Part shown: piece after piece, positions 1 to 64,000 of the stretch
Layout: every line of letters begins with the position of its first letter
How positions within the stretch are numbered: the stretch's first letter is position 1
NCBI GenBank assembly: GCA_900316745.1
Contig: ONEB01000010.1
Span: 1 to 64,000, forward strand
Origin: an uncultured Eubacteriales bacterium
GTDB taxonomy: Bacteria > Bacillota > Clostridia > Oscillospirales > Oscillospiraceae
Length of the DNA stretch: 64,000 nucleotides
Direction of reading: 5' to 3'
Translations under genes and position numbers: made by a program
Notes under the pieces: generated by a model
Told to the model about the DNA's origin: nothing
Seen by the model: the letters and a program-made list of their open reading frames with translations, nothing else
Databases searched by the model: none

Positions 1-108
1 GTAGACATAGAACAGGAACTTACCGTCCAGATCAAAGAAGAACACCACAAACAGCAGTGCGTTTGCACCAAAGAGCGCCATCAGCGCTTTCAAAAGTTTT
101 GCTTTCAT
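1..108 (-). CDS. small membrane protein, C-terminus outside window
   Basis: Only the first 36 codons are present; the gene runs off the left edge. The start ATG (108-106) has a strong AAGGAGG ribosome site 7 bases upstream (116-122). The peptide opens with a basic Met-Lys-Ala-Lys stretch and then a hydrophobic helix (about residues 4-27), so it is probably membrane inserted, possibly a single-pass or multi-pass protein. It follows the dehydratase genes by 17 bases on the same strand and is probably in their operon. I do not recognise the family; a transporter or accessory subunit for the dehydratase pathway cannot be judged from 36 residues. Confidence 0.7.
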   Translation of the reverse strand, partial: MKAKLLKALMALFGANALLFVVFFFDLDGKFLFYVY

Positions 109-125
109 TTCGGTTCCTCCTTATC

Positions 126-1733
126 TTACCACGTCTGGCTGTCGTCGAAGTCGAGCAGGGACGCGTCGATCGGCTCCTCGCCCATGACGGTGGACATGTA
201 GTCGCTGATGAGCTTGCGGATCTCGGCACGGGAGACCGTACGGGAATCGGGAAGCGCATGGGGGACCCAGAACGCGTTGATGTTTCTCTCACGGAACTCG
301 TCCTCGAACAGACCGTGGACGCCCTGCATGCCCTTGCACTGCAGCTGGTCATACATAGCGACCATATCGCAGTTGAAGCGCTCCATGTACTGCCACAGCT
401 CGAAGATGTGGTGCAGACCGCCGACGGCCATACGGCGCATCGGAGCCCACAGGTGATACTTGGCCATGTCGTACAGGGTGTTTTCGTGAGAATCGGTGCG
501 AATGACCATATCGAACATCAGAGAGTCCATGTTGATGATGACATTCAGACCCCAGGCGTTGTAAGCCCAGGAGCACCAGTTGGAGTAGTACAGCGGCGCG
601 CAGGACCAGGCGATGACTCTGTGGCGGGTCTTCGGGAAGGTGTTGATCTTGTTGGCAACGGCCTTCTCCATGATCGGGCGGACCTTCTTGTCGGTCTGGT
701 GCCAAATGTCATTGGCGCCGAAGGTGCCGTACTGAGACTGATAGATGCGGTACAGAGCCTGTGCAACACCGCAGATCGGGTAGGAGTTGGTGTTGGCGGC
801 AACGTCCCACTTCTCCCACTCGAAGCGCATGAGCTCGTTCTGCTCCTCGAGGCGCTGGATCAGCAGGTTCCAGCTCATGGGAACGCCGGTGTGCTCCTCG
901 GTGAACGCCCAGCACTGCTCGATCTCGTTCATGGTGTTCTTCATGACTTCTTCGTTGTCGAACTGCATGGTCATGGGCAGCGCAAACAGCGGCTTATCCC
1001 AGAACCAGTCCTGCAGAATCGTGGAGCCGACGGAGCCGTCGCACGCCTCGTTGCAGGTGTAGAACACGGGGGAGTAATCGGGCACATCGTCGAGGACGAA
1101 GATACCTTCCTCGGCCTGGCACATCGGGCACGGGTCGCCCGGCAGACCGATGGACTGAGCAGCGTCGATGTAGTTGAGAACAACGTGGCTGTTGACGTGG
1201 CAGGTGACGAAGTAGGGGATCATCTCGAGGGGCTGCGCGATGAAGCGATCAGACCAGCCGTAGAAGATGCCGCCCCAGAAGGTCTCCTTGTGGGCGAGGG
1301 TGTGATAGTAGTGATCGTTCTTCTTGCCGCCGTGCAGCTTGGTGTCGGCGAGGAACATCGTCTGGAACTGACGGATGGTGCTGGAGACCATCGCACGATA
1401 GTGCCAGGCGCTGGCGCGCAGAGCGGGGCCGCGCAGACCTTCGAGGCCGCGGTCGAACCAGTGCAGAACGGGGATGTAGGTCTGACCCATCCAGCGATAA
1501 CGCCAGAGGCCCTTCACGAAGTCGATCAGGCTGCCGTACTTGAAGATGTCCATGACCATGTGCACATAGTTGTAGCCCCAGATCATGTACATATAATAGA
1601 AAGTGTCCTTTACGCCGCGCCATTCTCTGTGCTTGTAAAGGCCGGTGGGCTGGATGTAGAGATCCGCCATGCGGGCCTCTTCAGCCGGCTTGCCGTACCA
1701 AAAATCATGAGCAAGCTTCTGTAAATCTTTCAT
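126..1733 (-). CDS. 2-hydroxyacyl-CoA dehydratase subunit (larger D-component subunit, HgdA/FldB-like)
   Basis: A 535-residue member of the 2-hydroxyacyl-CoA dehydratase / benzoyl-CoA reductase D-component family. These two-subunit Fe-S enzymes remove water from (R)-2-hydroxyacyl-CoA after an ATP-driven one-electron activation by a separate ASKHA activator. Family signs are the Cys-rich blocks DPCPMC and YTCNEACDG mid-protein, the WSCAP block, and a C-terminal segment with PDSRTVSR and DFDDS that is typical of this subunit. It is longer than HgdA (about 476 residues), mainly through the N-terminal 150 residues. Its start codon shares one base with the stop of the upstream subunit gene (TAATG), so translation is coupled. 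No activator gene is in the window, and the substrate cannot be read from sequence. Confidence 0.85.
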   Translation of the reverse strand: MKDLQKLAHDFWYGKPAEEARMADLYIQPTGLYKHREWRGVKDTFYYMYMIWGYNYVHMVMDIFKYGSLIDFVKGLWRYRWMGQTYIPVLHWFDRGLEGLRGPALRASAWHYRAMVSSTIRQFQTMFLADTKLHGGKKNDHYYHTLAHKETFWGGIFYGWSDRFIAQPLEMIPYFVTCHVNSHVVLNYIDAAQSIGLPGDPCPMCQAEEGIFVLDDVPDYSPVFYTCNEACDGSVGSTILQDWFWDKPLFALPMTMQFDNEEVMKNTMNEIEQCWAFTEEHTGVPMSWNLLIQRLEEQNELMRFEWEKWDVAANTNSYPICGVAQALYRIYQSQYGTFGANDIWHQTDKKVRPIMEKAVANKINTFPKTRHRVIAWSCAPLYYSNWCSWAYNAWGLNVIINMDSLMFDMVIRTDSHENTLYDMAKYHLWAPMRRMAVGGLHHIFELWQYMERFNCDMVAMYDQLQCKGMQGVHGLFEDEFRERNINAFWVPHALPDSRTVSRAEIRKLISDYMSTVMGEEPIDASLLDFDDSQTW

Positions 1734-2920
1734 TAGATCGCCTCCTGAATCTTCTTGATCTCAATGCTCTCAACGAAAGCCTGGAAACGGGTGCGGAGCT
1801 GACCGGATGCGCCGTTGATGTACTCCTTCTCGATGGAGCAGACCGGCAGACCGAAATCACGCGGCAGAACGATCGTGTCGATCGTACGCTCGTAGCTCCA
1901 GTACTCGCAGAACTTGTTGGATTCCACGATCACGCCGTCAGCCTTGTATTCCTTGGCGATGTCGGCGATGAACTGCTTGCGCTCACGCATGTCGTCCTGC
2001 GGCATGAAACGCGCGCACTGGCTGGTGTTGAGGTAGTGGCGGGCGACAGCTTCCAGAGCGGGCATGCCCTCGGGCAGCTCGATGGGGATACGGGACTCGA
2101 TGGAGCCGTAGCAGTGACGGTCGGCAACGACGAGCGCGCCGCAGCTCTCGATGAGCTTGGTGAACTCGGGATCGTCGTTCTCGGAGCCGGCGAGCACGAC
2201 CTTGCAGCGCCAGGTCGGCTTGTCGTCGGGTTTGCGCTTCTTCATTTCCTTGGCGGTCTCACGCAGCATGGGGAGGATGAGATGCTTCGGGCAGACGAGA
2301 GAGCAGAGCTGGATGACCTGGAACTCATAGCCCGTGATGGTCGGGTTATCGAGCTTGCGGTAGCTGCCGATCTCCTGCATGAGCTCGCAGACCTCGTTGT
2401 GCTGCTTGACAGCCTTGCGGATCGCCTCGTCGGAGGTGTCGATGCCGAACTTCTCGTGTAGCGGATTCAGGACGTGATGCTGCAGCTCGGTCACGAAGTG
2501 ATCGACCGCGTTCTCCGTTCTCTTGAACGGAACGTCGGTGAAGTCCACGAAGAAGTCGGGGTTCTGGATGACGTCCATGTAGCCCAGGTGCTCCTGGAAG
2601 CGGCAGGTGACGGTGCAGGTCTCTGTCGCCATCTGGGCGTCAAGGAAGTTGTAGCCGCCCTCGAGCGCGCGCTCGAAGAGGCTGCGGCCGTAGTGGCAAA
2701 CACGACCGGACAGATAGTAGGTCGCGATGTCGGGAGAGGTGCAGCCCGGTGCTCTCAGACGCACGGAAAAACATCCGGGCAGATCGAGCAGAACCTCAGG
2801 CATGAAATAGCAGGTGTAGCCCAGCGCTTTCAGGCCATCTTCCTTCGCCTGGCGGACCAACTTGTTGTTGGCCTCCTGCAGAAGGTCTTCAAATGCGATC
2901 AGGTGTTTTAAGTCTCTCAT
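1733..2920 (-). CDS. 2-hydroxyacyl-CoA dehydratase subunit (smaller D-component subunit, HgdB/FldC-like)
   Basis: A 395-residue partner of the downstream 535-residue subunit, with the family pattern of a PEVLLDLPG block near residue 30, cysteines of an Fe-S site (LSGRVCHYG, TCTVTCR), and the C-terminal KFCEYWSYE ... TRFQAF block. I place the start at ATG 2920-2918 because the GGGGG-type ribosome site lies 7 bases upstream; the in-frame TTG at 2926 would leave almost no spacing. First gene of the minus-strand operon, behind a good sigma-A promoter with a dyad over the start site. The family acts in fermentation of amino acids (Glu, Phe, Leu) or lactate/acrylate; which one here is unknown. Confidence 0.85.
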   Translation of the reverse strand: MRDLKHLIAFEDLLQEANNKLVRQAKEDGLKALGYTCYFMPEVLLDLPGCFSVRLRAPGCTSPDIATYYLSGRVCHYGRSLFERALEGGYNFLDAQMATETCTVTCRFQEHLGYMDVIQNPDFFVDFTDVPFKRTENAVDHFVTELQHHVLNPLHEKFGIDTSDEAIRKAVKQHNEVCELMQEIGSYRKLDNPTITGYEFQVIQLCSLVCPKHLILPMLRETAKEMKKRKPDDKPTWRCKVVLAGSENDDPEFTKLIESCGALVVADRHCYGSIESRIPIELPEGMPALEAVARHYLNTSQCARFMPQDDMRERKQFIADIAKEYKADGVIVESNKFCEYWSYERTIDTIVLPRDFGLPVCSIEKEYINGASGQLRTRFQAFVESIEIKKIQEAI

Positions 2921-2970
2921 GTGCAAGCCCCCTTAAAGTTTTTCACATTCAAAAAACAAACTTTTAACAA

Positions 2971-3004
2971 TGTGACACTATGATATACACCGTATCATCT
3001 CACA
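2971..3004. promoter_or_regulatory. dyad symmetry, candidate operator of the dehydratase operon
   Basis: A 34-base interrupted palindrome: TGTGA (2971-2975), ATGATA (2980-2985), TATCAT (2993-2998), TCACA (3000-3004). The two half-sites are not perfectly spaced (4 versus 1 base between the words). It sits immediately downstream of the predicted transcription start (about 3005 on the minus strand), where a bound repressor would block initiation or clearance. The regulator is not identifiable and no regulator gene is adjacent. An RNA hairpin in the 5' leader is the alternative reading. Confidence 0.5.
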
Positions 3005-3011
3005 CATTATG

Positions 3012-3040
3012 AGAATAGCAGATTTGTTGTTAATTGTCAA
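3012..3040 (-). promoter_or_regulatory. sigma-A promoter of dehydratase operon
   Basis: Read on the minus strand: -35 TTGACA (3040-3035), 17-base spacer, -10 TATTCT (3017-3012). It gives a leader of about 85 bases before the ATG at 2920. This is among the best promoter matches in the window. Confidence 0.75.
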
Positions 3041-3203
3041 ACAAAATGTTGGATTTCGAGTAGTAGTATTTGGTAAAATCGGCTGAATTCCCCGTTGCTC
3101 TACAAATTGAATTGTAAATGTTGAATAGAAATCGTCAATTTCAATAAATCATCCGAAAAATCAACGGTTTTCACCCTTGCGTGAAGAGAAACCGGCACAT
3201 AAA

Positions 3204-3233
3204 TTGACACGCGCTGACCCGGTATGCTATATT
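3204..3233 (+). promoter_or_regulatory. sigma-A promoter of ispD-ispF
   Basis: -35 TTGACA (3204-3209), 18-base spacer, -10 TATATT (3228-3233), about 45 bases before the ispD start. The 2921-3284 gap (364 bases) holds only this promoter, the divergent dehydratase promoter and the dyad; no gene is credible in it. Confidence 0.65.
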
Positions 3234-3284
3234 TTTTATGAGATTTCACTATACATCCCGCAGTCCGGAAAGTGAGGCAGTTCC

Positions 3285-4004
3285 ATGGCACTGTACAGAA
3301 AGCTGCACGATATGGTTAAAAAGTCGTTTCGTACGGCTGTGATCGTCGCCGCGGGCTCGTCCACGCGGCTGGGCAAGGACAAGCTCATGCTGCCCATCGG
3401 CGGCATGCCGGTCCTGGCGCGGACGCTGCGCGTATTTGAGGCGAGCGCATACATCGACGAGATCATCGTCGTCACGCGCGAGGACCGGCTGATGGAGTTT
3501 GCCTCGCTCCGCGAGCAATACGGCATCACGAAGCTCACGCAGGTCGTCGTCGGCGGGAGCACCCGTGCGGGCTCGTCGCTTGCGGGCGTGATGGCGGCGA
3601 GCCGGAAAGCGACCGTCATCGCCATTCATGACGGGGCGCGTCCACTCGTGACGCCGTCGCTCATCGAGCGCGTGATCCGCAAAGCCGAGGAGCGGCAGGC
3701 CGCCGCGCCGACGCTCCCGCTGAAAGACACGGTCAAGGAGAAGCGCGGAGATATGCTTGTGCGCACACCGCCGCGCGAGACGCTTGCCGCCGTGCAGACG
3801 CCGCAGGCGTTTTGCGCAGAGCTCATCCGCGCCGCGCTTACCGAGGCGCAGGAGCAAAAGCTCTCCATCACGGACGACTGCTCGGCGGTCGAGGCCATCG
3901 GCCTGCCGGTCGCGTCCGTGGAGGGCGATGAGGAAAACATCAAAATCACAACGGCGATGGATATCATCATTGCCGAGGAAATCATCAGGAGGCGCGGCGC
4001 ATGA
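3285..4004 (+). CDS. ispD: 2-C-methyl-D-erythritol 4-phosphate cytidylyltransferase
   Basis: A 239-residue enzyme of the non-mevalonate (MEP) pathway that joins MEP to CTP to give CDP-ME. The nucleotide-binding signature [12 protein letters not shown] is near residue 22 and the HDGARPLV block near 110. A further block at TPQAF and the closing residues fit the family, whose usual length is about 230. The start at 3285 gives a slightly extended N-terminus; an in-frame ATG at 3315 is possible, but GTGAGG upstream of 3285 supports the longer form. It overlaps ispF by four bases (ATGA), the common ispDF arrangement. Confidence 0.93.
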
Positions 4005-4480
4005 ACTTTCGCATCGGACACGGATATGACGTGCATAAGCTTGTCGAGGACAGAAAGCTGATCCTCGGCGGCGCGGAGATCCCGCACACGGTCGGTCTGC
4101 TGGGACACTCGGACGCGGACGTCCTCACGCACGCCCTGATGGACGCGCTGCTCGGCGCTCTGGCGCTGGGGGACATCGGGCAGATGTTTCCGGATAACGA
4201 CCCCGCTTATGAAGGCGCTGACAGCATCAGGCTGTTGGAGGCGGTCATGGAGCATGTCCGCGCCGCGGGCTACGCGGTCTCGAACGTGGACTGCACCGTG
4301 CTTGCGCAGGCGCCGAAGCTTAAGCCCTATATTGCGCAGATGCGTGAGCGGCTCGCTGCCGCCATGGGCGTCGCCGTCGATCAGGTGAGCGTCAAGGCCA
4401 CCACGGAAGAGGGTCTCGGCTTCACCGGCGCAAAGGAGGGCATCGCCGCCCACGCCGTCGCGCTTCTGGAACGCGCATAA
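4001..4480 (+). CDS. ispF: 2-C-methyl-D-erythritol 2,4-cyclodiphosphate synthase
   Basis: A 159-residue MEP-pathway enzyme that cyclises CDP-ME 2-phosphate with release of CMP. Diagnostic motifs are GHGYDVHKL at the N-terminus (metal-binding Asp and His), [13 protein letters not shown] (second metal histidine), [11 protein letters not shown] and the C-terminal [12 protein letters not shown]. Length is normal. Translation is coupled to ispD by ATGA. Confidence 0.95.
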
Positions 4481-4548
4481 ACACTTTTTCCTCCCGCATC
4501 GGCCTCGTCCTGCATAGGATGAAGCAAACCAATGTGGGAGGATGTTTT

Positions 4549-4803
4549 ATGCAATACAGTCTGATCTTATGCCGCTCGCTGACGTACGCCCAGCGCGCGG
4601 CACGGATGCTGGAGCGCGCGGGCATCACCGCCACCGTGCGCAGAGCGCCGCAGGGCGCGTCAGATCGCGGGTGTACCTACGCCTTGAAGCTCCGTACCTC
4701 AGCGCTTGCGCGGGCGGTGGAGATCCTGAAAAACGCCGGCATTCCGCTCGGCAGGCAGTTTCACATTGCCGAGGACGGGAGCCTGCGGGAGGTGGAGGCA
4801 TGA
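4549..4803 (+). CDS. DUF3343 protein, putative Se/S carrier-like
   Basis: An 84-residue protein matching the DUF3343 pattern: a short conserved opening (MQYSLILCRSLTYAQRA) with one Cys, then a basic middle and an AREILK-like helix. The start at 4549 has GGGAGG seven bases upstream; the ATG at 4519 lacks a site. DUF3343 proteins are found beside cysteine-desulfurase-like enzymes and selenium genes and are annotated as putative Se/S carriers; the present neighbour fits, with ATGA overlap. Function in vivo is inferred only. Confidence 0.75.
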   Translation: MQYSLILCRSLTYAQRAARMLERAGITATVRRAPQGASDRGCTYALKLRTSALARAVEILKNAGIPLGRQFHIAEDGSLREVEA

Positions 4804-5912
4804 TCTATCTCGATGCCGCCGCCACCAGCTTCCAGAAGCCCGTGACCGTGCGCCGCGCCGTGCTCGACGCCATGACGCGCATGACGAGTCCCGGCAGGGG
4901 CTCCCATCCGACGGCGTCCCGCGCGGCGGCATGCGTCTATGCCTGCCGCGACCGCGCCGCGCATTTTTTCGGCGTTGCGGAGCCGCAGAACGTTGTTTTC
5001 ACGTTCAACGCCACGCACGCGCTGAATATCGCCATCCGCACGCTCGTGTCGCCGTGGGACAATGTCGTGATCTCCGGCTACGAGCATAACGCCGTCACGC
5101 GCCCGCTCGCGGCGCTGGGCGCAAAGGTGCGTGTCGCGTCGGGGCGGCTGTTTGATCAGGAATCCGTTCTGGAGGACTTTCGCCGGCTGCTTCCCGGCGC
5201 GAAGTGCGCCGTGTGCACGCATGTTTCCAATGTGTTCGGCTTTGTGCTGCCCATCCGGGAGATCGCGGCGCTCTGCCGGGAGCGGGGCGTGCCGCTCATC
5301 GTGGACGCCTCGCAGAGCGCGGGCGTGCTGGATCTTGATTTTTCTGACCTCGGCGCGGCGTTCGTCGCCATGCCGGGACATAAGGGACTGCTTGGCCCGC
5401 AGGGGACAGGGCTGCTGCTGTGCGGCGGGAGCGCTGAGCCGATCCTGTTCGGAGGCACGGGCTCACAGAGCATCGACCAGACCATGCCGGAGGATCTGCC
5501 CGACCGGCTCGAAGCCGGAACGCACAACGTGCCCGGCATTGCGGGGCTGGGCGAGGGCATCCGCTATGTCGCCCCGCGCATGACCGCCATCCGCGCGCAG
5601 GAGCGCGCGCTCACGGCGCTGCTTGCCGAGCGGCTGCGCGGCTGTGAGGATCTGGAGCTTTTCTATGCCGGGGGAGAGACGCAGACGGGCGTCCTGTCCG
5701 TGCGCAGCGCGCGCCATAACTGCGAGACGCTCGCCGAGGAGCTTGCACAAAACGGTGTCGCCGTCCGCGCGGGACTGCATTGCGCCCCGTTTGCCCACCG
5801 GAGCGCCGGCACGCTCGAAACCGGAACCGTCCGTCTCAGCCTCTCGCCGTTTACCACCCAGCGCGAGACCGAGCGCGCCGCCGAAATCCTCTGCCGCCTC
5901 GTCCGCGCTTAG
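4800..5912 (+). CDS. class V aminotransferase: cysteine desulfurase / selenocysteine lyase-like
   Basis: A 370-residue PLP enzyme of the NifS/CsdB group. The Schiff-base lysine is K195 in MPGHKGLLGP, preceded by the usual His194, and Cys328 in RAGLHCAPFAHR is in the position of the persulfide-forming Cys of group II (CsdB/SufS-like) enzymes. VDASQSAG supplies the PLP-contacting Asp. The start ATG overlaps the stop of the DUF3343 gene and has GGAGG directly upstream. Context suggests delivery of S or Se from Cys/Sec to the small upstream protein rather than general Fe-S assembly, because no suf or isc scaffold gene is nearby. Substrate preference cannot be read from sequence. Confidence 0.85.
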   Translation: MIYLDAAATSFQKPVTVRRAVLDAMTRMTSPGRGSHPTASRAAACVYACRDRAAHFFGVAEPQNVVFTFNATHALNIAIRTLVSPWDNVVISGYEHNAVTRPLAALGAKVRVASGRLFDQESVLEDFRRLLPGAKCAVCTHVSNVFGFVLPIREIAALCRERGVPLIVDASQSAGVLDLDFSDLGAAFVAMPGHKGLLGPQGTGLLLCGGSAEPILFGGTGSQSIDQTMPEDLPDRLEAGTHNVPGIAGLGEGIRYVAPRMTAIRAQERALTALLAERLRGCEDLELFYAGGETQTGVLSVRSARHNCETLAEELAQNGVAVRAGLHCAPFAHRSAGTLETGTVRLSLSPFTTQRETERAAEILCRLVRA

Positions 5913-5963
5913 CGACGGATGAAAACAACATCATACTTTCCCCGGGAATCACAAAATCAACAG

Positions 5964-5992
5964 TTGACATCTCCAATCGAATGTGCTAAGAT
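5964..5992 (+). promoter_or_regulatory. promoter of tRNA-Ser
   Basis: -35 TTGACA (5964-5969), 17-base spacer, -10 TAAGAT (5987-5992); the mature tRNA begins 24 bases later. Confidence 0.7.
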
Positions 5993-6015
5993 ATCTGAGC
6001 ACTGAATATCGGCTT

Positions 6016-6107
6016 GGAGAAGTACCCAAGAGGCCGAAGGGGCTCCCCTGCTAAGGGAGTAGGCTGTGATAAGCGGCGCGAGGGTTCAAATCCCTCCTTC
6101 TCCGCCA
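6016..6107 (+). tRNA. tRNA-Ser (anticodon GCT)
   Basis: Ninety-two bases including an encoded CCA. The acceptor stem pairs GGAGAAG (6016-6022) with CTTCTCC (6097-6103); the anticodon arm CTCCC-TGCTAA-GGGAG exposes GCT; a long variable arm and the TTCAAAT T-loop identify a class II serine tRNA. It has its own promoter and is followed by a terminator. Confidence 0.95.
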
Positions 6108-6109
6108 AG

Positions 6110-6140
6110 AAAAAACCTCGTCTTTCCGACGAGGTTTTTT
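6110..6140. terminator. bidirectional intrinsic terminator
   Basis: Perfect 13-base stem: A6-CCTCGTC (6110-6122) and GACGAGG-T6 (6128-6140), loop TTTCC. It ends tRNA-Ser on the plus strand and the restriction enzyme gene on the minus strand. Confidence 0.9.
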
Positions 6141-6142
6141 CT

Positions 6143-8932
6143 TTATCCATTTACCAATGCCTGATACATCTTCATCAGCTCTGCAACGGTTTCGCTTTCG
6201 GTGAGCCAATGTTTTTTGCCGTCATCACCTATTTTGCGGAAGCCGTAGGCTTCCATGACGGCGGCGTCATTTTTCTGGTGGGCGGTGCGAAGCTCCGGCG
6301 GCATCGTCAGCTCGTCATAGAGATCGGCAAGACTGGAATCGGGGTAGAGCGCCCGGGCATCAAGGATCGCCTGTGCGGTCTGCTCGATTTTCACGCGCTG
6401 CGCGTCGGTGAGCGTCGGCCACGGAAAGTTGTTGTAGACTACACCAGCCGAATACCGATAATCACTTTTTATTCTTCCACATATAACTCGCATCCACGCC
6501 ATATGAACATTAGATTCAAGAATGCCAAAATGATAGAGCTGTGCATCCGGCATCATTAAATTAGCGTCTCCGCAGAGCGTGGAGCTGTCCATGTATCCGA
6601 AGGGAATGTACCTGCGTTTTTCTGAAGAGTGTCTTGGTATAATGAGATAATTATGCTTGGGCATATTCTCTACATGAAAATGTGTTGGCTTCTCTGCAAG
6701 TTTAACAGTACCGGCGCTTTTACTGGCTAAGCGAAAAGCTCTGACTGCCTCAACACGCTTTAAACATTCAGGCATTTCTCGCAGTTCATTTGGTGAACAG
6801 TCACCCAGCCACAAACAATATCTCGGTTTCCTGTTTATAAACTCTGATGCACCATACCAAGGTTTGAACCATTTTTTTGAAGCAGGTTCTTTTAATAAAA
6901 ACAGTTCCATTTCCTCTTTTGTAAATAAGTAATTCCCTCCATCGATTGGCTTATTTCCAATTCCGATTTCAGGAACCTCACACAGAGGCTTGCTACGGCT
7001 CTCTACAAAAACATTGTCTGCATCAATCAGATAACCATTGATGTTATCTGCATTTAAGGAGCGTTCACCGATGAATATCTTCTTTGCAACAGAATTAGGT
7101 GCAACGCTAAATCCTACGATCACACAATGAACGTGTGCCTTGATGCTGGCCTCGCTGTCCCATCGGAAGGTACGATATGCAAAATCAATATGCGCACCAG
7201 ATTCAAAAAGAGGTTTCCATAGGATGGGAACAACTTCACCCTGGGTAACAGAATTAGTTGACACAAGTGCTGCACGAATTGTTGTGGTGTTCATCATGTC
7301 AACAGCTTTTTTATACCAGCAGCAAACATAGTCCAGATTTCCGGCATTTTTCCATCCGGGAAAAAGATCATTGACGTCGTCTTTCTGGTCTTTATTCATA
7401 AGACGCGCACCCACAAACGGTGGGTTACCCATGATGTAATTCAGCTTGTCCCTCGGCACGACGGAATCCCAGTCGAGGCGAAGCGCATTGCCTTCGACGA
7501 TGTAGGCATTCGTCGTCAGCGGGAGGAAATCAAGGTCGGCGTGGATGATGTCCTCTGTCTGCATCATCATCTGGTTCTCTGCGATCCAGAGTGCGGTTTT
7601 TGCAACCGTGACGGCAAAGTCATTGATCTCAATGCCGTAGAACTGGCTGATCGAAACCTTGATTGGATCAATGACGTCGCCAATCGTGATCTGGTCGCTC
7701 ATTGCGCGGATGACGTCATTTTCCAGACGGCGCAGGCTAAGATATGTTTCAGTTAGAAAATTGCCGCTACCGCATGCGGGGTCGAGGAACGTGAGAGAAG
7801 CGAGCTTGTTTTGAAATGTTTCCAGTTTTCTCTTGCGCGTTCGCAGCACCGGTTCGGCATCAAGCGTCTGAAACTCCGCTTTCAGATCATCCAGAAACAG
7901 TGGGTCAATAACCTTGTGAATGTTCTCAATGCTCGTATAGTGCATGCCACCGGAGCGGCGCGTTTCGGGGTTCAAGGTGCTCTCAAACACCGCGCCGAAA
8001 ATGGTGGGGCTGATCTCCGACCAGTCAAAATCCGCGCTCGCTCTTGTGAGCAGCAGATCACGAATCTCGTCCGTGAAGGGCGGGATGATGATGTTTTCCT
8101 CTTCAAACAGACCGCCGTTGACATAGGGGAAAGCGGCGAGCAGCGGGTCGTCGTCCGCAAGGAACTCATCGCGTTCTTCCGGCTTCTGGTCAAGCACCTT
8201 GAAAAGAGCAACAAGCCCTTTTCGCAGATCGCGCGTGGAAAACTGCGACAGATAGTCATGGAACATGTTGTGACGCCCGAACACACCGGCGTCCTCGGCA
8301 TAGAGGCAGAACACCAGCCGCACACAGAGCTTGTTCAGACTCTTGAGCGTTTCGGGGTTTTCCTGATCGTGGTACTGCTTCAGGAACGCATCATAGAGAA
8401 GTCCGACGACTTCACCGGCCTTGATGGAGACCTCCATTTCGCGGCGGATATGCTCGCTGCCGGTATCCGTCAGGAAGGACAGACGGTAATACTCCTTTTC
8501 CAGATCGGCAAGCAGGATCTTTTCCGGTTCGCCGCCGGGCTGCTCCATGTCGTAGACATGAAACTCCGCGAAGTTGCAGGTCACCACCCAGCGCGGGTGC
8601 CGCGAGAGCGGCAGCTCCGTGATATAGCGCTTGGCCTGCTGAAACGGCGTTAGACGCGAGCCGTCGGACTGCTTGATCGGCTTCATCAGGTCTTTACCCA
8701 GACCTTTTTGCTCGATTAACACTTTCGTTGCAGGTATGTAGCCGTCGATAAAGCTCGTGTGATCCAGATGCACCTGGTTTTCAAACTCGATGAACTGATC
8801 TGGATGCTCCACGTCGAACACATCATGTAAAAGCGTTAGCCAGAACGTCTGGCTCTCGCCCTTTTCGTAGCCTTTATCCTTCCAATGCGCCGCAAAGCGT
8901 TTTGCCGCCGCGCGCTGCTGTACGTCCGTCAT
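6143..8932 (-). CDS. MmeI-like type IIL/IIG restriction-modification enzyme (adenine methyltransferase plus nuclease)
   Basis: A 929-residue single-chain restriction-modification protein, close to MmeI in length (919). The N-terminus carries a PD-(D/E)xK nuclease core, Asp63-X10-Glu74-Gln-Lys76, in a segment with the MmeI D-X9-ExK layout. SAM motif I LDPACGSGNFL is at 383-393 and the N6-adenine motif IV NPPF at 503-506. Residues from about 530 to 830 should be the target-recognition region; they lie in DNA (about 6450-7340) visibly AT-richer than both flanks. In this family one protein cuts and modifies, so no separate specificity or methylase gene is needed. No partner gene, integrase or repeat flanks it. 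A weak GAGGT ribosome site precedes the start. It may be a mobile defence gene. Confidence 0.88.
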   Translation of the reverse strand: MTDVQQRAAAKRFAAHWKDKGYEKGESQTFWLTLLHDVFDVEHPDQFIEFENQVHLDHTSFIDGYIPATKVLIEQKGLGKDLMKPIKQSDGSRLTPFQQAKRYITELPLSRHPRWVVTCNFAEFHVYDMEQPGGEPEKILLADLEKEYYRLSFLTDTGSEHIRREMEVSIKAGEVVGLLYDAFLKQYHDQENPETLKSLNKLCVRLVFCLYAEDAGVFGRHNMFHDYLSQFSTRDLRKGLVALFKVLDQKPEERDEFLADDDPLLAAFPYVNGGLFEEENIIIPPFTDEIRDLLLTRASADFDWSEISPTIFGAVFESTLNPETRRSGGMHYTSIENIHKVIDPLFLDDLKAEFQTLDAEPVLRTRKRKLETFQNKLASLTFLDPACGSGNFLTETYLSLRRLENDVIRAMSDQITIGDVIDPIKVSISQFYGIEINDFAVTVAKTALWIAENQMMMQTEDIIHADLDFLPLTTNAYIVEGNALRLDWDSVVPRDKLNYIMGNPPFVGARLMNKDQKDDVNDLFPGWKNAGNLDYVCCWYKKAVDMMNTTTIRAALVSTNSVTQGEVVPILWKPLFESGAHIDFAYRTFRWDSEASIKAHVHCVIVGFSVAPNSVAKKIFIGERSLNADNINGYLIDADNVFVESRSKPLCEVPEIGIGNKPIDGGNYLFTKEEMELFLLKEPASKKWFKPWYGASEFINRKPRYCLWLGDCSPNELREMPECLKRVEAVRAFRLASKSAGTVKLAEKPTHFHVENMPKHNYLIIPRHSSEKRRYIPFGYMDSSTLCGDANLMMPDAQLYHFGILESNVHMAWMRVICGRIKSDYRYSAGVVYNNFPWPTLTDAQRVKIEQTAQAILDARALYPDSSLADLYDELTMPPELRTAHQKNDAAVMEAYGFRKIGDDGKKHWLTESETVAELMKMYQALVNG

Positions 8933-8971
8933 GATTTTGACCTCGCTTGCTGTCGAAATATGGATATACAG

Positions 8972-9000
8972 ATTCTATCACGTTTTCTGGAAAATATCTA
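8972..9000 (-). promoter_or_regulatory. possible promoter of the restriction-modification gene
   Basis: Minus strand: -35-like TAGATA (9000-8995), 17-base spacer, -10 TAGAAT (8977-8972). The -10 is good and the -35 poor. Confidence 0.35.
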
Positions 9001-9006
9001 CTCATA

Positions 9007-9051
9007 AAAAAGCTGTGGAACTCCGCCCTCTAGCGGTTTTCCACAGCTTTT
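9007..9051. terminator. terminator after the aromatic operon
   Basis: Stem AAAAGCTGTGGAA (9008-9020) with TTCCACAGCTTTT (9039-9051), flanked by A- and T-runs on both sides, so it works in either direction. It stops the minus-strand aro operon. Confidence 0.8.
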
Positions 9052-9080
9052 GTCATCCTGAGCGAAGCGAAGGATCTTTC
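9052..9080. repeat. dispersed GCGAAGCGAAGGATC-type repeat copy
   Basis: The stretch matches a short element known from many unrelated bacterial genomes, whose spurious translation contains HPERSEG. It contains the partial palindrome GAGCGAAGCGAAGGATC and ends inside the aroF stop region, so the aroF stop codon is overlapped by the repeat edge. Only one copy is in this window; repeat status comes from general knowledge. Confidence 0.5.
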
Positions 9081-10161
9081 ACACCATCTCCGCCAGTTCA
9101 AAGAGCAGACGCTCCGTCTTCTCCCAGCCGAGACAGGGATCGGTGATGGACTGGCCGTAGACCGCGGCGGCTTCCGGCTTCTGGCAGCCGTCGACGAGAT
9201 AGCTTTCCGTGATAAAGCCCTTGACAAGGCTTCTGATCTCGGGGTTCAGGCGGCGCTGCGTCATGACCTCCTTGGCAATGCGCGACTGCTGGAGATACTG
9301 CTTGCCGGAGTTGGAGTGGTTCGTGTCGATGATGACGGCGCGGTTTGTGACGTCCTTTGCCGCGTACATGTCCGCCATGCGCACGAGATCCTCATAGTGA
9401 TAGTTCGGCAGCGGCTGACTGTGCTTGTTCACATAGCCGCGCAGGATGGCGTGGGCGTAGGGGTTGCCCTGGCTCTCGACCTCCCAGCCGCGATAGATGA
9501 ATGTGTGCCGGTGCTGGGCGGCGGTGATGGCGTTGAGCATGACGGAAAAATCGCCGCTCGTCGGGTTTTTCATGCCCACGGGCACGTCCAGACCGCTCGC
9601 GGTGAGGCGGTGTCCCTGGTTTTCCACCGAACGCGCGCCCACGGCAACATAGCCCAGCAGGTCATCGAGATAGCGGTGGTTTTCGGGATAGAGCATCTCG
9701 TCCGCGCAGCTGAAGCCCGTCTCGGTCAGCGCGCGCATGTGCAGATCGCGGATCATCAGAATGCCGCGAAACACGTCCGGCCGTCCGGTGGGGTCGGGCT
9801 GGTGCAGCATGCCCTTGTAGCCGTCGCCGGTGGTGCGGGGCTTGTTTGTGTAGATGCGCGGAACGATCACGAGCTTGTCCGCCGTCTGATCCTGCACGGT
9901 GCGCAGGCGGGAGAGGTATTCCAGAACCGCGTCCTCGCGGTCGGCGGAGCACGGCCCGATGATCATGAGAAGCTTGTCGCTTTTTCCGTTCAGCACGTCG
10001 CGGATCTGGCGCACGTTTCGGCTGCGTACCTCGCGCAGCGCGTCCGGCACGGGGTACTCCTGCTTGACGTCGCGGGGAATGGGCAGCTTGCGGACGAATT
10101 TCATGTTCATCGTGTCCGCATAAGGGTTATCATAGGAAATGTGGCTCTTGTTTTCTTCCAT
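9079..10161 (-). CDS. aroF: 3-deoxy-7-phosphoheptulonate (DAHP) synthase, class I
   Basis: A 360-residue enzyme that condenses PEP and erythrose 4-phosphate, the entry step of the shikimate pathway. Family blocks include IIGPCSADRE (PEP-binding Cys), RIYTNKPRTTGDGYKG, the GARSVENQ and HRLTASGLDVPVGMKNPT segments, and DTNHSNSGK. It belongs to the E. coli AroF/G/H-like class Ia. The start at 10161 has AAGGAG nine bases upstream; a longer frame to 10197 lacks one. Last gene of the operon, 13 bases after tyrA. Which aromatic acid inhibits it cannot be told. Confidence 0.93.
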   Translation of the reverse strand: MEENKSHISYDNPYADTMNMKFVRKLPIPRDVKQEYPVPDALREVRSRNVRQIRDVLNGKSDKLLMIIGPCSADREDAVLEYLSRLRTVQDQTADKLVIVPRIYTNKPRTTGDGYKGMLHQPDPTGRPDVFRGILMIRDLHMRALTETGFSCADEMLYPENHRYLDDLLGYVAVGARSVENQGHRLTASGLDVPVGMKNPTSGDFSVMLNAITAAQHRHTFIYRGWEVESQGNPYAHAILRGYVNKHSQPLPNYHYEDLVRMADMYAAKDVTNRAVIIDTNHSNSGKQYLQQSRIAKEVMTQRRLNPEIRSLVKGFITESYLVDGCQKPEAAAVYGQSITDPCLGWEKTERLLFELAEMV

Positions 10162-10174
10162 GGTGGTCGTCTCC

Positions 10175-11035
10175 TTATTTGCCCTGATCCAGCGCAATGC
10201 GGCGGGCAGTGGACTTGCGCATCATCTCTTTCATGCCGTCGACGTCGCGGCTGGCGAGCATCCAGCGCAGACGCCCGAACTCAGCGGAGAACAGATCCAT
10301 CTGGTGAATGAGCGCGTCGATGTTATCCAGAAACAGCTCCGTCCACATGTCCTCGTTGATGTTGGCAATGCGCGTCAGGTCGCGGAAAGAGTCGCCGGTG
10401 TAGGTGCCGATGTGATCCGCGTCGTTGCAGGTCATGAGGGCCACGGCGATGCAGTGTGTCAGCTGCGAGACGAACGCGATCATCTCGTCGTGCTTTTCGG
10501 GCGTGAGCTCGGTGATGCGCGCAAAGCCCATCACGCGGCCGAGAGACTTGCAGGTTTCAATCGCCTCGGGCGTGTTGCGCTCCGTGGGGACGACGATATA
10601 GTTTGCCGCGCGGAAGATGCGGTCGTCGCTGTTGCGCACGCCGAGCACCTCGCGCCCCGCCATCGGGTGCGCGGAGATGTACTCCACATCGTCGCGCAGC
10701 ATGTCCTGAATGTCATAGACGATGCAGCGCTTGACGCCCGTGACGTCCGTTAAGAGCGTGCCGGGCCGGAAATGCTGCTGATTGGCAGCGATCCATTCCT
10801 TAAAGACGTGCGGATAGAGCGCGAAGATGATAAGCTCCGCGCTCCCGATCAGCTCCGGGTCGGGGAACGCCGCGCCCTTGTCGATAAAGCCCTCCTGAAT
10901 GGCGTAGTCAATGTCCTCCTGCTTGTGCGCGATGGCGTTGACGTGAAAGCCCACGCGGTGCAGCGCCCGGGCGTAGCTGCCGCCCATCAGGCCGAGACCG
11001 ACGATGAGAATGTTAGAGTTCGTTACCAGCTGCAT
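10175..11035 (-). CDS. tyrA: prephenate dehydrogenase
   Basis: A 286-residue NAD(P)-dependent enzyme converting prephenate to 4-hydroxyphenylpyruvate for tyrosine. An N-terminal Rossmann motif GLGLMGGSYARAL follows the first beta strand, and YISAHPMAGRE, VVPT and the helical C-terminal half (DSFRDLTRIANINEDMW) are typical. No chorismate mutase or ACT domain is fused, so feedback control by a fused ACT domain is absent. Its start overlaps the aroA end by 23 bases. Confidence 0.93.
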   Translation of the reverse strand: MQLVTNSNILIVGLGLMGGSYARALHRVGFHVNAIAHKQEDIDYAIQEGFIDKGAAFPDPELIGSAELIIFALYPHVFKEWIAANQQHFRPGTLLTDVTGVKRCIVYDIQDMLRDDVEYISAHPMAGREVLGVRNSDDRIFRAANYIVVPTERNTPEAIETCKSLGRVMGFARITELTPEKHDEMIAFVSQLTHCIAVALMTCNDADHIGTYTGDSFRDLTRIANINEDMWTELFLDNIDALIHQMDLFSAEFGRLRWMLASRDVDGMKEMMRKSTARRIALDQGK

Positions 11036-12236
11036 GTTCGTTTACCTCAATTCCAAGACCGCGCAGACGGTCGAAAAAGTCCGGGAAGCTCTTTCTCACG
11101 GCTTCCGCGCCCGTGATCGTGCCGCCCACGCGCGTGAGCAGCACCGCGCAGGCCATCGCGATCCGGTGATCGTTGTGGGCGCTGAGCGGCTCCGTCGGGG
11201 TGCGCAGCCCGACAGAGACAAGAATGGTGTTTTCTCCGATATCGCAGGCGACGCCGAGCTTTTCCAGCTCCTCAGCCATGGCCGCGCCGCGGTCGCTCTC
11301 CTTGATGGCGAGCCGCTTTGTGCCTCGGAGCACACATCCGTGCAGTCCCGCCGCCGTCGCCATCAGGATGGGGCCGAGATCGGGACAGTCGGAAATGTCC
11401 AGCTCCGCGCAGCCTGCTTTCAGCGCGTCGAAATACGCCTCATAGACCCGGTCTCCCTGCAGGCTGTTCGGGTTCAGCCCCGTCACGGTCACGTCGTCCC
11501 CGAGCGCTTTGAGCGCGCCGAAGAACGCGGCATTCGACCAGTCGCCCTCCACGGCAATGTCCCACGGCGTGTAGCTCTGCCCGCCGGGGACACGGAGCGT
11601 CGTCTCGTCCGTCCATTCGGCGCGCACGCCGAACGCGCGCAGCGCCGAGATCGTAATATCGATATAACTGCGGCTCTCCACCGGCGGGATGAGCCGGATC
11701 GTGCTGTCGGCATCCAGCAGGGGAAGAGCGAAGAGCAGACCGCTGATAAACTGGCTGCTGATATTGCCGGGAATCTCAAAGCGTCCCGCTTTCAGCGGTC
11801 CCGCGAGCGTGATGGTGTCACCCGTCATTTCAAATCTGAGTCCCTGCTCGCGGCAGAGTTTTTCATACACGCTCTGCGGGCGCTGCATGAGTCTGCCCTG
11901 ACCCGAGAGCGCAAACGTGCTGCCGCTCAACAGCAGCAGCGGGATGCAAAAGCGCAGCGTGCTCCCGCTCTCGCGGCAGGAGATCACGTCGCCGCACTCG
12001 GCGCGCAGCACGTCCGTGCCCCTGATAAAGACAAAATCCTCATCCACATAGACTTTCGCGCCGATCGCGCGCAGCACGTCAATGGTTGCGAGAATGTCCT
12101 CGGAGAAGGCGACGTTGCGCACAACGCTCGTGCCGCGGCTTAATCCCGCGCAGAGCAGCAGCCGGTGCGCTGCGCTCTTGGCCGGCGGCGCTTTTACGAT
12201 GCCGGAAGCCCGTCCGGCGCGGATCTCAAGCTCCAT
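11013..12236 (-). CDS. aroA: 3-phosphoshikimate 1-carboxyvinyltransferase (EPSP synthase)
   Basis: A 407-residue enzyme adding the enolpyruvyl group of PEP to shikimate 3-phosphate; slightly shorter than the E. coli protein (427). Substrate-binding Lys20-Ser21 lie in APPAKSAAHR; other family blocks are SGSTLRF, VEGDWSNAAFF, the catalytic Asp in DCPDLGPIL, KESDRGAAMAEEL and HNDHRIAMA. The start at 12236 has GGAGG just upstream, inside the end of aroQ (11-base overlap). Confidence 0.95.
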   Translation of the reverse strand: MELEIRAGRASGIVKAPPAKSAAHRLLLCAGLSRGTSVVRNVAFSEDILATIDVLRAIGAKVYVDEDFVFIRGTDVLRAECGDVISCRESGSTLRFCIPLLLLSGSTFALSGQGRLMQRPQSVYEKLCREQGLRFEMTGDTITLAGPLKAGRFEIPGNISSQFISGLLFALPLLDADSTIRLIPPVESRSYIDITISALRAFGVRAEWTDETTLRVPGGQSYTPWDIAVEGDWSNAAFFGALKALGDDVTVTGLNPNSLQGDRVYEAYFDALKAGCAELDISDCPDLGPILMATAAGLHGCVLRGTKRLAIKESDRGAAMAEELEKLGVACDIGENTILVSVGLRTPTEPLSAHNDHRIAMACAVLLTRVGGTITGAEAVRKSFPDFFDRLRGLGIEVNEHAAGNEL

Positions 12237-12666
12237 TGCAGGCCTCCATAAGCTGATCCACGGCACGCAGATAGCCGTCCGTGCCCTGACCCGTGATCGT
12301 CGCAATGCAGGCCGCGCGGATGAAGCTCACCTGCCGGAAGTCCTCGCGCGTCTCCACGGCGGAGATGTGCACCTCCACGGTCGGGAGCTTCACGGCGTTC
12401 ACCGCGTCGAGCAGGGCAATGCTCGTGTGCGTGTAGGCGCCGGGGTTGATGATGATGCCGTCCATGCCGGCGAAGTACGCCTCCTGGATGTGATCCACCA
12501 GATCGCCCTCGTGGTTGGACTGGTAAAACGCGGCCTCGATCCCGCGTGAAGCGCAGTAGGCGTCGATCTTCTGTATGAGATCCTCATACGTCTCGCGCCC
12601 GTAGTGCTCCGGCTCGCGGATGCCCAGCATGTTCAGATTCGGCCCGTTAATGACGAGAATCTTCAT
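12226..12666 (-). CDS. aroQ: 3-dehydroquinate dehydratase, type II
   Basis: A 146-residue type II dehydroquinase, the dodecameric form that runs by anti-elimination. Conserved blocks are the opening INGPNLNMLGIREPEHYG with the catalytic Tyr, YQSNHEGDLVD, IINPGAYTHTSIAL, and the VEVHIS histidine. Length is normal. It overlaps aroE-aroK by four bases and aroA by 11. Confidence 0.95.
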   Translation of the reverse strand: MKILVINGPNLNMLGIREPEHYGRETYEDLIQKIDAYCASRGIEAAFYQSNHEGDLVDHIQEAYFAGMDGIIINPGAYTHTSIALLDAVNAVKLPTVEVHISAVETREDFRQVSFIRAACIATITGQGTDGYLRAVDQLMEACNGA

Positions 12667-13901
12667 CTTGCTAGCTCCTTTCGGATCGCAGCCGCGACGT
12701 CCTCCGGCGAGCCCGTTACCGGGATCACCGAGTCCGCTGTCGCGGTGTAAATGGGGTAGCGCTCGTCATAGCGCTTTTTCAGCGCTGCGCGATCAGACGA
12801 AAGCGGGCGGTCATCCGTCGGGAGAATGTCCTCCGGTTTCCGGTCGAGGAAGAAGATGCGCCCGTTCGCGCGCAGATGGCGGATGTTTTCTTCGCGCAGA
12901 ATCGCCCCGCCGCCCGTCGCGATCACGCACCCGGGTTCCAGCGAGAGTGCGGCAATGACGTCTCGTTCCACATCCCGGAACGCTGCCTCGCCGTCCGCGC
13001 GGATGATCTCGTTCGGCGTGCGTCCGGTGCGGGACGTGATCTCGTCGTCGGAGTCATAGAATCTGCGCCCGAGCTGCTCTGCCAGGAGCTTGCCGACGGT
13101 CGTTTTGCCGCTGCCGGGCATTCCTGTGAGCACAATGCTCTCTTTGTCAGCGAAAACGGCTTGAAACACCTTGTCCAGCGCATCGGGGTCGAGCTTCCGG
13201 TCGAGGAAGATCTCCACCGCCGCCACGGCCTGACCGACGAGCATGTAGAGCCCGCCCTCAGCGGGAAGCCCCAGCGCGTGCGCCTGCTGTACAAGCTGCG
13301 TGCGCAGGGGATTGTAGACCACGTCCGCCACGCCCTCGAGCGCGGGGAACAGGGAGAGGTCGATCGCCTGCGCGTCCACGTTCGGATACATGCCGGCGGG
13401 CGTTGTGTTCAGGATCACGGCGGCGTCGGGATAAAGCCGGGGCGCGTCTTCGTAGGTGACGCTCCCGCCTCGCCCGGAGCGGCTCACGGTAACGACCTTT
13501 CCGGCGCCGAGATGCTTTGCCACATACTGCGCCGTGTGCGAGGTGCCGCCAGTGCCGAGAATCAGCACGGTCTTGCCCGTGAGATCGAGCCCGATGCGGG
13601 AAATGAGCGCCTGCATGCCGAGCATGTCCGTGTTGTAGCCCGAGAGCCTGCCGCCGCGGTTGACGATCGTGTTCACCGCGCCGATCTCCTTTGCGCTCGG
13701 GCTGATCTCGTCGAGATACGCCATCACATCGCGCTTATAGGGAATCGTCACATTGATCGCCTTGAACGCCTTTTCTCTCATGAAGCCGTCCAGCGCGTCC
13801 GGCGTCAGCTCATGCAGATCGTAGGTGTAGTCTGCAAGCTGCTCGTGGATCTCCTTGGAAAAGCTGTGGGGGAGATGCTCGCCGATCAGTCCGTATTCCA
13901 T
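12663..13901 (-). CDS. bifunctional shikimate dehydrogenase - shikimate kinase (AroE-AroK fusion)
   Basis: One 412-residue frame holds two consecutive shikimate enzymes. Residues 1 to about 245 are shikimate dehydrogenase: PHSFSK, catalytic Lys56 in NVTIPYKRDV, Asp92 in GYNTDMLG, and the NADP-binding GTGGTSHTAQ. Residues about 253-412 are shikimate kinase: P-loop GMPGSGKT (260-267), DSDDEI, Arg309 in AFRDVE, GGG (330-332) and RPLSS (365-369). The kinase part is near the usual size of about 160 residues, with a short linker. The product of the first half is the substrate of the second. The minus-strand ATG overlaps the end of aroB. Confidence 0.93.
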   Translation of the reverse strand: MEYGLIGEHLPHSFSKEIHEQLADYTYDLHELTPDALDGFMREKAFKAINVTIPYKRDVMAYLDEISPSAKEIGAVNTIVNRGGRLSGYNTDMLGMQALISRIGLDLTGKTVLILGTGGTSHTAQYVAKHLGAGKVVTVSRSGRGGSVTYEDAPRLYPDAAVILNTTPAGMYPNVDAQAIDLSLFPALEGVADVVYNPLRTQLVQQAHALGLPAEGGLYMLVGQAVAAVEIFLDRKLDPDALDKVFQAVFADKESIVLTGMPGSGKTTVGKLLAEQLGRRFYDSDDEITSRTGRTPNEIIRADGEAAFRDVERDVIAALSLEPGCVIATGGGAILREENIRHLRANGRIFFLDRKPEDILPTDDRPLSSDRAALKKRYDERYPIYTATADSVIPVTGSPEDVAAAIRKELAR

Positions 13902-14911
13902 GCTGATCCCTCCTTGTATGCCGCGTCATAGCGGGCGCGGAGCGTTTCGAGCGTGACGCGCTCGATCCGTCCGTTCCCGATGGTATCGACGGTGACGATG
14001 TCCACGCCGCCGTCTGAAAATTTCTTGTCGTGCTGCATGGCGTCCCAGACCGCCTTGCGGTCAAAGTCCAGCGTCGTGGGAAGCCCTGCTTTTTTCAGCA
14101 CCGGTACGAGCTGCGCGCGCACGGCCTCGCTGCTCATGGGGAGCATGCCGAGCGCCACGCACTCGCCGTGCAAAAGCGCCCCCGTGCTCTCAATGCCGTG
14201 ACCGATCGTGTGACCGAAGTTTAAGAGCTTGCGCATGCCTTTTTCGGTCTCGTCGTGCTCCACTACGTATTGTTTGATGCGCAGCGAGCCCTCGATCACA
14301 TGGTCGATGTTTTGGAGAATCGGCTGCGCTTCCAGAAACCGAAACAGCTCCGCGTCCGAGGTCGCCGCCATCTTGATGGATTCGGCAAGCCCGTTGGAGA
14401 TCTGCCGCTCCGGGAGCGTTGTGAGCACATCGGGGTCGATGAGCACGCCTCTCGGCTGCCAGAACGCGCCGATGATGTTTTTCACACCGTCTAAGTTGAT
14501 CGCGACCTTGCCGCCGATGGAGGAGTCCACCTGCGAGAGGACGGTCGTCGGTACGTTGTAGAAATCGATCCCGCGCATAAAGCTTGCCGCGGCGAAGCCG
14601 GCGAGATCGCCGACTGTGCCGCCGCCGACCGCGACCACGCAGTCGCCCCGGTGAAAGCCTTCTTGCAGCATCCGGCTGCACAGGGACTCATAAACAGGAA
14701 AGCGCTTTGCCTGCTCGCCGCTCGGCACGGTCACGATCACGGGCTCCCTGCACTGCGCGGCAACCGTCTCGGCATACACGCGCGGCATGACGCTGCCCGT
14801 CACGATCAGACACTTGCGGTCGAGATTGAACAGAGCCCCGGCATGCTTCAGCGCGCCGCGCTCCAGAATGATCTCATAGCTCCTTGCGCCGAGATCCATG
14901 GTAAGTTTCAT
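13886..14911 (-). CDS. aroB: 3-dehydroquinate synthase
   Basis: A 341-residue NAD- and metal-dependent enzyme that cyclises DAHP to 3-dehydroquinate. Motifs include the NAD-binding GGGTVGDLAGFAA, the PTTVLSQVDSSIGGKVAIN block with substrate-binding Asp and Lys, NGLAESIKMA, and metal-binding His in LNFGHTIGHGIE and LLHGECVALGM. Length fits the family (about 345-360). It is 12 bases after pheA and overlaps aroE-aroK by 16. Confidence 0.95.
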   Translation of the reverse strand: MKLTMDLGARSYEIILERGALKHAGALFNLDRKCLIVTGSVMPRVYAETVAAQCREPVIVTVPSGEQAKRFPVYESLCSRMLQEGFHRGDCVVAVGGGTVGDLAGFAAASFMRGIDFYNVPTTVLSQVDSSIGGKVAINLDGVKNIIGAFWQPRGVLIDPDVLTTLPERQISNGLAESIKMAATSDAELFRFLEAQPILQNIDHVIEGSLRIKQYVVEHDETEKGMRKLLNFGHTIGHGIESTGALLHGECVALGMLPMSSEAVRAQLVPVLKKAGLPTTLDFDRKAVWDAMQHDKKFSDGGVDIVTVDTIGNGRIERVTLETLRARYDAAYKEGSAWNTD

Positions 14912-14923
14912 GATGGCTCTCCT

Positions 14924-16021
14924 TTACAGGGCCGCGTGGCGTGAGAACGTGCCGATGACCTTGATCCGGTCGCAGAACGGCTCCATCTCCCGCAGCATCT
15001 GCTGTCCTTTTTCGCTGAAGATATTGCCCTCGGCCTCAAGATAGAAATAGTATTCCCAAAGCAGCTCCTTCACCGGGCGGCTGCGGAGCGTGCGCATGTT
15101 GTAGCCGTATTTGTTGCCGAGAATGTCCAGCGCCGTGGCGAGCGAGCCCGCCTCGTTGCGGCTCGTGAACACGAGCATGAAGTGATCGCCCATGTTTTTG
15201 CCGAGCGAGCGGTTTTCCGTGCGCGAGACCACGGCAAAGCGCGTTGTGTTCTGGCGGCTGGCGTTGATATTGGGCTGCAGGATCTCCAGCCCGTAGAGCG
15301 CTGCCGTCTCCTCGCTTGCGATGGCGGCGATGCTCCTGTCGCCGAGCTTTGCCACGTGCTCCGCCGCGAGCGCGGTGTTCGCGTACTCCACGGCCTGCCA
15401 GCCGTGGTCATGCAGATAGCCCGAGCACTGGCCGAGTGCCTGCGGGTGGCTGAGCACCTGCTGGATGTCCTCAAGCTTCGTGCCGGGCACGACAATGAGA
15501 TTCTGCCGAATGCTCATCTCGTACACGCCGTTGACGTGCAGCGGGCCGAAGAACAGCAGGTCCAGGACTTCGCCGACCTCGCCGTTGTAGCTGTTTTCGA
15601 TCGGGAGCACCGCGCAGTCACATGTGCCGCAGCGAACCGCGTCATAGGCGCTGCGGAAGTCCTTGTGGCTCACGCGCTCGGCATTCGGGAAAATGCGTCC
15701 CGCGCTGATGAAAGCGAAAGCGCCCTCCACGCCGCTGTATGCCACGCGCAGGCCGCCCATCAGCCTCCGCTGATAGTCGCAGGAGACGTTAATCGTCCCG
15801 CGCAGGAACTGCACATAGTATTCGCGGATCGTGTCGTCGTCGATATACCTGCTGTTGCGGTCGATAAGAGCCGCCTCGCGCGCCTCGTCCCTGATCGGGA
15901 GACCGTGCTCCATCTTGTGTTCGGCGACAAGCTTTGCCGCCTGCATGCGCTGCTCAAACAGCCGCGCCATCTCGGCGTCGATGCGGTTGATGTCCGCGCG
16001 CGCCTGGTCAAGTTTGTTCAT
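14924..16021 (-). CDS. pheA: chorismate mutase - prephenate dehydratase (P-protein)
   Basis: A 365-residue bifunctional enzyme leading from chorismate to phenylpyruvate. An AroQ-type chorismate mutase helix bundle covers about residues 1-85 (LDQARADINRID, RDEARE). The prephenate dehydratase domain follows from about 100, with YSGVEGAFA, VLPIENSYNGEV and the catalytic-site TTRF block. The C-terminal ACT domain (about 285-355, including TLRSRPVKE) is the phenylalanine sensor, so this enzyme is probably feedback inhibited. The start at 16021 overlaps the aminotransferase stop by four bases; the longer frame to 16105 would run deep into that gene. Confidence 0.95.
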   Translation of the reverse strand: MNKLDQARADINRIDAEMARLFEQRMQAAKLVAEHKMEHGLPIRDEAREAALIDRNSRYIDDDTIREYYVQFLRGTINVSCDYQRRLMGGLRVAYSGVEGAFAFISAGRIFPNAERVSHKDFRSAYDAVRCGTCDCAVLPIENSYNGEVGEVLDLLFFGPLHVNGVYEMSIRQNLIVVPGTKLEDIQQVLSHPQALGQCSGYLHDHGWQAVEYANTALAAEHVAKLGDRSIAAIASEETAALYGLEILQPNINASRQNTTRFAVVSRTENRSLGKNMGDHFMLVFTSRNEAGSLATALDILGNKYGYNMRTLRSRPVKELLWEYYFYLEAEGNIFSEKGQQMLREMEPFCDRIKVIGTFSRHAAL

Positions 16022-17223
16022 AGCGTTCCCTCCGCGCTGCGGTATGCCTCTGCCAGCGCCCTGAAAGCGGGCAGGGAGCGGCGGATCGTGTCGGTGTCCA
16101 CGCAATAGCTTATGCGCACATAGCCCGGATAGCCGAATGCCGACCCCGGGACAAGCATCAGCTCATACTGCCTTGCTCTGGCGCAAAATGCCAGATCGTC
16201 CGGCTCCGGCGTTTTCACGAAGAGATAAAACGCGCCGTCCGGCTTTGCCATTTTGAAGCCGTATTCCGTCAGCGCTGCGCAGAGCAGGTCACGGTTTGTT
16301 TTGTAAACGGTCAGATCCGCCGTCGCCCCGACGCATTCCTGAAGCAGATACTGAAACAGCGAGGGATTGTTGACGTTTCCGATCACGCGTGAGGCGCCGC
16401 AGATCGCGGCGTAAAGCGCGCGGCTGTCGGCGGCTTTCGGCGGCACAAGCAGATACCCCATGCGCTCGCCGGGCAGGGAGAGCGTCTTGCTGTATGAGTA
16501 GCAGTAGATTGTGTCGGCGTAGTGGTTCGGGATAAAGGGCACTGTCACATCGTCGTCATATACGAGCTCCCGGTACGGCTCGTCGGCGAGAATATAGATG
16601 GCGTGCCCGAACTCCGCTTCCTTTTTGCGTAAAATGTCCGCCATGGCGTCGATCGTCTCGCCGGAGAAGATGGAGCCGGAGGGGTTTGACGGGGAGTTTA
16701 CGATCACAAGCTTCGTCTTTTTCGTGACCGCCTGTTCAAATGCGGCCAGATCGATCTGGAAATCTTCCTCGCGGCATTTTAAGATCACGCTTCTGGCGCC
16801 GCAGACCTCAGCAAATACAGCGTATTCGGGGAAGTACGGCGCGAAGATGATCACCTCGTCGCCCGCAACAAGGGTCGCGCGGCATGCGATCGAAAGCGCC
16901 GCGGAAGCGCCGGCGGTGAGATAGAGATCGTTCGCGGTGTAGTCCGTGCCGAAGCGCCGGTTCAAATCGTCCGCAACGGCCCTTCGCACCTGCGCCATTC
17001 CCGGCGCGGGCGTGTAGGCGTGCAGCACCTCGGGCGGCACGGTCTGAATAATATGCATGAGCGACTCCGTTACAATGGCGGGAGCCGGTACGTTCGGGTT
17101 GCCGATACTGAAATTGAATACGTTCTCCGCGCCGATCTCCTCTGCGCGCCTGGCGGCATAGGCGGCCGTTTCGCGGATCGCGTTGTCCTCACGCCCGTAT
17201 TCCAAAACATTCTGCGGCAGCAT
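16018..17223 (-). CDS. class I/II PLP aminotransferase, probably aromatic or aspartate aminotransferase
   Basis: A 401-residue fold-type I aminotransferase. PLP-binding residues are Asn180 in NSPSNPSG, Asp214 in LADEPY and the Schiff-base Lys246 in SYSKTLSLPG; a C-terminal arginine (YPGYVRISY) should bind the substrate carboxylate. Lying directly before pheA in the aromatic operon, it most likely makes Phe and Tyr from phenylpyruvate and hydroxyphenylpyruvate, but aspartate or alanine aminotransferase activity is equally compatible with the fold. The start at 17223 is chosen because AAGGAGG lies nine bases upstream. Confidence 0.88.
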   Translation of the reverse strand: MLPQNVLEYGREDNAIRETAAYAARRAEEIGAENVFNFSIGNPNVPAPAIVTESLMHIIQTVPPEVLHAYTPAPGMAQVRRAVADDLNRRFGTDYTANDLYLTAGASAALSIACRATLVAGDEVIIFAPYFPEYAVFAEVCGARSVILKCREEDFQIDLAAFEQAVTKKTKLVIVNSPSNPSGSIFSGETIDAMADILRKKEAEFGHAIYILADEPYRELVYDDDVTVPFIPNHYADTIYCYSYSKTLSLPGERMGYLLVPPKAADSRALYAAICGASRVIGNVNNPSLFQYLLQECVGATADLTVYKTNRDLLCAALTEYGFKMAKPDGAFYLFVKTPEPDDLAFCARARQYELMLVPGSAFGYPGYVRISYCVDTDTIRRSLPAFRALAEAYRSAEGTL

Positions 17224-17251
17224 GGTCTGCGCCTCCTTTTGCAGCGTCGGA

Positions 17252-17818
17252 TTATGCGTCATAGCGCGGCAGCTCCACAAATTGCAGATCGTTTCCGAGT
17301 GCCGGAATGAGCACGTTCATCGCGTCTGCCATGGAAAACTTCACCGTCGAGGAATTGATGCACGGATGGCAGCAGAGCCATTCGTCGCGCAGAAGCTCCC
17401 GGTCGATGAGCAGGTGCACGGCGTTCTCCCTGTCGTTCATCAGCCCAAGAACGCTCACGGAGCCCGGTGTGATATCGAGCAGGCGCAGCATGTGGTCGGC
17501 GCCGGCAAAGCTCAGGCGGGACGAGCCGATCTGTTTGGAGAGATCCTTCGTCTTAAAAGGCTTCGTGCCCGGCATCAGCAGCAGGTAGAAAACCGTCTCC
17601 TGCCGGTTCGTCAGAAAGAGATTTTTGCAGATCTCCGCGCCCAGCACGTTTTCCACAAGCTCACAGTCCGGGATCGTGTCCGCGTGCTCGTGGTCGGCGC
17701 GGTCATACTGGATGCCGAGCCTGTCCAGCAGGTCATAGCAGCGCAGTTCCTTTTCGAGCCTGTCTGTCGTGTCCGCGGGACGTCCGTGGTACAGTGTCTG
17801 ATCTACATGAATGGCCAT
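17252..17818 (-). CDS. YbaK/ProX-type aminoacyl-tRNA deacylase
   Basis: A 188-residue stand-alone editing-domain protein of the ProX/PrdX group, which hydrolyses mischarged tRNA-Pro (Ala-tRNA-Pro or similar). Typical blocks are LLMPGTKPFKTKDLSKQ, SRLSFAGADHMLRLL, PGSVSVLGLMND and the C-terminal CCHPCINSSTVKF. First gene of the aromatic operon, 28 bases before the aminotransferase; AAGGAG precedes the start. The link to aromatic synthesis is not obvious; it may simply share the promoter. Confidence 0.85.
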   Translation of the reverse strand: MAIHVDQTLYHGRPADTTDRLEKELRCYDLLDRLGIQYDRADHEHADTIPDCELVENVLGAEICKNLFLTNRQETVFYLLLMPGTKPFKTKDLSKQIGSSRLSFAGADHMLRLLDITPGSVSVLGLMNDRENAVHLLIDRELLRDEWLCCHPCINSSTVKFSMADAMNVLIPALGNDLQFVELPRYDA

Positions 17819-17848
17819 AGCTGACTCCTTAATTCAAAAATATCTTTC

Positions 17849-17877
17849 ATATTACCATGATTTCTCATTTCTCGCAA
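17849..17877 (-). promoter_or_regulatory. promoter of the aromatic operon
   Basis: Minus strand: -35 TTGCGA (17877-17872), 17-base spacer, -10 TAATAT (17854-17849). The leader is only about 25 bases, leaving no room for a T-box or attenuator. Confidence 0.5.
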
Positions 17878-17892
17878 CAGATCATTTTGCGG

Positions 17893-17921
17893 TTGTAATC
17901 CACCGCGAAAAATGGTATATT
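17893..17921 (+). promoter_or_regulatory. promoter of ahcY-mgtE
   Basis: -35 TTGTAA (17893-17898), 17-base spacer, -10 TATATT (17916-17921), 36 bases before the ahcY ATG. No SAH or SAM riboswitch fits in the short leader. Confidence 0.6.
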
Positions 17922-17957
17922 ATTTTAGTTCAAATAGAAAGAATCGGAGGAACTCCT

Positions 17958-19199
17958 ATGAGCACGATCAAAGACATTTCTCTCGCGCCGTCCGGCGAGC
18001 GCAAGATCCGCTGGGTGGAGGCGCACATGCCCGTCCTGCGCGACATCGGCAGGGACTTTGCCCGGTCCAAGCCCTTCGCGGGCCTGAAGATTACGCTCTC
18101 CGTGCATCTGGAGGCCAAAACGGCGTATCTCTGCCGCGTGCTAGAAATGGGCGGAGCGGAGATGCATGTCACGGGCTCCAACCCGCTGTCCACGCAGGAT
18201 GACGTCGCCGCGGCGCTTGCGGCGGGCGGCATGGACGTCAACGCCGTCTACGGCTGCACGATGGAGGAATATGCTGAGCATCTGCGCGCCGTGCTCTCGA
18301 TTGGCCCCAATATCATCATCGACGACGGCGGCGATCTCGTCCACCTCATCCATACGGAGTTTCCCGAGCTCATCGAAAACGTCATCGGCGGCTGCGAGGA
18401 GACCACCACGGGCATCCACCGTCTGCGCGCCATGGCAAACGCCGGCACACTGCGCTTCCCGATGGTCATGGTGAACGACGCCGACTGCAAGCACCTCTTC
18501 GACAACCGCTACGGCACGGGCCAGTCCGTCTGGGACGGCATCATGCGCACGACGAACCTCGTCGTCGCGGGCAAGTACGTTGTCGTCAATGGCTACGGCT
18601 GGTGCGGCAAGGGCGTTTCCATGCGCGCCAAGGGTCTCGGCGCCAAGGTCATCGTCACCGAGGTCGATCCGGTGCGCGCGCTCGAGGCTGTCATGGACGG
18701 CTTCGAGGTCATGCCCATGTCTGATGCCGCCAAGGTCGGCGATATCTTCTGCTCCGTCACGGGCTGCCGCGACATCATCACGATGGAGCACCTGCTTTTG
18801 ATGAAAGAGGGCGCCATCGTCTCCAACGCCGGTCATTTTAATGTCGAGATCGACATGGCGGCGCTCGACGCCGAGTGCGTGGAGAAGTGGGAAGCCCGCC
18901 ACAACATTGACGCCTATAAGCTCTCCAACGGCCGCACGATTTATGTGATCGCGCAGGGACGCCTCGTAAACCTCGCCGCCGGCGACGGTCATCCGGCGGA
19001 GATCATGGATATGAGCTTTGCCATTCAGGCGATGGGCGCGTACTATCTTGCCCAGACGCGCGGCACGCTGAAGCCCGGCGTCGTTCCCGTCCCGAAAGAG
19101 ATTGATCTCGACGTCGCCCGCCGGAAGCTCGCCTCCATGGGCGTCAGCATCGACAGTCTCACGGATGTGCAGATTGACTACCTGAACAGCGAGGGCTGA
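17958..19199 (+). CDS. ahcY: adenosylhomocysteinase (S-adenosylhomocysteine hydrolase)
   Basis: A 413-residue NAD-dependent enzyme that splits SAH to adenosine and homocysteine and so relieves product inhibition of methyltransferases. It is the short form lacking the about 40-residue insert of many eukaryotic and proteobacterial proteins. Conserved blocks are HLEAKTAYL, GSNPLSTQDDVAAAL, EETTTGIHRL, NDADCKHLFDNRYGTGQS and the NAD site VVNGYGWCGKG. It lacks the C-terminal KPDHYRY tail of long forms, as short forms do. GGAGG is seven bases before the ATG. Activity on S-inosylhomocysteine, seen in some archaeal homologues, cannot be excluded. Confidence 0.92.
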   Translation: MSTIKDISLAPSGERKIRWVEAHMPVLRDIGRDFARSKPFAGLKITLSVHLEAKTAYLCRVLEMGGAEMHVTGSNPLSTQDDVAAALAAGGMDVNAVYGCTMEEYAEHLRAVLSIGPNIIIDDGGDLVHLIHTEFPELIENVIGGCEETTTGIHRLRAMANAGTLRFPMVMVNDADCKHLFDNRYGTGQSVWDGIMRTTNLVVAGKYVVVNGYGWCGKGVSMRAKGLGAKVIVTEVDPVRALEAVMDGFEVMPMSDAAKVGDIFCSVTGCRDIITMEHLLLMKEGAIVSNAGHFNVEIDMAALDAECVEKWEARHNIDAYKLSNGRTIYVIAQGRLVNLAAGDGHPAEIMDMSFAIQAMGAYYLAQTRGTLKPGVVPVPKEIDLDVARRKLASMGVSIDSLTDVQIDYLNSEG

Positions 19200-19238
19200 G
19201 CCCTCATACGATAAGTCGGAAGAAAGGGGGGCGCCGCT

Positions 19239-20633
19239 TTGGAGAACGTGGATTATGAAGCCGTGCATGACGAGCTGTTTATCATGCTGGAAGATCACAT
19301 GATCAAGGAGCTCAGCCTCACGCTTGCGGAGATGAACGAGTTCGACATCTCCGAATTTCTCGGCGAGCTCTGGGAGACCGATCAGACGCGCATGGCGATG
19401 GTGTTTCGCCTGCTTTCAAAAGAGATCGCGGCGGACGTGTTCGCGAATCTGGAGGTTGAGGAGCAGGAGACGATCATCAACTCCATCACCGATACCGAGC
19501 TCGGCGACATCATCGAAGACTTGAGCGTGGACGACGCGGTCGACATGATGGAGGAGCTGCCCGCGAATGTCGTCAAGCGCGTCATGCGCACGACGGATGC
19601 CGAGACGCGCGCGCTCATCAACAAATATCTGAAATACCCCGAAAATTCCGCCGGCAGCATCATGACGGCGGAGTACATCGACCTGAAAAAGTACATGTCC
19701 GTCCGCGAGGCAATCGCCCGCATCCGCCGCATCGGCGAGGATAAGGAGACCATTTACGTCTGCTATGTCACCTCCGCCAAGCGCCATCTGGAGGGCGTCG
19801 TCACGGTCAAGGATCTGCTCTTGTCGGATGATGACGAGATCCTTGAGGACATCATGGACACGAACGTCATCTGCGCCCGGACCACGGACGACCAGGAGGA
19901 CGTCTCCGAGCAGTTCTCGGACTACGACCTGCTCGCCATTCCGGTCGTGGACAAAGAGGGCTGCCTCGTCGGCATCGTCACGGTCGACGACGTCATCGAC
20001 GTCATGGAGCAGGAGGCCACCGAGGACATTGAGAAGATGGCCGGTATCACGCCGAGCGACCGCCCGTATTCCCGCACCAGCGCCATCGAGATCTGGAGAA
20101 ACCGCATCCCGTGGCTCATGTTCCTCATGCTCTCTGCCACGTTCACCGGCATGATCATGACGCACTTTGAAGACGCGCTTGCCGCGCAGGTTGTGCTCGC
20201 GGCCTTCATCCCCATGCTGATGGGCACCGGCGGCAACTCCGGCTCGCAGGCGTCCACCGCCGTCATCCGAAGCCTGTCGCTGGGCGATGTGGAGCCGTCG
20301 GATGTGCTCAAGGTCGTCTGGAAAGAGCTGCGCGTCGCGTTCCTGTGCGGCGTCACGCTCGCCGTCATCAACTTCGGCAAGATGTACCTTGTGGACCGCA
20401 CGCTCCTCGGAAACGCCGAGGTCACGCTCACGGTCGCCGCCATCGTCAGCCTCACGATCGTGTTTGTCGTCATGTTCGCAAAGGTCGTCGGCAGCACGCT
20501 CCCGATCATTGCCGAGAAAATCGGCGTCGATCCCGCCGTCATGGCAAGCCCGCTCATCAGCACGATCACCGACGCCGTGTCGCTGATGATCTACTTCAAC
20601 ATCGCAAGAATCCTGATACCGTCTCTGCGGTAA
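19239..20633 (+). CDS. mgtE: magnesium transporter MgtE
   Basis: A 464-residue Mg2+ channel/transporter. Order: alpha-helical N-domain (about 1-130, LPANVVKRVMR), two CBS domains (about 135-255, with VTVKDLLLSDDD and IPVVDKEGCLVGIVTVDDVIDV), a connecting helix, then five membrane segments with the pore motif PMLMGTGGNSGSQAS. CBS and N-domains close the pore when internal Mg2+ is high. I accept a TTG start at 19239 because AAAGGGGGG lies seven bases upstream and no ATG is nearby. It is 39 bases after ahcY, likely the same transcript. Confidence 0.92.
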   Translation: MENVDYEAVHDELFIMLEDHMIKELSLTLAEMNEFDISEFLGELWETDQTRMAMVFRLLSKEIAADVFANLEVEEQETIINSITDTELGDIIEDLSVDDAVDMMEELPANVVKRVMRTTDAETRALINKYLKYPENSAGSIMTAEYIDLKKYMSVREAIARIRRIGEDKETIYVCYVTSAKRHLEGVVTVKDLLLSDDDEILEDIMDTNVICARTTDDQEDVSEQFSDYDLLAIPVVDKEGCLVGIVTVDDVIDVMEQEATEDIEKMAGITPSDRPYSRTSAIEIWRNRIPWLMFLMLSATFTGMIMTHFEDALAAQVVLAAFIPMLMGTGGNSGSQASTAVIRSLSLGDVEPSDVLKVVWKELRVAFLCGVTLAVINFGKMYLVDRTLLGNAEVTLTVAAIVSLTIVFVVMFAKVVGSTLPIIAEKIGVDPAVMASPLISTITDAVSLMIYFNIARILIPSLR

Positions 20634-20635
20634 CG

Positions 20636-20670
20636 AAAAGCACCGCACCGGAAAAACCGGTGCGGCGCTT
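20636..20670. terminator. terminator after mgtE
   Basis: GCACCGCACCGG (20640-20651) pairs with CCGGTGCGGCGC (20657-20668) with one mismatch, loop A5. It is near-identical to the hairpin at 20881-20913. Confidence 0.65.
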
Positions 20671-20705
20671 GAGACTGTCAAAAAACTATGCTTTTGACCC
20701 GTGAA

Positions 20706-20747
20706 ATAGAGCAGCAGGGGAGCTCGAGGGGGCAAGGCCCGCCTCGA
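20706..20747. repeat. hairpin repeat, copy 1
   Basis: A 42-base unit beginning ATAGAGCAGC and containing the hairpin TCGAGG-GGGC-AAG-GCCC-G-CCTCGA (20724-20747). Copy 2 is at 40971-41012 with 40 of 42 bases identical, including 27 consecutive identical bases. Both copies follow a terminator and precede another one. No coding potential in either. Confidence 0.75.
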
Positions 20748-20765
20748 ATTGGATCCAGCATCGCC

Positions 20766-20804
20766 AAAAAGCCATTGAAAGTCAAGGGCTTTCAATGGCT
20801 TTTT
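20766..20804. terminator. perfect A/T-flanked hairpin
   Basis: Sixteen-base perfect stem, AAAAAGCCATTGAAAG (20766-20781) with CTTTCAATGGCTTTTT (20789-20804). Bidirectional terminator type, but not adjacent to any gene end. Confidence 0.7.
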
Positions 20805-20840
20805 CTTTTACGGAGCAAAAGTTATGGCGATACGCGCAGC

Positions 20841-20879
20841 GCGTCAAAAAATGCCCGTAAAGGGCTTTTTTGACACGCT
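20841..20879. terminator. long hairpin with A/T arms
   Basis: GCGTCAAAAAA (20841-20851) and GCCC (20852-20855 region) fold onto GGGC and TTTTTTGAC-CGC (to 20879). The arms are A- and T-runs on either side of a GC core, as in a bidirectional terminator. Confidence 0.6.
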
Positions 20880-20880
20880 G

Positions 20881-20913
20881 AAGCACCGCACCGGAAAAAC
20901 CGGTGCGGTGCTT
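20881..20913. terminator. terminator after lysA
   Basis: Perfect 14-base stem AAGCACCGCACCGG (20881-20894) with CCGGTGCGGTGCTT (20900-20913), loop A5, directly after the lysA stop on the minus strand. Duplicate of the hairpin after mgtE. Confidence 0.8.
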
Positions 20914-20917
20914 AAAT

Positions 20918-22210
20918 TTATGCGTCGTTTTTGATCATCTGATCCAGCGTTTCGCGTTTGACCGCAACGGACGCGCCCTTTGAAGAGAGCATCACGATCG
21001 GGGCGTTCGGAATGCGGTTGTAGTGCGAGGCCATCGCGTAGTTGTAAGCGCCGGTCGTACACACGGCGAGCAGATCTCCGCGCCGCAGCTCCGGCAGCCA
21101 CACGTCCGGCTGGATGATGTCGTCTGATTCGCAGCAGCGTCCCACTACGTCGCAGTGGAGCGTCGGCGGCGCCTCCATGCGCTCGGGGGCAAACACCGTG
21201 TACTGCGAGCGATAGAGCGCATAGCGCGGGTTGTCCGTCATGCCGCCGTCCACGGAGACGTAATTTTTATAGCCCTTGATGCGCTTGACAGACCCGACGG
21301 TGTACATCGTGAGACCCGCGTCCGCCACGATGCTGCGTCCGGGCTCCAACAGCACGGCAGGGAACGGAATGTTCAGCTGCGCGGCGAGCTCCTTCATGAA
21401 GTCCGCGAGCGCCGAGATGCGGTAGGCGATATCCACAACGCCCTCGCTCTCGCGATAGCGCACGCCGTAGCCGCCGCCGAGATCCAGAAACTGCGTCACG
21501 AAGCCGTATTTGTCGTGGAGCTTTGCCATGAACTCCAGCATGATCTGCGCCGTGCGCTCATACACGTCCTCATCGAATACCATCGAGCCGACGTGGCAGT
21601 GCAGACCCACGATCTCGAGGTGCGGCAGCGCCGCGGCATAGTTATAAAACTCCTCGGCCTGTCCCGTCTCGATCGGGACGCCGAATTTGGAATCGACCTT
21701 GCCGGTCGCGACCGCGTCATAGGTGTGCGGATCGATGCCCGGCGTCACGCGCAGCAGGCATTTTTGCGTAACACCCTTGCGTTCCGCGATATGCTCGATG
21801 GCGTACAGCTCCTCGACGTTGTCCACCACGAAATAACCGACTCCGCGGTCCATCGCAAAGGCGATGTCCTCATCCGTCTTGTTGTTGCCGTGGAAAAACG
21901 CCTTTTCCATCGGAAAGCCCGCCTTTGCCGCAGTGTGAACCTCGCCGGAGGAAACGACGTCGATGCCGAGCCCCTCATCCGAGACGATCTCATACATCCG
22001 CTTGAAGCACAGCGCCTTGCTGGCATAGAGCGTCAGAGCCTTTTCGCCGAAAAACTCCGTCATGGCTTTCTGATACATGCGGCAGTTGTCGCGGATGCGC
22101 TGCTCATCCATCAGATAGAGCGGCGTGCCGTATTTTCTCGCGAGCGCGGGTGTGCTGAATCCGGCGAACTCCAGAACGCCGTCCTTGATCTTCAGATTGG
22201 TTGCGATCAT
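20918..22210 (-). CDS. lysA: diaminopimelate decarboxylase
   Basis: A 430-residue PLP enzyme of the alanine-racemase-like barrel fold, making lysine from meso-DAP. The PLP lysine is Lys65 in YASKAL; other blocks are GIDVVSSGE, HGNNKTDEDI, the GLHCHVGS substrate site, LDLGGGYGVRY, LLEPGRSIV, and CCESDDI from the partner subunit, with TGAYNYAMAS near the end. The start at 22210 has GGAGG eight bases upstream; the longer frame to 22276 has none. Confidence 0.95.
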   Translation of the reverse strand: MIATNLKIKDGVLEFAGFSTPALARKYGTPLYLMDEQRIRDNCRMYQKAMTEFFGEKALTLYASKALCFKRMYEIVSDEGLGIDVVSSGEVHTAAKAGFPMEKAFFHGNNKTDEDIAFAMDRGVGYFVVDNVEELYAIEHIAERKGVTQKCLLRVTPGIDPHTYDAVATGKVDSKFGVPIETGQAEEFYNYAAALPHLEIVGLHCHVGSMVFDEDVYERTAQIMLEFMAKLHDKYGFVTQFLDLGGGYGVRYRESEGVVDIAYRISALADFMKELAAQLNIPFPAVLLEPGRSIVADAGLTMYTVGSVKRIKGYKNYVSVDGGMTDNPRYALYRSQYTVFAPERMEAPPTLHCDVVGRCCESDDIIQPDVWLPELRRGDLLAVCTTGAYNYAMASHYNRIPNAPIVMLSSKGASVAVKRETLDQMIKNDA

Positions 22211-22247
22211 GCGCGTGACCTCCGGTGGGGAATGGATTATGAGCCTT

Positions 22248-22276
22248 ACAATATCATACAGCGATTTAATGCGCAA
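22248..22276 (-). promoter_or_regulatory. possible lysA promoter
   Basis: Minus strand: -35 TTGCGC (22276-22271), 17-base spacer, -10 TATTGT (22253-22248). The leader is short, so no lysine riboswitch is present. Confidence 0.4.
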
Positions 22277-22285
22277 GAGAAAATG

Positions 22286-22924
22286 TCACTTTTTTCGTTT
22301 TCTTCCGACAAGGATGTACACAAGGCACAGCGCCGCGATGATCCCGATGGCGAGGATCGCGCAGTTGCGGAAATAGACCTCCGGCAGAATCAGGATGATC
22401 TCGTCCAGGTCGGGGTCAAACAGCCAGTTGGTTTTTCCCGGGAAAAAGATGTGGTGAAACACCGTGAACGCGCGGTCAAAGTCCGTCGCGCCCCATGCGG
22501 CGATCACGGCAAAGAGCGCGAGCACGCCCCAGCCCGCCCAGAACGAAGCGCCGCGCCCGAGCGGTCGCGCGGGCTTGACGCGCCGCAACAGCAAAAGCAG
22601 TACCGCCAGCGTCAGCGCAGAGCAGCCCAATACCCACAGATCCAGCCGAAACAGCACGCCGACGTCGGCAAAGTGCGTGCGCCCGGTCTCCGTCCAGCCA
22701 AGGTCTCCCGTGCTGAACGTGCCGCCGCGCAGACAAAAGCGCATCACGTCGTCATAAGCCTCCAGGATCGTCTTCTCCGAAAAGCCGGTCTCCGCCGGGA
22801 GATTCAGCGCGTGGACGTGCGCGACATAAAACGAGCGCGAGAGGATCGGCGCCGCGATCCCGGCACTGACGGCAAAGAGCGCGAGCGCGATGATCAAAAA
22901 TGCGCATTGAAGCTTAGATTTCAT
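22286..22924 (-). CDS. TIGR01906/DUF1461-type integral membrane protein
   Basis: A 212-residue protein with about four membrane helices: residues 8-30, 96-113, 128-146 and 188-206. The large loop between the first two contains LNLPAETG and LRGGTF, and the HHIFFPGKTNWLFDP segment is the hallmark block of the TIGR01906 (DUF1461) family. Function of the family is not established. It overlaps the YhhN-like gene upstream by 11 bases, so the two are co-translated. Confidence 0.75.
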   Translation of the reverse strand: MKSKLQCAFLIIALALFAVSAGIAAPILSRSFYVAHVHALNLPAETGFSEKTILEAYDDVMRFCLRGGTFSTGDLGWTETGRTHFADVGVLFRLDLWVLGCSALTLAVLLLLLRRVKPARPLGRGASFWAGWGVLALFAVIAAWGATDFDRAFTVFHHIFFPGKTNWLFDPDLDEIILILPEVYFRNCAILAIGIIAALCLVYILVGRKRKK

Positions 22925-23576
22925 CAGCCAAACCTCCGAAGCTGTCTGTGGATAGAACGATCAGCACCTGCCCGGGGAGATAAAACGCCCACATGGCGAG
23001 ACTTGCAAACCCCGAGAGCGCGTTTTGCGGCAGATTGTGCAGCCCGACGCAGAGATCGCACAGGAAAAAGAGCCCGAGTCCCACAGCAAAGCGCACCGCG
23101 CGCTTTGTGCGCAGGTGCGCCGCTGCCGCAACGCTCTGCGCAAGATTCATGAAAAACCAGACGATATACGCAACCGCGAGCATTTCAAGCTTGCCGAAAT
23201 GCGCGCTCACCAGATACGCCGCGAAGAGCGCAAGCATCCCGCGCGCCGTAAAATGGAGCGTCCGGTTCGCGCCGCCCATGGCGCAGAGCCGGCAGGTGTA
23301 CAAGGCCTGTACGCACAGGAAGAGCGCCACGCCCGCAGTGTAGTGCGCGTCGAGCACCAGCAGAAACACGTCCGCCGCCGCCGTGAGCACGAGCGCCGCC
23401 GCGACGAGCCGACCGTCCGCTGTTTTTACCGCCGTGAGCCCTGCGAGTACGACGAGCACGATGGCGGCAAACTTCAGCCATGTCGCCGCGGCAGGGGACG
23501 CGCCCGACAGATCCAGCGTCAGAAACGCGGCATAGAGCGCCGCTTCCAATATCAAAAACAGCCGTTTCATCCGCAC
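22914..23576 (-). CDS. YhhN/TMEM86-like membrane protein (lysoplasmalogenase family)
   Basis: A 220-residue, largely hydrophobic protein with about eight predicted helices. Two family marks are visible: a LTAAADVFLLV helix and the C-terminal FLCDLCVGLHNL. Animal TMEM86 members hydrolyse lysoplasmalogens; bacterial YhhN proteins are annotated by similarity, and plasmalogens do occur in anaerobic Clostridia, which fits. A GTG start at 23576 with GGAGG six bases upstream is preferred; the ATG six bases later is an alternative. Confidence 0.7.
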   Translation of the reverse strand: MRMKRLFLILEAALYAAFLTLDLSGASPAAATWLKFAAIVLVVLAGLTAVKTADGRLVAAALVLTAAADVFLLVLDAHYTAGVALFLCVQALYTCRLCAMGGANRTLHFTARGMLALFAAYLVSAHFGKLEMLAVAYIVWFFMNLAQSVAAAAHLRTKRAVRFAVGLGLFFLCDLCVGLHNLPQNALSGFASLAMWAFYLPGQVLIVLSTDSFGGLADEI

Positions 23577-23679
23577 GCTTCACCTCCGATGGTCTCTAAA
23601 ATACCACATCTGCCGGAGAATGAAAAGACGTCGCGCGCATGACAAAAAATTGTTTTGCTCTGAAAACACCCTCCGGCTA

Positions 23680-23708
23680 TTGTGTCGGCGCACATTTTGT
23701 GTTAAATT
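23680..23708 (+). promoter_or_regulatory. possible promoter of the hydrogenase-like sensor operon
   Basis: -35 TTGTGT (23680-23685), 17-base spacer, -10 TAAATT (23703-23708), followed by an 80-base leader. The divergent gap 23577-23790 holds nothing else I can name. Confidence 0.4.
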
Positions 23709-23790
23709 GTAAAGAGCATTTTCGTATGGTGTGATACACCATATTTCGCACAGGCAGAGTGCCTTGCGTATTTTTGTGGAGGACAATTCG

Positions 23791-25488
23791 ATGGAAATTC
23801 TGAAATTCAATCAGGATGCTTGCAAAAACTGTTATAAGTGCGTGCGTTACTGCCCGGTCAAATCCATGCGTGTGTACAAGGGCCTGCCGCAGATCATTCA
23901 CAATGAGTGCATCGTATGCGGCAACTGCGTGAGTGTTTGCCCGCAACACGCCAAGTATGTGGTGAGCGAGGTCAAGCGCATCAAGGAGCTCATCCGCGCA
24001 GGGAAGCAGGTCGTTGCGAGCGTGGACTCCACCTATCTTGCCTACTTTGAGACGCCCGGCTTCTCCGGCGTGCGGCAGGCGCTGCGCACGCTCGGCATGT
24101 CCGAGGCGTATGAGACGGCAGAGGGCGCGCAGCTGGTCGAGCGCCAGCTCGAGATCCTTGTCTCCCGCGCCGAGGGCAGGCCCGTCATCACGTCCGGCTG
24201 CCCGTCGATCGTGCTCTACGCCGAGAAGCACTTCCCGGAGGCGCTGCCGTATCTCGCGCCGGTCCTGTCCCCGATGCAGGCGCACGCGCAGATCCTGCGC
24301 CAGCGCTGCCCGGGCGCCGTGATCGTCTATATCAGCCCCTGCATCGCCCGCAAGGAGGAGACCAAGGACTTCGAGAGCGTGGGCGCGGACTATGCGATCA
24401 CGTTTGATGAGCTCGCCGCATGGATGGCAGAAGCGGGCGTGAAGGTGCCCGCGGATGTGGAGCCCGATGAGCCGAAGATCTCGCGCGGCTATGTCGTCAC
24501 CGGCGGCGTCGAGGACGGCATGACCCATCTGATCGGCGTGGACTATCTCGCGGTCGATACGCTTGATGACTGCATCAAGGTCATGAAGTGCGTCGCAGAC
24601 GGCGGCCTGACCGACTGTGTGATCGAGATGTCCGCCTGCCACGGCAACTGCATCGGCGGCATGGTGTTCTCCCGCAAGGATCGCAACCTGCTGGAATCCC
24701 GCAAGCGTATCGAGAACGCGTCGGCGTACAACGGCGGCGACTACGACATCTCCGAGCGCATCGACCTATATCGCGCCATGGAGGATCACCACATCCGCAA
24801 GGAAGAGGACGTTCCCGACAGCGCCATCACCGGCATCCTGCGCAAGATGGGCAAATTCACGGCTGAGGATGAGATCGACTGCGGCCTGTGCGGCTATGCC
24901 ACCTGCCGCGAAAGCGCGCGGGCAATCTATGAGGGACGCGCCGAGGTCAGCATGTGCCTGCCCTATATGAAGGAGAAGGCGGAGACCTACTCCGAGAAGA
25001 TCATCAACGTCTCCCCGGAGGGCATCATCACCGTCAGCAAAAAGCTCAAGGTCAAGCAGATCAACAACGCCGCCTGCCGCATCTTCGGCATCAAGGACCC
25101 CTCGGACATCATCGGCTATCCTGTCAGCCGCATCATGGATGAATATGATTTCGTCAAGCTCATGAGCATTGACGATACGCAGTATACGGACCAAATCTTC
25201 CTTGCTGAATACAACGTCTACCTCGAGCGGATCTTCATCTGCGACCCGCAGCGCACGATGTTCACCTGTATCATGCGCGACGTGACCCGCTCCCGTCAGC
25301 GCAAGAGCCAGGTGCAGAAGACCAAGCTCCACGCGGCGGACATTGCCGACAACATCGCCGACAAGCAGCTGCGCATCGTACATGAGATCGCAAGCCTCCT
25401 CGGCGAGACCGCCGCGGAGACAAAGGTTGCCGTGCACGATCTGAAGGAAGCGATCCTGCTGGATGAGGATGATGACGATGCGGAATGA
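23791..25488 (+). CDS. [FeFe]-hydrogenase-like redox sensor with ferredoxin, Fe-S and PAS domains (HydS/HsfB-like)
   Basis: A 565-residue multi-domain protein. Residues 11-50 form two [4Fe-4S] ferredoxin motifs (Cys 11, 14, 17, 21 and 40, 43, 46, 50). Residues about 70-300 are an H-cluster-type domain: TSGCP (134-138), SPCIARKEE (182-190) and ACHGNC (282-287). The four cluster Cys are kept (137, 184, 283, 287), but the proton-shuttle Cys of TSCCP is Gly136. A further Fe-S motif (Cys 364, 367, 372, 389) and a PAS domain (about 402-500) follow. Loss of that Cys plus a PAS tail is the pattern of sensory group C hydrogenases, so I infer a redox/H2 sensor rather than a catalytic enzyme. GGAGG lies eight bases before the start. 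It overlaps a phosphatase gene, its probable output. Confidence 0.88.
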   Translation: MEILKFNQDACKNCYKCVRYCPVKSMRVYKGLPQIIHNECIVCGNCVSVCPQHAKYVVSEVKRIKELIRAGKQVVASVDSTYLAYFETPGFSGVRQALRTLGMSEAYETAEGAQLVERQLEILVSRAEGRPVITSGCPSIVLYAEKHFPEALPYLAPVLSPMQAHAQILRQRCPGAVIVYISPCIARKEETKDFESVGADYAITFDELAAWMAEAGVKVPADVEPDEPKISRGYVVTGGVEDGMTHLIGVDYLAVDTLDDCIKVMKCVADGGLTDCVIEMSACHGNCIGGMVFSRKDRNLLESRKRIENASAYNGGDYDISERIDLYRAMEDHHIRKEEDVPDSAITGILRKMGKFTAEDEIDCGLCGYATCRESARAIYEGRAEVSMCLPYMKEKAETYSEKIINVSPEGIITVSKKLKVKQINNAACRIFGIKDPSDIIGYPVSRIMDEYDFVKLMSIDDTQYTDQIFLAEYNVYLERIFICDPQRTMFTCIMRDVTRSRQRKSQVQKTKLHAADIADNIADKQLRIVHEIASLLGETAAETKVAVHDLKEAILLDEDDDDAE

Positions 25489-26656
25489 TAAGCTTCGAAA
25501 CAAAACCCTGGTCTGGGACATCGGCTTTGTGACCCGGTGCAAGAACGGGGAGACCATCTGCGGCGACCACTGCGTCATCAACAGCGACGTCGAAAAAACG
25601 ATCGTCCTCTCCGACGGGCTCGGCAGCGGCGTAAAGGCGAACATTCTCTCCACGCTGACAGCCAAGATGCTCGCGCGCATGCTCGAGGGCAACGTGCCGC
25701 TTGACGAGTGTGTCACCACAGTCGCCGAGACGCTCCCGATGTGCAAGGACCGGAAGCTCGCCTACGCCACGTTCACGATCGTGGAGACCGCCGGTCAGGC
25801 GGTCACGCTCGTGCAGTACGATAATCCCCGTGCGGTGTATATCCATGACGGAAAGGTGCAGAAATACGGCTACACAGCGCACTTCATTCAGGACAAGGAG
25901 CTGCACGAAAGCCGCTTCCAGTTCAGCGCCGGCGACATGCTGATTCTCTTCAGCGACGGCGTGGCGGAGGCCGGACGCGGTCTGACCACGGTGTCCGGCT
26001 GGCCGGAGGACGAGATGCACGATTTCATGGAGCGCAACTATACGCCCGACTGCTCCGCGCAGAAGATGGCAGCGCTGATCCTCTCGTGCGTCCAGTCTCT
26101 GGATCTGGACGTCATGCACGATGATACGACCATCGCCGTGCTGCGCCTGCGCCCGCGCATGGCGGCAAACGTCATGATCGGACCTCCGGAGAACAAGGAC
26201 GACGATCTCGGGACGATGCGCCTGTTCTTCGCCAAGGAGGGCAAGCACGCCGTCTGCGGCGGCACGACCGCAAAGGCGGTTGCAAACCACCTCGGCGCGC
26301 GCGTGCGCGTCCTGCCCGACACGGGCACGGAAGAGGTTCCGCCCATGAGCGAGATCACCGGCGTCGACCTCGTCACCGAGGGCGCCGTCACGCTGCAGGA
26401 GACGATCCGACTCATTGAGCTCTATCAGAAAGACGGCCTGCTCACGCTCGAGCTTGAGCGCCGCAAGGACGGCGCTGCAAAGCTGGCAAAGCTTCTTTGC
26501 GAGGAGTCGACGGAGGTCAACATCCTCTTCGGCAACGCCTCGAACAGCGCCATGGACGATACGGAATTCAGCTTCTCGCACAAGCTTCAGCTCATGCAGC
26601 AGCTGCAGACCGTGCTGGAGGCTGCGGGAAAGCGTGTGAAAATCAGCCTCTGCTGA
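25478..26656 (+). CDS. SpoIIE-type PP2C protein phosphatase with extra C-terminal domain
   Basis: About 392 residues. The PP2C/SpoIIE core spans about 10-215: a GDHC acidic start, LSDGLGSGVKANILS with the metal-binding Asp, FSDGVAEAG, and HDDTTIAVLRL. The remaining 170 residues (GGTTAKAVANHLG, then an alpha/beta stretch) are not a domain I recognise. Several ATGs (25463-25478) are in frame; 25478 is preferred because the AGG at 25466-25468 is best placed. The gene overlaps the hydrogenase-like sensor by 11 bases, so the phosphatase is likely its output partner, acting on a phosphorylated regulator not seen here. Confidence 0.85.
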   Translation: MRNDKLRNKTLVWDIGFVTRCKNGETICGDHCVINSDVEKTIVLSDGLGSGVKANILSTLTAKMLARMLEGNVPLDECVTTVAETLPMCKDRKLAYATFTIVETAGQAVTLVQYDNPRAVYIHDGKVQKYGYTAHFIQDKELHESRFQFSAGDMLILFSDGVAEAGRGLTTVSGWPEDEMHDFMERNYTPDCSAQKMAALILSCVQSLDLDVMHDDTTIAVLRLRPRMAANVMIGPPENKDDDLGTMRLFFAKEGKHAVCGGTTAKAVANHLGARVRVLPDTGTEEVPPMSEITGVDLVTEGAVTLQETIRLIELYQKDGLLTLELERRKDGAAKLAKLLCEESTEVNILFGNASNSAMDDTEFSFSHKLQLMQQLQTVLEAAGKRVKISLC

Positions 26657-26681
26657 CAGGAGCATCAGAAAGGAGCAGACC

Positions 26682-27389
26682 ATGACCCGACGAACCCGGA
26701 CCATCCTCATCATCGTGATCCTGATTCTCGCGCTCATCATCGGCGGCTATTTCTATTACCGCGCGCATTTTCAGGTCTATGTCGATACCGCGCGGATGCT
26801 CGACTCCGTCTATAACGCCGAAAAATCCGACATCAGCTACACCGTTGCGCTCAACGGAAAAGAGCTGAATGTCAAATTCCGCACCGTGAAATTCCCGGTC
26901 GGGGACGGCGGGAGCGCCATGAAGATCGATGTGGAGGGGGATTATCTCTCTCATACTTTCTATAAGGTCAACGGGCGCAGCTACGACGACGAAAACGCGC
27001 TCGAGCGGGTCATCCCGAAAAACTTTATGAGCCTGCTGCAATGGGGCGCGGACGTATACAGCTCCGATCTTTCCATTGACCGCATCCGCGACGGCGCGCG
27101 CACGGTCTATACGGTCCAGGTTCCGGACAGCATGGTACAGTCCTTCATGGATCGCTATCTGGAGGGACTGGACAAACTGAATCTGACGTATTCCGACTGC
27201 ACGATGTATCTCACCACCGTGGACGGACAGGTTTCGGAGCTGACGCTGCAGGGCAATACAAAATACAAAGTGCTTGTCAGAGAGGCGAGCACCATGATCA
27301 CCGTGCGTGCGCAGGTGAATGCCGTCGGCGACGCGGTCAAAGTGCCGTCGCTGCCGCAGGACGTTCAGTTCGCCATGCACAGTACATAA
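26682..27389 (+). CDS. membrane-anchored hypothetical protein
   Basis: A 235-residue protein with a basic N-terminus (MTRRTRT) and one membrane helix at about 8-26; the rest is predicted outside the cell and beta-rich, with no cysteine-based or catalytic motif visible apart from a single Cys. An AAAGGAG site precedes the ATG. It lies 25 bases after the phosphatase and 25 before murT, so it could belong to either unit. I do not recognise the family. Confidence 0.75.
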   Translation: MTRRTRTILIIVILILALIIGGYFYYRAHFQVYVDTARMLDSVYNAEKSDISYTVALNGKELNVKFRTVKFPVGDGGSAMKIDVEGDYLSHTFYKVNGRSYDDENALERVIPKNFMSLLQWGADVYSSDLSIDRIRDGARTVYTVQVPDSMVQSFMDRYLEGLDKLNLTYSDCTMYLTTVDGQVSELTLQGNTKYKVLVREASTMITVRAQVNAVGDAVKVPSLPQDVQFAMHST

Positions 27390-27413
27390 GAGACACAAGG
27401 GAGACTTCCGCCA

Positions 27414-28784
27414 ATGAATTTTCGAGTATTTCTTGCAGTTTTATGCTGCAAGATCACACGCTTTCTGATCCGCCTCGTCGGGCGCGGCGGCACCGCCATG
27501 CCCGGCAGGATCGCATTGAAGATCTGCCCGACCGTCCTCGGCAGGCTCTCGCAGGGCGTGCGGACGATCCTCATCACGGGCACGAACGGCAAGACCACCA
27601 GCGCCCGCATGATCGAGCAGGCGTTCATTGACCAGAAGCGCAGCTATCTCGCCAACAAATCCGGCGCAAACCTTATTTCCGGCATCACGGCGGAGTTTGC
27701 CATGCAGAGCACGCTTTTCGGACGCTGCAAAAAAGAATTTGCGGTCATCGAGTGCGACGAGGCCGCGTCCAAGACCGTGCTGAAGTATCTTAAGCCTGAG
27801 GTCATCGTCGCGACGAACGTCTTTCGCGATCAGCTCGACCGCTACGGCGAGATCACGCACACGCTGAACAACATCATCGAGGGCATTTCGCATTCTCCGG
27901 ATTCGCTCCTGTGCCTCAATGCAGATGATTCGCTCATCGCCTCCATTCCGGAGCATGTGCCGAACAAGACCGTGTTCTTCGGCATCAGCGTGCCGCTGGA
28001 AGCGGGCGACAGCGCAGAGCTCTCCGACGCGCCGCACTGCATTCACTGCAAGACGGAGTATGTCTATGACTACCGCACCTACGGACACCTCGGCGGCTTC
28101 CGCTGCCCGAACTGCGGCTATGCGCGTCCGGTGCCGCAGTACGCCGTCACGGAGATCGCCTCGCAGGATGCCGATTCCAGCAGCGTGACCATGGATCTGA
28201 ACGGTAGAAACCTGTTTTTGCACATCAATCTTCCCGCTGTTTATAACATCTACAACGCCGCCGGCGCCGCTGCTGCGCTGGACGCGTTCGGCTTCCAGCG
28301 CGCCGAGATCGCAAGCGCGCTCGCAAGCTTTGACTGCGGCTTCGGGCGCATGGAGAAGTTTGATCTCGAGGGGACGCCCGGGCGCATGATGCTCGTGAAA
28401 AACCCCGCCGGCTGCAATCAGGTCATGCGGTATCTCGCTGCGCTCAAGGATCCGGCGGAGTTCGTCGTGTGCCTGAACGACAATGACGCCGACGGCACGG
28501 ATATCTCATGGATCTGGGACGCGGACTTTGAGCGGCTTGCCACCATGGGCGACCGCCTTGCGCGCGTACTCGTCTCCGGCGTCCGCGCCGAGGACATGGC
28601 GCTGCGGCTGAAGTATGCCGGCGTCCCTGTCGAACGCATGGAGATCATTCATGATTACGCAGCGCTCATCGATGAGATGTGCAGGAGCGAGGACCGCGTC
28701 TTTATCATGCCGACCTATACGGCGATGCTGGATCTGCGCAGCCAGCTGCAGAAGCGCCTCGGCGGAAAGGAGTTCTGGGAATGA
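27414..28784 (+). CDS. murT: lipid II isoglutaminyl synthase, glutamate-activating subunit MurT
   Basis: A 456-residue Mur-ligase-like protein that works with GatD to amidate D-Glu of lipid II to D-isoglutamine. The ATP loop TGTNGKTTSARM is at about 56-67, followed by a central domain with SGANLISG and ECDEAA, and a MurT-specific Cys4 zinc ribbon (CIHC ... CPNC, about 206-233) inserted in the core. The C-terminal DUF1727 domain includes NPAGCNQVM and LNDNDADGTDISW. Peptidoglycan amidation is common in Gram-positive bacteria. ATGA overlap with gatD. Confidence 0.95.
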   Translation: MNFRVFLAVLCCKITRFLIRLVGRGGTAMPGRIALKICPTVLGRLSQGVRTILITGTNGKTTSARMIEQAFIDQKRSYLANKSGANLISGITAEFAMQSTLFGRCKKEFAVIECDEAASKTVLKYLKPEVIVATNVFRDQLDRYGEITHTLNNIIEGISHSPDSLLCLNADDSLIASIPEHVPNKTVFFGISVPLEAGDSAELSDAPHCIHCKTEYVYDYRTYGHLGGFRCPNCGYARPVPQYAVTEIASQDADSSSVTMDLNGRNLFLHINLPAVYNIYNAAGAAAALDAFGFQRAEIASALASFDCGFGRMEKFDLEGTPGRMMLVKNPAGCNQVMRYLAALKDPAEFVVCLNDNDADGTDISWIWDADFERLATMGDRLARVLVSGVRAEDMALRLKYAGVPVERMEIIHDYAALIDEMCRSEDRVFIMPTYTAMLDLRSQLQKRLGGKEFWE

Positions 28785-29530
28785 GCACAACAAAGCTGCA
28801 AATCTGCCACCTGTATCCCGATCTCCTGAACCTCTACGGCGACCGCGGCAACATCCTGTGCTTCCGCCGCCGTCTGGAGTGGCGCGGACTCGAGGCCGAG
28901 ATCACCGAGGTCGGCGCCGGCGATACGGCGGACTTTACGAGATTCGATCTCATCTTCATCGGCGGCGGACAGGACTTTGAGCAGGAGGTTCTGCTCTCCG
29001 ATCTCCGCAGCGGAAAGGACCGCGAGCTGAAAGCCGCCATCGAGGACGGCAAAACCGTTCTTGCCATCTGCGGCGGGTATCAGATGCTCGGTAATTACTA
29101 TAAGACATGGGACGGTCAGCAGTGCGATTTCATCGGCGCGATCGACCTCTATACCATCGGCTCCAGGGAGCGCATGATCGGAAACTTCGCGTTTGAGTGC
29201 GGCGCTGCCTCCGGCGGCAGCACAGTTGTCGGCTTTGAGAACCACAGCGGCAAGACCTATCTCGGCGCGGGCGTCGAGCCCCTCGGCAGGATTCTCGCCG
29301 GCGGCGGCAACAACGGCTCTGACGGCACCGAGGGCGTGCGCTACATGAACGTCTTCGGCACATACAGCCACGGCCCGGTGCTGCCGAAAAACCCGGAGTT
29401 CTGCGATCACATTCTTGAGACGGCGTTCCGCCGCAGGGACGACAGCTTCCGTCTGCCGCCGCTGGACGACGCCGTTGAGCGCGCCGCGCACGACGCCATG
29501 GTCAAGCGCGTCGTGGGGCAGAGCAAATAA
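28781..29530 (+). CDS. gatD: lipid II isoglutaminyl synthase, glutaminase subunit GatD
   Basis: A 249-residue CobB/CobQ-like glutamine amidotransferase that supplies ammonia to MurT. The nucleophile is Cys97 in AICGGYQMLG; the catalytic His lies in GTYSHGPVLPKNP; an oxyanion-hole block (FIGGGQDFEQE) is near residue 60. The GGAAAGGAG sequence inside the end of murT is the ribosome site. Family length (about 243) fits. Confidence 0.93.
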   Translation: MSTTKLQICHLYPDLLNLYGDRGNILCFRRRLEWRGLEAEITEVGAGDTADFTRFDLIFIGGGQDFEQEVLLSDLRSGKDRELKAAIEDGKTVLAICGGYQMLGNYYKTWDGQQCDFIGAIDLYTIGSRERMIGNFAFECGAASGGSTVVGFENHSGKTYLGAGVEPLGRILAGGGNNGSDGTEGVRYMNVFGTYSHGPVLPKNPEFCDHILETAFRRRDDSFRLPPLDDAVERAAHDAMVKRVVGQSK

Positions 29531-29542
29531 GCGCAAACATTC

Positions 29543-29572
29543 ATCGCCGCAGGCCTTTCGGTCTGCGGCGAT
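29543..29572. terminator. hairpin between convergent gatD and gluQRS
   Basis: ATCGCCGCAG (29543-29552) pairs with CTGCGGCGAT (29563-29572). The T-tract is poor on the plus strand, so termination efficiency is uncertain. Confidence 0.5.
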
Positions 29573-29579
29573 TTGCTGC

Positions 29580-30518
29580 TTATATCAGATTGTTCGGCAC
29601 CAGAATAGGCTCTGCGGGCACCTTTTTCCATGAGAAATCAGCGATCAGTTCCTGCGCCGTCACGGGCGCTGCCGTCTCGCGCAGCCCCGCGAGTTTGGCG
29701 AGAACGCCGGTCAGCGCCTCGGGCGTGAACCGCTCGCGGAACGCCTCCATGCTCAAATCTCCGGCGCGCTTGGAGAGCTTACGACCCTCGGGAGCCACCA
29801 GCAGAGGACAATGGCAGTAGCTTGGCGGCGTACCGCCGAGCAGGCGCATGAGCGTGATCTGCCGCGCCGTGGAGCTTATGAGGTCCTGCGCGCGCACAAC
29901 CCGCGTCACGCCCATCTCCATGTCGTCCACGGACACCGCGAGCTGATAGGCATAGACGCCGTCGGAGCGCCGGATGATGAAATCATCCTCGCCGGGGCAA
30001 AGCACGTCCGTCTGATCGCCGAAATGCCCGTCCGTCCAGTGCACCGTTTCGTTCGGCACATAGAGCTTCTTTGCCGCGGGGCGTCCGGTGTCCGGCTTCG
30101 GATGCGTCCGGCAGGTGCAGCCGCGCGGCCTTTCCTCGCCCGGATGCGGCGCGGAGGCGGCTAGACGCTCGGCGCGTGAGCAGCGGCAGTCATAGACGAG
30201 CCCCTGCGCTTCGAGCGTCTTCAGCGCGGCGGCATAACGTTCTGTCCGGTGTGACTGCGCAAACGCAGTGCCGCCGGGGCGCCAGCCAATGTCCCAGTCC
30301 AGCCCCAGCCAGAGAAGATCCTCTGCCATGCGGCCTGCATATTCGGGAGAGCTTCGCGCGGGGTCTAAGTCCTCCAGCCGAAACAGCATCACGCCGCCCT
30401 GGCTGCGCACGTCGAGCCACGCGAGCAGAGAGGACAGAAGATTTCCCAGATGCAGCCGCCCGCTCGGACTCGGCGCAAAGCGCCCAACGATCGGGGAAAC
30501 GTCAGATCTCATCTTCAT
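29580..30518 (-). CDS. gluQ: glutamyl-Q tRNA(Asp) synthetase
   Basis: A 312-residue paralogue of the glutamyl-tRNA synthetase catalytic core that lacks the anticodon-binding domain and glutamylates queuosine at position 34 of tRNA-Asp. The HIGH-like motif is PSPSGRLHLGN (about 16-26), the zinc cysteines include CRCSR and CTC, and the KMSKS equivalent is KLSKR (about 253). The first ATGs lie within the barstar end (17-base overlap). It implies queuosine is present in this organism, although no queuosine synthesis gene is in the window. Confidence 0.9.
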   Translation of the reverse strand: MKMRSDVSPIVGRFAPSPSGRLHLGNLLSSLLAWLDVRSQGGVMLFRLEDLDPARSSPEYAGRMAEDLLWLGLDWDIGWRPGGTAFAQSHRTERYAAALKTLEAQGLVYDCRCSRAERLAASAPHPGEERPRGCTCRTHPKPDTGRPAAKKLYVPNETVHWTDGHFGDQTDVLCPGEDDFIIRRSDGVYAYQLAVSVDDMEMGVTRVVRAQDLISSTARQITLMRLLGGTPPSYCHCPLLVAPEGRKLSKRAGDLSMEAFRERFTPEALTGVLAKLAGLRETAAPVTAQELIADFSWKKVPAEPILVPNNLI

Positions 30519-30789
30519 GCCCGAGCAGCAGTACCGTCAGAGCCTCGTTTTCCTGCCCCGCGTCATTCAGAACGCGGCGCAGTGCCGCGCCTTTCTCGCC
30601 GAGCGTCTCCGAGAGCGTGTCAAAGTCATAGATCGTCAGCGTCACAGGTTCCATCGGCTCCGTGAGCAGATCATACAGCGCGTCGAGATTCCGTCCGTAC
30701 CACGCGGGAAAGCCCAGACCCTCGGAGAGCGCGGTGTGCAGCGCGTCCATGTCCGCAATGCGCGCGCCGTATAGTGTGCAGTTTCTCAT
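30502..30789 (-). CDS. barstar-family ribonuclease inhibitor
   Basis: A 95-residue protein with the barstar signature YGRNLDALYDLLT; Asp36 and Asp40 correspond to barstar Asp35 and Asp39, which block the barnase active site. It directly follows the barnase-like gene with a four-base overlap, giving a matched toxin/immunity pair. The C-terminus is shorter on acidic residues than barstar but ends in GHEDEI. It probably protects the cytoplasm from unexported enzyme. Confidence 0.9.
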   Translation of the reverse strand: MRNCTLYGARIADMDALHTALSEGLGFPAWYGRNLDALYDLLTEPMEPVTLTIYDFDTLSETLGEKGAALRRVLNDAGQENEALTVLLLGHEDEI

Positions 30790-31298
30790 TGGTTTTCCTC
30801 CCCGTACAGGAGCGTAAAGCTTTCGTAGTGGTCATCGGTGTAGTAGATCAGTCCGTCGTTGGAGAACACGATCCTCTTCGCGCCGCGGCCGGACTGGCCG
30901 AGCGTGTCAATGTCGCACTCGGTGTAGGTGCGTCCGGGCGCTGCGGGCAACAGCCCCTCGTAGTTGCCGAAGCGGCTGCCGCCGATGCATTTTCCGGGGG
31001 CGTAGGGCTCCAGCGAGCCGCCCGTCCAGCCGAGCTTCTCGGCGTCGCGCTTCGTGATGAAGTTTTCCGGCAGATGACCGTACTGATGGATGTAGAGCGC
31101 CACGTCCTCTTTCGTGGTGTAAACGCCGTCTGGATCGAGCATCTCGTCGACCGGCGCGCTCGCGTTATCCGCGCTTTGCGGCGCAGCAGACTCGGGCGTA
31201 TTGCCGGAGCAATCAGGTGTCGTAAACACCACCAGCAGCGCCAGCAGCGCGATCACAGCGAGGACGAACGCCAGACCCTGGCGAAGATTCAGCTTCAT
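30786..31298 (-). CDS. barnase-family guanyl-preferring ribonuclease with N-terminal membrane anchor
   Basis: A 170-residue protein. Residues about 6-27 are a hydrophobic signal or anchor helix, followed by a Ser/Ala/Pro-rich linker (30-52), then a barnase domain (53-165) with VALYIHQYGHLPENFITKRD, APGKCIGG and TYTECDI. Catalytic Glu127, Arg142 and His157 correspond to barnase Glu73, Arg87 and His102. Barnase Lys27 is replaced by His75. No lipobox is present at the only Cys near the helix (PDC), so I infer a signal anchor or secreted form. A good promoter precedes it. The toxin gene comes first and the inhibitor second. Confidence 0.92.
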   Translation of the reverse strand: MKLNLRQGLAFVLAVIALLALLVVFTTPDCSGNTPESAAPQSADNASAPVDEMLDPDGVYTTKEDVALYIHQYGHLPENFITKRDAEKLGWTGGSLEPYAPGKCIGGSRFGNYEGLLPAAPGRTYTECDIDTLGQSGRGAKRIVFSNDGLIYYTDDHYESFTLLYGEENQ

Positions 31299-31330
31299 GC
31301 AACCCCTTCTTTCGCAGAATGGATAACAGC

Positions 31331-31359
31331 AGTATATCATTTTTGCACTTTGCATACAA
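31331..31359 (-). promoter_or_regulatory. promoter of barnase-barstar-gluQ operon
   Basis: Minus strand: -35 TTGTAT (31359-31354), 17-base spacer, -10 TATACT (31336-31331), 33 bases before the ATG at 31298. Confidence 0.6.
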
Positions 31360-31404
31360 GATAAACAAAGCGCACAATTCATGTTTCCCTTTTCGGGAAA
31401 GGTG

Positions 31405-31413
31405 TGCTATAAT
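31405..31413 (+). promoter_or_regulatory. extended -10 promoter of ddl-murF
   Basis: TGC-TATAAT (31405-31413), an extended -10 with a consensus hexamer; the -35 region is poor (TTCCCT at 31385-31390). A TTTCCC/GGGAAA inverted repeat (31384-31400) overlaps the -35 and could be an operator. Confidence 0.6.
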
Positions 31414-31457
31414 AAAATTTGTTGTATTCTGCCAATGTTTAAGGAGCGTTTATCAAT

Positions 31458-32498
31458 ATGAAGATCGTTGTTTTGTGCGGCGGGCTGAGCCCCGAACGCA
31501 ATGTGTCGCTTTCCAGCGGCAAAAAGATCGCCGCCGCGTTGTCCGCGCGCGGGCACAAGGTCGTCCCGGTGGATATGTTCCTGGGCTTTGAAGACTACGA
31601 GGGCGACCTGAATGCCATCTTTGAAAACCCGCCTGAGCTGGACTTCTCGGCGATCTCCGAGATTGCGCCGGATCTCGAAGCCGTGCGCGCCTCCCGCCGC
31701 TTCAGGAGCAAGAGCCTCTTCGGGCAGCATGTGCTGGAGGTCTGCCAGATGGCGGACGTCGTCTTCATGGCGCTGCACGGACGCGTCGGTGAGGACGGGC
31801 GCACGCAGGCCACGTTCGATATGCTCGGCATCCCGTATACCGGCAGCGGCTGTCTTCCCAGCGCGATCGCGATGGATAAGGATCTCACCAAGCGCCTTGT
31901 CGCCCCGGCGGGTGTGCGCACGCCCGCGTGGCAGCTTGTCGAGAGCGCAACGCTGGACGCGGACGCCGTCTGCGCCAAAGCGGTCTACCCCTGTGTCGTG
32001 AAGCCGGACGACTCCGGCAGCAGCATCGGCGTCGCCATCGCGCACAATGAAGCGGAGCTTCGCGCCGCGCTCGCGGATGCCGCCAAGGAGGGCAGCCGCA
32101 TCCTGGTCGAGCAGTATGTCTCCGGCCGTGAGGTGCAGATCGGCATTCTCGGCGACCGCTGCCTGCCGAGCATTGAGATTATCCCCGCTGAGGGCTTTTA
32201 TGACTATAAGAACAAGTACCAGCCCGGCGCGGCAAAGGAGATCACGCCCGCGCCCATCCCGGCGGAGACGGAGGCGGAGCTTGCGCGTTCTGCCATGATC
32301 GTCTTCAAGACGCTGGGGCTGCGCGCCTATTCCCGCGCGGACTTCATTCTGGACGCCGAGGGCAAGCTCTGGTTTTTGGAGATCAATACGCTGCCCGGCA
32401 TGACGCCGACCAGCCTCGTCCCGCAGGAGGCGGCTGCCGTCGGCATCGAATACGGCGAGCTCTGCGAGCAGATCATCGCACTTTCTATGGAGGCTTAA
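31458..32498 (+). CDS. ddl: D-alanine-D-alanine ligase
   Basis: A 346-residue ATP-grasp enzyme joining two D-Ala for the peptidoglycan stem peptide. Blocks include the N-terminal GGLSPERNVSL, the ATP-contacting VVKPDDSGSSIGV and VEQYVSGREVQ, the acidic metal site INTLPGMTPTS and an FYDYKNKY omega-loop typical of D-Ala-D-Ala rather than D-lactate ligases. It is followed directly by murF, which uses its product. An AAGGAGCG ribosome site is upstream of the ATG. Confidence 0.95.
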   Translation: MKIVVLCGGLSPERNVSLSSGKKIAAALSARGHKVVPVDMFLGFEDYEGDLNAIFENPPELDFSAISEIAPDLEAVRASRRFRSKSLFGQHVLEVCQMADVVFMALHGRVGEDGRTQATFDMLGIPYTGSGCLPSAIAMDKDLTKRLVAPAGVRTPAWQLVESATLDADAVCAKAVYPCVVKPDDSGSSIGVAIAHNEAELRAALADAAKEGSRILVEQYVSGREVQIGILGDRCLPSIEIIPAEGFYDYKNKYQPGAAKEITPAPIPAETEAELARSAMIVFKTLGLRAYSRADFILDAEGKLWFLEINTLPGMTPTSLVPQEAAAVGIEYGELCEQIIALSMEA

Positions 32499-32502
32499 AT
32501 AC

Positions 32503-33858
32503 ATGACCGGTTATCAGGTATCGGATATCGCAGCTGTCACGGGCGGTACGCTCCACGGCGACGGCGCGGCGGAGGTCACGGGCGTCGTGATCGACAGCCG
32601 CAAGACGCAGCGCGGCAGCCTTTTTGCCGCGCTTCCCGGTGAGCGCGTGGACGGACATGACTATATCGCCAAGGCGTTTGATCTCGGCGCGTCCTGCGCG
32701 CTGGCGCAGCGTGTGCCGGAGGGGGAGACGCGTCCCGTCATCGTGGTTGAGGATGTGGAGACAGCGCTCGAGACGCTCACGGCGGACTACCGCGCGCATC
32801 TGGATATCCCCGTCATCGGCGTCACCGGCAGCGTCGGCAAGACGACCGCCAAGGAAATGACCGCCGCCGTGCTCTCCACGCGCTGGCCGGTCTTGAAGAC
32901 GGAAAAGAACTTCAACAATCAGCTCGGCGTGCCGCTCACGCTCGCGCGTGTTGAGCCGAACCACCGCGCCGCCGTGGTCGAGATGGGCATTTCGCACTTC
33001 GGCGACATGGAGCCGCTCGCGAAGATGGCGCGCCCGACCGTCATGCTCTTTACGAACATCGGCCGCGCGCATCTGGAATATCTCGGCGACCGCAGCGGCG
33101 TGTTCCGCGAGAAAACGTCTGTTCTGAATTGGATGGAGCCGGACGCGCTGGTAATCTATAACGGCGACGATGATCTCCTGCGGACGCTCGACTGCAAACA
33201 GCGCAGGCTGAGCTTCGGCCTTTCGCCTGACTGCGACGTGCGCGCCGAAAACGTGCGGGACTTCGGGCTTGCGGGCTCGGAGTGCACGATCGTTTCGAAA
33301 GGCCGCCGCTTTGATGTGCGCATCTCCGCCTACGGCGCACACATGGTCTATGCCGCGCTGGAGGGCGCCGCTGTCGGCATTGCCTTTGATCTCACGGATG
33401 AGGAGATCTGCGCCGGCATTGCCAACTATGTGCCTGTGGACGGACGCGCGGGCATCGTCCAGACCGGGATGCTCACGGTCGTGAACGACTGCTATAACGC
33501 AAACCCCGACTCCACCGCCTCCGCAATCCGCTCTCTGAGCCGGACGCAGGGCGCGCGCAAGGTCGCGATTCTCGGCGATATGGGCGAGCTCGGCGCGGAC
33601 GGCCCGAGACTCCATCGCGAGACCGGCCGCATCGCCGCCGAGGCGCAGGTCGATGTGCTGCTGTGCTGCGGCGATCTCGCGCGCGAGATTGCCGATGGCG
33701 CCAGGGAAGCGGGGCTTCAGGACGTGCACCATTACGCGACGCTGGAGGATATGCTTGCGGCGCTGCCGGGCATGTTCCAGCCGGGCGACTGCGTGCTCGT
33801 CAAGGCTTCGCACAAAATGGCCTTTGAAAATGTTATTTCCGTTCTGGAAACGCTCTGA
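32503..33858 (+). CDS. murF: UDP-MurNAc-tripeptide-D-Ala-D-Ala ligase
   Basis: A 451-residue Mur ligase completing the cytoplasmic pentapeptide precursor. Three domains: N-terminal UDP-binding (1-100, VIDSRKTQRGSLFAA), central ATPase with GVTGSVGKTTAKEM (about 107-120) and the HAA-like NNQLGVPLT block, and C-terminal domain with NDCYNANPDS and LGDMGELG. GGAGG in the end of ddl serves as ribosome site; only four bases separate the genes. Confidence 0.95.
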   Translation: MTGYQVSDIAAVTGGTLHGDGAAEVTGVVIDSRKTQRGSLFAALPGERVDGHDYIAKAFDLGASCALAQRVPEGETRPVIVVEDVETALETLTADYRAHLDIPVIGVTGSVGKTTAKEMTAAVLSTRWPVLKTEKNFNNQLGVPLTLARVEPNHRAAVVEMGISHFGDMEPLAKMARPTVMLFTNIGRAHLEYLGDRSGVFREKTSVLNWMEPDALVIYNGDDDLLRTLDCKQRRLSFGLSPDCDVRAENVRDFGLAGSECTIVSKGRRFDVRISAYGAHMVYAALEGAAVGIAFDLTDEEICAGIANYVPVDGRAGIVQTGMLTVVNDCYNANPDSTASAIRSLSRTQGARKVAILGDMGELGADGPRLHRETGRIAAEAQVDVLLCCGDLAREIADGAREAGLQDVHHYATLEDMLAALPGMFQPGDCVLVKASHKMAFENVISVLETL

Positions 33859-33864
33859 TAAATG

Positions 33865-33901
33865 AAATGACCGATTCGGCCGCGGCCGGATCGGTCATTT
33901 T
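33865..33901. terminator. bidirectional terminator between murF and bofA
   Basis: AAATGACCGAT (33865-33875) pairs with ATCGGTCATTT (33890-33900) around a GC-rich GGCCGCGGCC core, with A- and T-runs at the ends. Confidence 0.85.
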
Positions 33902-33902
33902 G

Positions 33903-34169
33903 TCAGAAGAAGTATTTGAGCAGCAGAAGCAGAATCAGCCCCGGATAGCCGAACACGCCGATGATCAGCGCGTTCACCCAGTTCAGGCCGAGCGAGATGC
34001 CGATGATCGCGCCGAACTTGTTCAGCAGAAACAGCGCTATGTAGCCGATCGCCGTGTTGATGGCGAGCTTGAAAAGCAGCTTGATCGGCTTGGTAAAGAG
34101 CTTGATGAGCAGCCAGAGCAGAAACAGTCCGCCGATGATCAGCAATGCATGCGAAAAGATAAACTCCAT
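33903..34169 (-). CDS. bofA: pro-sigma-K processing inhibitor BofA family protein
   Basis: An 88-residue, highly hydrophobic protein with three membrane segments, matching BofA in length and in the blocks GGLFLLWLLIKLFTKP and IIGISLGLNWVNALIIGVFGYPG. In Bacillus BofA sits with SpoIVFA and holds the SpoIVFB protease inactive until the forespore signal arrives. The start at 34169 has AAGGAAGAG upstream; the frame to 34292 is not needed. The upstream yaaL-like gene is the partner found in Bacillus. Some anaerobes keep BofA-family proteins outside the sigma-K pathway, so the role here is inferred. Confidence 0.85.
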   Translation of the reverse strand: MEFIFSHALLIIGGLFLLWLLIKLFTKPIKLLFKLAINTAIGYIALFLLNKFGAIIGISLGLNWVNALIIGVFGYPGLILLLLLKYFF

Positions 34170-34200
34170 AATGATTCTCTTCCTTGTCTGTGATGATGGG

Positions 34201-34425
34201 TTATTCCCGCGCCTGCGGCAGCGCGCGCAGCTCATGCACCGCGCAGAAATACTTTGCGCGCAGGGCGTTGATTTCGTAGATACACGCGTCAAGCTGCATG
34301 GGATCGCGCAGCTCGTTGAAGCGCATATAGCTCTGCTCCAGGTCGCGCCGGACGGCGTGCAGCTCGGTTTTCATGCGTTTTTGCTCCGCGCGCAGACGGC
34401 GGCGCTCTTTTCGTTTGGCTGCCAT
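34201..34425 (-). CDS. yaaL: YaaL/DUF2508 family protein
   Basis: A 74-residue basic, helical protein beginning MAAKRKERRR; the core RFNELRDPMQLDACIYEINALRAKY is the DUF2508 mark. In Bacillus the same gene lies just upstream of bofA, and the order is kept here. An AAAGGAG site precedes the start. No biochemical role is known to me. Confidence 0.85.
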   Translation of the reverse strand: MAAKRKERRRLRAEQKRMKTELHAVRRDLEQSYMRFNELRDPMQLDACIYEINALRAKYFCAVHELRALPQARE

Positions 34426-34455
34426 GACAGAAAAGCTCCTTTGTCTTTTCTGTTC

Positions 34456-34483
34456 ATTCTATGCCGATCTGCATGCTTTTAAA
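34456..34483 (-). promoter_or_regulatory. possible yaaL-bofA promoter
   Basis: Minus strand: -35 TTTAAA (34483-34478), 16-base spacer, -10 TAGAAT (34461-34456). The -35 is poor. Confidence 0.4.
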
Positions 34484-34484
34484 C

Positions 34485-34748
34485 CGGAGAAATCTGACAG
34501 GCATAAGCGCCGAACGGCGTGACATGATAGGTGCGGAAGAACTCCGACGCACAACGCGCACACATTGCCGCTTTTGACCCATGCGGTCTGAACACCTCTT
34601 AACCGGCAGAGGATGCTGCGCCGCGTGCGGAAAAAGAACGCGGCGCAGGCCGGCGACTTTTCGTGCGGATGTGCTTCAAGTCCCGAACCGACCGCGAATA
34701 CGCGCTTCGGGGCGAGAGGAGCTGTGCTTGATGCAGCTCCTTTTTTTC
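34485..34748 (+). ncRNA. candidate structured non-coding RNA
   Basis: A gene-free stretch of about 260 bases packed with hairpins: CGCC/GGCG (about 34509-34519), CGGA/TCCG (34534-34547), CCGC/GCGG (34568-34586), CCTCT/AGAGG (34595-34612), a perfect 10-base stem TGCGCCGCGT/ACGCGGCGCA (34617-34647), CCCGAA/TTCGGG enclosing CGCG-AATA-CGCG (34682-34711), and finally a strong terminator. The terminator has no upstream gene on the plus strand, which points to an independent transcript. I could not match SRP RNA, 6S RNA, tmRNA or RNase P RNA. No clear promoter is seen at the 5' end. A decayed gene is the alternative. Confidence 0.45.
34718..34748 (+). terminator. strong intrinsic terminator upstream of parE
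   Basis: GGAGCTG (34718-34724) pairs with CAGCTCC (34734-34740) followed by T7. It isolates whatever is transcribed at 34485-34717 from the topoisomerase operon. Confidence 0.85.
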
Positions 34749-34777
34749 TTGCATTTTTATGTAAAGTAGGATATACT
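34749..34777 (+). promoter_or_regulatory. promoter of the topoisomerase operon
   Basis: -35 TTGCAT (34749-34754), 17-base spacer, -10 TATACT (34772-34777), beginning right at the end of the preceding terminator. Confidence 0.65.
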
Positions 34778-34836
34778 AAATCAGTTAATGACCCTGCGAA
34801 GGGAATACCATATCTTGTGATTTGAGGGAAAGTACC

Positions 34837-36828
34837 ATGGCGAAAGCCCAGGCAACCTACGGCAACGACAGCATTTCCATGCTCAAGGGCGCGGATCGCG
34901 TCCGCAAGCGCCCCGGCGTCATCTTCGGCTCCGACGGGCTGGACGGCTGCGAGCATGCTGTGTTTGAGATCCTCTCCAACGCCATCGACGAGGCGCGCGA
35001 GGGATACGGCAATATTATAACAGTAAGCCGCTTTGAAGACAAGTCCATCGAGGTCGAGGACTTTGGCCGCGGCTGCCCCGTGGACTGGAACGAGTCCGAG
35101 CAGCGCTATAACTGGGAGCTCGTCTTCTGCGAGATGTACGCGGGCGGCAAGTACAAAAACGACGCCGGCGGCGACTATGAATATTCGCTCGGCTTAAACG
35201 GCCTCGGCACCTGCGCCACGCAGTATGCCTCGGAGTACATGGACGTCACAATCCGCCGCGACGGCAAAAAATACGGCCTGCACTTTGAGCGCGGCGAGAT
35301 CGTGGGAGACCTCGTCACCGAACCTGCCGACCGCAAGAAGACCGGCACGACCATCCGCTGGAAGCCGGATCTCGACGTCTTTACGGACATCAACGTGCCC
35401 GTGGAATACTTTGAGGATGTGCTGCACCGGCAGGCGGTCGTGAATCAGGGCGTCACCTTTGTGCTGCGCATCGAGGAAAACGGCAAATTCCGCACCGAGG
35501 AATTTTTCTATGCCGACGGCATCCGCGACTATGTGCAGGAGCTCGCCGGAGAGGACGCGCTCACGCAGCCGCACTTCATCGAGACCGAGCGCAAGGGCCG
35601 CGACCGCGCGGACAAGCCGGAGTACAAGGTCAAGATCTCCGCGGCGTTCTGCTTTTCCAACCGCGTGAACGTGCTGGAGTATTACCACAACTCCTCGTGG
35701 CTGGAGCACGGCGGCGCGCCGGAGAAAGCGGCCAGAAGCGCCTTTACCTCTGCCATTGACAACTACATCAAGGCGCAGGGAAAGTACCAGAAAAACGAGA
35801 GCAAAATCGGCTTTCAGGATGTGCAGGACTGCCTGATTCTCGTCACGAACTGCTTCTCCACGCTCACAAGCTACGAAAACCAGACGAAAAAGAGCATCAC
35901 GAACAAATTCATTCAGGAGGCCATGACCGCCTTTTTCCGCGAGCAGCTGGAGATCTATTTCATCGAGCACAAGCCGGAGGCCGACCGCATCATGGAGCAG
36001 GTGCTCATCAACAAGCGCAGCCGCGAGCAGGCGGAGCGCGCCCGCCAGAATCTGAAAAAGAAGCTCACGGGCAACCTCGACCTTGCCAACCGCGTGCAGA
36101 AGTTTGTCGACTGCCGCTCCAAGGATGTGAGCCGCAGAGAGATCTATATCGTCGAGGGCGACTCAGCGCTCGGCGCCTGCAAGCAGTCGCGCGACGCGGA
36201 GTTTCAGGGCATCATGCCGGTGCGCGGCAAGATCTTGAACTGCCTCAAGGCGGATTATGTCCGCATCTTCAAGAGCGATATCATCACTGACCTCATGCGC
36301 GTGCTCGGCTGCGGCGTGGAGGTGCAGCTCAAAAACGCCAAGCAGGCGAAGGATCTCTCCGCGTTCTCGCTGGACAATCTCCGGTGGAACAAGGTCATCA
36401 TCTGCACCGACGCCGACGTCGACGGCTTCCAGATCCGAACGCTCATCCTCACGATGCTCTATCGTCTCGCGCCGACGCTCATCCGCGAGGGGTATGTGTA
36501 TATCGCGGAGTCGCCGCTCTATGAGATCGAGAGCAAGGGCAAGACGTATTTTGCCTACTCCGACCGCGAGAAAGCCGAGATCGTCGAGTCTCTGGGCGGC
36601 GCGAAAGCGACGATCAACCGCTCCAAGGGTCTTGGCGAGAACGATCCCGAAATGATGTGGATGACGACCATGAACCCCGAGACGCGCAAGCTCATCCGCG
36701 TGCTTCCCGAGGACGTGGAGCGCACCGCGCAGATGTTCGATCTTCTGCTCGGCGATAACCTCGCCGGACGCAAGGAGCACATCGCCCTGCACGGCAGTGA
36801 GTTTCTGGATCTGGCTGACATTTCCTGA
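34837..36828 (+). CDS. DNA topoisomerase type IIA, subunit B (ParE/GyrB-like, divergent)
   Basis: A 663-residue GHKL-ATPase plus TOPRIM protein. The N-terminal ATP site keeps Glu44, Asn48 and Asp51 in EILSNAIDEA and Asp75; the usual GGLHGVG-type lid reads LGLNGLGT. The TOPRIM core has EGDSALGACKQSRD, PVRGKILN and TDADVDGFQIRTL, compared with EGDSAGGSAKQGRD and DADVDGAHI in standard GyrB. The C-terminal AGRKEHI block is normal. The variant motifs suggest the second, Clostridia-type topoisomerase rather than the main gyrase. A GAGGG site precedes ATG 34837. Subunit A is at 37635 after two small genes. Confidence 0.88.
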   Translation: MAKAQATYGNDSISMLKGADRVRKRPGVIFGSDGLDGCEHAVFEILSNAIDEAREGYGNIITVSRFEDKSIEVEDFGRGCPVDWNESEQRYNWELVFCEMYAGGKYKNDAGGDYEYSLGLNGLGTCATQYASEYMDVTIRRDGKKYGLHFERGEIVGDLVTEPADRKKTGTTIRWKPDLDVFTDINVPVEYFEDVLHRQAVVNQGVTFVLRIEENGKFRTEEFFYADGIRDYVQELAGEDALTQPHFIETERKGRDRADKPEYKVKISAAFCFSNRVNVLEYYHNSSWLEHGGAPEKAARSAFTSAIDNYIKAQGKYQKNESKIGFQDVQDCLILVTNCFSTLTSYENQTKKSITNKFIQEAMTAFFREQLEIYFIEHKPEADRIMEQVLINKRSREQAERARQNLKKKLTGNLDLANRVQKFVDCRSKDVSRREIYIVEGDSALGACKQSRDAEFQGIMPVRGKILNCLKADYVRIFKSDIITDLMRVLGCGVEVQLKNAKQAKDLSAFSLDNLRWNKVIICTDADVDGFQIRTLILTMLYRLAPTLIREGYVYIAESPLYEIESKGKTYFAYSDREKAEIVESLGGAKATINRSKGLGENDPEMMWMTTMNPETRKLIRVLPEDVERTAQMFDLLLGDNLAGRKEHIALHGSEFLDLADIS

Positions 36829-36842
36829 GAGGAGAGCTCTGT

Positions 36843-37133
36843 ATGAATCTGAATTTCAAGACCGCGCGCAGGCTTGTCATGGTTTTCATGATCGCGTCGC
36901 TCATCTGCGCGCTCGGCGGCATGATCTTCATCCGCCCCGGCACGCAGGCAAGTGTGTATGTGGTGCTGCTCGCGCTCATTCTGATGCTGCTTGCGCTGCT
37001 GTTTCTGTTTGCGTTCTGCCGCTGCCCGTGGTGCGGCAAGCGCATCACCTCCGGCATGATGAAGGTGGAGGTCTGCCCGCACTGCAAGCGCGATATCGAT
37101 ACCGGCATCAAGCGCAAAGGCAAGAAGAAATAA
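36843..37133 (+). CDS. small two-helix membrane protein with zinc-ribbon tail
   Basis: A 96-residue protein: two hydrophobic helices (about 9-30 and 37-58), then a cytosolic tail with two CxxC pairs (CPWC and CPHC, about residues 61-82) and a Lys/Arg-rich C-terminus. The cysteines should bind one zinc. GAGGAG precedes the start. Position between the two topoisomerase subunits may only reflect co-transcription. No known family name. Confidence 0.75.
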   Translation: MNLNFKTARRLVMVFMIASLICALGGMIFIRPGTQASVYVVLLALILMLLALLFLFAFCRCPWCGKRITSGMMKVEVCPHCKRDIDTGIKRKGKKK

Positions 37134-37145
37134 GGAGGACGCGCT

Positions 37146-37622
37146 GTGTTTCGAGATGTTGCACGCAAAAAACAGGCGCTCACCCGCGCGGAATGCATCG
37201 CGCTCCTGAAGCGGGAAAAGCGCGCCGTGCTCTCCGTCGTGACCGAGCACGGCTACCCGTATGCCGTGCCTGTGAATCACTGGTATAACGAGGCGGACGG
37301 CAAGCTCTATTTCCACGGCGGCAAGATCGGTCATAAGATCGACTGCATGAAAGCCAGCGACAAGGTCTCGCTCTGCGTCATGGACGCCGGAACGCCTGTC
37401 GAGGACGGCTGGTGGCTGACCGTTCAGAGCGTCGTCGTGTTCGGGCGTGTGGAGTTTATCGAGGACTATGACCGCGCCATGGACATCGCCCGCGCGCTGA
37501 GCCACCAGTTTACGCTGGATGAGGCGTACATCGACGACGAGATCGAGCACCACGGTCACCGCACGCTCGTCTGCGCCGTTACCATCGAACATATCACCGG
37601 AAAAACCGTTACGGAACGATAA
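37146..37622 (+). CDS. pyridoxamine 5'-phosphate oxidase-like flavin protein (NimA/HugZ-type split barrel)
   Basis: A 158-residue FMN-binding split-barrel protein. Family-type blocks are AVLSVVTEHGYPYAVPVNHWY, KLYFHGGKIGHKID and VSLCVMD, with a C-terminal segment ending in HITGK. Homologues include nitroimidazole-reducing Nim proteins and several uncharacterised flavin reductases. A GTG start at 37146 is chosen because AAGGAGG lies seven bases upstream. Substrate unknown; 13 bases separate it from the upstream membrane protein gene. Confidence 0.82.
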   Translation: MFRDVARKKQALTRAECIALLKREKRAVLSVVTEHGYPYAVPVNHWYNEADGKLYFHGGKIGHKIDCMKASDKVSLCVMDAGTPVEDGWWLTVQSVVVFGRVEFIEDYDRAMDIARALSHQFTLDEAYIDDEIEHHGHRTLVCAVTIEHITGKTVTER

Positions 37623-37634
37623 GGAATCATATCT

Positions 37635-39878
37635 ATGCCCAGAAAGAAGAAAACCGATGCCCAGCCGCAGCGCCGCGGCGATCCGAACGTTGTCGGCCTG
37701 AAAGCGGAGGTCATCTCCCAGCCGATCACGGAGACGCTGGAAAAAAACTACATGCCCTACGCCATGAGCGTCATCGTCTCGCGCGCGATCCCGGAGATCG
37801 ACGGCTTCAAGCCCAGTCACCGGAAGCTGCTGTACACGATGTACAAGATGAACCTGCTGCGCGGCGTGCGCACGAAGTCGGCGAACATCGTCGGACAGAC
37901 CATGCGCTTAAACCCCCACGGCGACGCCGCCATCTATGATACGATGGTGCGCCTTTCAAAGGGGTACGGCGCGCTGCTCACGCCCTTTGTGGATTCCAAG
38001 GGCAACTTCGGCAAGGTCTACTCCCGCGATATGGCGTGGGCGGCCTCGCGTTATACCGAGGCGAAGCTCGCGCCCATCTGCAATGAGCTCTTCGGCGACA
38101 TTGACAGCGACACCGTGGACTTTGTGGATAACTACGACGGCACCATGCTCGAGCCGACGCTCCTGCCCACGACGTTCCCGAACGTGCTCGTCTCGGCGAA
38201 CACGGGCATTGCCGTCGGCATGGCGAGCCAGATCTGCGGCTTCAACCTCGAAGAGGTCTGCCAGACCACGATCGAGCTGCTGCAAAACCCCGACCATGAT
38301 ATCCTCTCCACCATGCCCGCGCCGGATTTTCCGACCGGGGGAGAGGTGCTCTATGACGAGGCGGAGATGCGCGAGGTGTACCGCACCGGACGCGGCGGCA
38401 TCAAGGTGCGCGCCCGCTGGCGCTTCGTGCCGAAGGAGAACATCATCGAGATCTATGAGATCCCGTATTCCACCACCGGCGAGGCGATCATCGATAAGGT
38501 CGCCGAGCTCGTCAAGGCGGGCAAGCTCCGCGAGGTCAGCGATATGCGCGATGAAACGGATCTGAGCGGTCTGAAGCTCGCGATCGATCTCAAGCGCGGC
38601 GCCGACCCCGAAAAGGTCATGGCAAAGCTTTTTAAGCTCACGCCGCTGCTGGATACGTTCTCCTGCAACTTCAACATCCTCATCGCCGGCAATCCCCGCG
38701 TCATGGGCGTGCAGGAGATCCTCGACGAGTGGACGAGCTGGCGGCAGGACTGCATTCGCCGCCGCGTGTATTTCGATCTCACGCGCAAGAAAGAAAAGCT
38801 CCACCTCCTGCGGGGCCTCGGCAAGATCCTGCTCGATATCGACCGCGCCATCGCCATCATCCGCAATACCGAAAAGGAAGCGGACGTCGTGCCGAATCTC
38901 ATGGCGGGCTTTGAGATCGATGAGGTCCAGGCAAACTACGTTGCCGAGATCCGCCTGCGCAACATCAACCGCGAATACATCCTCAAACGTCTGGAGGAGA
39001 CCGAAGAGCTCGAAAAGGCGATCGCCGATCTGGAGGCGATCCTGAAGAGCCGCACACGCGTGCGCAGCATCATCATCCGCGAGCTGAAAGACGTGATGAA
39101 AAAATACCCGAGCCCCCGCCGCACCGGCATCGTGAATGTCGCCGATGTTACGGAGACGGTGGAGGAAGAGGATCTCACGCCGGAATATCCCGTCACGCTG
39201 TTTTTGAGCCGCGAAGGCTATTTCAAAAAGATCACGCCGCAGTCCCTGCGCATGGCGAGCGAGCAGAAGTATAAGGAAAACGACAGCTTGAACATGTCGT
39301 TTGAGTCCTCCAACCGCCGCGAGCTGCTCTTCTTCACGGATCGCCAGCAGGTCTACAAGGCCAAGGTCGCGGACTTTGCCGATACCAAGGCGTCTGTCCT
39401 CGGCGTGTTCCTGCCGACGGCACTGGAGATGGACGAGGGCGAGAATGTGCTCACCATGCTCGACCCCGGCGATTATCAATCCGAGCTCCTGCTCGTGTTC
39501 CAAAACGGCAAGGTTGCGCGCATCCCCATGTCGGCCTACGAGACCAAAACCAACCGCCGCCGGCTCACGGGCGCGTATTCCGATAAAAGCCCGCTTGTTG
39601 CGGTGCTGCCGCTGAAAGAGCCCGGCGAGTACGTTCTGCGCACCTCGGAGGGAAGAGCGCTCATCTTCAAGTCCGATGCGCTCACGCCCAAGGCCTCCCG
39701 CACGACGCAGGGCGTCGCCGTCATGACGCCGAAGAAAAAGCACGTCGTGGACTTCGCCGCGCCGCTCTCCGAGACCCAGATCCAGAATGTCTCCCGTTAC
39801 CGCACCAGAACGCTCCCTGCCGCCGGAGCGCTGCTGAAAGAAGAAGACCGCGGCGAGGAGCAGATGAGCCTGATTTGA
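37635..39878 (+). CDS. DNA topoisomerase type IIA, subunit A (ParC/GyrA-like)
   Basis: A 747-residue DNA cleavage subunit. The catalytic Tyr is Tyr140 in AASRYTEAKL. The quinolone region reads NPHGDAAIYD (93-102): Ala98 takes the place of Ser83 of E. coli GyrA, while Asp102 (Asp87) is kept. The C-terminal half carries beta-pinwheel repeats, and I see no GyrA-box (QRRGGKG), so it is more ParC-like. It pairs with the divergent subunit B at 34837. It lies downstream of the two small genes in the same operon. Confidence 0.88.
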   Translation: MPRKKKTDAQPQRRGDPNVVGLKAEVISQPITETLEKNYMPYAMSVIVSRAIPEIDGFKPSHRKLLYTMYKMNLLRGVRTKSANIVGQTMRLNPHGDAAIYDTMVRLSKGYGALLTPFVDSKGNFGKVYSRDMAWAASRYTEAKLAPICNELFGDIDSDTVDFVDNYDGTMLEPTLLPTTFPNVLVSANTGIAVGMASQICGFNLEEVCQTTIELLQNPDHDILSTMPAPDFPTGGEVLYDEAEMREVYRTGRGGIKVRARWRFVPKENIIEIYEIPYSTTGEAIIDKVAELVKAGKLREVSDMRDETDLSGLKLAIDLKRGADPEKVMAKLFKLTPLLDTFSCNFNILIAGNPRVMGVQEILDEWTSWRQDCIRRRVYFDLTRKKEKLHLLRGLGKILLDIDRAIAIIRNTEKEADVVPNLMAGFEIDEVQANYVAEIRLRNINREYILKRLEETEELEKAIADLEAILKSRTRVRSIIIRELKDVMKKYPSPRRTGIVNVADVTETVEEEDLTPEYPVTLFLSREGYFKKITPQSLRMASEQKYKENDSLNMSFESSNRRELLFFTDRQQVYKAKVADFADTKASVLGVFLPTALEMDEGENVLTMLDPGDYQSELLLVFQNGKVARIPMSAYETKTNRRRLTGAYSDKSPLVAVLPLKEPGEYVLRTSEGRALIFKSDALTPKASRTTQGVAVMTPKKKHVVDFAAPLSETQIQNVSRYRTRTLPAAGALLKEEDRGEEQMSLI

Positions 39879-39902
39879 CCGGATTGACCGAGGTAAAGAC
39901 AG

Positions 39903-40766
39903 ATGCATTACAAATCCCACTATTCGCTCATGAACTGGCTGAAGATCATTGTCGGCGCGACGGTCGCGGCGGCAGGCTTCCGATTCTTCACCTATCCGAA
40001 TGACATCGTCTCCGGCGGCGTTACCGGCATCGCGCAGATCATCAATAAGCTGAGCGGCCTGCCCGTCGGCGTGATGATCATTCTGATGAACATCCCGATT
40101 TTCATCATTTGCTTCCGGAAGCTCGGCGTCAAGAGCGTCATCGGCGCGCTTGCCGTCATGCTCATCAATTCCGTCGCGATCGACCTGTTTCAGATGATCC
40201 CGCTGATCGCAACCGATGAGCCCCTGCTTGCGGCGGTCTATGGCGGCGTGCTGAACGGTCTGGGCTACGGCCTTGTGTACAGCGCCGGCGCCACCTCCGG
40301 CGGCACGGACATTCTGGCAAAGCTTCTGCGCCGCCATTATGCGCATATCAACTTCGGCACGCTGCTGATGGGACTGAATATCACGGTCGTGCTGGCGTTC
40401 TCGATTATCTTCCGCAAGGCCGAGAGCTGCATGTATACGATGATCCAGATGTTCATCTCCACGCGCATCGTAAACCTCGTCATCTACGGTCCCGGCGTGT
40501 CGAACCTCTGCTACATCATCACCTCGAAAACCGAGGAGATCACCGACGCCATCACGCATGAGATGAAGCGCGGCGTCACATTCCTCAAGGCCGAGGGCGC
40601 GTGGAAGCATCAGGATCGGCCGGTGCTCATGTGCGTCATCAAAAAACCGGAAATCACGCACCTGCGCGCCATCATCCGCGGCGTGGACGAAAAAGCGTTC
40701 CTGATCGTCACGGAGGCAAAGGACGTGTTCGGCAAGGGCTTTGAGAATATTTACGACGATACTTGA
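39903..40766 (+). CDS. YitT family membrane protein
   Basis: A 287-residue protein with about six membrane helices in the N-terminal 200 residues (family blocks GFRFFTYPNDIVSGGVTGIA, GLGYGLVYSAGATSGGTD) and a soluble C-terminal DUF2179 domain beginning near RGVTFLKAEGAW. YitT proteins are of unknown transport function. A weak GAGG site lies upstream. It closes the topoisomerase operon. Confidence 0.85.
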   Translation: MHYKSHYSLMNWLKIIVGATVAAAGFRFFTYPNDIVSGGVTGIAQIINKLSGLPVGVMIILMNIPIFIICFRKLGVKSVIGALAVMLINSVAIDLFQMIPLIATDEPLLAAVYGGVLNGLGYGLVYSAGATSGGTDILAKLLRRHYAHINFGTLLMGLNITVVLAFSIIFRKAESCMYTMIQMFISTRIVNLVIYGPGVSNLCYIITSKTEEITDAITHEMKRGVTFLKAEGAWKHQDRPVLMCVIKKPEITHLRAIIRGVDEKAFLIVTEAKDVFGKGFENIYDDT

Positions 40767-40803
40767 CCCCGGTCAGAAACCGCAAAATCGTGCGAAAAAA
40801 AGC

Positions 40804-40831
40804 TTGACAAATGCAAAAAGCATGGTAAAAT
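40804..40831 (+). promoter_or_regulatory. promoter of tRNA-Gly
   Basis: -35 TTGACA (40804-40809), 16-base spacer, -10 TAAAAT (40826-40831). Confidence 0.65.
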
Positions 40832-40850
40832 AGCTTTTGTTCGCACCGAT

Positions 40851-40926
40851 GCGGGCGTAGCTCATCCGGTAGAGCGCCACCTTGCCAAGGTGGAGGTAGC
40901 GAGTTCGAGCCTCGTCGCCCGCTCCA
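40851..40926 (+). tRNA. tRNA-Gly (anticodon GCC)
   Basis: Seventy-six bases with encoded CCA. Acceptor stem GCGGGCG (40851-40857) with CGCCCGC (40916-40922); the anticodon loop reads TTGCCAA; GTTCGAG T-loop. Followed by a terminator. Confidence 0.95.
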
Positions 40927-40929
40927 GAA

Positions 40930-40958
40930 AAAAGCACCGACAGTTTGTCGGTGCTTTT
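40930..40958 (+). terminator. terminator of tRNA-Gly
   Basis: A4-GCACCGACA (40930-40942) pairs with TGTCGGTGC-T4 (40946-40958), loop GTT. Confidence 0.9.
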
Positions 40959-40970
40959 GCTTTTTACGGG

Positions 40971-41012
40971 ATAGAGCAGCGGGAGAGCTCGAGGGGGCAA
41001 GGCCCGCCTCGA
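40971..41012. repeat. hairpin repeat, copy 2
   Basis: Second copy of the 42-base unit at 20706-20747, again directly after a terminator. The two copies share 27 consecutive bases around the hairpin core and differ at two positions in the lead segment. Confidence 0.75.
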
Positions 41013-41028
41013 TTCTTATTATTGGACA

Positions 41029-41066
41029 AAAGAAAACCGGTCTGCATTTGCAGACCAGTTTTCTTT
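41029..41066 (-). terminator. terminator of tRNA-Pro
   Basis: AAAGAAAAC then GGTCTGC (41029-41045) pair with GCAGACC and GTTTTCTTT (41050-41066), one mismatch. It begins two bases after the tRNA-Pro CCA end on the minus strand. Confidence 0.85.
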
Positions 41067-41067
41067 A

Positions 41068-41143
41068 TGGTCGGAGTGGCGAGACTTGAACTCGCGGCCT
41101 CATGGTCCCGAACCATGCGCGCTACCATCTGCGCTACACCCCG
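41068..41143 (-). tRNA. tRNA-Pro (anticodon CGG)
   Basis: Seventy-six bases on the minus strand with encoded CCA (41070-41068). Acceptor CGGGGTG (41143-41137) pairs with CACTCCG, one wobble; the anticodon loop TTCGGGA sits in a CATGG/CCATG stem; T-arm GTTCAAGTC. Confidence 0.93.
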
Positions 41144-41156
41144 AAACAGCTTTCTT

Positions 41157-41185
41157 ATTATAACGACACAAACCAGACTTGTCAA
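41157..41185 (-). promoter_or_regulatory. consensus promoter of tRNA-Pro
   Basis: Minus strand: -35 TTGACA (41185-41180), 17-base spacer, -10 TATAAT (41162-41157), a perfect sigma-A match. Confidence 0.85.
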
Positions 41186-41233
41186 GCATAATTTTCTCGC
41201 AATTCGAATAACGTTGAGGGGAGGAGGGATCGG

Positions 41234-42076
41234 ATGAAACGCATACGGATTTATCTCTGCGCCTTTCTCTTTGTGGCGCTGACGGCGGTGAAGCTTGTCG
41301 CGCCCGCATCGGCGGCGCAGCTGCGCAGCGCGGTACAGGAGCAGATCAGCCGCGACGATGATTATCGCGCGGCGGGAGATAGGCTCCGCGCTGTCTTAAA
41401 AGCACCAACGGATGCGCCGGATGCAGCGACGCCTGCCGGAACCTATACGGTCGTGCTGCCGGTGGAACAGATGGAGCAGACGCGCGCGGTTCACACGCAA
41501 AATCATTTTGCGGCTCTGCCGGAGGGACTGCTGCACCCCACGCCGAGCGCGGAAGTGGAGGCGGAGCTGTCGCACGCAGCCGCTCTGGACGCGGCCTACG
41601 CCGCGCGGGAGACGTTTCTGGATGCGCAGGCGGCCTTTTCCGACCATGCGGTGCCGGCCAACGTGAGCTATGAGATTCCGGAGCTTCCGTTTTCGACTGC
41701 CGCGCCGGTCTCGGGTACTGCGTCATCGGGCTTCGGCTATCGCATGCACCCGATCCACCAGACCGTAAAGTTCCATTACGGCACCGACTTTGCGGCCTCT
41801 GCCGGGACGGACATCTGCGCCTTTGCGGACGGCACCGTGCTTGCAGCCGGACAGGACGCGGGCTATGGAAACTATGTAAAGCTCGACCACGGCGGGGGCT
41901 TTGTCACGCTTTACGGACATTGCAGCGCGCTGCTCGTCTCAGCGGGAGAGACCGTCACGGCGGGGCAGGTGATTGCCCGCGTCGGCAGCACGGGTCTTGC
42001 GACCGGGCCGCATCTGCATTTTGAACTCATCCATGAGGGGGTCTATCTGAATCCGGAATTCTATCTCGCGGCGTAG
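41234..42076 (+). CDS. M23 family metallopeptidase, SpoIVFA/SpoIIQ-like
   Basis: A 280-residue protein with a signal or anchor helix (about 6-27), an Ala-rich linker, and a LytM/M23 domain (about 160-280). The zinc and catalytic residues are all present: His181 and Asp185 in HYGTDFA, His229 in YGHC, and His260-x-His262 in PHLHFE. SpoIVFA of Bacillus has a similar layout but a degenerate site, whereas clostridial SpoIIQ retains activity. The next gene is an M50 protease, so I favour a SpoIVFA-type role in the pro-sigma-K complex. A weak sigma-E-like promoter (GCATAATT at 41186, GAATAACGTT at 41206) may fit sporulation control. Confidence 0.8.
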   Translation: MKRIRIYLCAFLFVALTAVKLVAPASAAQLRSAVQEQISRDDDYRAAGDRLRAVLKAPTDAPDAATPAGTYTVVLPVEQMEQTRAVHTQNHFAALPEGLLHPTPSAEVEAELSHAAALDAAYAARETFLDAQAAFSDHAVPANVSYEIPELPFSTAAPVSGTASSGFGYRMHPIHQTVKFHYGTDFAASAGTDICAFADGTVLAAGQDAGYGNYVKLDHGGGFVTLYGHCSALLVSAGETVTAGQVIARVGSTGLATGPHLHFELIHEGVYLNPEFYLAA

Positions 42077-42119
42077 CTGCCGCTTTACGCTCACGCCCGG
42101 CGGCGCGCTGCTGCTGGGC

Positions 42120-42647
42120 GTGCTGGTGTTTCTGCTGCGCCCGGAAGAGCTCGCCGCTCTCGCGGTTGCGGTCATCGCCCATGAGCTGGGGCATCTGCTT
42201 GCTCTGCTGCTCTTCGGCGTGCGTCTGGAGGAAGTCTCCTTTGCCGCCACCGGGCCGGTGCTGTACTGCGCGTTTCCGGACAGCGGCGGTGCGGGCGCGC
42301 TCGCAGCGCTCTCAGGCCCGATTGCGGGCGCGCTGTTCTTTCTGGCTTTCCGGGACTGCTGGGCGCTCGCGGCGGAGATGAGCTTTGTGCTCACTGCGGT
42401 GAATCTTCTGCCGGTTTTGCCGCTTGATGGCGGACGCGCGCTCTCTGCCGTGCTGCGTCAATCTTCTGCCAGGGCGTCGCTTATGCGCAGCGTGCGCTTT
42501 GCGGTACTTGCGGCGCTGGCGCTGTTCGGAGCCGCCTGTCTGGCCGCCGGGTGGGGCTGCGCTCCGCTGCTGCTTGCGCTTTGGCTGCTGGTTGTGCCGT
42601 CTCGCTCTTGTAAATCCGCTTTGAATGATGTAAAATACTCCTACTAA
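42120..42647 (+). CDS. M50 intramembrane metalloprotease, SpoIVFB-like, start uncertain
   Basis: At least 175 residues, rich in membrane helices. The zinc site is His21-Glu22-x2-His25 in AHELGHLL, with Asp103 in LPVLPLDGGRAL preceded by Asn95; this is the SpoIVFB/S2P layout. The frame is open from 42051, and the upstream codons encode a plausible first helix beginning FTLTPGGALLLGVLVFLL, but no ATG, GTG or TTG occurs before GTG 42120, which has no ribosome site. A GAGGGGG site is nine bases before an ATC at 42051. The real start may be non-canonical or the two genes may be coupled by frameshift; this remains unsolved. Confidence 0.75.
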   Translation: MLVFLLRPEELAALAVAVIAHELGHLLALLLFGVRLEEVSFAATGPVLYCAFPDSGGAGALAALSGPIAGALFFLAFRDCWALAAEMSFVLTAVNLLPVLPLDGGRALSAVLRQSSARASLMRSVRFAVLAALALFGAACLAAGWGCAPLLLALWLLVVPSRSCKSALNDVKYSY

Positions 42648-42667
42648 ATTATGACGGGAGTTATTTT

Positions 42668-44509
42668 ATGGACCGGCGACTGGAACGCATCCTCCCACGG
42701 GTGCAGAAGCCCGCGCGCTATACGGGCGGAGAATACAACCAGATCATGAAGGACAAGGCGGACGTGGATCTGCGCGTTGCGTTTTGTTTTCCCGACCTCT
42801 ATGAGATCGGCATGAGCAATATCGGCATGCGCATCCTGTACAGCACGATGAACAAGCTCGACGGCGTCTGGGTCGAACGCGTGTTTGCCCCCTGGGGCGA
42901 CATGGAGGATGAGATGCGCGCGTCGGGCATCCCGCTGTATGCGCTCGAAAGCGGCGACCCGGTGTCGGACTTTGATGTCGTTGCGTTCTCCATCGGCTAC
43001 GAGATGGCGTATACGGAAGTATTGAACATGCTGGATATCTCCGGCATCCCGCTGCGCAGCGCGGACCGTCCCGATCTCGTTCCGCTTGTGATTGCCGGCG
43101 GCACGAGCTGTGTCAACCCTGAGCCCATGGCGCCGTTTCTCGATCTCATGATCATCGGCGAGGGCGAGGAGGTCAATAATGAAATTCTCCTCCTGTTTCG
43201 CACCGCGCGCGATGAGGGTTGGTCGAAAGAGCGCTTCCTGCGCACTGCGGCGGAGACCATTCAGGGCGTCTATGTGCCCTCGCTCTATACACCCGAATAC
43301 AACGAGGACGGCACGCTCAGCACCATCCGCCCGGCGGAGGGGCTTCCCGCACGCGTGAAAAAGCGCATCATTCAGGATCTCGACGCCTGCGAATATCCTA
43401 CGTCGCCGATCGTGCCCTCCACCGAGATCGTGCACGACCGCGTAAATGTGGAGCTCTTCCGCGGCTGCATCCGCGGCTGCCGCTTCTGTCAGGCGGGCTA
43501 TGTCTATCGCCCGGTTCGCCCGCGCAAGCCGGAAACAATCATCCGGCAGGGCATTGAGAGCCTCAAAAGCACCGGCTATCAGGAGGCGACGCTTTTGAGC
43601 CTCTCCAGCAGCGACTACCGCCCGCTTTCGGACGTGTGCGACGGCCTGCTGGAGTATTGCGAGCCGCGCAGCATCAGCCTGTCGCTGCCGAGCCTGCGCG
43701 CCGATAACTTCTCCATGGATATCATGAGCCGTCTGCAAAAGGTGCGAAAGGGCGGCCTGACGTTCGCGCCCGAGGCCGGCACACAGCGGCTGCGCGACGC
43801 GATCAACAAAAATGTCCGCGAGGAAGATCTGCTCCATTCCTGCCGCGTTGCCTTTGAGGGCGGCTGGAACGGCGTGAAGCTCTATTTCATGCTGGGCCTG
43901 CCCACCGAGACGGACGAGGACGTCATCGGCATCGCGGAGCTGGGCGATCAGGTGCTGCATACATGGCGGCAGTATGCCAAGTACAAAAACCGCGGCGTTC
44001 GCATCACGATCAGCACATCCTGCTTTGTGCCGAAGCCGCACACGCCGTTTCAGTGGGAAGCGCAGGTCACGATGGACGAATATCAGCGCCGCGTGAATCT
44101 CCTGCGCGATCATATCAAGGCGCGCAACACGACGTATAACTGGCACGATCCCGATACCAGCTTTGTCGAGGCCGTGCTCTCGCGCGGCGACCGCCGTGTT
44201 GCGGACGTGATCGAGCACGTCTGGCGCCATGCCAAGCCCCTGCAGGCGTGGAGCGATTATTTCTCTTTTGAAGCGTGGATGAATGCCTGCAAAGCAGCGG
44301 GTGTCGATCCCGCGTTCTACGCCAACCGCGAGCGCGGAAAGGATGAATTTATGCCCTGGGACGTGATCGACGTCTCCGTCACGCGCCGCCATCTCTGGCA
44401 CGAGCGCGAGCAGGCGTATGCCGCCGAGCTCTCGCCCGACTGCCGCAAGCAGTGCACCGGCTGCGGCGCGCTGGGACTTATGACGAACGGAGGGTGCTGT
44501 GATGCCTGA
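42668..44509 (+). CDS. TIGR03960 family B12-binding-domain/radical SAM protein
   Basis: A 613-residue radical SAM protein with an N-terminal cobalamin-binding-like domain. The SAM cluster motif is CIRGCRFC, followed by QAGYVYRPVRPR and a TIM-barrel core (LSLPSLRADNF, FAPEAGTQRLRDAINK); a C-terminal Cys-rich tail (KQCTGCG) ends it. The family is conserved beside TIGR03936 genes and usually near rng-rplU-rpmA. Function is not established. It follows the M50 gene with a short A/T-rich spacer. Confidence 0.9.
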   Translation: MDRRLERILPRVQKPARYTGGEYNQIMKDKADVDLRVAFCFPDLYEIGMSNIGMRILYSTMNKLDGVWVERVFAPWGDMEDEMRASGIPLYALESGDPVSDFDVVAFSIGYEMAYTEVLNMLDISGIPLRSADRPDLVPLVIAGGTSCVNPEPMAPFLDLMIIGEGEEVNNEILLLFRTARDEGWSKERFLRTAAETIQGVYVPSLYTPEYNEDGTLSTIRPAEGLPARVKKRIIQDLDACEYPTSPIVPSTEIVHDRVNVELFRGCIRGCRFCQAGYVYRPVRPRKPETIIRQGIESLKSTGYQEATLLSLSSSDYRPLSDVCDGLLEYCEPRSISLSLPSLRADNFSMDIMSRLQKVRKGGLTFAPEAGTQRLRDAINKNVREEDLLHSCRVAFEGGWNGVKLYFMLGLPTETDEDVIGIAELGDQVLHTWRQYAKYKNRGVRITISTSCFVPKPHTPFQWEAQVTMDEYQRRVNLLRDHIKARNTTYNWHDPDTSFVEAVLSRGDRRVADVIEHVWRHAKPLQAWSDYFSFEAWMNACKAAGVDPAFYANRERGKDEFMPWDVIDVSVTRRHLWHEREQAYAAELSPDCRKQCTGCGALGLMTNGGCCDA

Positions 44510-45164
44510 AAAGCTCAGACTGCGTTTTTCCAAAACGGGCCGCGCCGTTTATCTCTCGCATCTTGACCTCATGCGCACGATGCAGCGCGCGTTTCTGCGC
44601 GCCGGCTACCCGCTCAAATACTCCGAGGGCTTCAATCCCCATCCGCAGATCTCCATTCTGCTGCCGCTGTCGGTCGGCTGCGCGAGCGTCTGCGAGCTGA
44701 TGGATTTTCAGCTCGTGGAGGACGTGGACCTTGCCGAGCTCCCGACGCGGCTGACCGCCGTCATGCCGGAGGGCATTGCGGCGCAGGAGGCCTATCCCGC
44801 TGAGATAAAATCCAGGTTTCTGAAATGGCTTCGCGTCACGGGGCGGTATGAATATGACACCCGCGATCTTGCCGAGATGGCAGAGGCGCTGCGCGTGTTC
44901 TATGCGCGCGAGAGCATTGTCATCACGCGCAAGACCAAGCGCGGCATGGGCGAGATGGACATTCGCCCTGCCATCCGCGAGCTCACCGTCACGCCCGAGG
45001 CGGGCTTCGTGCGCATCGAGGCTGTGATCTCCGCGCAGGAGCCGACGCTCAATCCCGAGCACCTCGTCACGGCGCTGCGCCAGCTCGATGAGACGATCGC
45101 GCCCGACTTTGCCGCTTTTCGCCGCGAGGAGGTCTACCACGAGGACGGAGGCGTATTTCGTTGA
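44502..45164 (+). CDS. TIGR03936 family radical SAM-associated protein (DUF2344)
   Basis: A 220-residue protein that always accompanies the TIGR03960 radical SAM protein. Family blocks are LRLRFSKTGRAVYLSHLDLMRTM and KYSEGFNPHPQISILLPLSVG. The ATG at 44502 overlaps the upstream stop and has GGAGGG seven bases before it. The usual next genes (rng, rplU) are absent; a MATE exporter follows instead. Confidence 0.9.
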   Translation: MPEKLRLRFSKTGRAVYLSHLDLMRTMQRAFLRAGYPLKYSEGFNPHPQISILLPLSVGCASVCELMDFQLVEDVDLAELPTRLTAVMPEGIAAQEAYPAEIKSRFLKWLRVTGRYEYDTRDLAEMAEALRVFYARESIVITRKTKRGMGEMDIRPAIRELTVTPEAGFVRIEAVISAQEPTLNPEHLVTALRQLDETIAPDFAAFRREEVYHEDGGVFR

Positions 45165-46510
45165 CGGATGCTGAGCGGCTTTCGCTCTTTGAATCCATGC
45201 CCGTGCGCACGGCGGTGCGCCGCCAGATCGTGCCCGCTGTCATCAGCCAGATGATCGCGCTCATTTACAGTCTCGCCGATACCTACTTTGTAGGGCTTTT
45301 GAACAGCCCGGTGCAGACGGCGGCGGTCACAGTCACCTATTCCTCGTTCGTGATGCTCACGGCGATCTCCAATCTCTTCGGCGTGGGCGGCGCAAGTGCG
45401 CTGTCCCGTGCTCTGGGAAAGAAAAACATCGGCGCCGCGCGCGATATCGCCGCGGTGTCGTTCTGGTTCGGACTTGTGGCCGCAGTGCTGTTTTCCGTGC
45501 TCTTTGCTTTGTTCGCCCGTCCGATCCTGTATCTTGCCGGTGCGACCGATGAGACGTGGACGGCTGTGATTGGCTATGCCCGATGGGTCATCATCCTCGG
45601 CGGGCCGTGCACGATCCTCTCGACGCTCCTTGCCAATCTCCTGCGCGCGGAGGGGAACGCGAAAGCCGCCTCGTTCGGCATGTCCCTCGGCGGCGTTCTC
45701 AATATCCTGCTCGACCCGCTGCTGATTCTGCCGCAGTTTGCAGACCTCGGCGCGGCGGGCGCGGGACTCGCGACCGCGCTGTCAAACGGCGTCTCGGCTG
45801 CGTATCTTCTGTGCGCGGCGCTTTCCAGGCGCAGCGTGCTCTCGCTCGCCGTGCGGCGTCTGGAGCGGACGCGCCTGTATCTCATGCGCATTCTCAAGGT
45901 CGGACTGCCGTCGGCGCTGCAATATGCGCTCACGGTCGTCGCCATCGCCGCGCAGGCGAAGTTCGTCTCCCGCTATCCCACAGAGGCGGTCGCCGCGCTC
46001 GGCATCGTGAAAAAGCTCGATCAGCTGCCTCTGTATTTCTCCATCGGCGTGTCGAGCGGCTTGCTGCCGCTGCTGGCGTATACAGACGCGGCGGGCTCCT
46101 ATGACCGCCGCCGTGCCGCATTTCGGCATGGTACTGCAATCTCGTTCGGCTTCGCGGTGTTCTGCCTTGCCGCGTTCGAGCTCTTTGCCGAACCGCTTGC
46201 GTCTGTTTTCATGCGCGACACGGTCACTGTCACTTATGCCGCGGCGTTTCTGCGCCGCATGGTGACCGCCATGCCGCTCATGAGCGTGGCGTATCCGATG
46301 ATCATCCAGTTTCAGGCGATGGGCCGCGTGAGAGAATCACTCGTGTGTTCAATCCTGCGCAAAGGTGTGTTGGATATCCCGCTGCTGTTTTTGATGGACG
46401 CGCTCGTGCCGCTGTACGGCCTGATGTGGGTGCAGCCGATCGTCGATCTCATTTCGCTTTCGGTGGCGGTCGTTCTGTATCTTCGCATTCGCAGAAAGGA
46501 GCAGGTATGA
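45161..46510 (+). CDS. MATE family efflux transporter
   Basis: A 449-residue, 12-helix secondary exporter of the multi-antimicrobial extrusion family, driven by H+ or Na+. The N-terminal half has the family blocks ALIYSLADTYFVGLL and ALSRALGKKN, and the second half repeats the fold (QAMGRVRES). Probable TTG start at 45161, with GGAGG at a distance of about nine bases, overlapping the upstream stop by four bases. Substrate unknown. Confidence 0.88.
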   Translation: MTDAERLSLFESMPVRTAVRRQIVPAVISQMIALIYSLADTYFVGLLNSPVQTAAVTVTYSSFVMLTAISNLFGVGGASALSRALGKKNIGAARDIAAVSFWFGLVAAVLFSVLFALFARPILYLAGATDETWTAVIGYARWVIILGGPCTILSTLLANLLRAEGNAKAASFGMSLGGVLNILLDPLLILPQFADLGAAGAGLATALSNGVSAAYLLCAALSRRSVLSLAVRRLERTRLYLMRILKVGLPSALQYALTVVAIAAQAKFVSRYPTEAVAALGIVKKLDQLPLYFSIGVSSGLLPLLAYTDAAGSYDRRRAAFRHGTAISFGFAVFCLAAFELFAEPLASVFMRDTVTVTYAAAFLRRMVTAMPLMSVAYPMIIQFQAMGRVRESLVCSILRKGVLDIPLLFLMDALVPLYGLMWVQPIVDLISLSVAVVLYLRIRRKEQV

Positions 46511-46908
46511 AAAAAACCGCATTCTTGTCTGTTCTGCTTGCGCTCATCCTGCTCGCGGGCTGTGCTTCCGAGCCGGTGGACGTGGATCTGACGAAGCTCA
46601 GCAGCACGTTCGTCTATTCCGAGGTCTATAACATGGTCACGGATCCCGGTGATTACATCGGCAAGACCGTGAAGATGGACGGCACCATGAACCGCTATAC
46701 GACGACCACCCGCGAGCTGTACGCCTGTCTCGTGCTGGATGCGACGGCCTGCTGCACGCAGGGCATCGCGTTCGAGTGGGCGGGGGAGCACGCGCCGTCG
46801 GAATACCCGCCGCAGGGCGCCATGATCACCGTCGTTGGAACCTTCGCAACCTTTGAGGAGGACGGGATCACATACTGTTACCTAGCAAATGCGGAGCTGA
46901 AGCGATAA
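46507..46908 (+). CDS. putative lipoprotein
   Basis: A 133-residue protein with a lipoprotein signal: basic start, hydrophobic core and lipobox LLAGC (Cys19). The mature part contains an OB-fold-like stretch (KTVKMDGTMNRYTTTTRELYACLV) resembling small exported lipoproteins. AAAGGAG precedes the ATG, which overlaps the MATE stop. Function unknown; followed by a terminator. Confidence 0.8.
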   Translation: MKKTAFLSVLLALILLAGCASEPVDVDLTKLSSTFVYSEVYNMVTDPGDYIGKTVKMDGTMNRYTTTTRELYACLVLDATACCTQGIAFEWAGEHAPSEYPPQGAMITVVGTFATFEEDGITYCYLANAELKR

Positions 46909-46938
46909 TCTTACGATTTGTTTTATATTTATTTACAG

Positions 46939-46975
46939 TCCCCGGCTTGCAAACCTGTTGCAAACCGGGGATTTT
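46939..46975 (+). terminator. terminator after the MATE-lipoprotein unit
   Basis: TCCCCGG (46939-46945) with CCGGGGA (46965-46971), plus internal self-complementary TTGCAA words, then T-rich tail. No convincing promoter for smc is seen between here and 47066. Confidence 0.85.
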
Positions 46976-47065
46976 TATTGTATATTATACTTTGTATGTG
47001 TATGCAAATTTTTGGGAAACTGTGCCAGAAATCAGAAACGGTTTCCAAGGGTATGAGGGATTTAT

Positions 47066-50000
47066 TTGTATTTACGGGCAATCGAAATTCAGGGCTTCAA
47101 GTCCTTCGCCGACAAGACGCGTCTGACGTTTGATCGGGATATCACCGCCATCGTCGGGCCGAACGGCGCCGGCAAGTCCAATCTCTCCGACGCGATCCTC
47201 TGGGTCATGGGCGAGCAGCGCACGCGCACGCTCCGCGGCGGCAAGATGGAGGACGTCATCTTTGGCGGCACGGAAAAGCGCGGTGCGCTGGGCTTTGCGC
47301 AGGTGTCGCTGATCCTTGACAACTCCGCCGGTCTTTTCAACGTCGAGCAGGACGAGGTCACCATTACCCGGCGGTATTACCGCAGCGGGGAAAGCGAATA
47401 CTATATCAACCGCGAGGCGTGCCGTCTGCGCGATATCCATGAGCTGTTGATGGACACCGGCCTCGGCCGCGACGGCTATTCCATCATCGGGCAGGGCAGA
47501 ATTGCCGAGATCGTCGGCAACAAGTCCACCGAGCGCCGCGAGATCTTCGAAGAGGCTGCGGGCATTTCCCGCTACCGCTATCGCAAGGAAGAGTCCGAGC
47601 GCAAGCTTGCGCGCACGGAGGAAAACCTCCTGCGCATCAATGATAAGGTCGATGAGCTGGAACTCCAGATCGAGCCGCTGCGCAATCAGGCAGCTGCCGC
47701 GCGCAAGTATCTCGATCTGCGCGCCGAGTTGAAAGATATGGAGGTCTCCGTCTGGATGGAGACGCTCGACCGGCTGAAAGTGCAGAACGAGACGGTGCAG
47801 CGCGACTATGCCGCAGCGCAGGAAAACCTCGCCGGTGCCCAGCGTGAGCTGGACAGGCTCTATGCCGAGAGCGAAAACATCGCCGCCAAAATGCGCGAGC
47901 AGGATGTGCAGGCGGAGCAGCTTCGCGAGCGCGTCTCCGAGGCCGAGCGCATGAGCGCCGCCGCCGAGTCTGACGCCGCTGTCTTGCGCGCCAATCTCTC
48001 CACGGGCAGCGAGACCATCGCCCGCATGCGCCTTGAGGTCAGTGAACAGGGCGACCGTGTGCAGGCGCTGCGCGATCAGATCACCTCCGGACGAACCAGA
48101 CTGAATGCGATTGCCGGGGAAATGAAAACACTCTCTGACAAGATCGCGGAGACGATTTCCGCGATCGAGACCAATACCGCCGACTCCGGCGCAGCCGATA
48201 AGGCGTTCGCGTCGATTCTGGAACGCGAAAACGCCGCCGCCGCGCTACTGGCGGAACGCCGGACCGCGATCACGATGCTGGCGGATCAAAGCCAGTCGCT
48301 CCTTGACCGCGAATCCGCGCTGCAATCCGCTTCCGCGGACGCAGGAGAGAAGCGCGCTGCCCTGGAGCAGGAGCTTGAAGAGAAGACCGCCGCTCTGACG
48401 AGCGCCCGTGAGGATGTACAGAAGTATACTGAGCGCCGCCGCGAACGCGCACAAGCCGCGCAGCAGGCAGACCACGCGCTGCGTGAAGCCGAGGCGAAGC
48501 TCTCCGGCGTGACGGTCGATCTGCGCGCCGCCCAGTCCCGTCTGCAGATGCTCGAGGATCTGGAGCGCGGATATGAGGGCTATTCCAAGGCCGTCAAGAC
48601 GGTCATGCGCGAGTCTGAGCGCGGCGCTCTGCGCGGCATTCATGGCCCGGTCGCAAATCTCGTCAAGGCCGATGACCGCTATGCGCTCGCCGTGGAGACG
48701 GCGCTCGGCGCTGCCATGCAGCATATCATTGTCGATACCCAGCGCAACGGCGCTGCCGCCATTGAGCTTCTGAAAAAGCGTGACGGCGGCCGCGCGACGT
48801 TCCTGCCGCTCGATACGATCCGTCCGCAGCACTTAAACGACGTGCCGTCGAATGCCGCGGGATATATCGGCGTTGCGGCGGATCTCGTGCGCTGTGATGC
48901 GCGTTATAACGATATTGTCCGCAATCTCCTTGGCCGCACCGTCGTCGCGGAGTCTCTGAGCCATGCGATCGCCATGGCGCGCGGCACGGGCAACCGCGTC
49001 CGCATCGTCACGCTGGACGGCCAGGTTGTGAACGCCGGCGGCTCGCTCACGGGCGGCAGCGCGGCGCGCGGCAGCGGCATCATCTCCCGTGCCAATGAGC
49101 TTGCCCGCCTGCGTACTGCGGCGGCGCGGCTCACAGCGGATAAAGAATGCGCCGAGAAGACGGTGCTCGAATGCGGCGACGCGCTGGAAAACGCGCGCAC
49201 GCTGCTCGAAACTGCGACCGAGCGATACGATATGGCGCAGACCGCGCTGCAAACCGCGGCGCGTGAGGAAACGCAGGTGCGTCTGCTTCTCGACGCCGCC
49301 CATGCGGCGATGGAGGATCAGGAACGCACGCTCTCCGATATCCGCGCCGAGCAGGAGCTGCACCAGCAGCGCATTCGCGATGCCCGCGATGCCGCCGCTT
49401 CGGCGGAAGCCGCGCTCGAGGCTGTGCGCACCGAGCGCGCCGAAAGCGAAGACGGACGCGAGCGGTTCGACCGTCGAAGGCAGGAGCTGGCGGAGCAGCT
49501 TGCGCACCTGCGCGCAGACAGCGCCTCGCTGGACGCCGAACGCGAGACGATCGAGGGCTCGCTCAGTCAGATCGACGCGCTCTTCCACGAGCTCTCCGAT
49601 GACCGCGAGGCGCGTCTGACCGCGATCACGGAGGCGGAAAACAACACCGCGCTCCTCCAGACACAGCTGCGCGAAAAGGAAGCCGTTGCCGCCGCACTGC
49701 AAACGCAGATCGAAGAGCGCCGCGCCGCGCTCTCGGCGGGCCAGACCCGCCGCATGGAGCTCGAGGGTATGCGCACCCGCGCCGACAAGCAGGTGCAGGA
49801 GCAGAACCGCGCGCTGCTGGATATGCAGGGACTCGTTTCCCGCTTCGAGCAGAAGAAGCTTGCCGCCGACATGGAGGAAAAGCAGCTTCTGGATAAGCTC
49901 TGGGATTCCTATGAGCTCAGCCACAGTGCCGCGCAGCGGCTCAGAAAGCCCATCGAGAGCATGAACAAGGCAAACCGCCGCGTTTCGGAGCTGCGCCGCT

Positions 50001-50632
50001 CGATCAGTGCACTCGGCACGCCGAACCTCGGCGCGATTGACGAATATGACCGCGTGAACACGCGCTACACGTTCCTCACCGAACAGCGTGAGGACGTGCT
50101 CAAGGCCAAGCGCGAGCTCACCGGCATCATCCATGATATCACCGGCGAGATGGAGACCATCTTCCGCCGGGAGTTTACGAACATCGACGAAGCGTTCCGC
50201 AAGACGTTTCTGGAGCTCTTCGGCGGCGGCAAGGCACAGCTGGTGCTGGAAGACCCTGAAAACGTGCTCGACTGCGGCATCGATATCCGCGTCCAGCCGC
50301 CCGGCAAGGCGGTCTCCGCGATCAGCCTGCTCTCCGGCGGTGAAAAATCATTCGTCGCAATCGCGCTGTATTTTGCGATCCTGAAGGTACGCCCGACGCC
50401 GTTTTGCGTCATGGACGAGATCGAAGCCGCGCTCGACGAGGCAAATGTCGCCCGTTTTGCCGCCTACATGCGCACGATCTCGGAGCACACGCAGTTTCTT
50501 GTCATCACGCACCGCCGCGGCACGATGGAGGAAGCAGACCATCTCTTCGGTGTCACGATGCAGGAAAAGGGCATCTCCCGCGTGATCGCGCTGTCGCTCG
50601 ATGAGGCGACGAAATCCGTTTCAAAGGAGTAA
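47066..50632 (+). CDS. smc: chromosome segregation protein SMC
   Basis: An 1188-residue condensin ATPase. The N-terminal head starts YLRAIEIQGFKSFADKT and has the Walker A site GPNGAGKSNLSD; coiled coils run from about 170 to 500, a hinge of about 500-660 includes GGSLTGGSAARGSG, then a return coil, and the C-terminal head has signature LLSGGEKSF and Walker B FCVMDEIEAALDEAN. The TTG start at 47066 is accepted because the conserved opening sequence begins there and GAGGG precedes it. It forms an operon with ftsY seven bases later. Confidence 0.97.
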   Translation: MYLRAIEIQGFKSFADKTRLTFDRDITAIVGPNGAGKSNLSDAILWVMGEQRTRTLRGGKMEDVIFGGTEKRGALGFAQVSLILDNSAGLFNVEQDEVTITRRYYRSGESEYYINREACRLRDIHELLMDTGLGRDGYSIIGQGRIAEIVGNKSTERREIFEEAAGISRYRYRKEESERKLARTEENLLRINDKVDELELQIEPLRNQAAAARKYLDLRAELKDMEVSVWMETLDRLKVQNETVQRDYAAAQENLAGAQRELDRLYAESENIAAKMREQDVQAEQLRERVSEAERMSAAAESDAAVLRANLSTGSETIARMRLEVSEQGDRVQALRDQITSGRTRLNAIAGEMKTLSDKIAETISAIETNTADSGAADKAFASILERENAAAALLAERRTAITMLADQSQSLLDRESALQSASADAGEKRAALEQELEEKTAALTSAREDVQKYTERRRERAQAAQQADHALREAEAKLSGVTVDLRAAQSRLQMLEDLERGYEGYSKAVKTVMRESERGALRGIHGPVANLVKADDRYALAVETALGAAMQHIIVDTQRNGAAAIELLKKRDGGRATFLPLDTIRPQHLNDVPSNAAGYIGVAADLVRCDARYNDIVRNLLGRTVVAESLSHAIAMARGTGNRVRIVTLDGQVVNAGGSLTGGSAARGSGIISRANELARLRTAAARLTADKECAEKTVLECGDALENARTLLETATERYDMAQTALQTAAREETQVRLLLDAAHAAMEDQERTLSDIRAEQELHQQRIRDARDAAASAEAALEAVRTERAESEDGRERFDRRRQELAEQLAHLRADSASLDAERETIEGSLSQIDALFHELSDDREARLTAITEAENNTALLQTQLREKEAVAAALQTQIEERRAALSAGQTRRMELEGMRTRADKQVQEQNRALLDMQGLVSRFEQKKLAADMEEKQLLDKLWDSYELSHSAAQRLRKPIESMNKANRRVSELRRSISALGTPNLGAIDEYDRVNTRYTFLTEQREDVLKAKRELTGIIHDITGEMETIFRREFTNIDEAFRKTFLELFGGGKAQLVLEDPENVLDCGIDIRVQPPGKAVSAISLLSGGEKSFVAIALYFAILKVRPTPFCVMDEIEAALDEANVARFAAYMRTISEHTQFLVITHRRGTMEEADHLFGVTMQEKGISRVIALSLDEATKSVSKE

Positions 50633-50638
50633 CGCTGT

Positions 50639-51550
50639 ATGGGCATTTTTGATAAATTCAAACAGGGGCTGACCAAGACCAAAAAGGTCATGGACGTCCA
50701 GCTCACCGGCATCTTTGCCGAATATGACCCCAACGATACCGAGGAGTTCTTCGAGGATCTGGAGGAATGCCTGATCCTTGCCGATACCGGCATCCAGACG
50801 ACCGAGCGCGCCATGAACGAGCTGCGCGAGGCAATCGAGACGAAAAAGCTCCGTGACGGCGCGTCCGTCAAGCAGGAGTTTGTGCGCATTCTCACGAAGA
50901 TCATCAAGGTGCAGGACACGATGCTCCTGACCACCACGCAGCCGTCCGTCATTCTGGTTGTCGGCGTCAACGGCGTGGGGAAGACTACGACGATCGGAAA
51001 GCTCGCCTGCCAGATGGACAAGGAGGGCTATAACGTGCTCCTCTCCGCCGCCGATACGTTCCGCGCCGCCGCCTCCGAGCAGCTCACGGTCTGGGCCAAG
51101 CGCGCCGGCGTTGAGATCGTCAAGCACGGCGAGGGCTCCGATCCCGCATCTGTCGTATTCGACTCCATCCAGGCAGCAAAGGCGCGCGGCACGGATATCA
51201 TCATCGTCGATACCGCCGGACGTCTGCACAACAAGACGAATCTGATGAACGAGCTCAACAAGATCACGCGCGTCATCCGCCGGGAGCTCCCCGACGCCGA
51301 TATGGAGACGCTCATGGTGCTCGACGCCACGACCGGACAGAACGGTCTCATTCAGGCAAAACAGTTCATGGAAACCGCCGATCTCACCGGCATCGTGCTC
51401 ACGAAGCTCGACGGCACGGCAAAGGGCGGCATCGTCTTTGCCATTGCCGACCAGCTGCAGCTTCCCGTGAAATACGTCGGCGTCGGCGAGAAAATCGACG
51501 ACCTGCTGGAGTTTAAGCCGGTCGAGTTTGTGGAAGCCCTGCTCAGTTAA
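50639..51550 (+). CDS. ftsY: signal recognition particle receptor FtsY
   Basis: A 303-residue SRP GTPase that docks ribosome-SRP complexes to the membrane. It has the NG domain only: no long acidic A domain, typical of Firmicutes. G motifs are GVNGVGKTTTIGKLA, DTFRAAASEQL, VDTAGRL and TKLDGTAKGG, with a QNGLIQAKQF block. Coupled to smc upstream. Confidence 0.96.
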   Translation: MGIFDKFKQGLTKTKKVMDVQLTGIFAEYDPNDTEEFFEDLEECLILADTGIQTTERAMNELREAIETKKLRDGASVKQEFVRILTKIIKVQDTMLLTTTQPSVILVVGVNGVGKTTTIGKLACQMDKEGYNVLLSAADTFRAAASEQLTVWAKRAGVEIVKHGEGSDPASVVFDSIQAAKARGTDIIIVDTAGRLHNKTNLMNELNKITRVIRRELPDADMETLMVLDATTGQNGLIQAKQFMETADLTGIVLTKLDGTAKGGIVFAIADQLQLPVKYVGVGEKIDDLLEFKPVEFVEALLS

Positions 51551-51568
51551 AATGATGGGAGAATGGCA

Positions 51569-52165
51569 ATGATCTTAGCAAGCAACAACGCGCATAAGGT
51601 GACCGAGGTTCAGGCCATTCTCGCCGATCTCGGTGAGGAGATCATCCCCCAGCGAGAGGCGGGGTGCGATTTTGAGGTCGAGGAAACCGGCACGACGTTT
51701 GAGGAAAACGCCTATCTCAAGGCCATCGCCGTGACCCGCGCCACGGGGCAGCCCGCCATCGCGGACGACTCCGGGCTGGAGGTGGACGCGCTCGGCGGCG
51801 AGCCCGGCGTCTATTCCGCGCGTTATACCGGAAACCACGAGGACACCGATGAAGACCGCAACAACTATCTTCTGAAAAAGCTCGGCGATACGCCGATGGA
51901 ACAAAGAACCGCGCGGTTCGTCTCCTGCATCTGCCTGACGTTCCCGAACGGCGATGTGCTGCGTGCTCGCGGCACGATGGAGGGGAAGATCCTCTTTGCC
52001 GCGCGCGGCAAAAACGGCTTCGGCTATGATCCGCTGTTTCAGACAGACGGGTATGACCGCTCCAACGGAGAGCTCACGCCCGAGGAAAAAAACGCGATCT
52101 CACACCGCGGCAAAGCGCTGCGGCAGATCCGGAAAGAATTGGAGAAATATTATGCTGACAAGTAA
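51569..52165 (+). CDS. rdgB: XTP/dITP diphosphatase (RdgB/HAM1-like)
   Basis: A 198-residue nucleotide-pool cleaner that hydrolyses dITP and XTP to the monophosphates. Conserved blocks are LASNNAHK at the N-terminus, DDSGLEVDALGG with the catalytic Asp, YSARYTG, and FGYDPLF and ISHRGKALRQ at the C-terminus. Start at 51569, with GGGAG seven bases upstream; the ATG at 51563 sits too close to it. Overlaps yhbY by 14 bases. Confidence 0.95.
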   Translation: MILASNNAHKVTEVQAILADLGEEIIPQREAGCDFEVEETGTTFEENAYLKAIAVTRATGQPAIADDSGLEVDALGGEPGVYSARYTGNHEDTDEDRNNYLLKKLGDTPMEQRTARFVSCICLTFPNGDVLRARGTMEGKILFAARGKNGFGYDPLFQTDGYDRSNGELTPEEKNAISHRGKALRQIRKELEKYYADK

Positions 52166-52457
52166 ACAGCGCGCATATCTGCGCGGTCTTGCCGCCCACG
52201 AGGACACGATCGTCCATATCGGTAAGGGCGGTATCACGGACAATATCATCATCCAGATGCAGGATGCGCTCAAAGCCCGCGAGCTCGTCAAGGGCCGTGT
52301 GCTGGAAGCGTCCCTGCTCACGGCGCGGGAGGCCTGCGACGCGCTCTGCGAAGCGTGCAGGGCCGAGGGCGTACAGGTCATCGGCTCGAAGTTTGTGCTC
52401 TATAAGCGCAACGAGGAGAAGCCGAAGATCGAGCTTCCGAAAACGAAAAAGAAATGA
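52152..52457 (+). CDS. yhbY: YhbY family RNA-binding protein
   Basis: A 101-residue CRM-domain protein. The opening LTSKQRAYLRGLAA and the loop KGGITDN (GxxG-like) bind RNA; GKG and KFVLYKRN close the fold. Family members associate with pre-50S ribosomal particles. The gene is upstream of nadD in many Firmicutes, as here, with a four-base overlap. Confidence 0.93.
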   Translation: MLTSKQRAYLRGLAAHEDTIVHIGKGGITDNIIIQMQDALKARELVKGRVLEASLLTAREACDALCEACRAEGVQVIGSKFVLYKRNEEKPKIELPKTKKK

Positions 52458-53626
52458 AGCTTGCCATCTACGGCGGAAGCTTCAATCCGCCCCATCTCGG
52501 CCATACAGCAGCCATCCTCGCCGTGCAGAAAGCCATCTGCCCGGATGAGCTTCGCGTGATCCCCGCGGCGATCCCGCCGCATAAAAAGCTTCCCGCCGGA
52601 AGCCCCGGAGCCGCCGAGCGGCTGCATCTGGCGCAGCTTGCATTCGGCGATATCCCCGGCGTTACGGTTTCCGACATGGAGCTGAAGCGCAGCGGGAAGA
52701 GCTATACCGCCGATACGATCCGGGCTCTGAAGAAAGAAAACCCCGGCGCGAAGCTCTATCTCATCGTCGGCACGGACATGCTCGAAACCTTCACCGAGTG
52801 GTATGATTATGCATACATCCTGCGCTCGGTGACGCTTGTGGCGCTTGCGCGTGATTTCGGCGAGCTGGAGCACGTGCGCGAGAGCGCCAAAGCGCTCCGC
52901 GAAAGCCACCATGCCCGCATACGCGTGCTGACGGCCCAGCCGCTGCCGATTTCTTCAACACAGCTGCGCATGCTGCTGCCCAGGCGCCACGGCACGGAAT
53001 TCTTAAATCCCAGGGTCTACGCCGCCATCATTCAGAAGCGGCATTACGGCGCGCAGCCGAACTTCGACTGGCTTCGCGAGCAGACGTATCCGATGCTCAA
53101 GCCGAGAAGAGTCGCCCATGTCTGGGGCTGCGAGCATGAAGCGCGCCGGCTTGCCGAGCATTGGGGCTGCGACGTTGATCTTGCCGCGGAAGCCGGAATT
53201 TTACACGATATCACGAAAAAATTTGAGCTAACTGATCAATTGCTATTGTCGCAGAAGTATGGTATTATAAACGATACGATAGAAACAGAAAACATCAAGC
53301 TTCTGCATGCGAAAACCGGTGCTGCTGTGGCGCGCGAACTCTACGGCGTCCCGGACGCCGTCTATGACGCGATCCGCTGGCACACCACCGGCAAGCCCGA
53401 TATGACGCTTTTGGAAAAGATCATCTATATGGCCGATTACATCGAGCCGACACGCGACTTTCCCGGCGTCGAGCCGCTGCGCAGACTGGCATATCTGAAT
53501 CTCGACCGCGCCATGGCGCTCGGGCTGCAGATGAGCCTGGACGAGCTGCTCGAAAAGGGAGTGGCGCCGCATCCGAATACTGCGGATGCGCTGAATTGGT
53601 ATCAACAACAGGGAGGACAATTATAA
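52454..53626 (+). CDS. nicotinate-nucleotide adenylyltransferase fused to HD-domain hydrolase (NadD-YqeK)
   Basis: A 390-residue fusion. Residues 1-195 are NadD, an adenylyltransferase making nicotinate adenine dinucleotide: GGSFNPPHLGH (7-17) and ISSTQLR (166-172). Residues about 205-390 are a YqeK-like HD hydrolase: RVAHVWGCEHEA, metal-binding His251-Asp252 in GILHDITKK, and IRWHTTGKP. In Bacillus the two are adjacent separate genes. YqeK-type proteins cleave diadenosine tetraphosphate symmetrically. Overlaps yhbY by four bases. Confidence 0.93.
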   Translation: MKLAIYGGSFNPPHLGHTAAILAVQKAICPDELRVIPAAIPPHKKLPAGSPGAAERLHLAQLAFGDIPGVTVSDMELKRSGKSYTADTIRALKKENPGAKLYLIVGTDMLETFTEWYDYAYILRSVTLVALARDFGELEHVRESAKALRESHHARIRVLTAQPLPISSTQLRMLLPRRHGTEFLNPRVYAAIIQKRHYGAQPNFDWLREQTYPMLKPRRVAHVWGCEHEARRLAEHWGCDVDLAAEAGILHDITKKFELTDQLLLSQKYGIINDTIETENIKLLHAKTGAAVARELYGVPDAVYDAIRWHTTGKPDMTLLEKIIYMADYIEPTRDFPGVEPLRRLAYLNLDRAMALGLQMSLDELLEKGVAPHPNTADALNWYQQQGGQL

Positions 53627-53628
53627 AA

Positions 53629-54831
53629 ATGAGACGGAAAGATCAGGAGCGTTACCAGCGCGAATATGAAGAACTGAACGGCGGCTTCGTCGAGGCGCCC
53701 TCCGGGGGCTTTGTCGATGAAGGTTCCGTCGAATACAATCGTCAGCTGCGATTGGAAGCGCAGCGCCGCGCGGAAGACCGGCAGCGCCGCTATCAGCTGT
53801 ACCTCAAGGCGCAGGAGCAGGAGCGCAGGCGCACCCGCACCCGCCGCATTCTGCTTGCCGTTGTCGCCGTGCTGGCGCTTGCGGTCGCAGCCGGCTTTGT
53901 GATCTGGCGTTCCTGGGCGCGAAAGCCCGAGGTAAAGTCTGAAAAGCCCGCGCTTGTCAACGCGCAGGAGGGCGCCGTCTCCCGCGGGGAGGACACCTTT
54001 ACGCTGCTGATCGCCGGCAAGGACAAGGCAGCCGGCCTCACGGATACGATCCTGCTCGGCAAGTTTGACGCAAAGGAGCACAGCGCGCATTTTTACAGCA
54101 TCCCGCGCGACACCTGCGTGAACGAGGATTGGACGACCAAGAAAGTCAACCAGTACTACACCTCCGCCGGCGGCGGACAGGATGGCGTGAATGCGATGCT
54201 CGCCGGCGCCAAGAAGCTGCTCGGCTTCCAGGTCGACCACTATATGATCATCGACCTTGAGGCGTTCATGGAGATCGTCGATACGGTCGGCGGCGTGGAG
54301 TTCGATGTGCCGATCGACATGGATTATGATGATCCGTGGCAGGACCTGTCCATCCATGTCAAGAAAGGCCCGCAGAGACTCAACGGCATGGATGCGATGG
54401 GCGTCTGGCGTTACCGCAAGACCTATGTCAACGGCGATATCGGCCGTCTGGATGTGCAGCATGATCTGCTGAAATCGGTCGTCAAGCAGACGCTGTCGAT
54501 CGGCAATATCAAGAATCTCGACAAGATCATCGACATCATCGACAAGCGTGTCGAAACGGATCTCTCGACCGGCAACCTCGCGTATTTCGCCGAGCAGTTC
54601 CTCCAGATGAAGGAAGAAAACGTCACGTTTGATACTGCACCCGGCAACTACAACGGCATGATGAACAAGCTCAGCTACGTCTTCCTCTATCCGGATCAGT
54701 GGCTGGAGTGCATCAACACCTATATCAACCCCTACGATGTGGCAATCTCGCTGGAGGACCTTGATATCGTTTATGAGACCGGAAGCGGCTTTGCCGCCAC
54801 CAGCGGACAGCTTGCCAAAAACTTCCCGTAA
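53629..54831 (+). CDS. LCP family protein (LytR-CpsA-Psr)
   Basis: A 400-residue cell-wall protein: a cytoplasmic basic/acidic region (1-73), a membrane helix (about 74-93), then an extracellular LCP domain with LLIAGKD, LTDTILLGKFD, SIPRDTCV, the HYMIIDLEAF and GGVEFDVP blocks, and RYRKTY. LCP enzymes transfer lipid-linked polymers (teichoic acids or capsule) to peptidoglycan. The ribosome site GGGAGG is a little far (12 bases) from the ATG at 53629. Confidence 0.9.
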   Translation: MRRKDQERYQREYEELNGGFVEAPSGGFVDEGSVEYNRQLRLEAQRRAEDRQRRYQLYLKAQEQERRRTRTRRILLAVVAVLALAVAAGFVIWRSWARKPEVKSEKPALVNAQEGAVSRGEDTFTLLIAGKDKAAGLTDTILLGKFDAKEHSAHFYSIPRDTCVNEDWTTKKVNQYYTSAGGGQDGVNAMLAGAKKLLGFQVDHYMIIDLEAFMEIVDTVGGVEFDVPIDMDYDDPWQDLSIHVKKGPQRLNGMDAMGVWRYRKTYVNGDIGRLDVQHDLLKSVVKQTLSIGNIKNLDKIIDIIDKRVETDLSTGNLAYFAEQFLQMKEENVTFDTAPGNYNGMMNKLSYVFLYPDQWLECINTYINPYDVAISLEDLDIVYETGSGFAATSGQLAKNFP

Positions 54832-54887
54832 CACCACCCCAAATCTTCCCGGGGACTGACCTCCCCGAACTGAATGGAGCGATTAAT

Positions 54888-55250
54888 ATGATGCCTGCAA
54901 AAGAAATGGCGATGCAGATCGTCAAAACCATGGACAGCAAAAAGGGTTTGGATATCCGACTACTGCACACCGGGGATATTACCGTTCTTGCTGAATACTT
55001 TGCCATCTGCACCGCAAGCTCTCCGACGCATGTGAAAACACTGACCGAGGAGATCGACCATGTCATGTCCGAGTTGGGTGAGCCGCCGCTTCGCCGCGAG
55101 GGTCACCGCAGCGGCAGCTGGGTTTTGCTTGACTTCGGCTGTGTGATCGTCCATGTGTTTATGGACGAGGCTCGCAAGTTCTATGATCTGGAGCGACTAT
55201 GGAGCGATGCAGAGAACGTCGATCTATCCGACATTCTTACGGAAAACTGA
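54888..55250 (+). CDS. rsfS: ribosomal silencing factor RsfS
   Basis: A 120-residue factor that binds uL14 of the 50S subunit and blocks subunit joining under nutrient limitation. Family blocks: DIRLLHTGDITVLAEYFAIC, SPTHVKTLTEEI, SGSWVLLDFGCVIVHVF and YDLERLW near the C-terminus. It lies between the LCP gene and leuS, the usual Firmicutes neighbourhood. Confidence 0.95.
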   Translation: MMPAKEMAMQIVKTMDSKKGLDIRLLHTGDITVLAEYFAICTASSPTHVKTLTEEIDHVMSELGEPPLRREGHRSGSWVLLDFGCVIVHVFMDEARKFYDLERLWSDAENVDLSDILTEN

Positions 55251-55259
55251 TGCTCCCGC

Positions 55260-55276
55260 CGGGGCGCTCCGCCCCG
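55260..55276. other. small GC-rich hairpin before leuS
   Basis: CGGGGCG (55260-55266) with CGCCCCG (55270-55276), triloop CTC, not followed by a T-run. It may pause or attenuate transcription into leuS; too short a leader for a leucine T-box. Confidence 0.4.
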
Positions 55277-55306
55277 ATTCCAGATTTAGAAAGAGTGTGA
55301 AAAACG

Positions 55307-57730
55307 ATGAAATATGATTTTGCTGCAATTGAAAAGAAATGGCAGGCAAACTGGGAAGTTACCAAGCCCTATGCCGCCGTTACCGGTGATCCCCGCCCGA
55401 AGTTCTACGGCCTGATCGAGTTCCCGTATCCCTCCGGACAGGGTCTGCACGTCGGTCATCCGCGTCCGTTTACGGCGATGGATATCGTCTGCCGCAAGCG
55501 CCGTATGCAGGGCTACAACGTGCTGTTCCCGATCGGCTTTGATGCGTTCGGTCTGCCCACCGAAAACTACGCCATCAAAAACCACATCCATCCCTCGATC
55601 GTCACGAAGAACAACATCAAGACCTTCACCGATCAGCTGAAAATGCTCGGCTATGGCTTTGACTGGGATCGCTGCGTGGATACCACCGACCCGAAATACT
55701 ACAAGTGGACGCAGTGGATCTTCCTCAAGTTTTTCGAAAACGACATGGCGTATAAGACCACCATGCCCGTCAACTGGTGCACCGGCTGCAAATGCGTCCT
55801 GGCGAATGAAGAGGTCGTTGACGGCGTCTGCGAGCGCTGCGACAGCCCCGTTGTTCAGAAAGAAAAGAGCCAGTGGATGCTGCGCATCACGAAGTATGCC
55901 CAGCGCCTGATCGATGATCTGGATGACGTGGACTTCATCAACCGCGTCAAGATCCAGCAGCGCAACTGGATTGGCCGCTCCGAGGGCGTCGAAGTCGACT
56001 TTAAGGTCTCCACCGGCGATACAATGACGGTCTTCACCACCCGTGCGGACACGCTCTTCGGCGTTTCGTACATGGTGCTCAGCCCCGAGCAGCCTTTCCT
56101 CGATCAGTGGAAGGACCAGATCGGGAACTGGGATGAGGTCGAGGCTTACCGCAAGGAGGCCGCCCGCAAGAGCGACTTTGAGCGCGGCGAGCTCAACAAG
56201 GAAAAGACCGGCGTGCGTCTCGAGGGCATCACCGTCGTGAATCCCGCGAACGGAGAGACAATCCCTGTCTTCGTTTCCGACTATGTCCTCATGGGCTACG
56301 GCACCGGCTGCGTCATGGGCGTGCCGGGTCACGACCAGCGTGACTGGGACTTCGCCACGAAGTTCGGTCTGCCCATCATTGAGGTCGTCGAGGGCGGCGA
56401 CGTCACCAAAGAGGCCTATGTCGCCAAGGAAGACGGCATCATGGTCAACTCCGGCTTCATGAACGGCATGACCGTCAAGGAAGCCATTCCCGCCATGAAA
56501 GACTATGCCGAGGCGCACGGCTTCGGCAAGCGCAAGGTCAACTATAAGCTCCGCGACTGGGTCTTCACCCGTCAGCGCTACTGGGGTGAACCGATCCCGC
56601 TCGTCAACTGCGAAAAGTGCGGCTGGGTCGCCATTCCCGAGAGTGAGCTGCCGCTCGAGCTGCCGATGGTCGAAAGCTATGAGCTCACCGACGACGGCGA
56701 GAGCCCGCTCTCGAAGATGACCGACTGGGTGAACACCACCTGCCCGAAGTGCGGCGGTCCTGCCAAGCGCGAGACCGATACCATGCCCAACTGGGCTGGC
56801 TCCTGCGTCTACTATGTGCGCTATCTCGATCCGCACAACGACGAGGCAATCGCCAGCAAGGAAGCCATGGACTACTGGATGCCCGTTGACTGGTACAACG
56901 GCGGCATGGAGCATACCACCCTGCACCTGCTTTACAGCCGCTTCTGGTATAAGTTCCTCTATGACATCGGCGTTGTGCCCACCAAGGAGCCCTATGCCAA
57001 GCGCACGAGCCATGGCATGATCCTCGGCGAGGGCGGCGAGAAGATGTCGAAGTCCCGCGGCAATGTCGTCAACCCCAACGACATCGTCAACGAGTTCGGC
57101 GCGGACACGCTGCGTCTGCACATCATGTTCATCGGCGACTTTGAAAAAGCCGTCTCCTGGGCGAACGACGCCGTCAAGGGCTCCAAGCGCTTCCTCGACC
57201 GTGTCTGGAACCTCGGCGAGCGCTGCTCCGATGATGAGAATGTCACGCCTGAAAATGAAGCCATCCTCAACAAGACCGTCAAGAAGGTCACCGAGGACAT
57301 CGAGGAGCTCAAGATGAACACGGCCATCGCCGCCATGATGACCATGGTCAACGAGTTCACGACGCGCGGCTGCAGCAAGGGCGATCTGGAGATTTTGCTG
57401 AAGCTGCTCAGTCCTTTCGTTCCGCACATTGTCGAGGAGATCTGGGAGATGAAGGGCTTTGCCGCAAAGTACGGCAAGATGTGCATGCAGTCGGACTGGC
57501 CGACCTACGACGAGAGCAAGATTGCAGCCTCCACGGTCGAGATGGCCGTGCAGGTGGCGGGCAAGCTCAAGGGTACCGTCGTTGTCCCCGTGGACAGCGA
57601 TCAGGATACCGTCATGGCAGAGGCCATGAAACTCGAAAAGGTTCAGCGTATGATGCCGGGCATGCAGGTGTTCAAGGTCATCTTCAAGCAGAACAAGATT
57701 TTGAATCTCATTTTGAAGCCGGAAGCCTAA
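55307..57730 (+). CDS. leuS: leucyl-tRNA synthetase
   Basis: An 807-residue class I synthetase. The HIGH motif is YPSGQGLHVGHPRP near residue 45, a connective/editing domain follows (about 220-390, TTRADTLFGVSYM), and the KMSKS motif is KMSKSRGN. C-terminal anticodon-binding helices end at NKILNLILKPEA. The gene closes the smc-to-leuS run. The ribosome site is weak (AAAGAG). Confidence 0.97.
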   Translation: MKYDFAAIEKKWQANWEVTKPYAAVTGDPRPKFYGLIEFPYPSGQGLHVGHPRPFTAMDIVCRKRRMQGYNVLFPIGFDAFGLPTENYAIKNHIHPSIVTKNNIKTFTDQLKMLGYGFDWDRCVDTTDPKYYKWTQWIFLKFFENDMAYKTTMPVNWCTGCKCVLANEEVVDGVCERCDSPVVQKEKSQWMLRITKYAQRLIDDLDDVDFINRVKIQQRNWIGRSEGVEVDFKVSTGDTMTVFTTRADTLFGVSYMVLSPEQPFLDQWKDQIGNWDEVEAYRKEAARKSDFERGELNKEKTGVRLEGITVVNPANGETIPVFVSDYVLMGYGTGCVMGVPGHDQRDWDFATKFGLPIIEVVEGGDVTKEAYVAKEDGIMVNSGFMNGMTVKEAIPAMKDYAEAHGFGKRKVNYKLRDWVFTRQRYWGEPIPLVNCEKCGWVAIPESELPLELPMVESYELTDDGESPLSKMTDWVNTTCPKCGGPAKRETDTMPNWAGSCVYYVRYLDPHNDEAIASKEAMDYWMPVDWYNGGMEHTTLHLLYSRFWYKFLYDIGVVPTKEPYAKRTSHGMILGEGGEKMSKSRGNVVNPNDIVNEFGADTLRLHIMFIGDFEKAVSWANDAVKGSKRFLDRVWNLGERCSDDENVTPENEAILNKTVKKVTEDIEELKMNTAIAAMMTMVNEFTTRGCSKGDLEILLKLLSPFVPHIVEEIWEMKGFAAKYGKMCMQSDWPTYDESKIAASTVEMAVQVAGKLKGTVVVPVDSDQDTVMAEAMKLEKVQRMMPGMQVFKVIFKQNKILNLILKPEA

Positions 57731-57739
57731 ATTCAGAGC

Positions 57740-57768
57740 TTGACATTCAGTCTGTTTGCGTTTATAAT
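57740..57768 (+). promoter_or_regulatory. consensus promoter of rpsU
   Basis: -35 TTGACA (57740-57745), 17-base spacer, -10 TATAAT (57763-57768), a perfect sigma-A match right after leuS. Confidence 0.85.
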
Positions 57769-57780
57769 ATCTCTGCTAAA

Positions 57781-57817
57781 GCCATGAACTTATGGCCCTT
57801 AAAACACCGATCGGTGT
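57781..57817 (+). promoter_or_regulatory. paired hairpins in the rpsU leader
   Basis: GCCAT/ATGGC (57781-57796) followed by a perfect 14-base palindrome ACACCGATCGGTGT (57804-57817), just upstream of the strong GGAGGGAGGG ribosome site. A ribosomal-protein or operator element is possible; not a known class. Confidence 0.5.
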
Positions 57818-57838
57818 ATTTGGAGGGAGGGAAAATAA

Positions 57839-58024
57839 ATGTCTGAAGTCTACGTCAAGGAGAATGAATCTCTGGACAATGCTCTGAAAAGATTCAAGCG
57901 TAGCTGCGCCAAGGCCGGTGTCCTTTCTGATCTTCGCAAGAAAGAGTACTATCAGAGCCCCAGCGTCAAGCGTCGCAAGAAATCCGAAGCGGCTCGCAAG
58001 AACAAGAACAAGCGCTACTATTGA
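57839..58024 (+). CDS. rpsU: 30S ribosomal protein S21
   Basis: A 61-residue ribosomal protein bS21, lysine/arginine-rich with the family blocks [20 protein letters not shown] and [10 protein letters not shown]. It sits near the 16S 3' end (anti-Shine-Dalgarno side) and helps initiation. Monocistronic here with its own strong promoter and terminator. Confidence 0.96.
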
Positions 58025-58028
58025 TCTT

Positions 58029-58063
58029 AAAAAACCGAAGCTCCATTCGAGCTTCGGTTTTTT
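58029..58063 (+). terminator. terminator of rpsU
   Basis: A6-CCGAAGCTC (58029-58043) with GAGCTTCGG-T6 (58049-58063), loop CATTC. Confidence 0.92.
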
Positions 58064-58067
58064 CTCG

Positions 58068-58096
58068 TTTACACGAATTGCCTTTTGTGATACAAT
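58068..58096 (+). promoter_or_regulatory. promoter of prfA operon
   Basis: -35 TTTACA (58068-58073), 17-base spacer, -10 TACAAT (58091-58096), 31 bases before the prfA ATG. Confidence 0.65.
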
Positions 58097-58127
58097 GAAT
58101 GGCTGAATGATGAAAGGAGGGAGACAC

Positions 58128-59195
58128 ATGCTCGAAAAGCTGAGGCAGGTTGAAGCACGCTATACCGAGGTCGAAGCCAAGCTCGCCGAGAGCGCGTATT
58201 ACGCCGATCCCGCGGTATCCCGCGCGCTGTTTCAGGAGCAGAGCCGTCTCCGTCCGATCATCGAGACCTACCGCGCCTACCTGCAGACGCAGACGGATCT
58301 GGCCGAAACACGCGCTCTGCTGGATGATCCCGATCTGCACGACATGGCGTCGGAGGAGCTGCACGCCCTTTCCACCAGACAGACGGCGCTGGAAAAGGAG
58401 CTGCGCCTTCTGCTCCTGCCGCGCGACCCGAATGATGATAAAAACGTCATTCTGGAGATCCGCAGCGGCGTCGGCGGCGAGGAATCGGCGCTCTTTGCCC
58501 ACAGCCTGTATCGCATGTACAGCATGTATGCCGACCGAAAAGGCTGGAAGACCGAGGTCGCAAACCTGAGCGAAACGGAGCTTGGCGGCATCCGGGAGAT
58601 CAGCGTGATCATCACCGGCGCCGGCGCGTATTCCAGACTCAAGTTTGAAAGCGGCGTCCATCGCGTCCAGCGCGTGCCGGAAACGGAGGCTGGCGGACGC
58701 ATTCATACCAGCACCGCGACCGTCGCTGTTTTGCCGGAGCTTGAAGAGATCGATTTTGCACTCGATCCCAAAGATCTGCAAATCGACACGTTTCGCAGCA
58801 GCGGCGCCGGCGGGCAGCACGTCAACAAGACGGAAAGCGCCATCCGCATCACGCACCTGCCGACGGGGATGGTCGTGGAGTGCCAGGATGAACGCAGCCA
58901 GTATAAGAACAAGGATCGCGCCATGAAGATCCTCGCCTCGCGGCTGTACGCCATGGAGGAGGAAAAACGGTCGTCCGAGCAGGCGGCAGAACGCCGCAGT
59001 CAGGTCGGCACCGGCATGCGCAACGAGCGCATCCGCACCTATAATTTCCCGCAGGGGAGAGTGACCGACCACCGCATCGGACTGACGCTCTATAAGATCG
59101 ACCAGATCATGGACGGCGCGCTGGATGAGATCATGGATGCGCTCATCACCGCCGATCAGGCGGAAAAGCTCAAAGCATCCGCGGAGGAGCCATGA
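58128..59195 (+). CDS. prfA: peptide chain release factor 1
   Basis: A 355-residue class I release factor for UAA and UAG stops. The GGQ loop is [15 protein letters not shown], which hydrolyses peptidyl-tRNA; the decoding region contains [18 protein letters not shown], and the C-terminus has [14 protein letters not shown]. The start at 58128 has GGAGGG upstream; frames starting at 58107 are out of range of it. Confidence 0.95.
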
Positions 59196-60397
59196 ATACC
59201 GAAATCCTGATACACGATCCTGCCAGAGCGGCAGAGATCCTGTGCGCCGGCGGTCTCGTCGCCGTCCCGACGGAGACGGTCTACGGACTTGCGTCAAACG
59301 GACTGGATGCGCATGCCGTGCAGCGGATCTATGACGTAAAGGGGAGACCCGCCGTCAAGCCGCTTTCCCTCATGGTGCACGACGCATCGTGGATGAAGCG
59401 CCTGTGCGCGGCTGTACCAAGGGTGGCAGAGGCACTCGCCGGGCGCTTCTGGCCGGGACCGCTTACGATCATTTTGCCCGCCAAGGACCTGATCCCCGAG
59501 ATCGTCCGTGCCGGCGGCGATACCATTGGCCTTCGCTGCCCGGATCATCCCGACACGCTCGCGCTCATCCGGCAGGCGGATCTTCCGCTTGCCGCGCCCT
59601 CGGCGAATCCCTCCGGTGCGCCGAGCCCCAAAACGGCAGGGGAGGTCGCCGCGTACTTTTCCGGCAGCATCGAGGCAATCATCGACGGCGGCGCGTGCGG
59701 CATCGGTCTGGAATCCACGATCGTGGATCTCGCGCATACGCCGTACCGCATCCTGCGGCAGGGCGCGCTCCCGGCGGCGGAGGTCTGGCAGTGCGTACAG
59801 GAGTGTGTGACCGTCATCGGCATCACGGGCGGCACAGGCTGCGGCAAGACGACGCTCCTGCAGGTGCTTGAAAAGCGCGGCGCGCTTTTGCTGGACGCGG
59901 ACGCGATCTATCACGAGCTGCTCGAAACGGACGAAGAGCTGCTCTCGGCAATCAACAACCGCTTTCCTGGAACCGTGGTAAACGGCGCCCTGCAGCGCAA
60001 GGTGTTGGGCGCGCAGGTCTTTTCAAATCCCGATGCGCTGAGCGACTTAAACGCAATCACGCACCGCGCGATCCTCGCCGAGATCGACCGGCGCATCCGC
60101 GCCTGGGGACAGACGGGCGGCACGCTCGCCGCCATCGACGCCGTCGCCCTCATCGAGAGCGGCGCAGCTGAAACATGCGATACGGTCATCGGCGTGACAG
60201 CGCCGCGGGAAGACCGCGTGCAGCGCCTGATTGCGCGCGAGGGCGTCACGCGCGCTTATGCCGAAAGCCGCATCGACGCGCAAAAGCCGAACGCATGGTA
60301 TGCCGAGCACTGTGATCATGTGCTGGAAAACAACGGAACCATCGAACAATTTACAAAAATTGCAGAAGAATTGATACAGGAGGTACTATCCGAATGA
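59192..60397 (+). CDS. threonylcarbamoyl-AMP synthase fused to dephospho-CoA kinase (TsaC/Sua5-CoaE)
   Basis: A 401-residue fusion of two ATP-using enzymes of different pathways. Residues 1 to about 205 are a TsaC/Sua5-type threonylcarbamoyladenylate synthase (tRNA t6A37): [10 protein letters not shown] (26-35), KGRP (50-53), SANPSG (137-142). Residues about 206-401 are dephospho-CoA kinase, the last step of CoA synthesis: P-loop GGTGCGKT (213-220) and [10 protein letters not shown]. There is no internal start near the junction. It overlaps prfA and the aminopeptidase by four bases each. The upstream position after prfA is the normal place of the sua5-like gene; the kinase is appended. Confidence 0.92.
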
Positions 60398-61788
60398 GTG
60401 AATCCAAGAAGTCTGAATGGCGGGAAAAGCTGTTTTATCAGCAGAAGAACGGCTATGATCTGATCGACGCTGAGGAAAGCCGCCTTGCCTTTGCCTACTG
60501 CGAGGGCTACAAGCAGTTCCTGAACGCGTCCCGCACCGAGCGTGAAGCCGTGCGCGAGGCAATTTCGATCGCTGAGTCCGAGGGCTTTGTGCCCTATGTG
60601 CCCGGCATGGCGCTCAAGGCGGGCGACCGCGTCTATCAGTCCAACCGCGGCAAGGCGCTCATGCTCGCCGTGATCGGGGAGCAGCCCCTCTCCGAGGGCT
60701 GCGTGATCGCCGGCGCGCACGTCGACTGCCCGCGTCTGGATCTCAAGCAGGTCCCGATGTATGAGGACACCGAGATGGCGTTTTTCAAGACGCATTACTA
60801 CGGCGGCATCAAGAAATACCAGTGGGTCGCGATCCCGCTGGAGCTGCACGGTGTCGTGGCGCTCAAAAACGGCGATCTCATTGACGTCGTTATCGGCCGT
60901 GATCCGGACGACCCGCAGTTTGTTATCACGGATCTGCTGCCGCACCTTGCAGCCGACCAGATGAAAAAGACGCTCGCCGAGGGCATCACGGGCGAGGGCC
61001 TGAATATCCTGATCGGCTCCATGCCGTATGATGATGAGGGCAAGGACCGCGTGAAGCTCGCGATCCTGTCGCTCCTGTATGATGACTACGGCATCACGGA
61101 GGAGGACTTCCTCTCTGCCGAGCTCGTTGCAACTCCTGCTTTTGAGGCGCGCGATATCGGCCTCGATCGCAGCCTGATCGGCGGCTACGGCCATGACGAC
61201 CGTGTCTGCGCCTACGCGGAGCTGCGCGCGATTCTGGACGTCAAGACGCCGAAACGCACCGCTGTCTGCATCCTCGCCGACAAGGAGGAGATCGGCTCCG
61301 AGGGCGTTTCCGGCATGAAGTCCCGCGCGTTTGAGACGTTTATGGAAGATCTCTGCGACGCGCAGGGCGTGGCGCTGCGCCGCTGCTTTGAAAACAGCTT
61401 CTGCATCTCCGCCGACGTCTGCAACGCCTTTGACCCGAACTTCCCCGAGGTCAGCGAGAAGCGCAACGAGGCCAAGGTCAACTACGGCATGGGCATCTGC
61501 AAGTATACTGGCGCGCGCGGCAAGTCCGGCACGAGCGACGCCTCTGCCGAGATCGTGGCGCACCTGCGCCGCCTCTTTGCCGAAAACGGCGTTGTCTGGC
61601 AGCTGGTCGAGCTCGGCAAGGTCGACCAGGGCGGCGGCGGCACGATCGCCAAGTTCATGGCAGAGCGCAACATCGATACGATCGACGCCGGCGTTCCCGT
61701 TTTGAGCATGCACGCGCCGTTTGAGGTCGTGTCCAAGTTTGACTGCTGGATGACCTACAAGGGCGTTCTGGCGGCATATAACGAATAA
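60394..61788 (+). CDS. M18 family aminopeptidase
   Basis: A 464-residue dinuclear zinc aminopeptidase of the M18 family (aspartyl aminopeptidase-like). Metal and catalytic blocks are GAHVDCPRLD (about 108-117), GYGHDDRVC, the DKEEIGSEGV segment with the catalytic Glu pair, and SMHAPFEV near the C-terminus. It probably trims peptides in the cytoplasm. Translation is coupled to the upstream fusion gene by ATGA; a terminator follows. Confidence 0.93.
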   Translation: MSESKKSEWREKLFYQQKNGYDLIDAEESRLAFAYCEGYKQFLNASRTEREAVREAISIAESEGFVPYVPGMALKAGDRVYQSNRGKALMLAVIGEQPLSEGCVIAGAHVDCPRLDLKQVPMYEDTEMAFFKTHYYGGIKKYQWVAIPLELHGVVALKNGDLIDVVIGRDPDDPQFVITDLLPHLAADQMKKTLAEGITGEGLNILIGSMPYDDEGKDRVKLAILSLLYDDYGITEEDFLSAELVATPAFEARDIGLDRSLIGGYGHDDRVCAYAELRAILDVKTPKRTAVCILADKEEIGSEGVSGMKSRAFETFMEDLCDAQGVALRRCFENSFCISADVCNAFDPNFPEVSEKRNEAKVNYGMGICKYTGARGKSGTSDASAEIVAHLRRLFAENGVVWQLVELGKVDQGGGGTIAKFMAERNIDTIDAGVPVLSMHAPFEVVSKFDCWMTYKGVLAAYNE

Positions 61789-61808
61789 AACACGGAAAAA
61801 TACATGCA

Positions 61809-61838
61809 AAGGGGCTGCATCACCGGATGCAACCCCTT
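61809..61838 (+). terminator. terminator after the aminopeptidase
   Basis: AAGGGG and TGCATC (61809-61820) pair with GATGCA and CCCCTT (61826-61838). Confidence 0.8.
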
Positions 61839-61865
61839 GTTATTTCCAGAAAAATATGGTATGAT
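61837..61865 (+). promoter_or_regulatory. promoter of uppP
   Basis: -35 TTGTTA (61837-61842), 17-base spacer, -10 TATGAT (61860-61865); it overlaps the end of the preceding terminator stem. Confidence 0.55.
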
Positions 61866-61925
61866 ATCAATTCAGGTTACATAATATTAGCCAGAACACC
61901 ATTCTTACTCCCGGAGGGATGTACA

Positions 61926-62768
61926 TTGACACTTTGGAATGCGATCATTTTGGGCATCGTGCAGGGCATTGCGGAGTTTTTGCCCATTTCGAGCTCCGGA
62001 CACCTGTCCGTGCTGCAAAATCTGTTTCACATGTCCACGGCGGAAGAGGGGCACATGTTCTTTGATGTCATGCTGCACTTCGGCACGCTCATTTCCATCT
62101 GCATCGTCTACTGGAAAGACATCGTCGCCATGGTGCGCGAGACGCTTCAGTTCCTGTCCGGCAGGGGCGGCGTGAAAGGCGCCGACGGCAAGCGTCAGAG
62201 CCTGCCCGCGGCGCGCATGGTGCTGATGATCATCTTTGCGACCCTGCCGCTGGTGCTGATTATGCCCGTCAAGGACAAAGTCGAACAGCTTTATTATCAC
62301 ACGTTTGCGATCGGCCTGTTTTTCATCATCACGGGCTTTATCCTCTTTGTCTCCGATAAAATGCCGCGCGGCACCCGCACGGAGAAAAATATGCGCGTGA
62401 CGGATGCGCTCATTATCGGCCTTTGCCAGTGCGTTGCCACGATTCCCGGCATCTCCCGTTCCGGCAGCACCATTACCGCCGGCATGGCGACGGGACTGGA
62501 TCGCGACTTCGCCGTGAAGTTTTCCTTCATGATGTCGATCCCCGCCGTTCTCGGCGCAAGCCTTCTGACACTGATCGACGCGGTGAAAACCGGCATTGAC
62601 GCATCGCTCCTGCCGGTGTATCTCGTCGGAACCGTGATCTCCACGGTCGTCGGCGTCTTTGCCATCAAGCTTGTGAAATCCATTACATCCAAGGGCAAAT
62701 TCGGCAACTTTGCTTACTACTGCTGGACGGTCGGCGCGCTGACGATCCTGCTCAGCCTGCTGTTCTGA
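61926..62768 (+). CDS. uppP: undecaprenyl-diphosphatase
   Basis: A 280-residue BacA-type membrane phosphatase that recycles the lipid carrier for peptidoglycan synthesis. Motifs: GIVQGIAEFLPISSSGHL, FFIITGF and PGISRSGSTI with the catalytic residues. A TTG start at 61926 with GGAGG eight bases upstream gives the usual N-terminus; no ATG fits. Confidence 0.94.
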   Translation: MTLWNAIILGIVQGIAEFLPISSSGHLSVLQNLFHMSTAEEGHMFFDVMLHFGTLISICIVYWKDIVAMVRETLQFLSGRGGVKGADGKRQSLPAARMVLMIIFATLPLVLIMPVKDKVEQLYYHTFAIGLFFIITGFILFVSDKMPRGTRTEKNMRVTDALIIGLCQCVATIPGISRSGSTITAGMATGLDRDFAVKFSFMMSIPAVLGASLLTLIDAVKTGIDASLLPVYLVGTVISTVVGVFAIKLVKSITSKGKFGNFAYYCWTVGALTILLSLLF

Positions 62769-62790
62769 TCCATACGATTTGAGGTAAACT

Positions 62791-64000
62791 ATGGCTTCTT
62801 CTACCGCAAAAAAGAAAACAACGTCCAAGTCTGCACCAAAAAAGGCGCCGGCAAAGGCAGCCCCTGCCAAGACCCGGGAGCCTGCAAAGCCGATGAGCTT
62901 TGTGCCGCTTGCCATCGTGTGCATCCTGCTCGCTGCGCTTACACTCATTGGCTTCTTTACGAATGAGGGCGTTGTGGTGATCTATTTCTGCGCGTTTATC
63001 AAGGGTGTGATCGGCTATGGCTTCTGGCTGTTCCCGTTCGCGATGATCTGGGCTGCCGTACTGCTGTTCGGCAAGAGCCGCACGCGCGCGATTCCGGTCG
63101 CGCTCATCCCGCTGCTGTTCGGCGCTTTGCTGCATCTGCTCATTGCGGACGCGAACCTGACCAGCGGTGGCTTCCTGCGCGCTGTGAGCGAGCTCTATGA
63201 TAACGGCAAAGAGCTTCTGTCCGGCGGTGTGCTGGGCGGGGGACTGGCTGCGCTTCTGCGCGCCGGCATCAGCGTTTACGGCGCTGTGGCTGTGATCATT
63301 GCAGGGCTTATAGCGGCGCTCTTTGTCGCGATGCATGTTACGCCTGCAATGCTCTCTGAGTGGTACGGCGACCGCGCAGAGGATCTTGCCGCGCGCAAGG
63401 CCGAACGCGCGGAGGATCTCGCTGTGCGTAAGGCCGAGCGTGCGGAAGCCCGTGACCGCGCCGCGGCAGAGCGCCGTCAGGCCTATCAGGAGGATGACTG
63501 GCTCGACCCGCTCGAGCCGGAGCCGCCGCGCAAAGCGCGCCGCGGAAGCACCGTGCAGGTCGCGACGAAAAAGCTCGTCGATATCCCCATCGGCAGTGAG
63601 AGCCCGAATCTCCAGCCGGAGATCCCCGCAAAAGAGGACAGGAAAAAGGCTGCCGCTCGCAAAAAGGACTTTCGTCCGGATGTGGAGCCGCTCTCCGTGG
63701 AGGAAGCAGCGGATCTCGCCGGCGTCGATATTTCGAGTGACGCCAACGAGCGCGTGAGCAGTGCCAAGGCTGTGAAAAAGATCACCGCTGATGAGGTCGC
63801 CTCCGAGACCGCTGCGATCACCGCCGCCATCGCCTCGGAAAACACCGACCATACGACGTATCAGCTCCCGCCGATCGACCTCCTGCGTGCCTCCAGGCAG
63901 ACACAGGCCGACGCCTCCGAAGAACTGCGCTTCAACCGTGACCGGCTGGAAAATGCCCTGCGCAGCTTCGGTGTGAACGCCTCCATCCGCGACTATACGC
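62791..64000 (+). CDS. ftsK: FtsK/SpoIIIE-type DNA translocase, C-terminus outside window
   Basis: The first 403 codons. A Lys/Ala/Pro-rich start (MASSTAKKKTTSKSAPKK) leads into four or five membrane helices (about 33-190), then a charged cytoplasmic linker with a short internal repeat (RAEDLAARKAERAEDLAVR), and the beginning of the alpha domain with YQLPPIDLLRAS and RLENALRSFGVNASI just before the window edge. The P-loop motor lies beyond. The FtsK and SpoIIIE names cannot be separated from this part. Confidence 0.9.
   Translation, partial: MASSTAKKKTTSKSAPKKAPAKAAPAKTREPAKPMSFVPLAIVCILLAALTLIGFFTNEGVVVIYFCAFIKGVIGYGFWLFPFAMIWAAVLLFGKSRTRAIPVALIPLLFGALLHLLIADANLTSGGFLRAVSELYDNGKELLSGGVLGGGLAALLRAGISVYGAVAVIIAGLIAALFVAMHVTPAMLSEWYGDRAEDLAARKAERAEDLAVRKAERAEARDRAAAERRQAYQEDDWLDPLEPEPPRKARRGSTVQVATKKLVDIPIGSESPNLQPEIPAKEDRKKAAARKKDFRPDVEPLSVEEAADLAGVDISSDANERVSSAKAVKKITADEVASETAAITAAIASENTDHTTYQLPPIDLLRASRQTQADASEELRFNRDRLENALRSFGVNASIRDYT

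What the first reader, a model, noticed from the sequence alone, without database searches (positions are those of the whole stretch)
23791..26656. Sensory [FeFe]-hydrogenase protein coupled to a SpoIIE-type phosphatase with an unassigned domain
The H-cluster motifs keep all four cluster cysteines (137, 184, 283, 287), but the proton-shuttle Cys of TSCCP is Gly136; the protein ends in an Fe-S motif and a PAS domain. Group C sensory hydrogenases have this trait. Its stop overlaps a PP2C/SpoIIE phosphatase whose C-terminal 170 residues I cannot assign. Together they look like a redox- or H2-sensing switch acting through dephosphorylation. No substrate or hydrogenase operon is nearby, so the output is open.
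Basis: partly seen in the sequence, partly recalled or inferred. Interest (0 to 1): 0.72.

Follow-up and report, generated by a model that had tools for sequence, protein, structure and literature searches.

The report
Orphan hydrogenase-like sensor and phosphatase pair
A bacterium related to gut fermenters carries a known kind of two-gene switch, a hydrogenase-shaped sensor next to a protein phosphatase, but here it has lost its usual partner hydrogenase and a key active-site residue, in a genus where the enzyme that normally makes the sensor's metal cofactor was not found.

Summary
Confirmed: window 23791-25488 encodes a 565-aa protein with two [4Fe-4S] motifs, an [FeFe]-hydrogenase H-domain (Gly136; Cys137/184/283/287), a Cx2Cx4Cx16C motif, a PAS domain and a conserved C-terminal helix; it overlaps a 397-aa SpoIIE-type phosphatase. 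This matches HydDB class C3 ('phosphatase-linked, putative'): the kind is known.

The variant is unusual. Relatives often place the pair beside a group B hydrogenase, [2Fe-2S] proteins, AdhE, Rex or an APH-like kinase; the window has none. Gly136 is not a C3 trait: 77 of 91 distinct sensors sampled keep Cys, and Gly maps to one change, in this genus. HydG scored over cut-off in 0 of 10 genus genomes; HydE, HydF and HydG were all undetected in the window's draft genome. The sensor's cofactor is therefore uncertain.

In passing: where HydE occurs without HydG, nitrogenase-like NifH/D/K proteins occur too, often in the same cluster: a candidate HydG-independent route to the H-cluster.

The parts
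23791..25488 (+). Sensor protein, group C (C3-type) [FeFe]-hydrogenase homologue, 565 aa
   Evidence: ORF; Pfam; orthologues with similar starts and same order
23803..23943 (+). Two [4Fe-4S] ferredoxin-type motifs (residues 5-51; Cys 11,14,17,21 and 40,43,46,50)
   Evidence: Pfam Fer4_10; cysteine positions
24061..24660 (+). H-domain (residues 91-290)
   Evidence: Fe_hyd_lg_C, 132.9 bits
24190..24204 (+). L1 motif T-S-G136-C137-P: the position of CpI Cys299 (proton shuttle) is Gly, the cluster Cys is kept
   Evidence: numbering; alignment; one change on the tree
24334..24360 (+). L2 motif SPC184IARKEE; the CpI Lys358 position is Arg
24625..24651 (+). L3 motif EMSAC283HGNC287
24874..24963 (+). 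C-terminal FeS domain, Cys364-x2-Cys367-x4-Cys372-x16-Cys389
   Evidence: PF04060; positions
24994..25158 (+). PAS domain (residues 402-456)
   Evidence: PAS_8
25291..25446 (+). C-terminal segment (residues 501-552) with strongly conserved IASLLGETxAET; proposed output/docking element
   Evidence: mean column conservation 0.72 against 0.58 for the PAS stretch and 0.62 for the H-domain, 91 sensors
25463..26656 (+). SpoIIE-type PP2C phosphatase, 397 aa, overlapping the sensor gene
   Evidence: Pfam; model pLDDT 88.0; Foldseek 3pu9 E 1.9e-14 and SpoIIE 5ucg E 1.2e-13
25601..26149 (+). PP2C/SpoIIE catalytic domain as matched by Pfam (residues 47-229); D35, D51, D165, D220, D221 of the protein are invariant
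   Evidence: invariant columns of A3, 39 sequences
26162..26656 (+). C-terminal alpha/beta domain (residues 234-397), no sequence family

Best explanation
This is an orphaned, active-site-altered member of the phosphatase-linked (C3) sensory [FeFe]-hydrogenase class. Shown: domain order, intact metal-ligand cysteines, conserved PP2C metal-site Asp residues, gene pairing, purifying selection, and loss of the shuttle Cys that maps to one change. Inferred mechanism: the H-domain and its Fe-S clusters report H2 or the reduced state of the electron carriers; the change passes through the FeS/PAS region to the strongly conserved C-terminal helix, which binds the phosphatase and switches it; the phosphatase then dephosphorylates a Ser/Thr-phosphorylated regulator encoded elsewhere. 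The C-terminal alpha/beta domain probably binds a small ligand (nucleotide-like) as a second input. In relatives the pair plausibly controls fermentative H2/ethanol genes; here the target is no longer encoded next to it. Within the genus the signal could be H2 at an H-cluster that cannot turn over fast, or only the redox state of Fe-S clusters. I put these at about 0.5 and 0.35.
For: Domains. Cysteines and numbering. C3 definition: PMC5037454 Table 1 (passages); the Cx2Cx4Cx16C motif is the one reported for groups C/D (PMC8163306, passages). Pairing: sensor or its end adjacent in 79 of 79 named loci with enough upstream sequence (the script counted 78 of 80; L134 is adjacent by its coordinates, L107 has only 177 upstream bases). 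Context in relatives. R. albus: a sensory group C hydrogenase with a putative phosphatase subunit is co-transcribed with the A1 hydrogenase and the alcohol/aldehyde dehydrogenase, in an eight-gene cluster 111-fold down in co-culture (PMC6776011, passages). PP2C fold and Asp residues. C-terminal helix conservation. In the C-terminal domain, several invariant residues (GPP, GG, EG, G of GxAxN) directly follow strands in the model.
Against: No experiment on H2 sensing or phosphatase regulation in a C3 system was seen in my searches. HydG was under cut-off in 10 of 10 genus genomes, and HydE/HydF were not found in the window's genome, so a complete H-cluster is doubtful; yet six genomes outside the genus with Cys-type (five) or Ala-type (one) sensors also lack HydG, HydE and HydF (G012, G014, G016, G049, G056, G059), so maturase loss alone does not explain the Gly. 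The window genome is a 92.5%-complete draft. No substrate, kinase or hydrogenase lies beside the pair. For the group D enzyme TamHydS, H2 did not reduce the C-terminal cluster (PMC13104023, passages), which argues against a simple redox relay through that cluster. The structural match of the C-terminal domain is only modestly above background: the tool gives 7 to 8 as a typical best Z for models without a clear match.
Confidence: 0.72

Rival explanations
1. The sensor has no [2Fe] subcluster: it is an Fe-S/PAS redox sensor built on an H-domain scaffold that keeps only the [4Fe-4S] cubane, still acting through the phosphatase.
For: HydG over cut-off in 0 of 10 genus genomes; none of E/F/G over cut-off in the window genome and four others (G001, G004, G006, G009); proton-shuttle Cys lost in the 9 distinct genus sensors aligned (G008 is cut off); the CpI Lys358 position (near the [2Fe] site, from recall) changed to Arg in the window and five other distinct genus sensors.
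Against: All four H-cluster cysteines stay invariant (93 of 93 rows). Group A and B hydrogenases in the genus keep intact L1 and L2 motifs (15 of 15 loci read from 8 genomes; own L001-L003), so some maturation route is likely.
Confidence: 0.35
2. The pair is a decaying remnant left after loss of the linked group B hydrogenase.
For: No operon partners in the window; Gly and Arg substitutions in the H-domain.
Against: Frames are open across the genus; dN/dS 0.05-0.13 for close pairs and 0.20-0.38 for the window against relatives; PP2C Asp residues and Fe-S ligands are invariant.
Confidence: 0.05
3. The protein is an enzyme or electron-transfer subunit (for example of a bifurcating complex), not a sensor.
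For: Two ferredoxin-type clusters and an H-domain are shared with catalytic enzymes.
Against: No NuoE/NuoF-type partner next to it; PAS plus FeS domain and phosphatase pairing; TIGR group B1 and A models score far below cut-off (158.7 against 450; 73.2 against 405.95).
Confidence: 0.05

Closest known systems
[FeFe]-hydrogenase group C3, phosphatase-linked (putative), HydDB
   Same: H-domain with group C extras (C-terminal Cys4 motif, PAS) next to a Ser/Thr-type phosphatase.
   Different: Cys299 position is Gly (in this sample only in this genus), Lys358 position is Arg, no hydrogenase or fermentation genes next to it, HydG under cut-off in the genus.
Ruminococcus albus sensory group C hydrogenase operon (PMC6776011)
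   Same: Sensory H-domain/PAS protein with a putative phosphatase subunit.
   Different: There it is co-transcribed with a ferredoxin hydrogenase and AdhE; here the downstream neighbours are an unassigned 235-aa protein and MurT/GatD-like genes.
Thermotoga maritima HydS (TmHydS, group C)
   Same: Shuttle Cys replaced by a small residue (Ala131), PAS domain, Ser at the Met497 position as here.
   Different: No phosphatase is mentioned in the passages seen; the Met353 position is Gly there and Met here.
SpoIIE / RsbU-type PP2C phosphatases
   Same: Fold and conserved Asp residues.
   Different: No match to the full SpoIIE equivalog (TIGR02865 45.4 bits against cut-off 490.8); an extra C-terminal alpha/beta domain.
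Molybdopterin-type oxidoreductases (formylmethanofuran dehydrogenase/FhcABCD, complex I, formate hydrogenlyase chains): alpha/beta domain
   Different: No sequence match, Foldseek E 0.012 at best (to an unrelated protein), no Mo/MGD domains around it.

Membership tests
[FeFe]-hydrogenase group C3 | H-domain with the four H-cluster cysteines | tested here: met
[FeFe]-hydrogenase group C3 | C-terminal Cx2Cx4Cx16C cluster motif followed by PAS (group C) | tested here: met
   Cys364/367/372/389; PAS_8; motif definition from PMC8163306
[FeFe]-hydrogenase group C3 | Encoded with a Ser/Thr phosphatase | tested here: met
   SpoIIE/PP2C-type phosphatase gene overlapping the sensor gene; (activity not tested)
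[FeFe]-hydrogenase group C3 | Falls in the HydDB sequence-similarity cluster C3 | not testable with these tools
   HydDB sequences are not on hand; the tree holds only phosphatase-linked sensors and one group B row
[FeFe]-hydrogenase group C3 | Carries a complete H-cluster and senses H2 | tested here: inconclusive
SpoIIE/RsbU-type PP2C phosphatase | PP2C fold with metal-binding Asp residues | tested here: met
   PF07228; D35, D51, D165, D220, D221 invariant in 39 sequences, (their metal role is from recall); Foldseek
Stage II sporulation protein E (TIGR02865 equivalog) | Score over the equivalog cut-off | tested here: not met
   45.4 bits against 490.8
Molybdopterin-oxidoreductase alpha/beta domain (C-terminal domain of the phosphatase) | Same fold | tested here: inconclusive

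The most novel reading that the evidence does not exclude
Hydrogenases in the window's genus, possibly including this sensor, receive an H-cluster made without HydG: a nitrogenase-like NifH/NifD/NifK-type complex, encoded with HydE and HydF, supplies the Fe-CO-CN unit that HydG normally makes. Half of the genus genomes (the window species among them) have lost, or their drafts miss, even that set, and there the sensor may work with Fe-S clusters alone.
Probability: 0.22. Interest if true: 0.92.

Novelty: new variant of a known kind. Interest (0 to 1): 0.52.

Why it matters
C3 systems are catalogued, but I saw no test of one: the output domain, the docking element and the signal are open. The strongly conserved C-terminal helix of the sensor and the modelled C-terminal domain of the phosphatase give concrete targets for an in vitro test. 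A genus whose other hydrogenases look intact, but in which HydG was not found, questions whether HydEFG is the only maturation route, and the linked nitrogenase-like genes make that testable.

Tried and rejected

In one search, 5 of 80 phosphatase loci were skipped by a motif filter; the alignments then used 44 of the 75 that passed (plus the window, L030 and L031) for A2 and 36 of 75 (plus the same three) for A3. In one search one of the four HydG query sequences was dropped because a wrong-strand ORF had been taken for it.
Full report
Observation. Both genes are as described. The sensor (23791-25488) carries two N-terminal [4Fe-4S] motifs, an H-domain (Fe_hyd_lg_C, residues 91-290), the PF04060 FeS domain and a PAS domain; the phosphatase (25463-26656) carries a SpoIIE domain at residues 47-229 and no family match beyond it. 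Numbering from the ATG at 23791 gives Gly136, Cys137, Cys184, Cys283 and Cys287 exactly. The four C-terminal cysteines follow Cx2Cx4Cx16C (364, 367, 372, 389), the motif reported for groups C and D (PMC8163306, passages).

Distribution and selection. The 60 related genomes searched include the window's own. A phosphatase alignable over both domains at 35% identity or more was found in 20: 10 of 10 of the genus and 10 others (in G045 it is split over two contigs and one piece holds a stop). The sensor adjoins it upstream in 19 (in G008 only its end is on the contig); in G045 a sensor-type frame lies just before the first piece by coordinates. In 79 of the 79 loci with enough upstream sequence the sensor, or its end, adjoins the phosphatase (the script counted 78; L134 is adjacent by its coordinates, L107 is cut off). 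dN/dS is 0.05-0.13 for three close genus pairs and 0.20-0.38 for the window against seven genus members, both genes together, so the pair is maintained.

Known class. HydDB defines group C3 as 'Phosphatase-linked (putative)... [quoted passage not shown] In Ruminococcus albus a sensory group C hydrogenase with a putative phosphatase subunit belongs to an eight-gene cluster with the A1 hydrogenase and a bifunctional alcohol/aldehyde dehydrogenase, 111-fold down in co-culture (PMC6776011, passages). The window pair meets the sequence features of this class that I could test; placement in HydDB's own cluster, and function, could not be tested.

What the relatives' neighbourhoods say. In 50 of 75 loci with at least 300 bases of room, a group B hydrogenase begins within 400 bases downstream of the phosphatase; one example scores 566 bits against the curated FeFe_hydrog_B1 model, cut-off 450. 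Upstream on the same strand, within 8 kb, are thioredoxin-like [2Fe-2S] proteins in 46 of 80 loci, AdhE or related dehydrogenases in 20, an APH-like kinase in 15, Rex-like repressors in 12 and LysR regulators in 7. These are similarity clusters named from one or two members each; the [2Fe-2S] cluster also holds seven longer proteins, and flanks differ in length. The window pair has none of these: an Orn/DAP/Arg-type decarboxylase and Lit-like and YhhN proteins lie upstream on the other strand, and an unassigned 235-aa protein, MurT and a GatD-like gene lie downstream. A gene starting like the window's MurT follows the pair in two other genus genomes (G007, G009), but not in G003 (by eye).

The Gly136 change. 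Position 299 (CpI numbering) is Cys in 77 of 93 sensor rows, Gly in 11, Ala in 4, Ser in 1; all four cluster cysteines are kept in 93 of 93. After removal of two duplicates the Gly rows are the window and eight genus members, one clade with SH-aLRT 100, nested among Cys-bearing sensors on a midpoint-rooted tree; the sister row, L058, keeps Cys and a downstream group B hydrogenase. I infer that the genus lost the shuttle Cys and the linked hydrogenase after its split from L058. In sensory hydrogenases at large Cys is rare at this site (17%, PMC10055695, passages), so the trait fits a slow sensor, but it is derived here. The CpI Lys358 position is Arg in the window and five other distinct genus rows.

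Maturation. HydG scored over its curated cut-off in 18 of 60 genomes and in 0 of 10 of the genus, three of which are 93-97% complete besides the 92.5% window genome. Weaker matches in five genus genomes are explained: they lie on their HydE genes. HydE and HydF are over cut-off in 5 of 10 genus genomes and not found in the other 5, the window's included (HydF was sought at E <= 1e-60 there, and at 0.001 in the window genome, where only general GTPase matches under cut-off appeared). Yet group A and B hydrogenases in the genus keep TSCCP and the L2 motif in 15 of 15 loci read from 8 genomes (L3 in 14, cut off in one). Hence either an H-cluster is made without HydG, or these proteins work without it. 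This does not track the Gly change: six genomes outside the genus (G012, G014, G016, G049, G056, G059) have the pair, none of HydE, HydF or HydG over cut-off, and Cys (five) or Ala (one) in the sensor. A draft genome cannot prove absence in the window species.

Proposed mechanism. Steps shown: pairing, intact metal ligands, conserved PP2C Asp residues. Steps inferred: H2 or redox change at the H-domain or Fe-S clusters; transfer through FeS/PAS; contact of the C-terminal segment with the phosphatase. That segment (residues 501-552, with IASLLGETxAET) is better conserved than the PAS stretch and the H-domain (mean column conservation 0.72, 0.58, 0.62 over 91 sensors), as a docking or switch helix should be. 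The substrate is unknown; in relatives the co-encoded kinase and Rex are natural first candidates.

A side finding. In G003 and G002 (window genus) HydF and HydE lie in one gene run with a TM1266-like regulator, a NifH-like protein and two nitrogenase component 1-type proteins, with no HydG. Among the 60 genomes, strong matches (E < 1e-50) to one of these, here called NflK, occur in exactly the nine genomes that have HydE over cut-off but not HydG, and in none of the 18 with HydG or the 33 with HydE under cut-off. Caveats: one of the nine, G034, has a HydG fragment at a contig end beside HydE, so it is probably HydG-positive, and its NflK is only about 35% identical; five of the nine are one genus; in G007 and G028 the nitrogenase-like genes lie on another contig than HydE, and in G052 HydF does; three (G028, G030, G034) showed no HydF and are 63-87% complete; HydG-positive G035 has a more remote NflK (E 2e-27). 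In a wider sample 14 of 394 genomes of the order have NflK at E <= 1e-40. Of the 13 new neighbourhoods read, 7 have HydE in the cluster (4 of them also HydF), 3 more (one genus) have TM1266 and ABC-transporter-type genes without HydE/F, 3 have neither HydE nor HydF nearby (L245, L251, L252), and HydG was seen in 0 of 13 stretches (some stretches end at contig ends). HydG elsewhere in those genomes was not tested. Four paper searches showed no report of this association in the rows listed (titles and abstract starts only, lists capped at 25 of 86, 20 of 54, 4 of 4 and 15 of 102). One paper states that HydE and HydF without HydG gave in vitro activation of about 1% of normal (PMC9431212, passages).

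Verdict. Ordinary in kind (C3), unusual in variant. The open issue that it exposes, how the genus equips its hydrogenase-type proteins without a detectable HydG, is more interesting than the pair itself.

Noticed in passing
L169:5553-11254, L170:1365-7180, L172, L183, L219, L181:597-8525; L240-L244, L248, L249 (outside the window): HydE and often HydF in one cluster with NifH-like and two nitrogenase component 1-like proteins, often a TM1266-like regulator, without HydG in the stretch; candidate HydG-independent H-cluster maturation.
   Followed up: partly
L135-L164 (outside the window): 26 of the 30 group A hydrogenase-like loci fetched as high scorers in relatives read TSCSP: the second Cys of TSCCP (a cluster ligand, from recall) is Ser, in genomes with and without HydG; 3 read TSCCP and one (L142) was not read, a wrong ORF having been taken.
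   Followed up: no
60 related genomes, e.g. G012, G029, G048 (about 100% complete, no HydG over cut-off): 58 of 60 genomes have an [FeFe]-hydrogenase domain over cut-off, but only 18 have HydG and 27 HydE over cut-off.
   Followed up: partly
L117:7053-7802 and 14 other named loci: APH-like kinase (249 aa) encoded upstream of the sensor-phosphatase pair; a possible kinase opposing the phosphatase.
   Followed up: no
L033:1363-2181: A C3-like sensor paired with a 272-aa phosphatase frame matched only over the SpoIIE domain, apparently without the C-terminal domain.
   Followed up: no
window 26682-27389 +: 235-aa protein with an N-terminal hydrophobic stretch and no Pfam match, directly downstream of the phosphatase.
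   Followed up: no
L113, L124 (Candidatus Coprenecus, Bacteroidota), L078, L121 (Spirochaetota), L129 (Flexilinea, Chloroflexota): The sensor-phosphatase pair occurs outside Bacillota, by the labels of the records.
   Followed up: no
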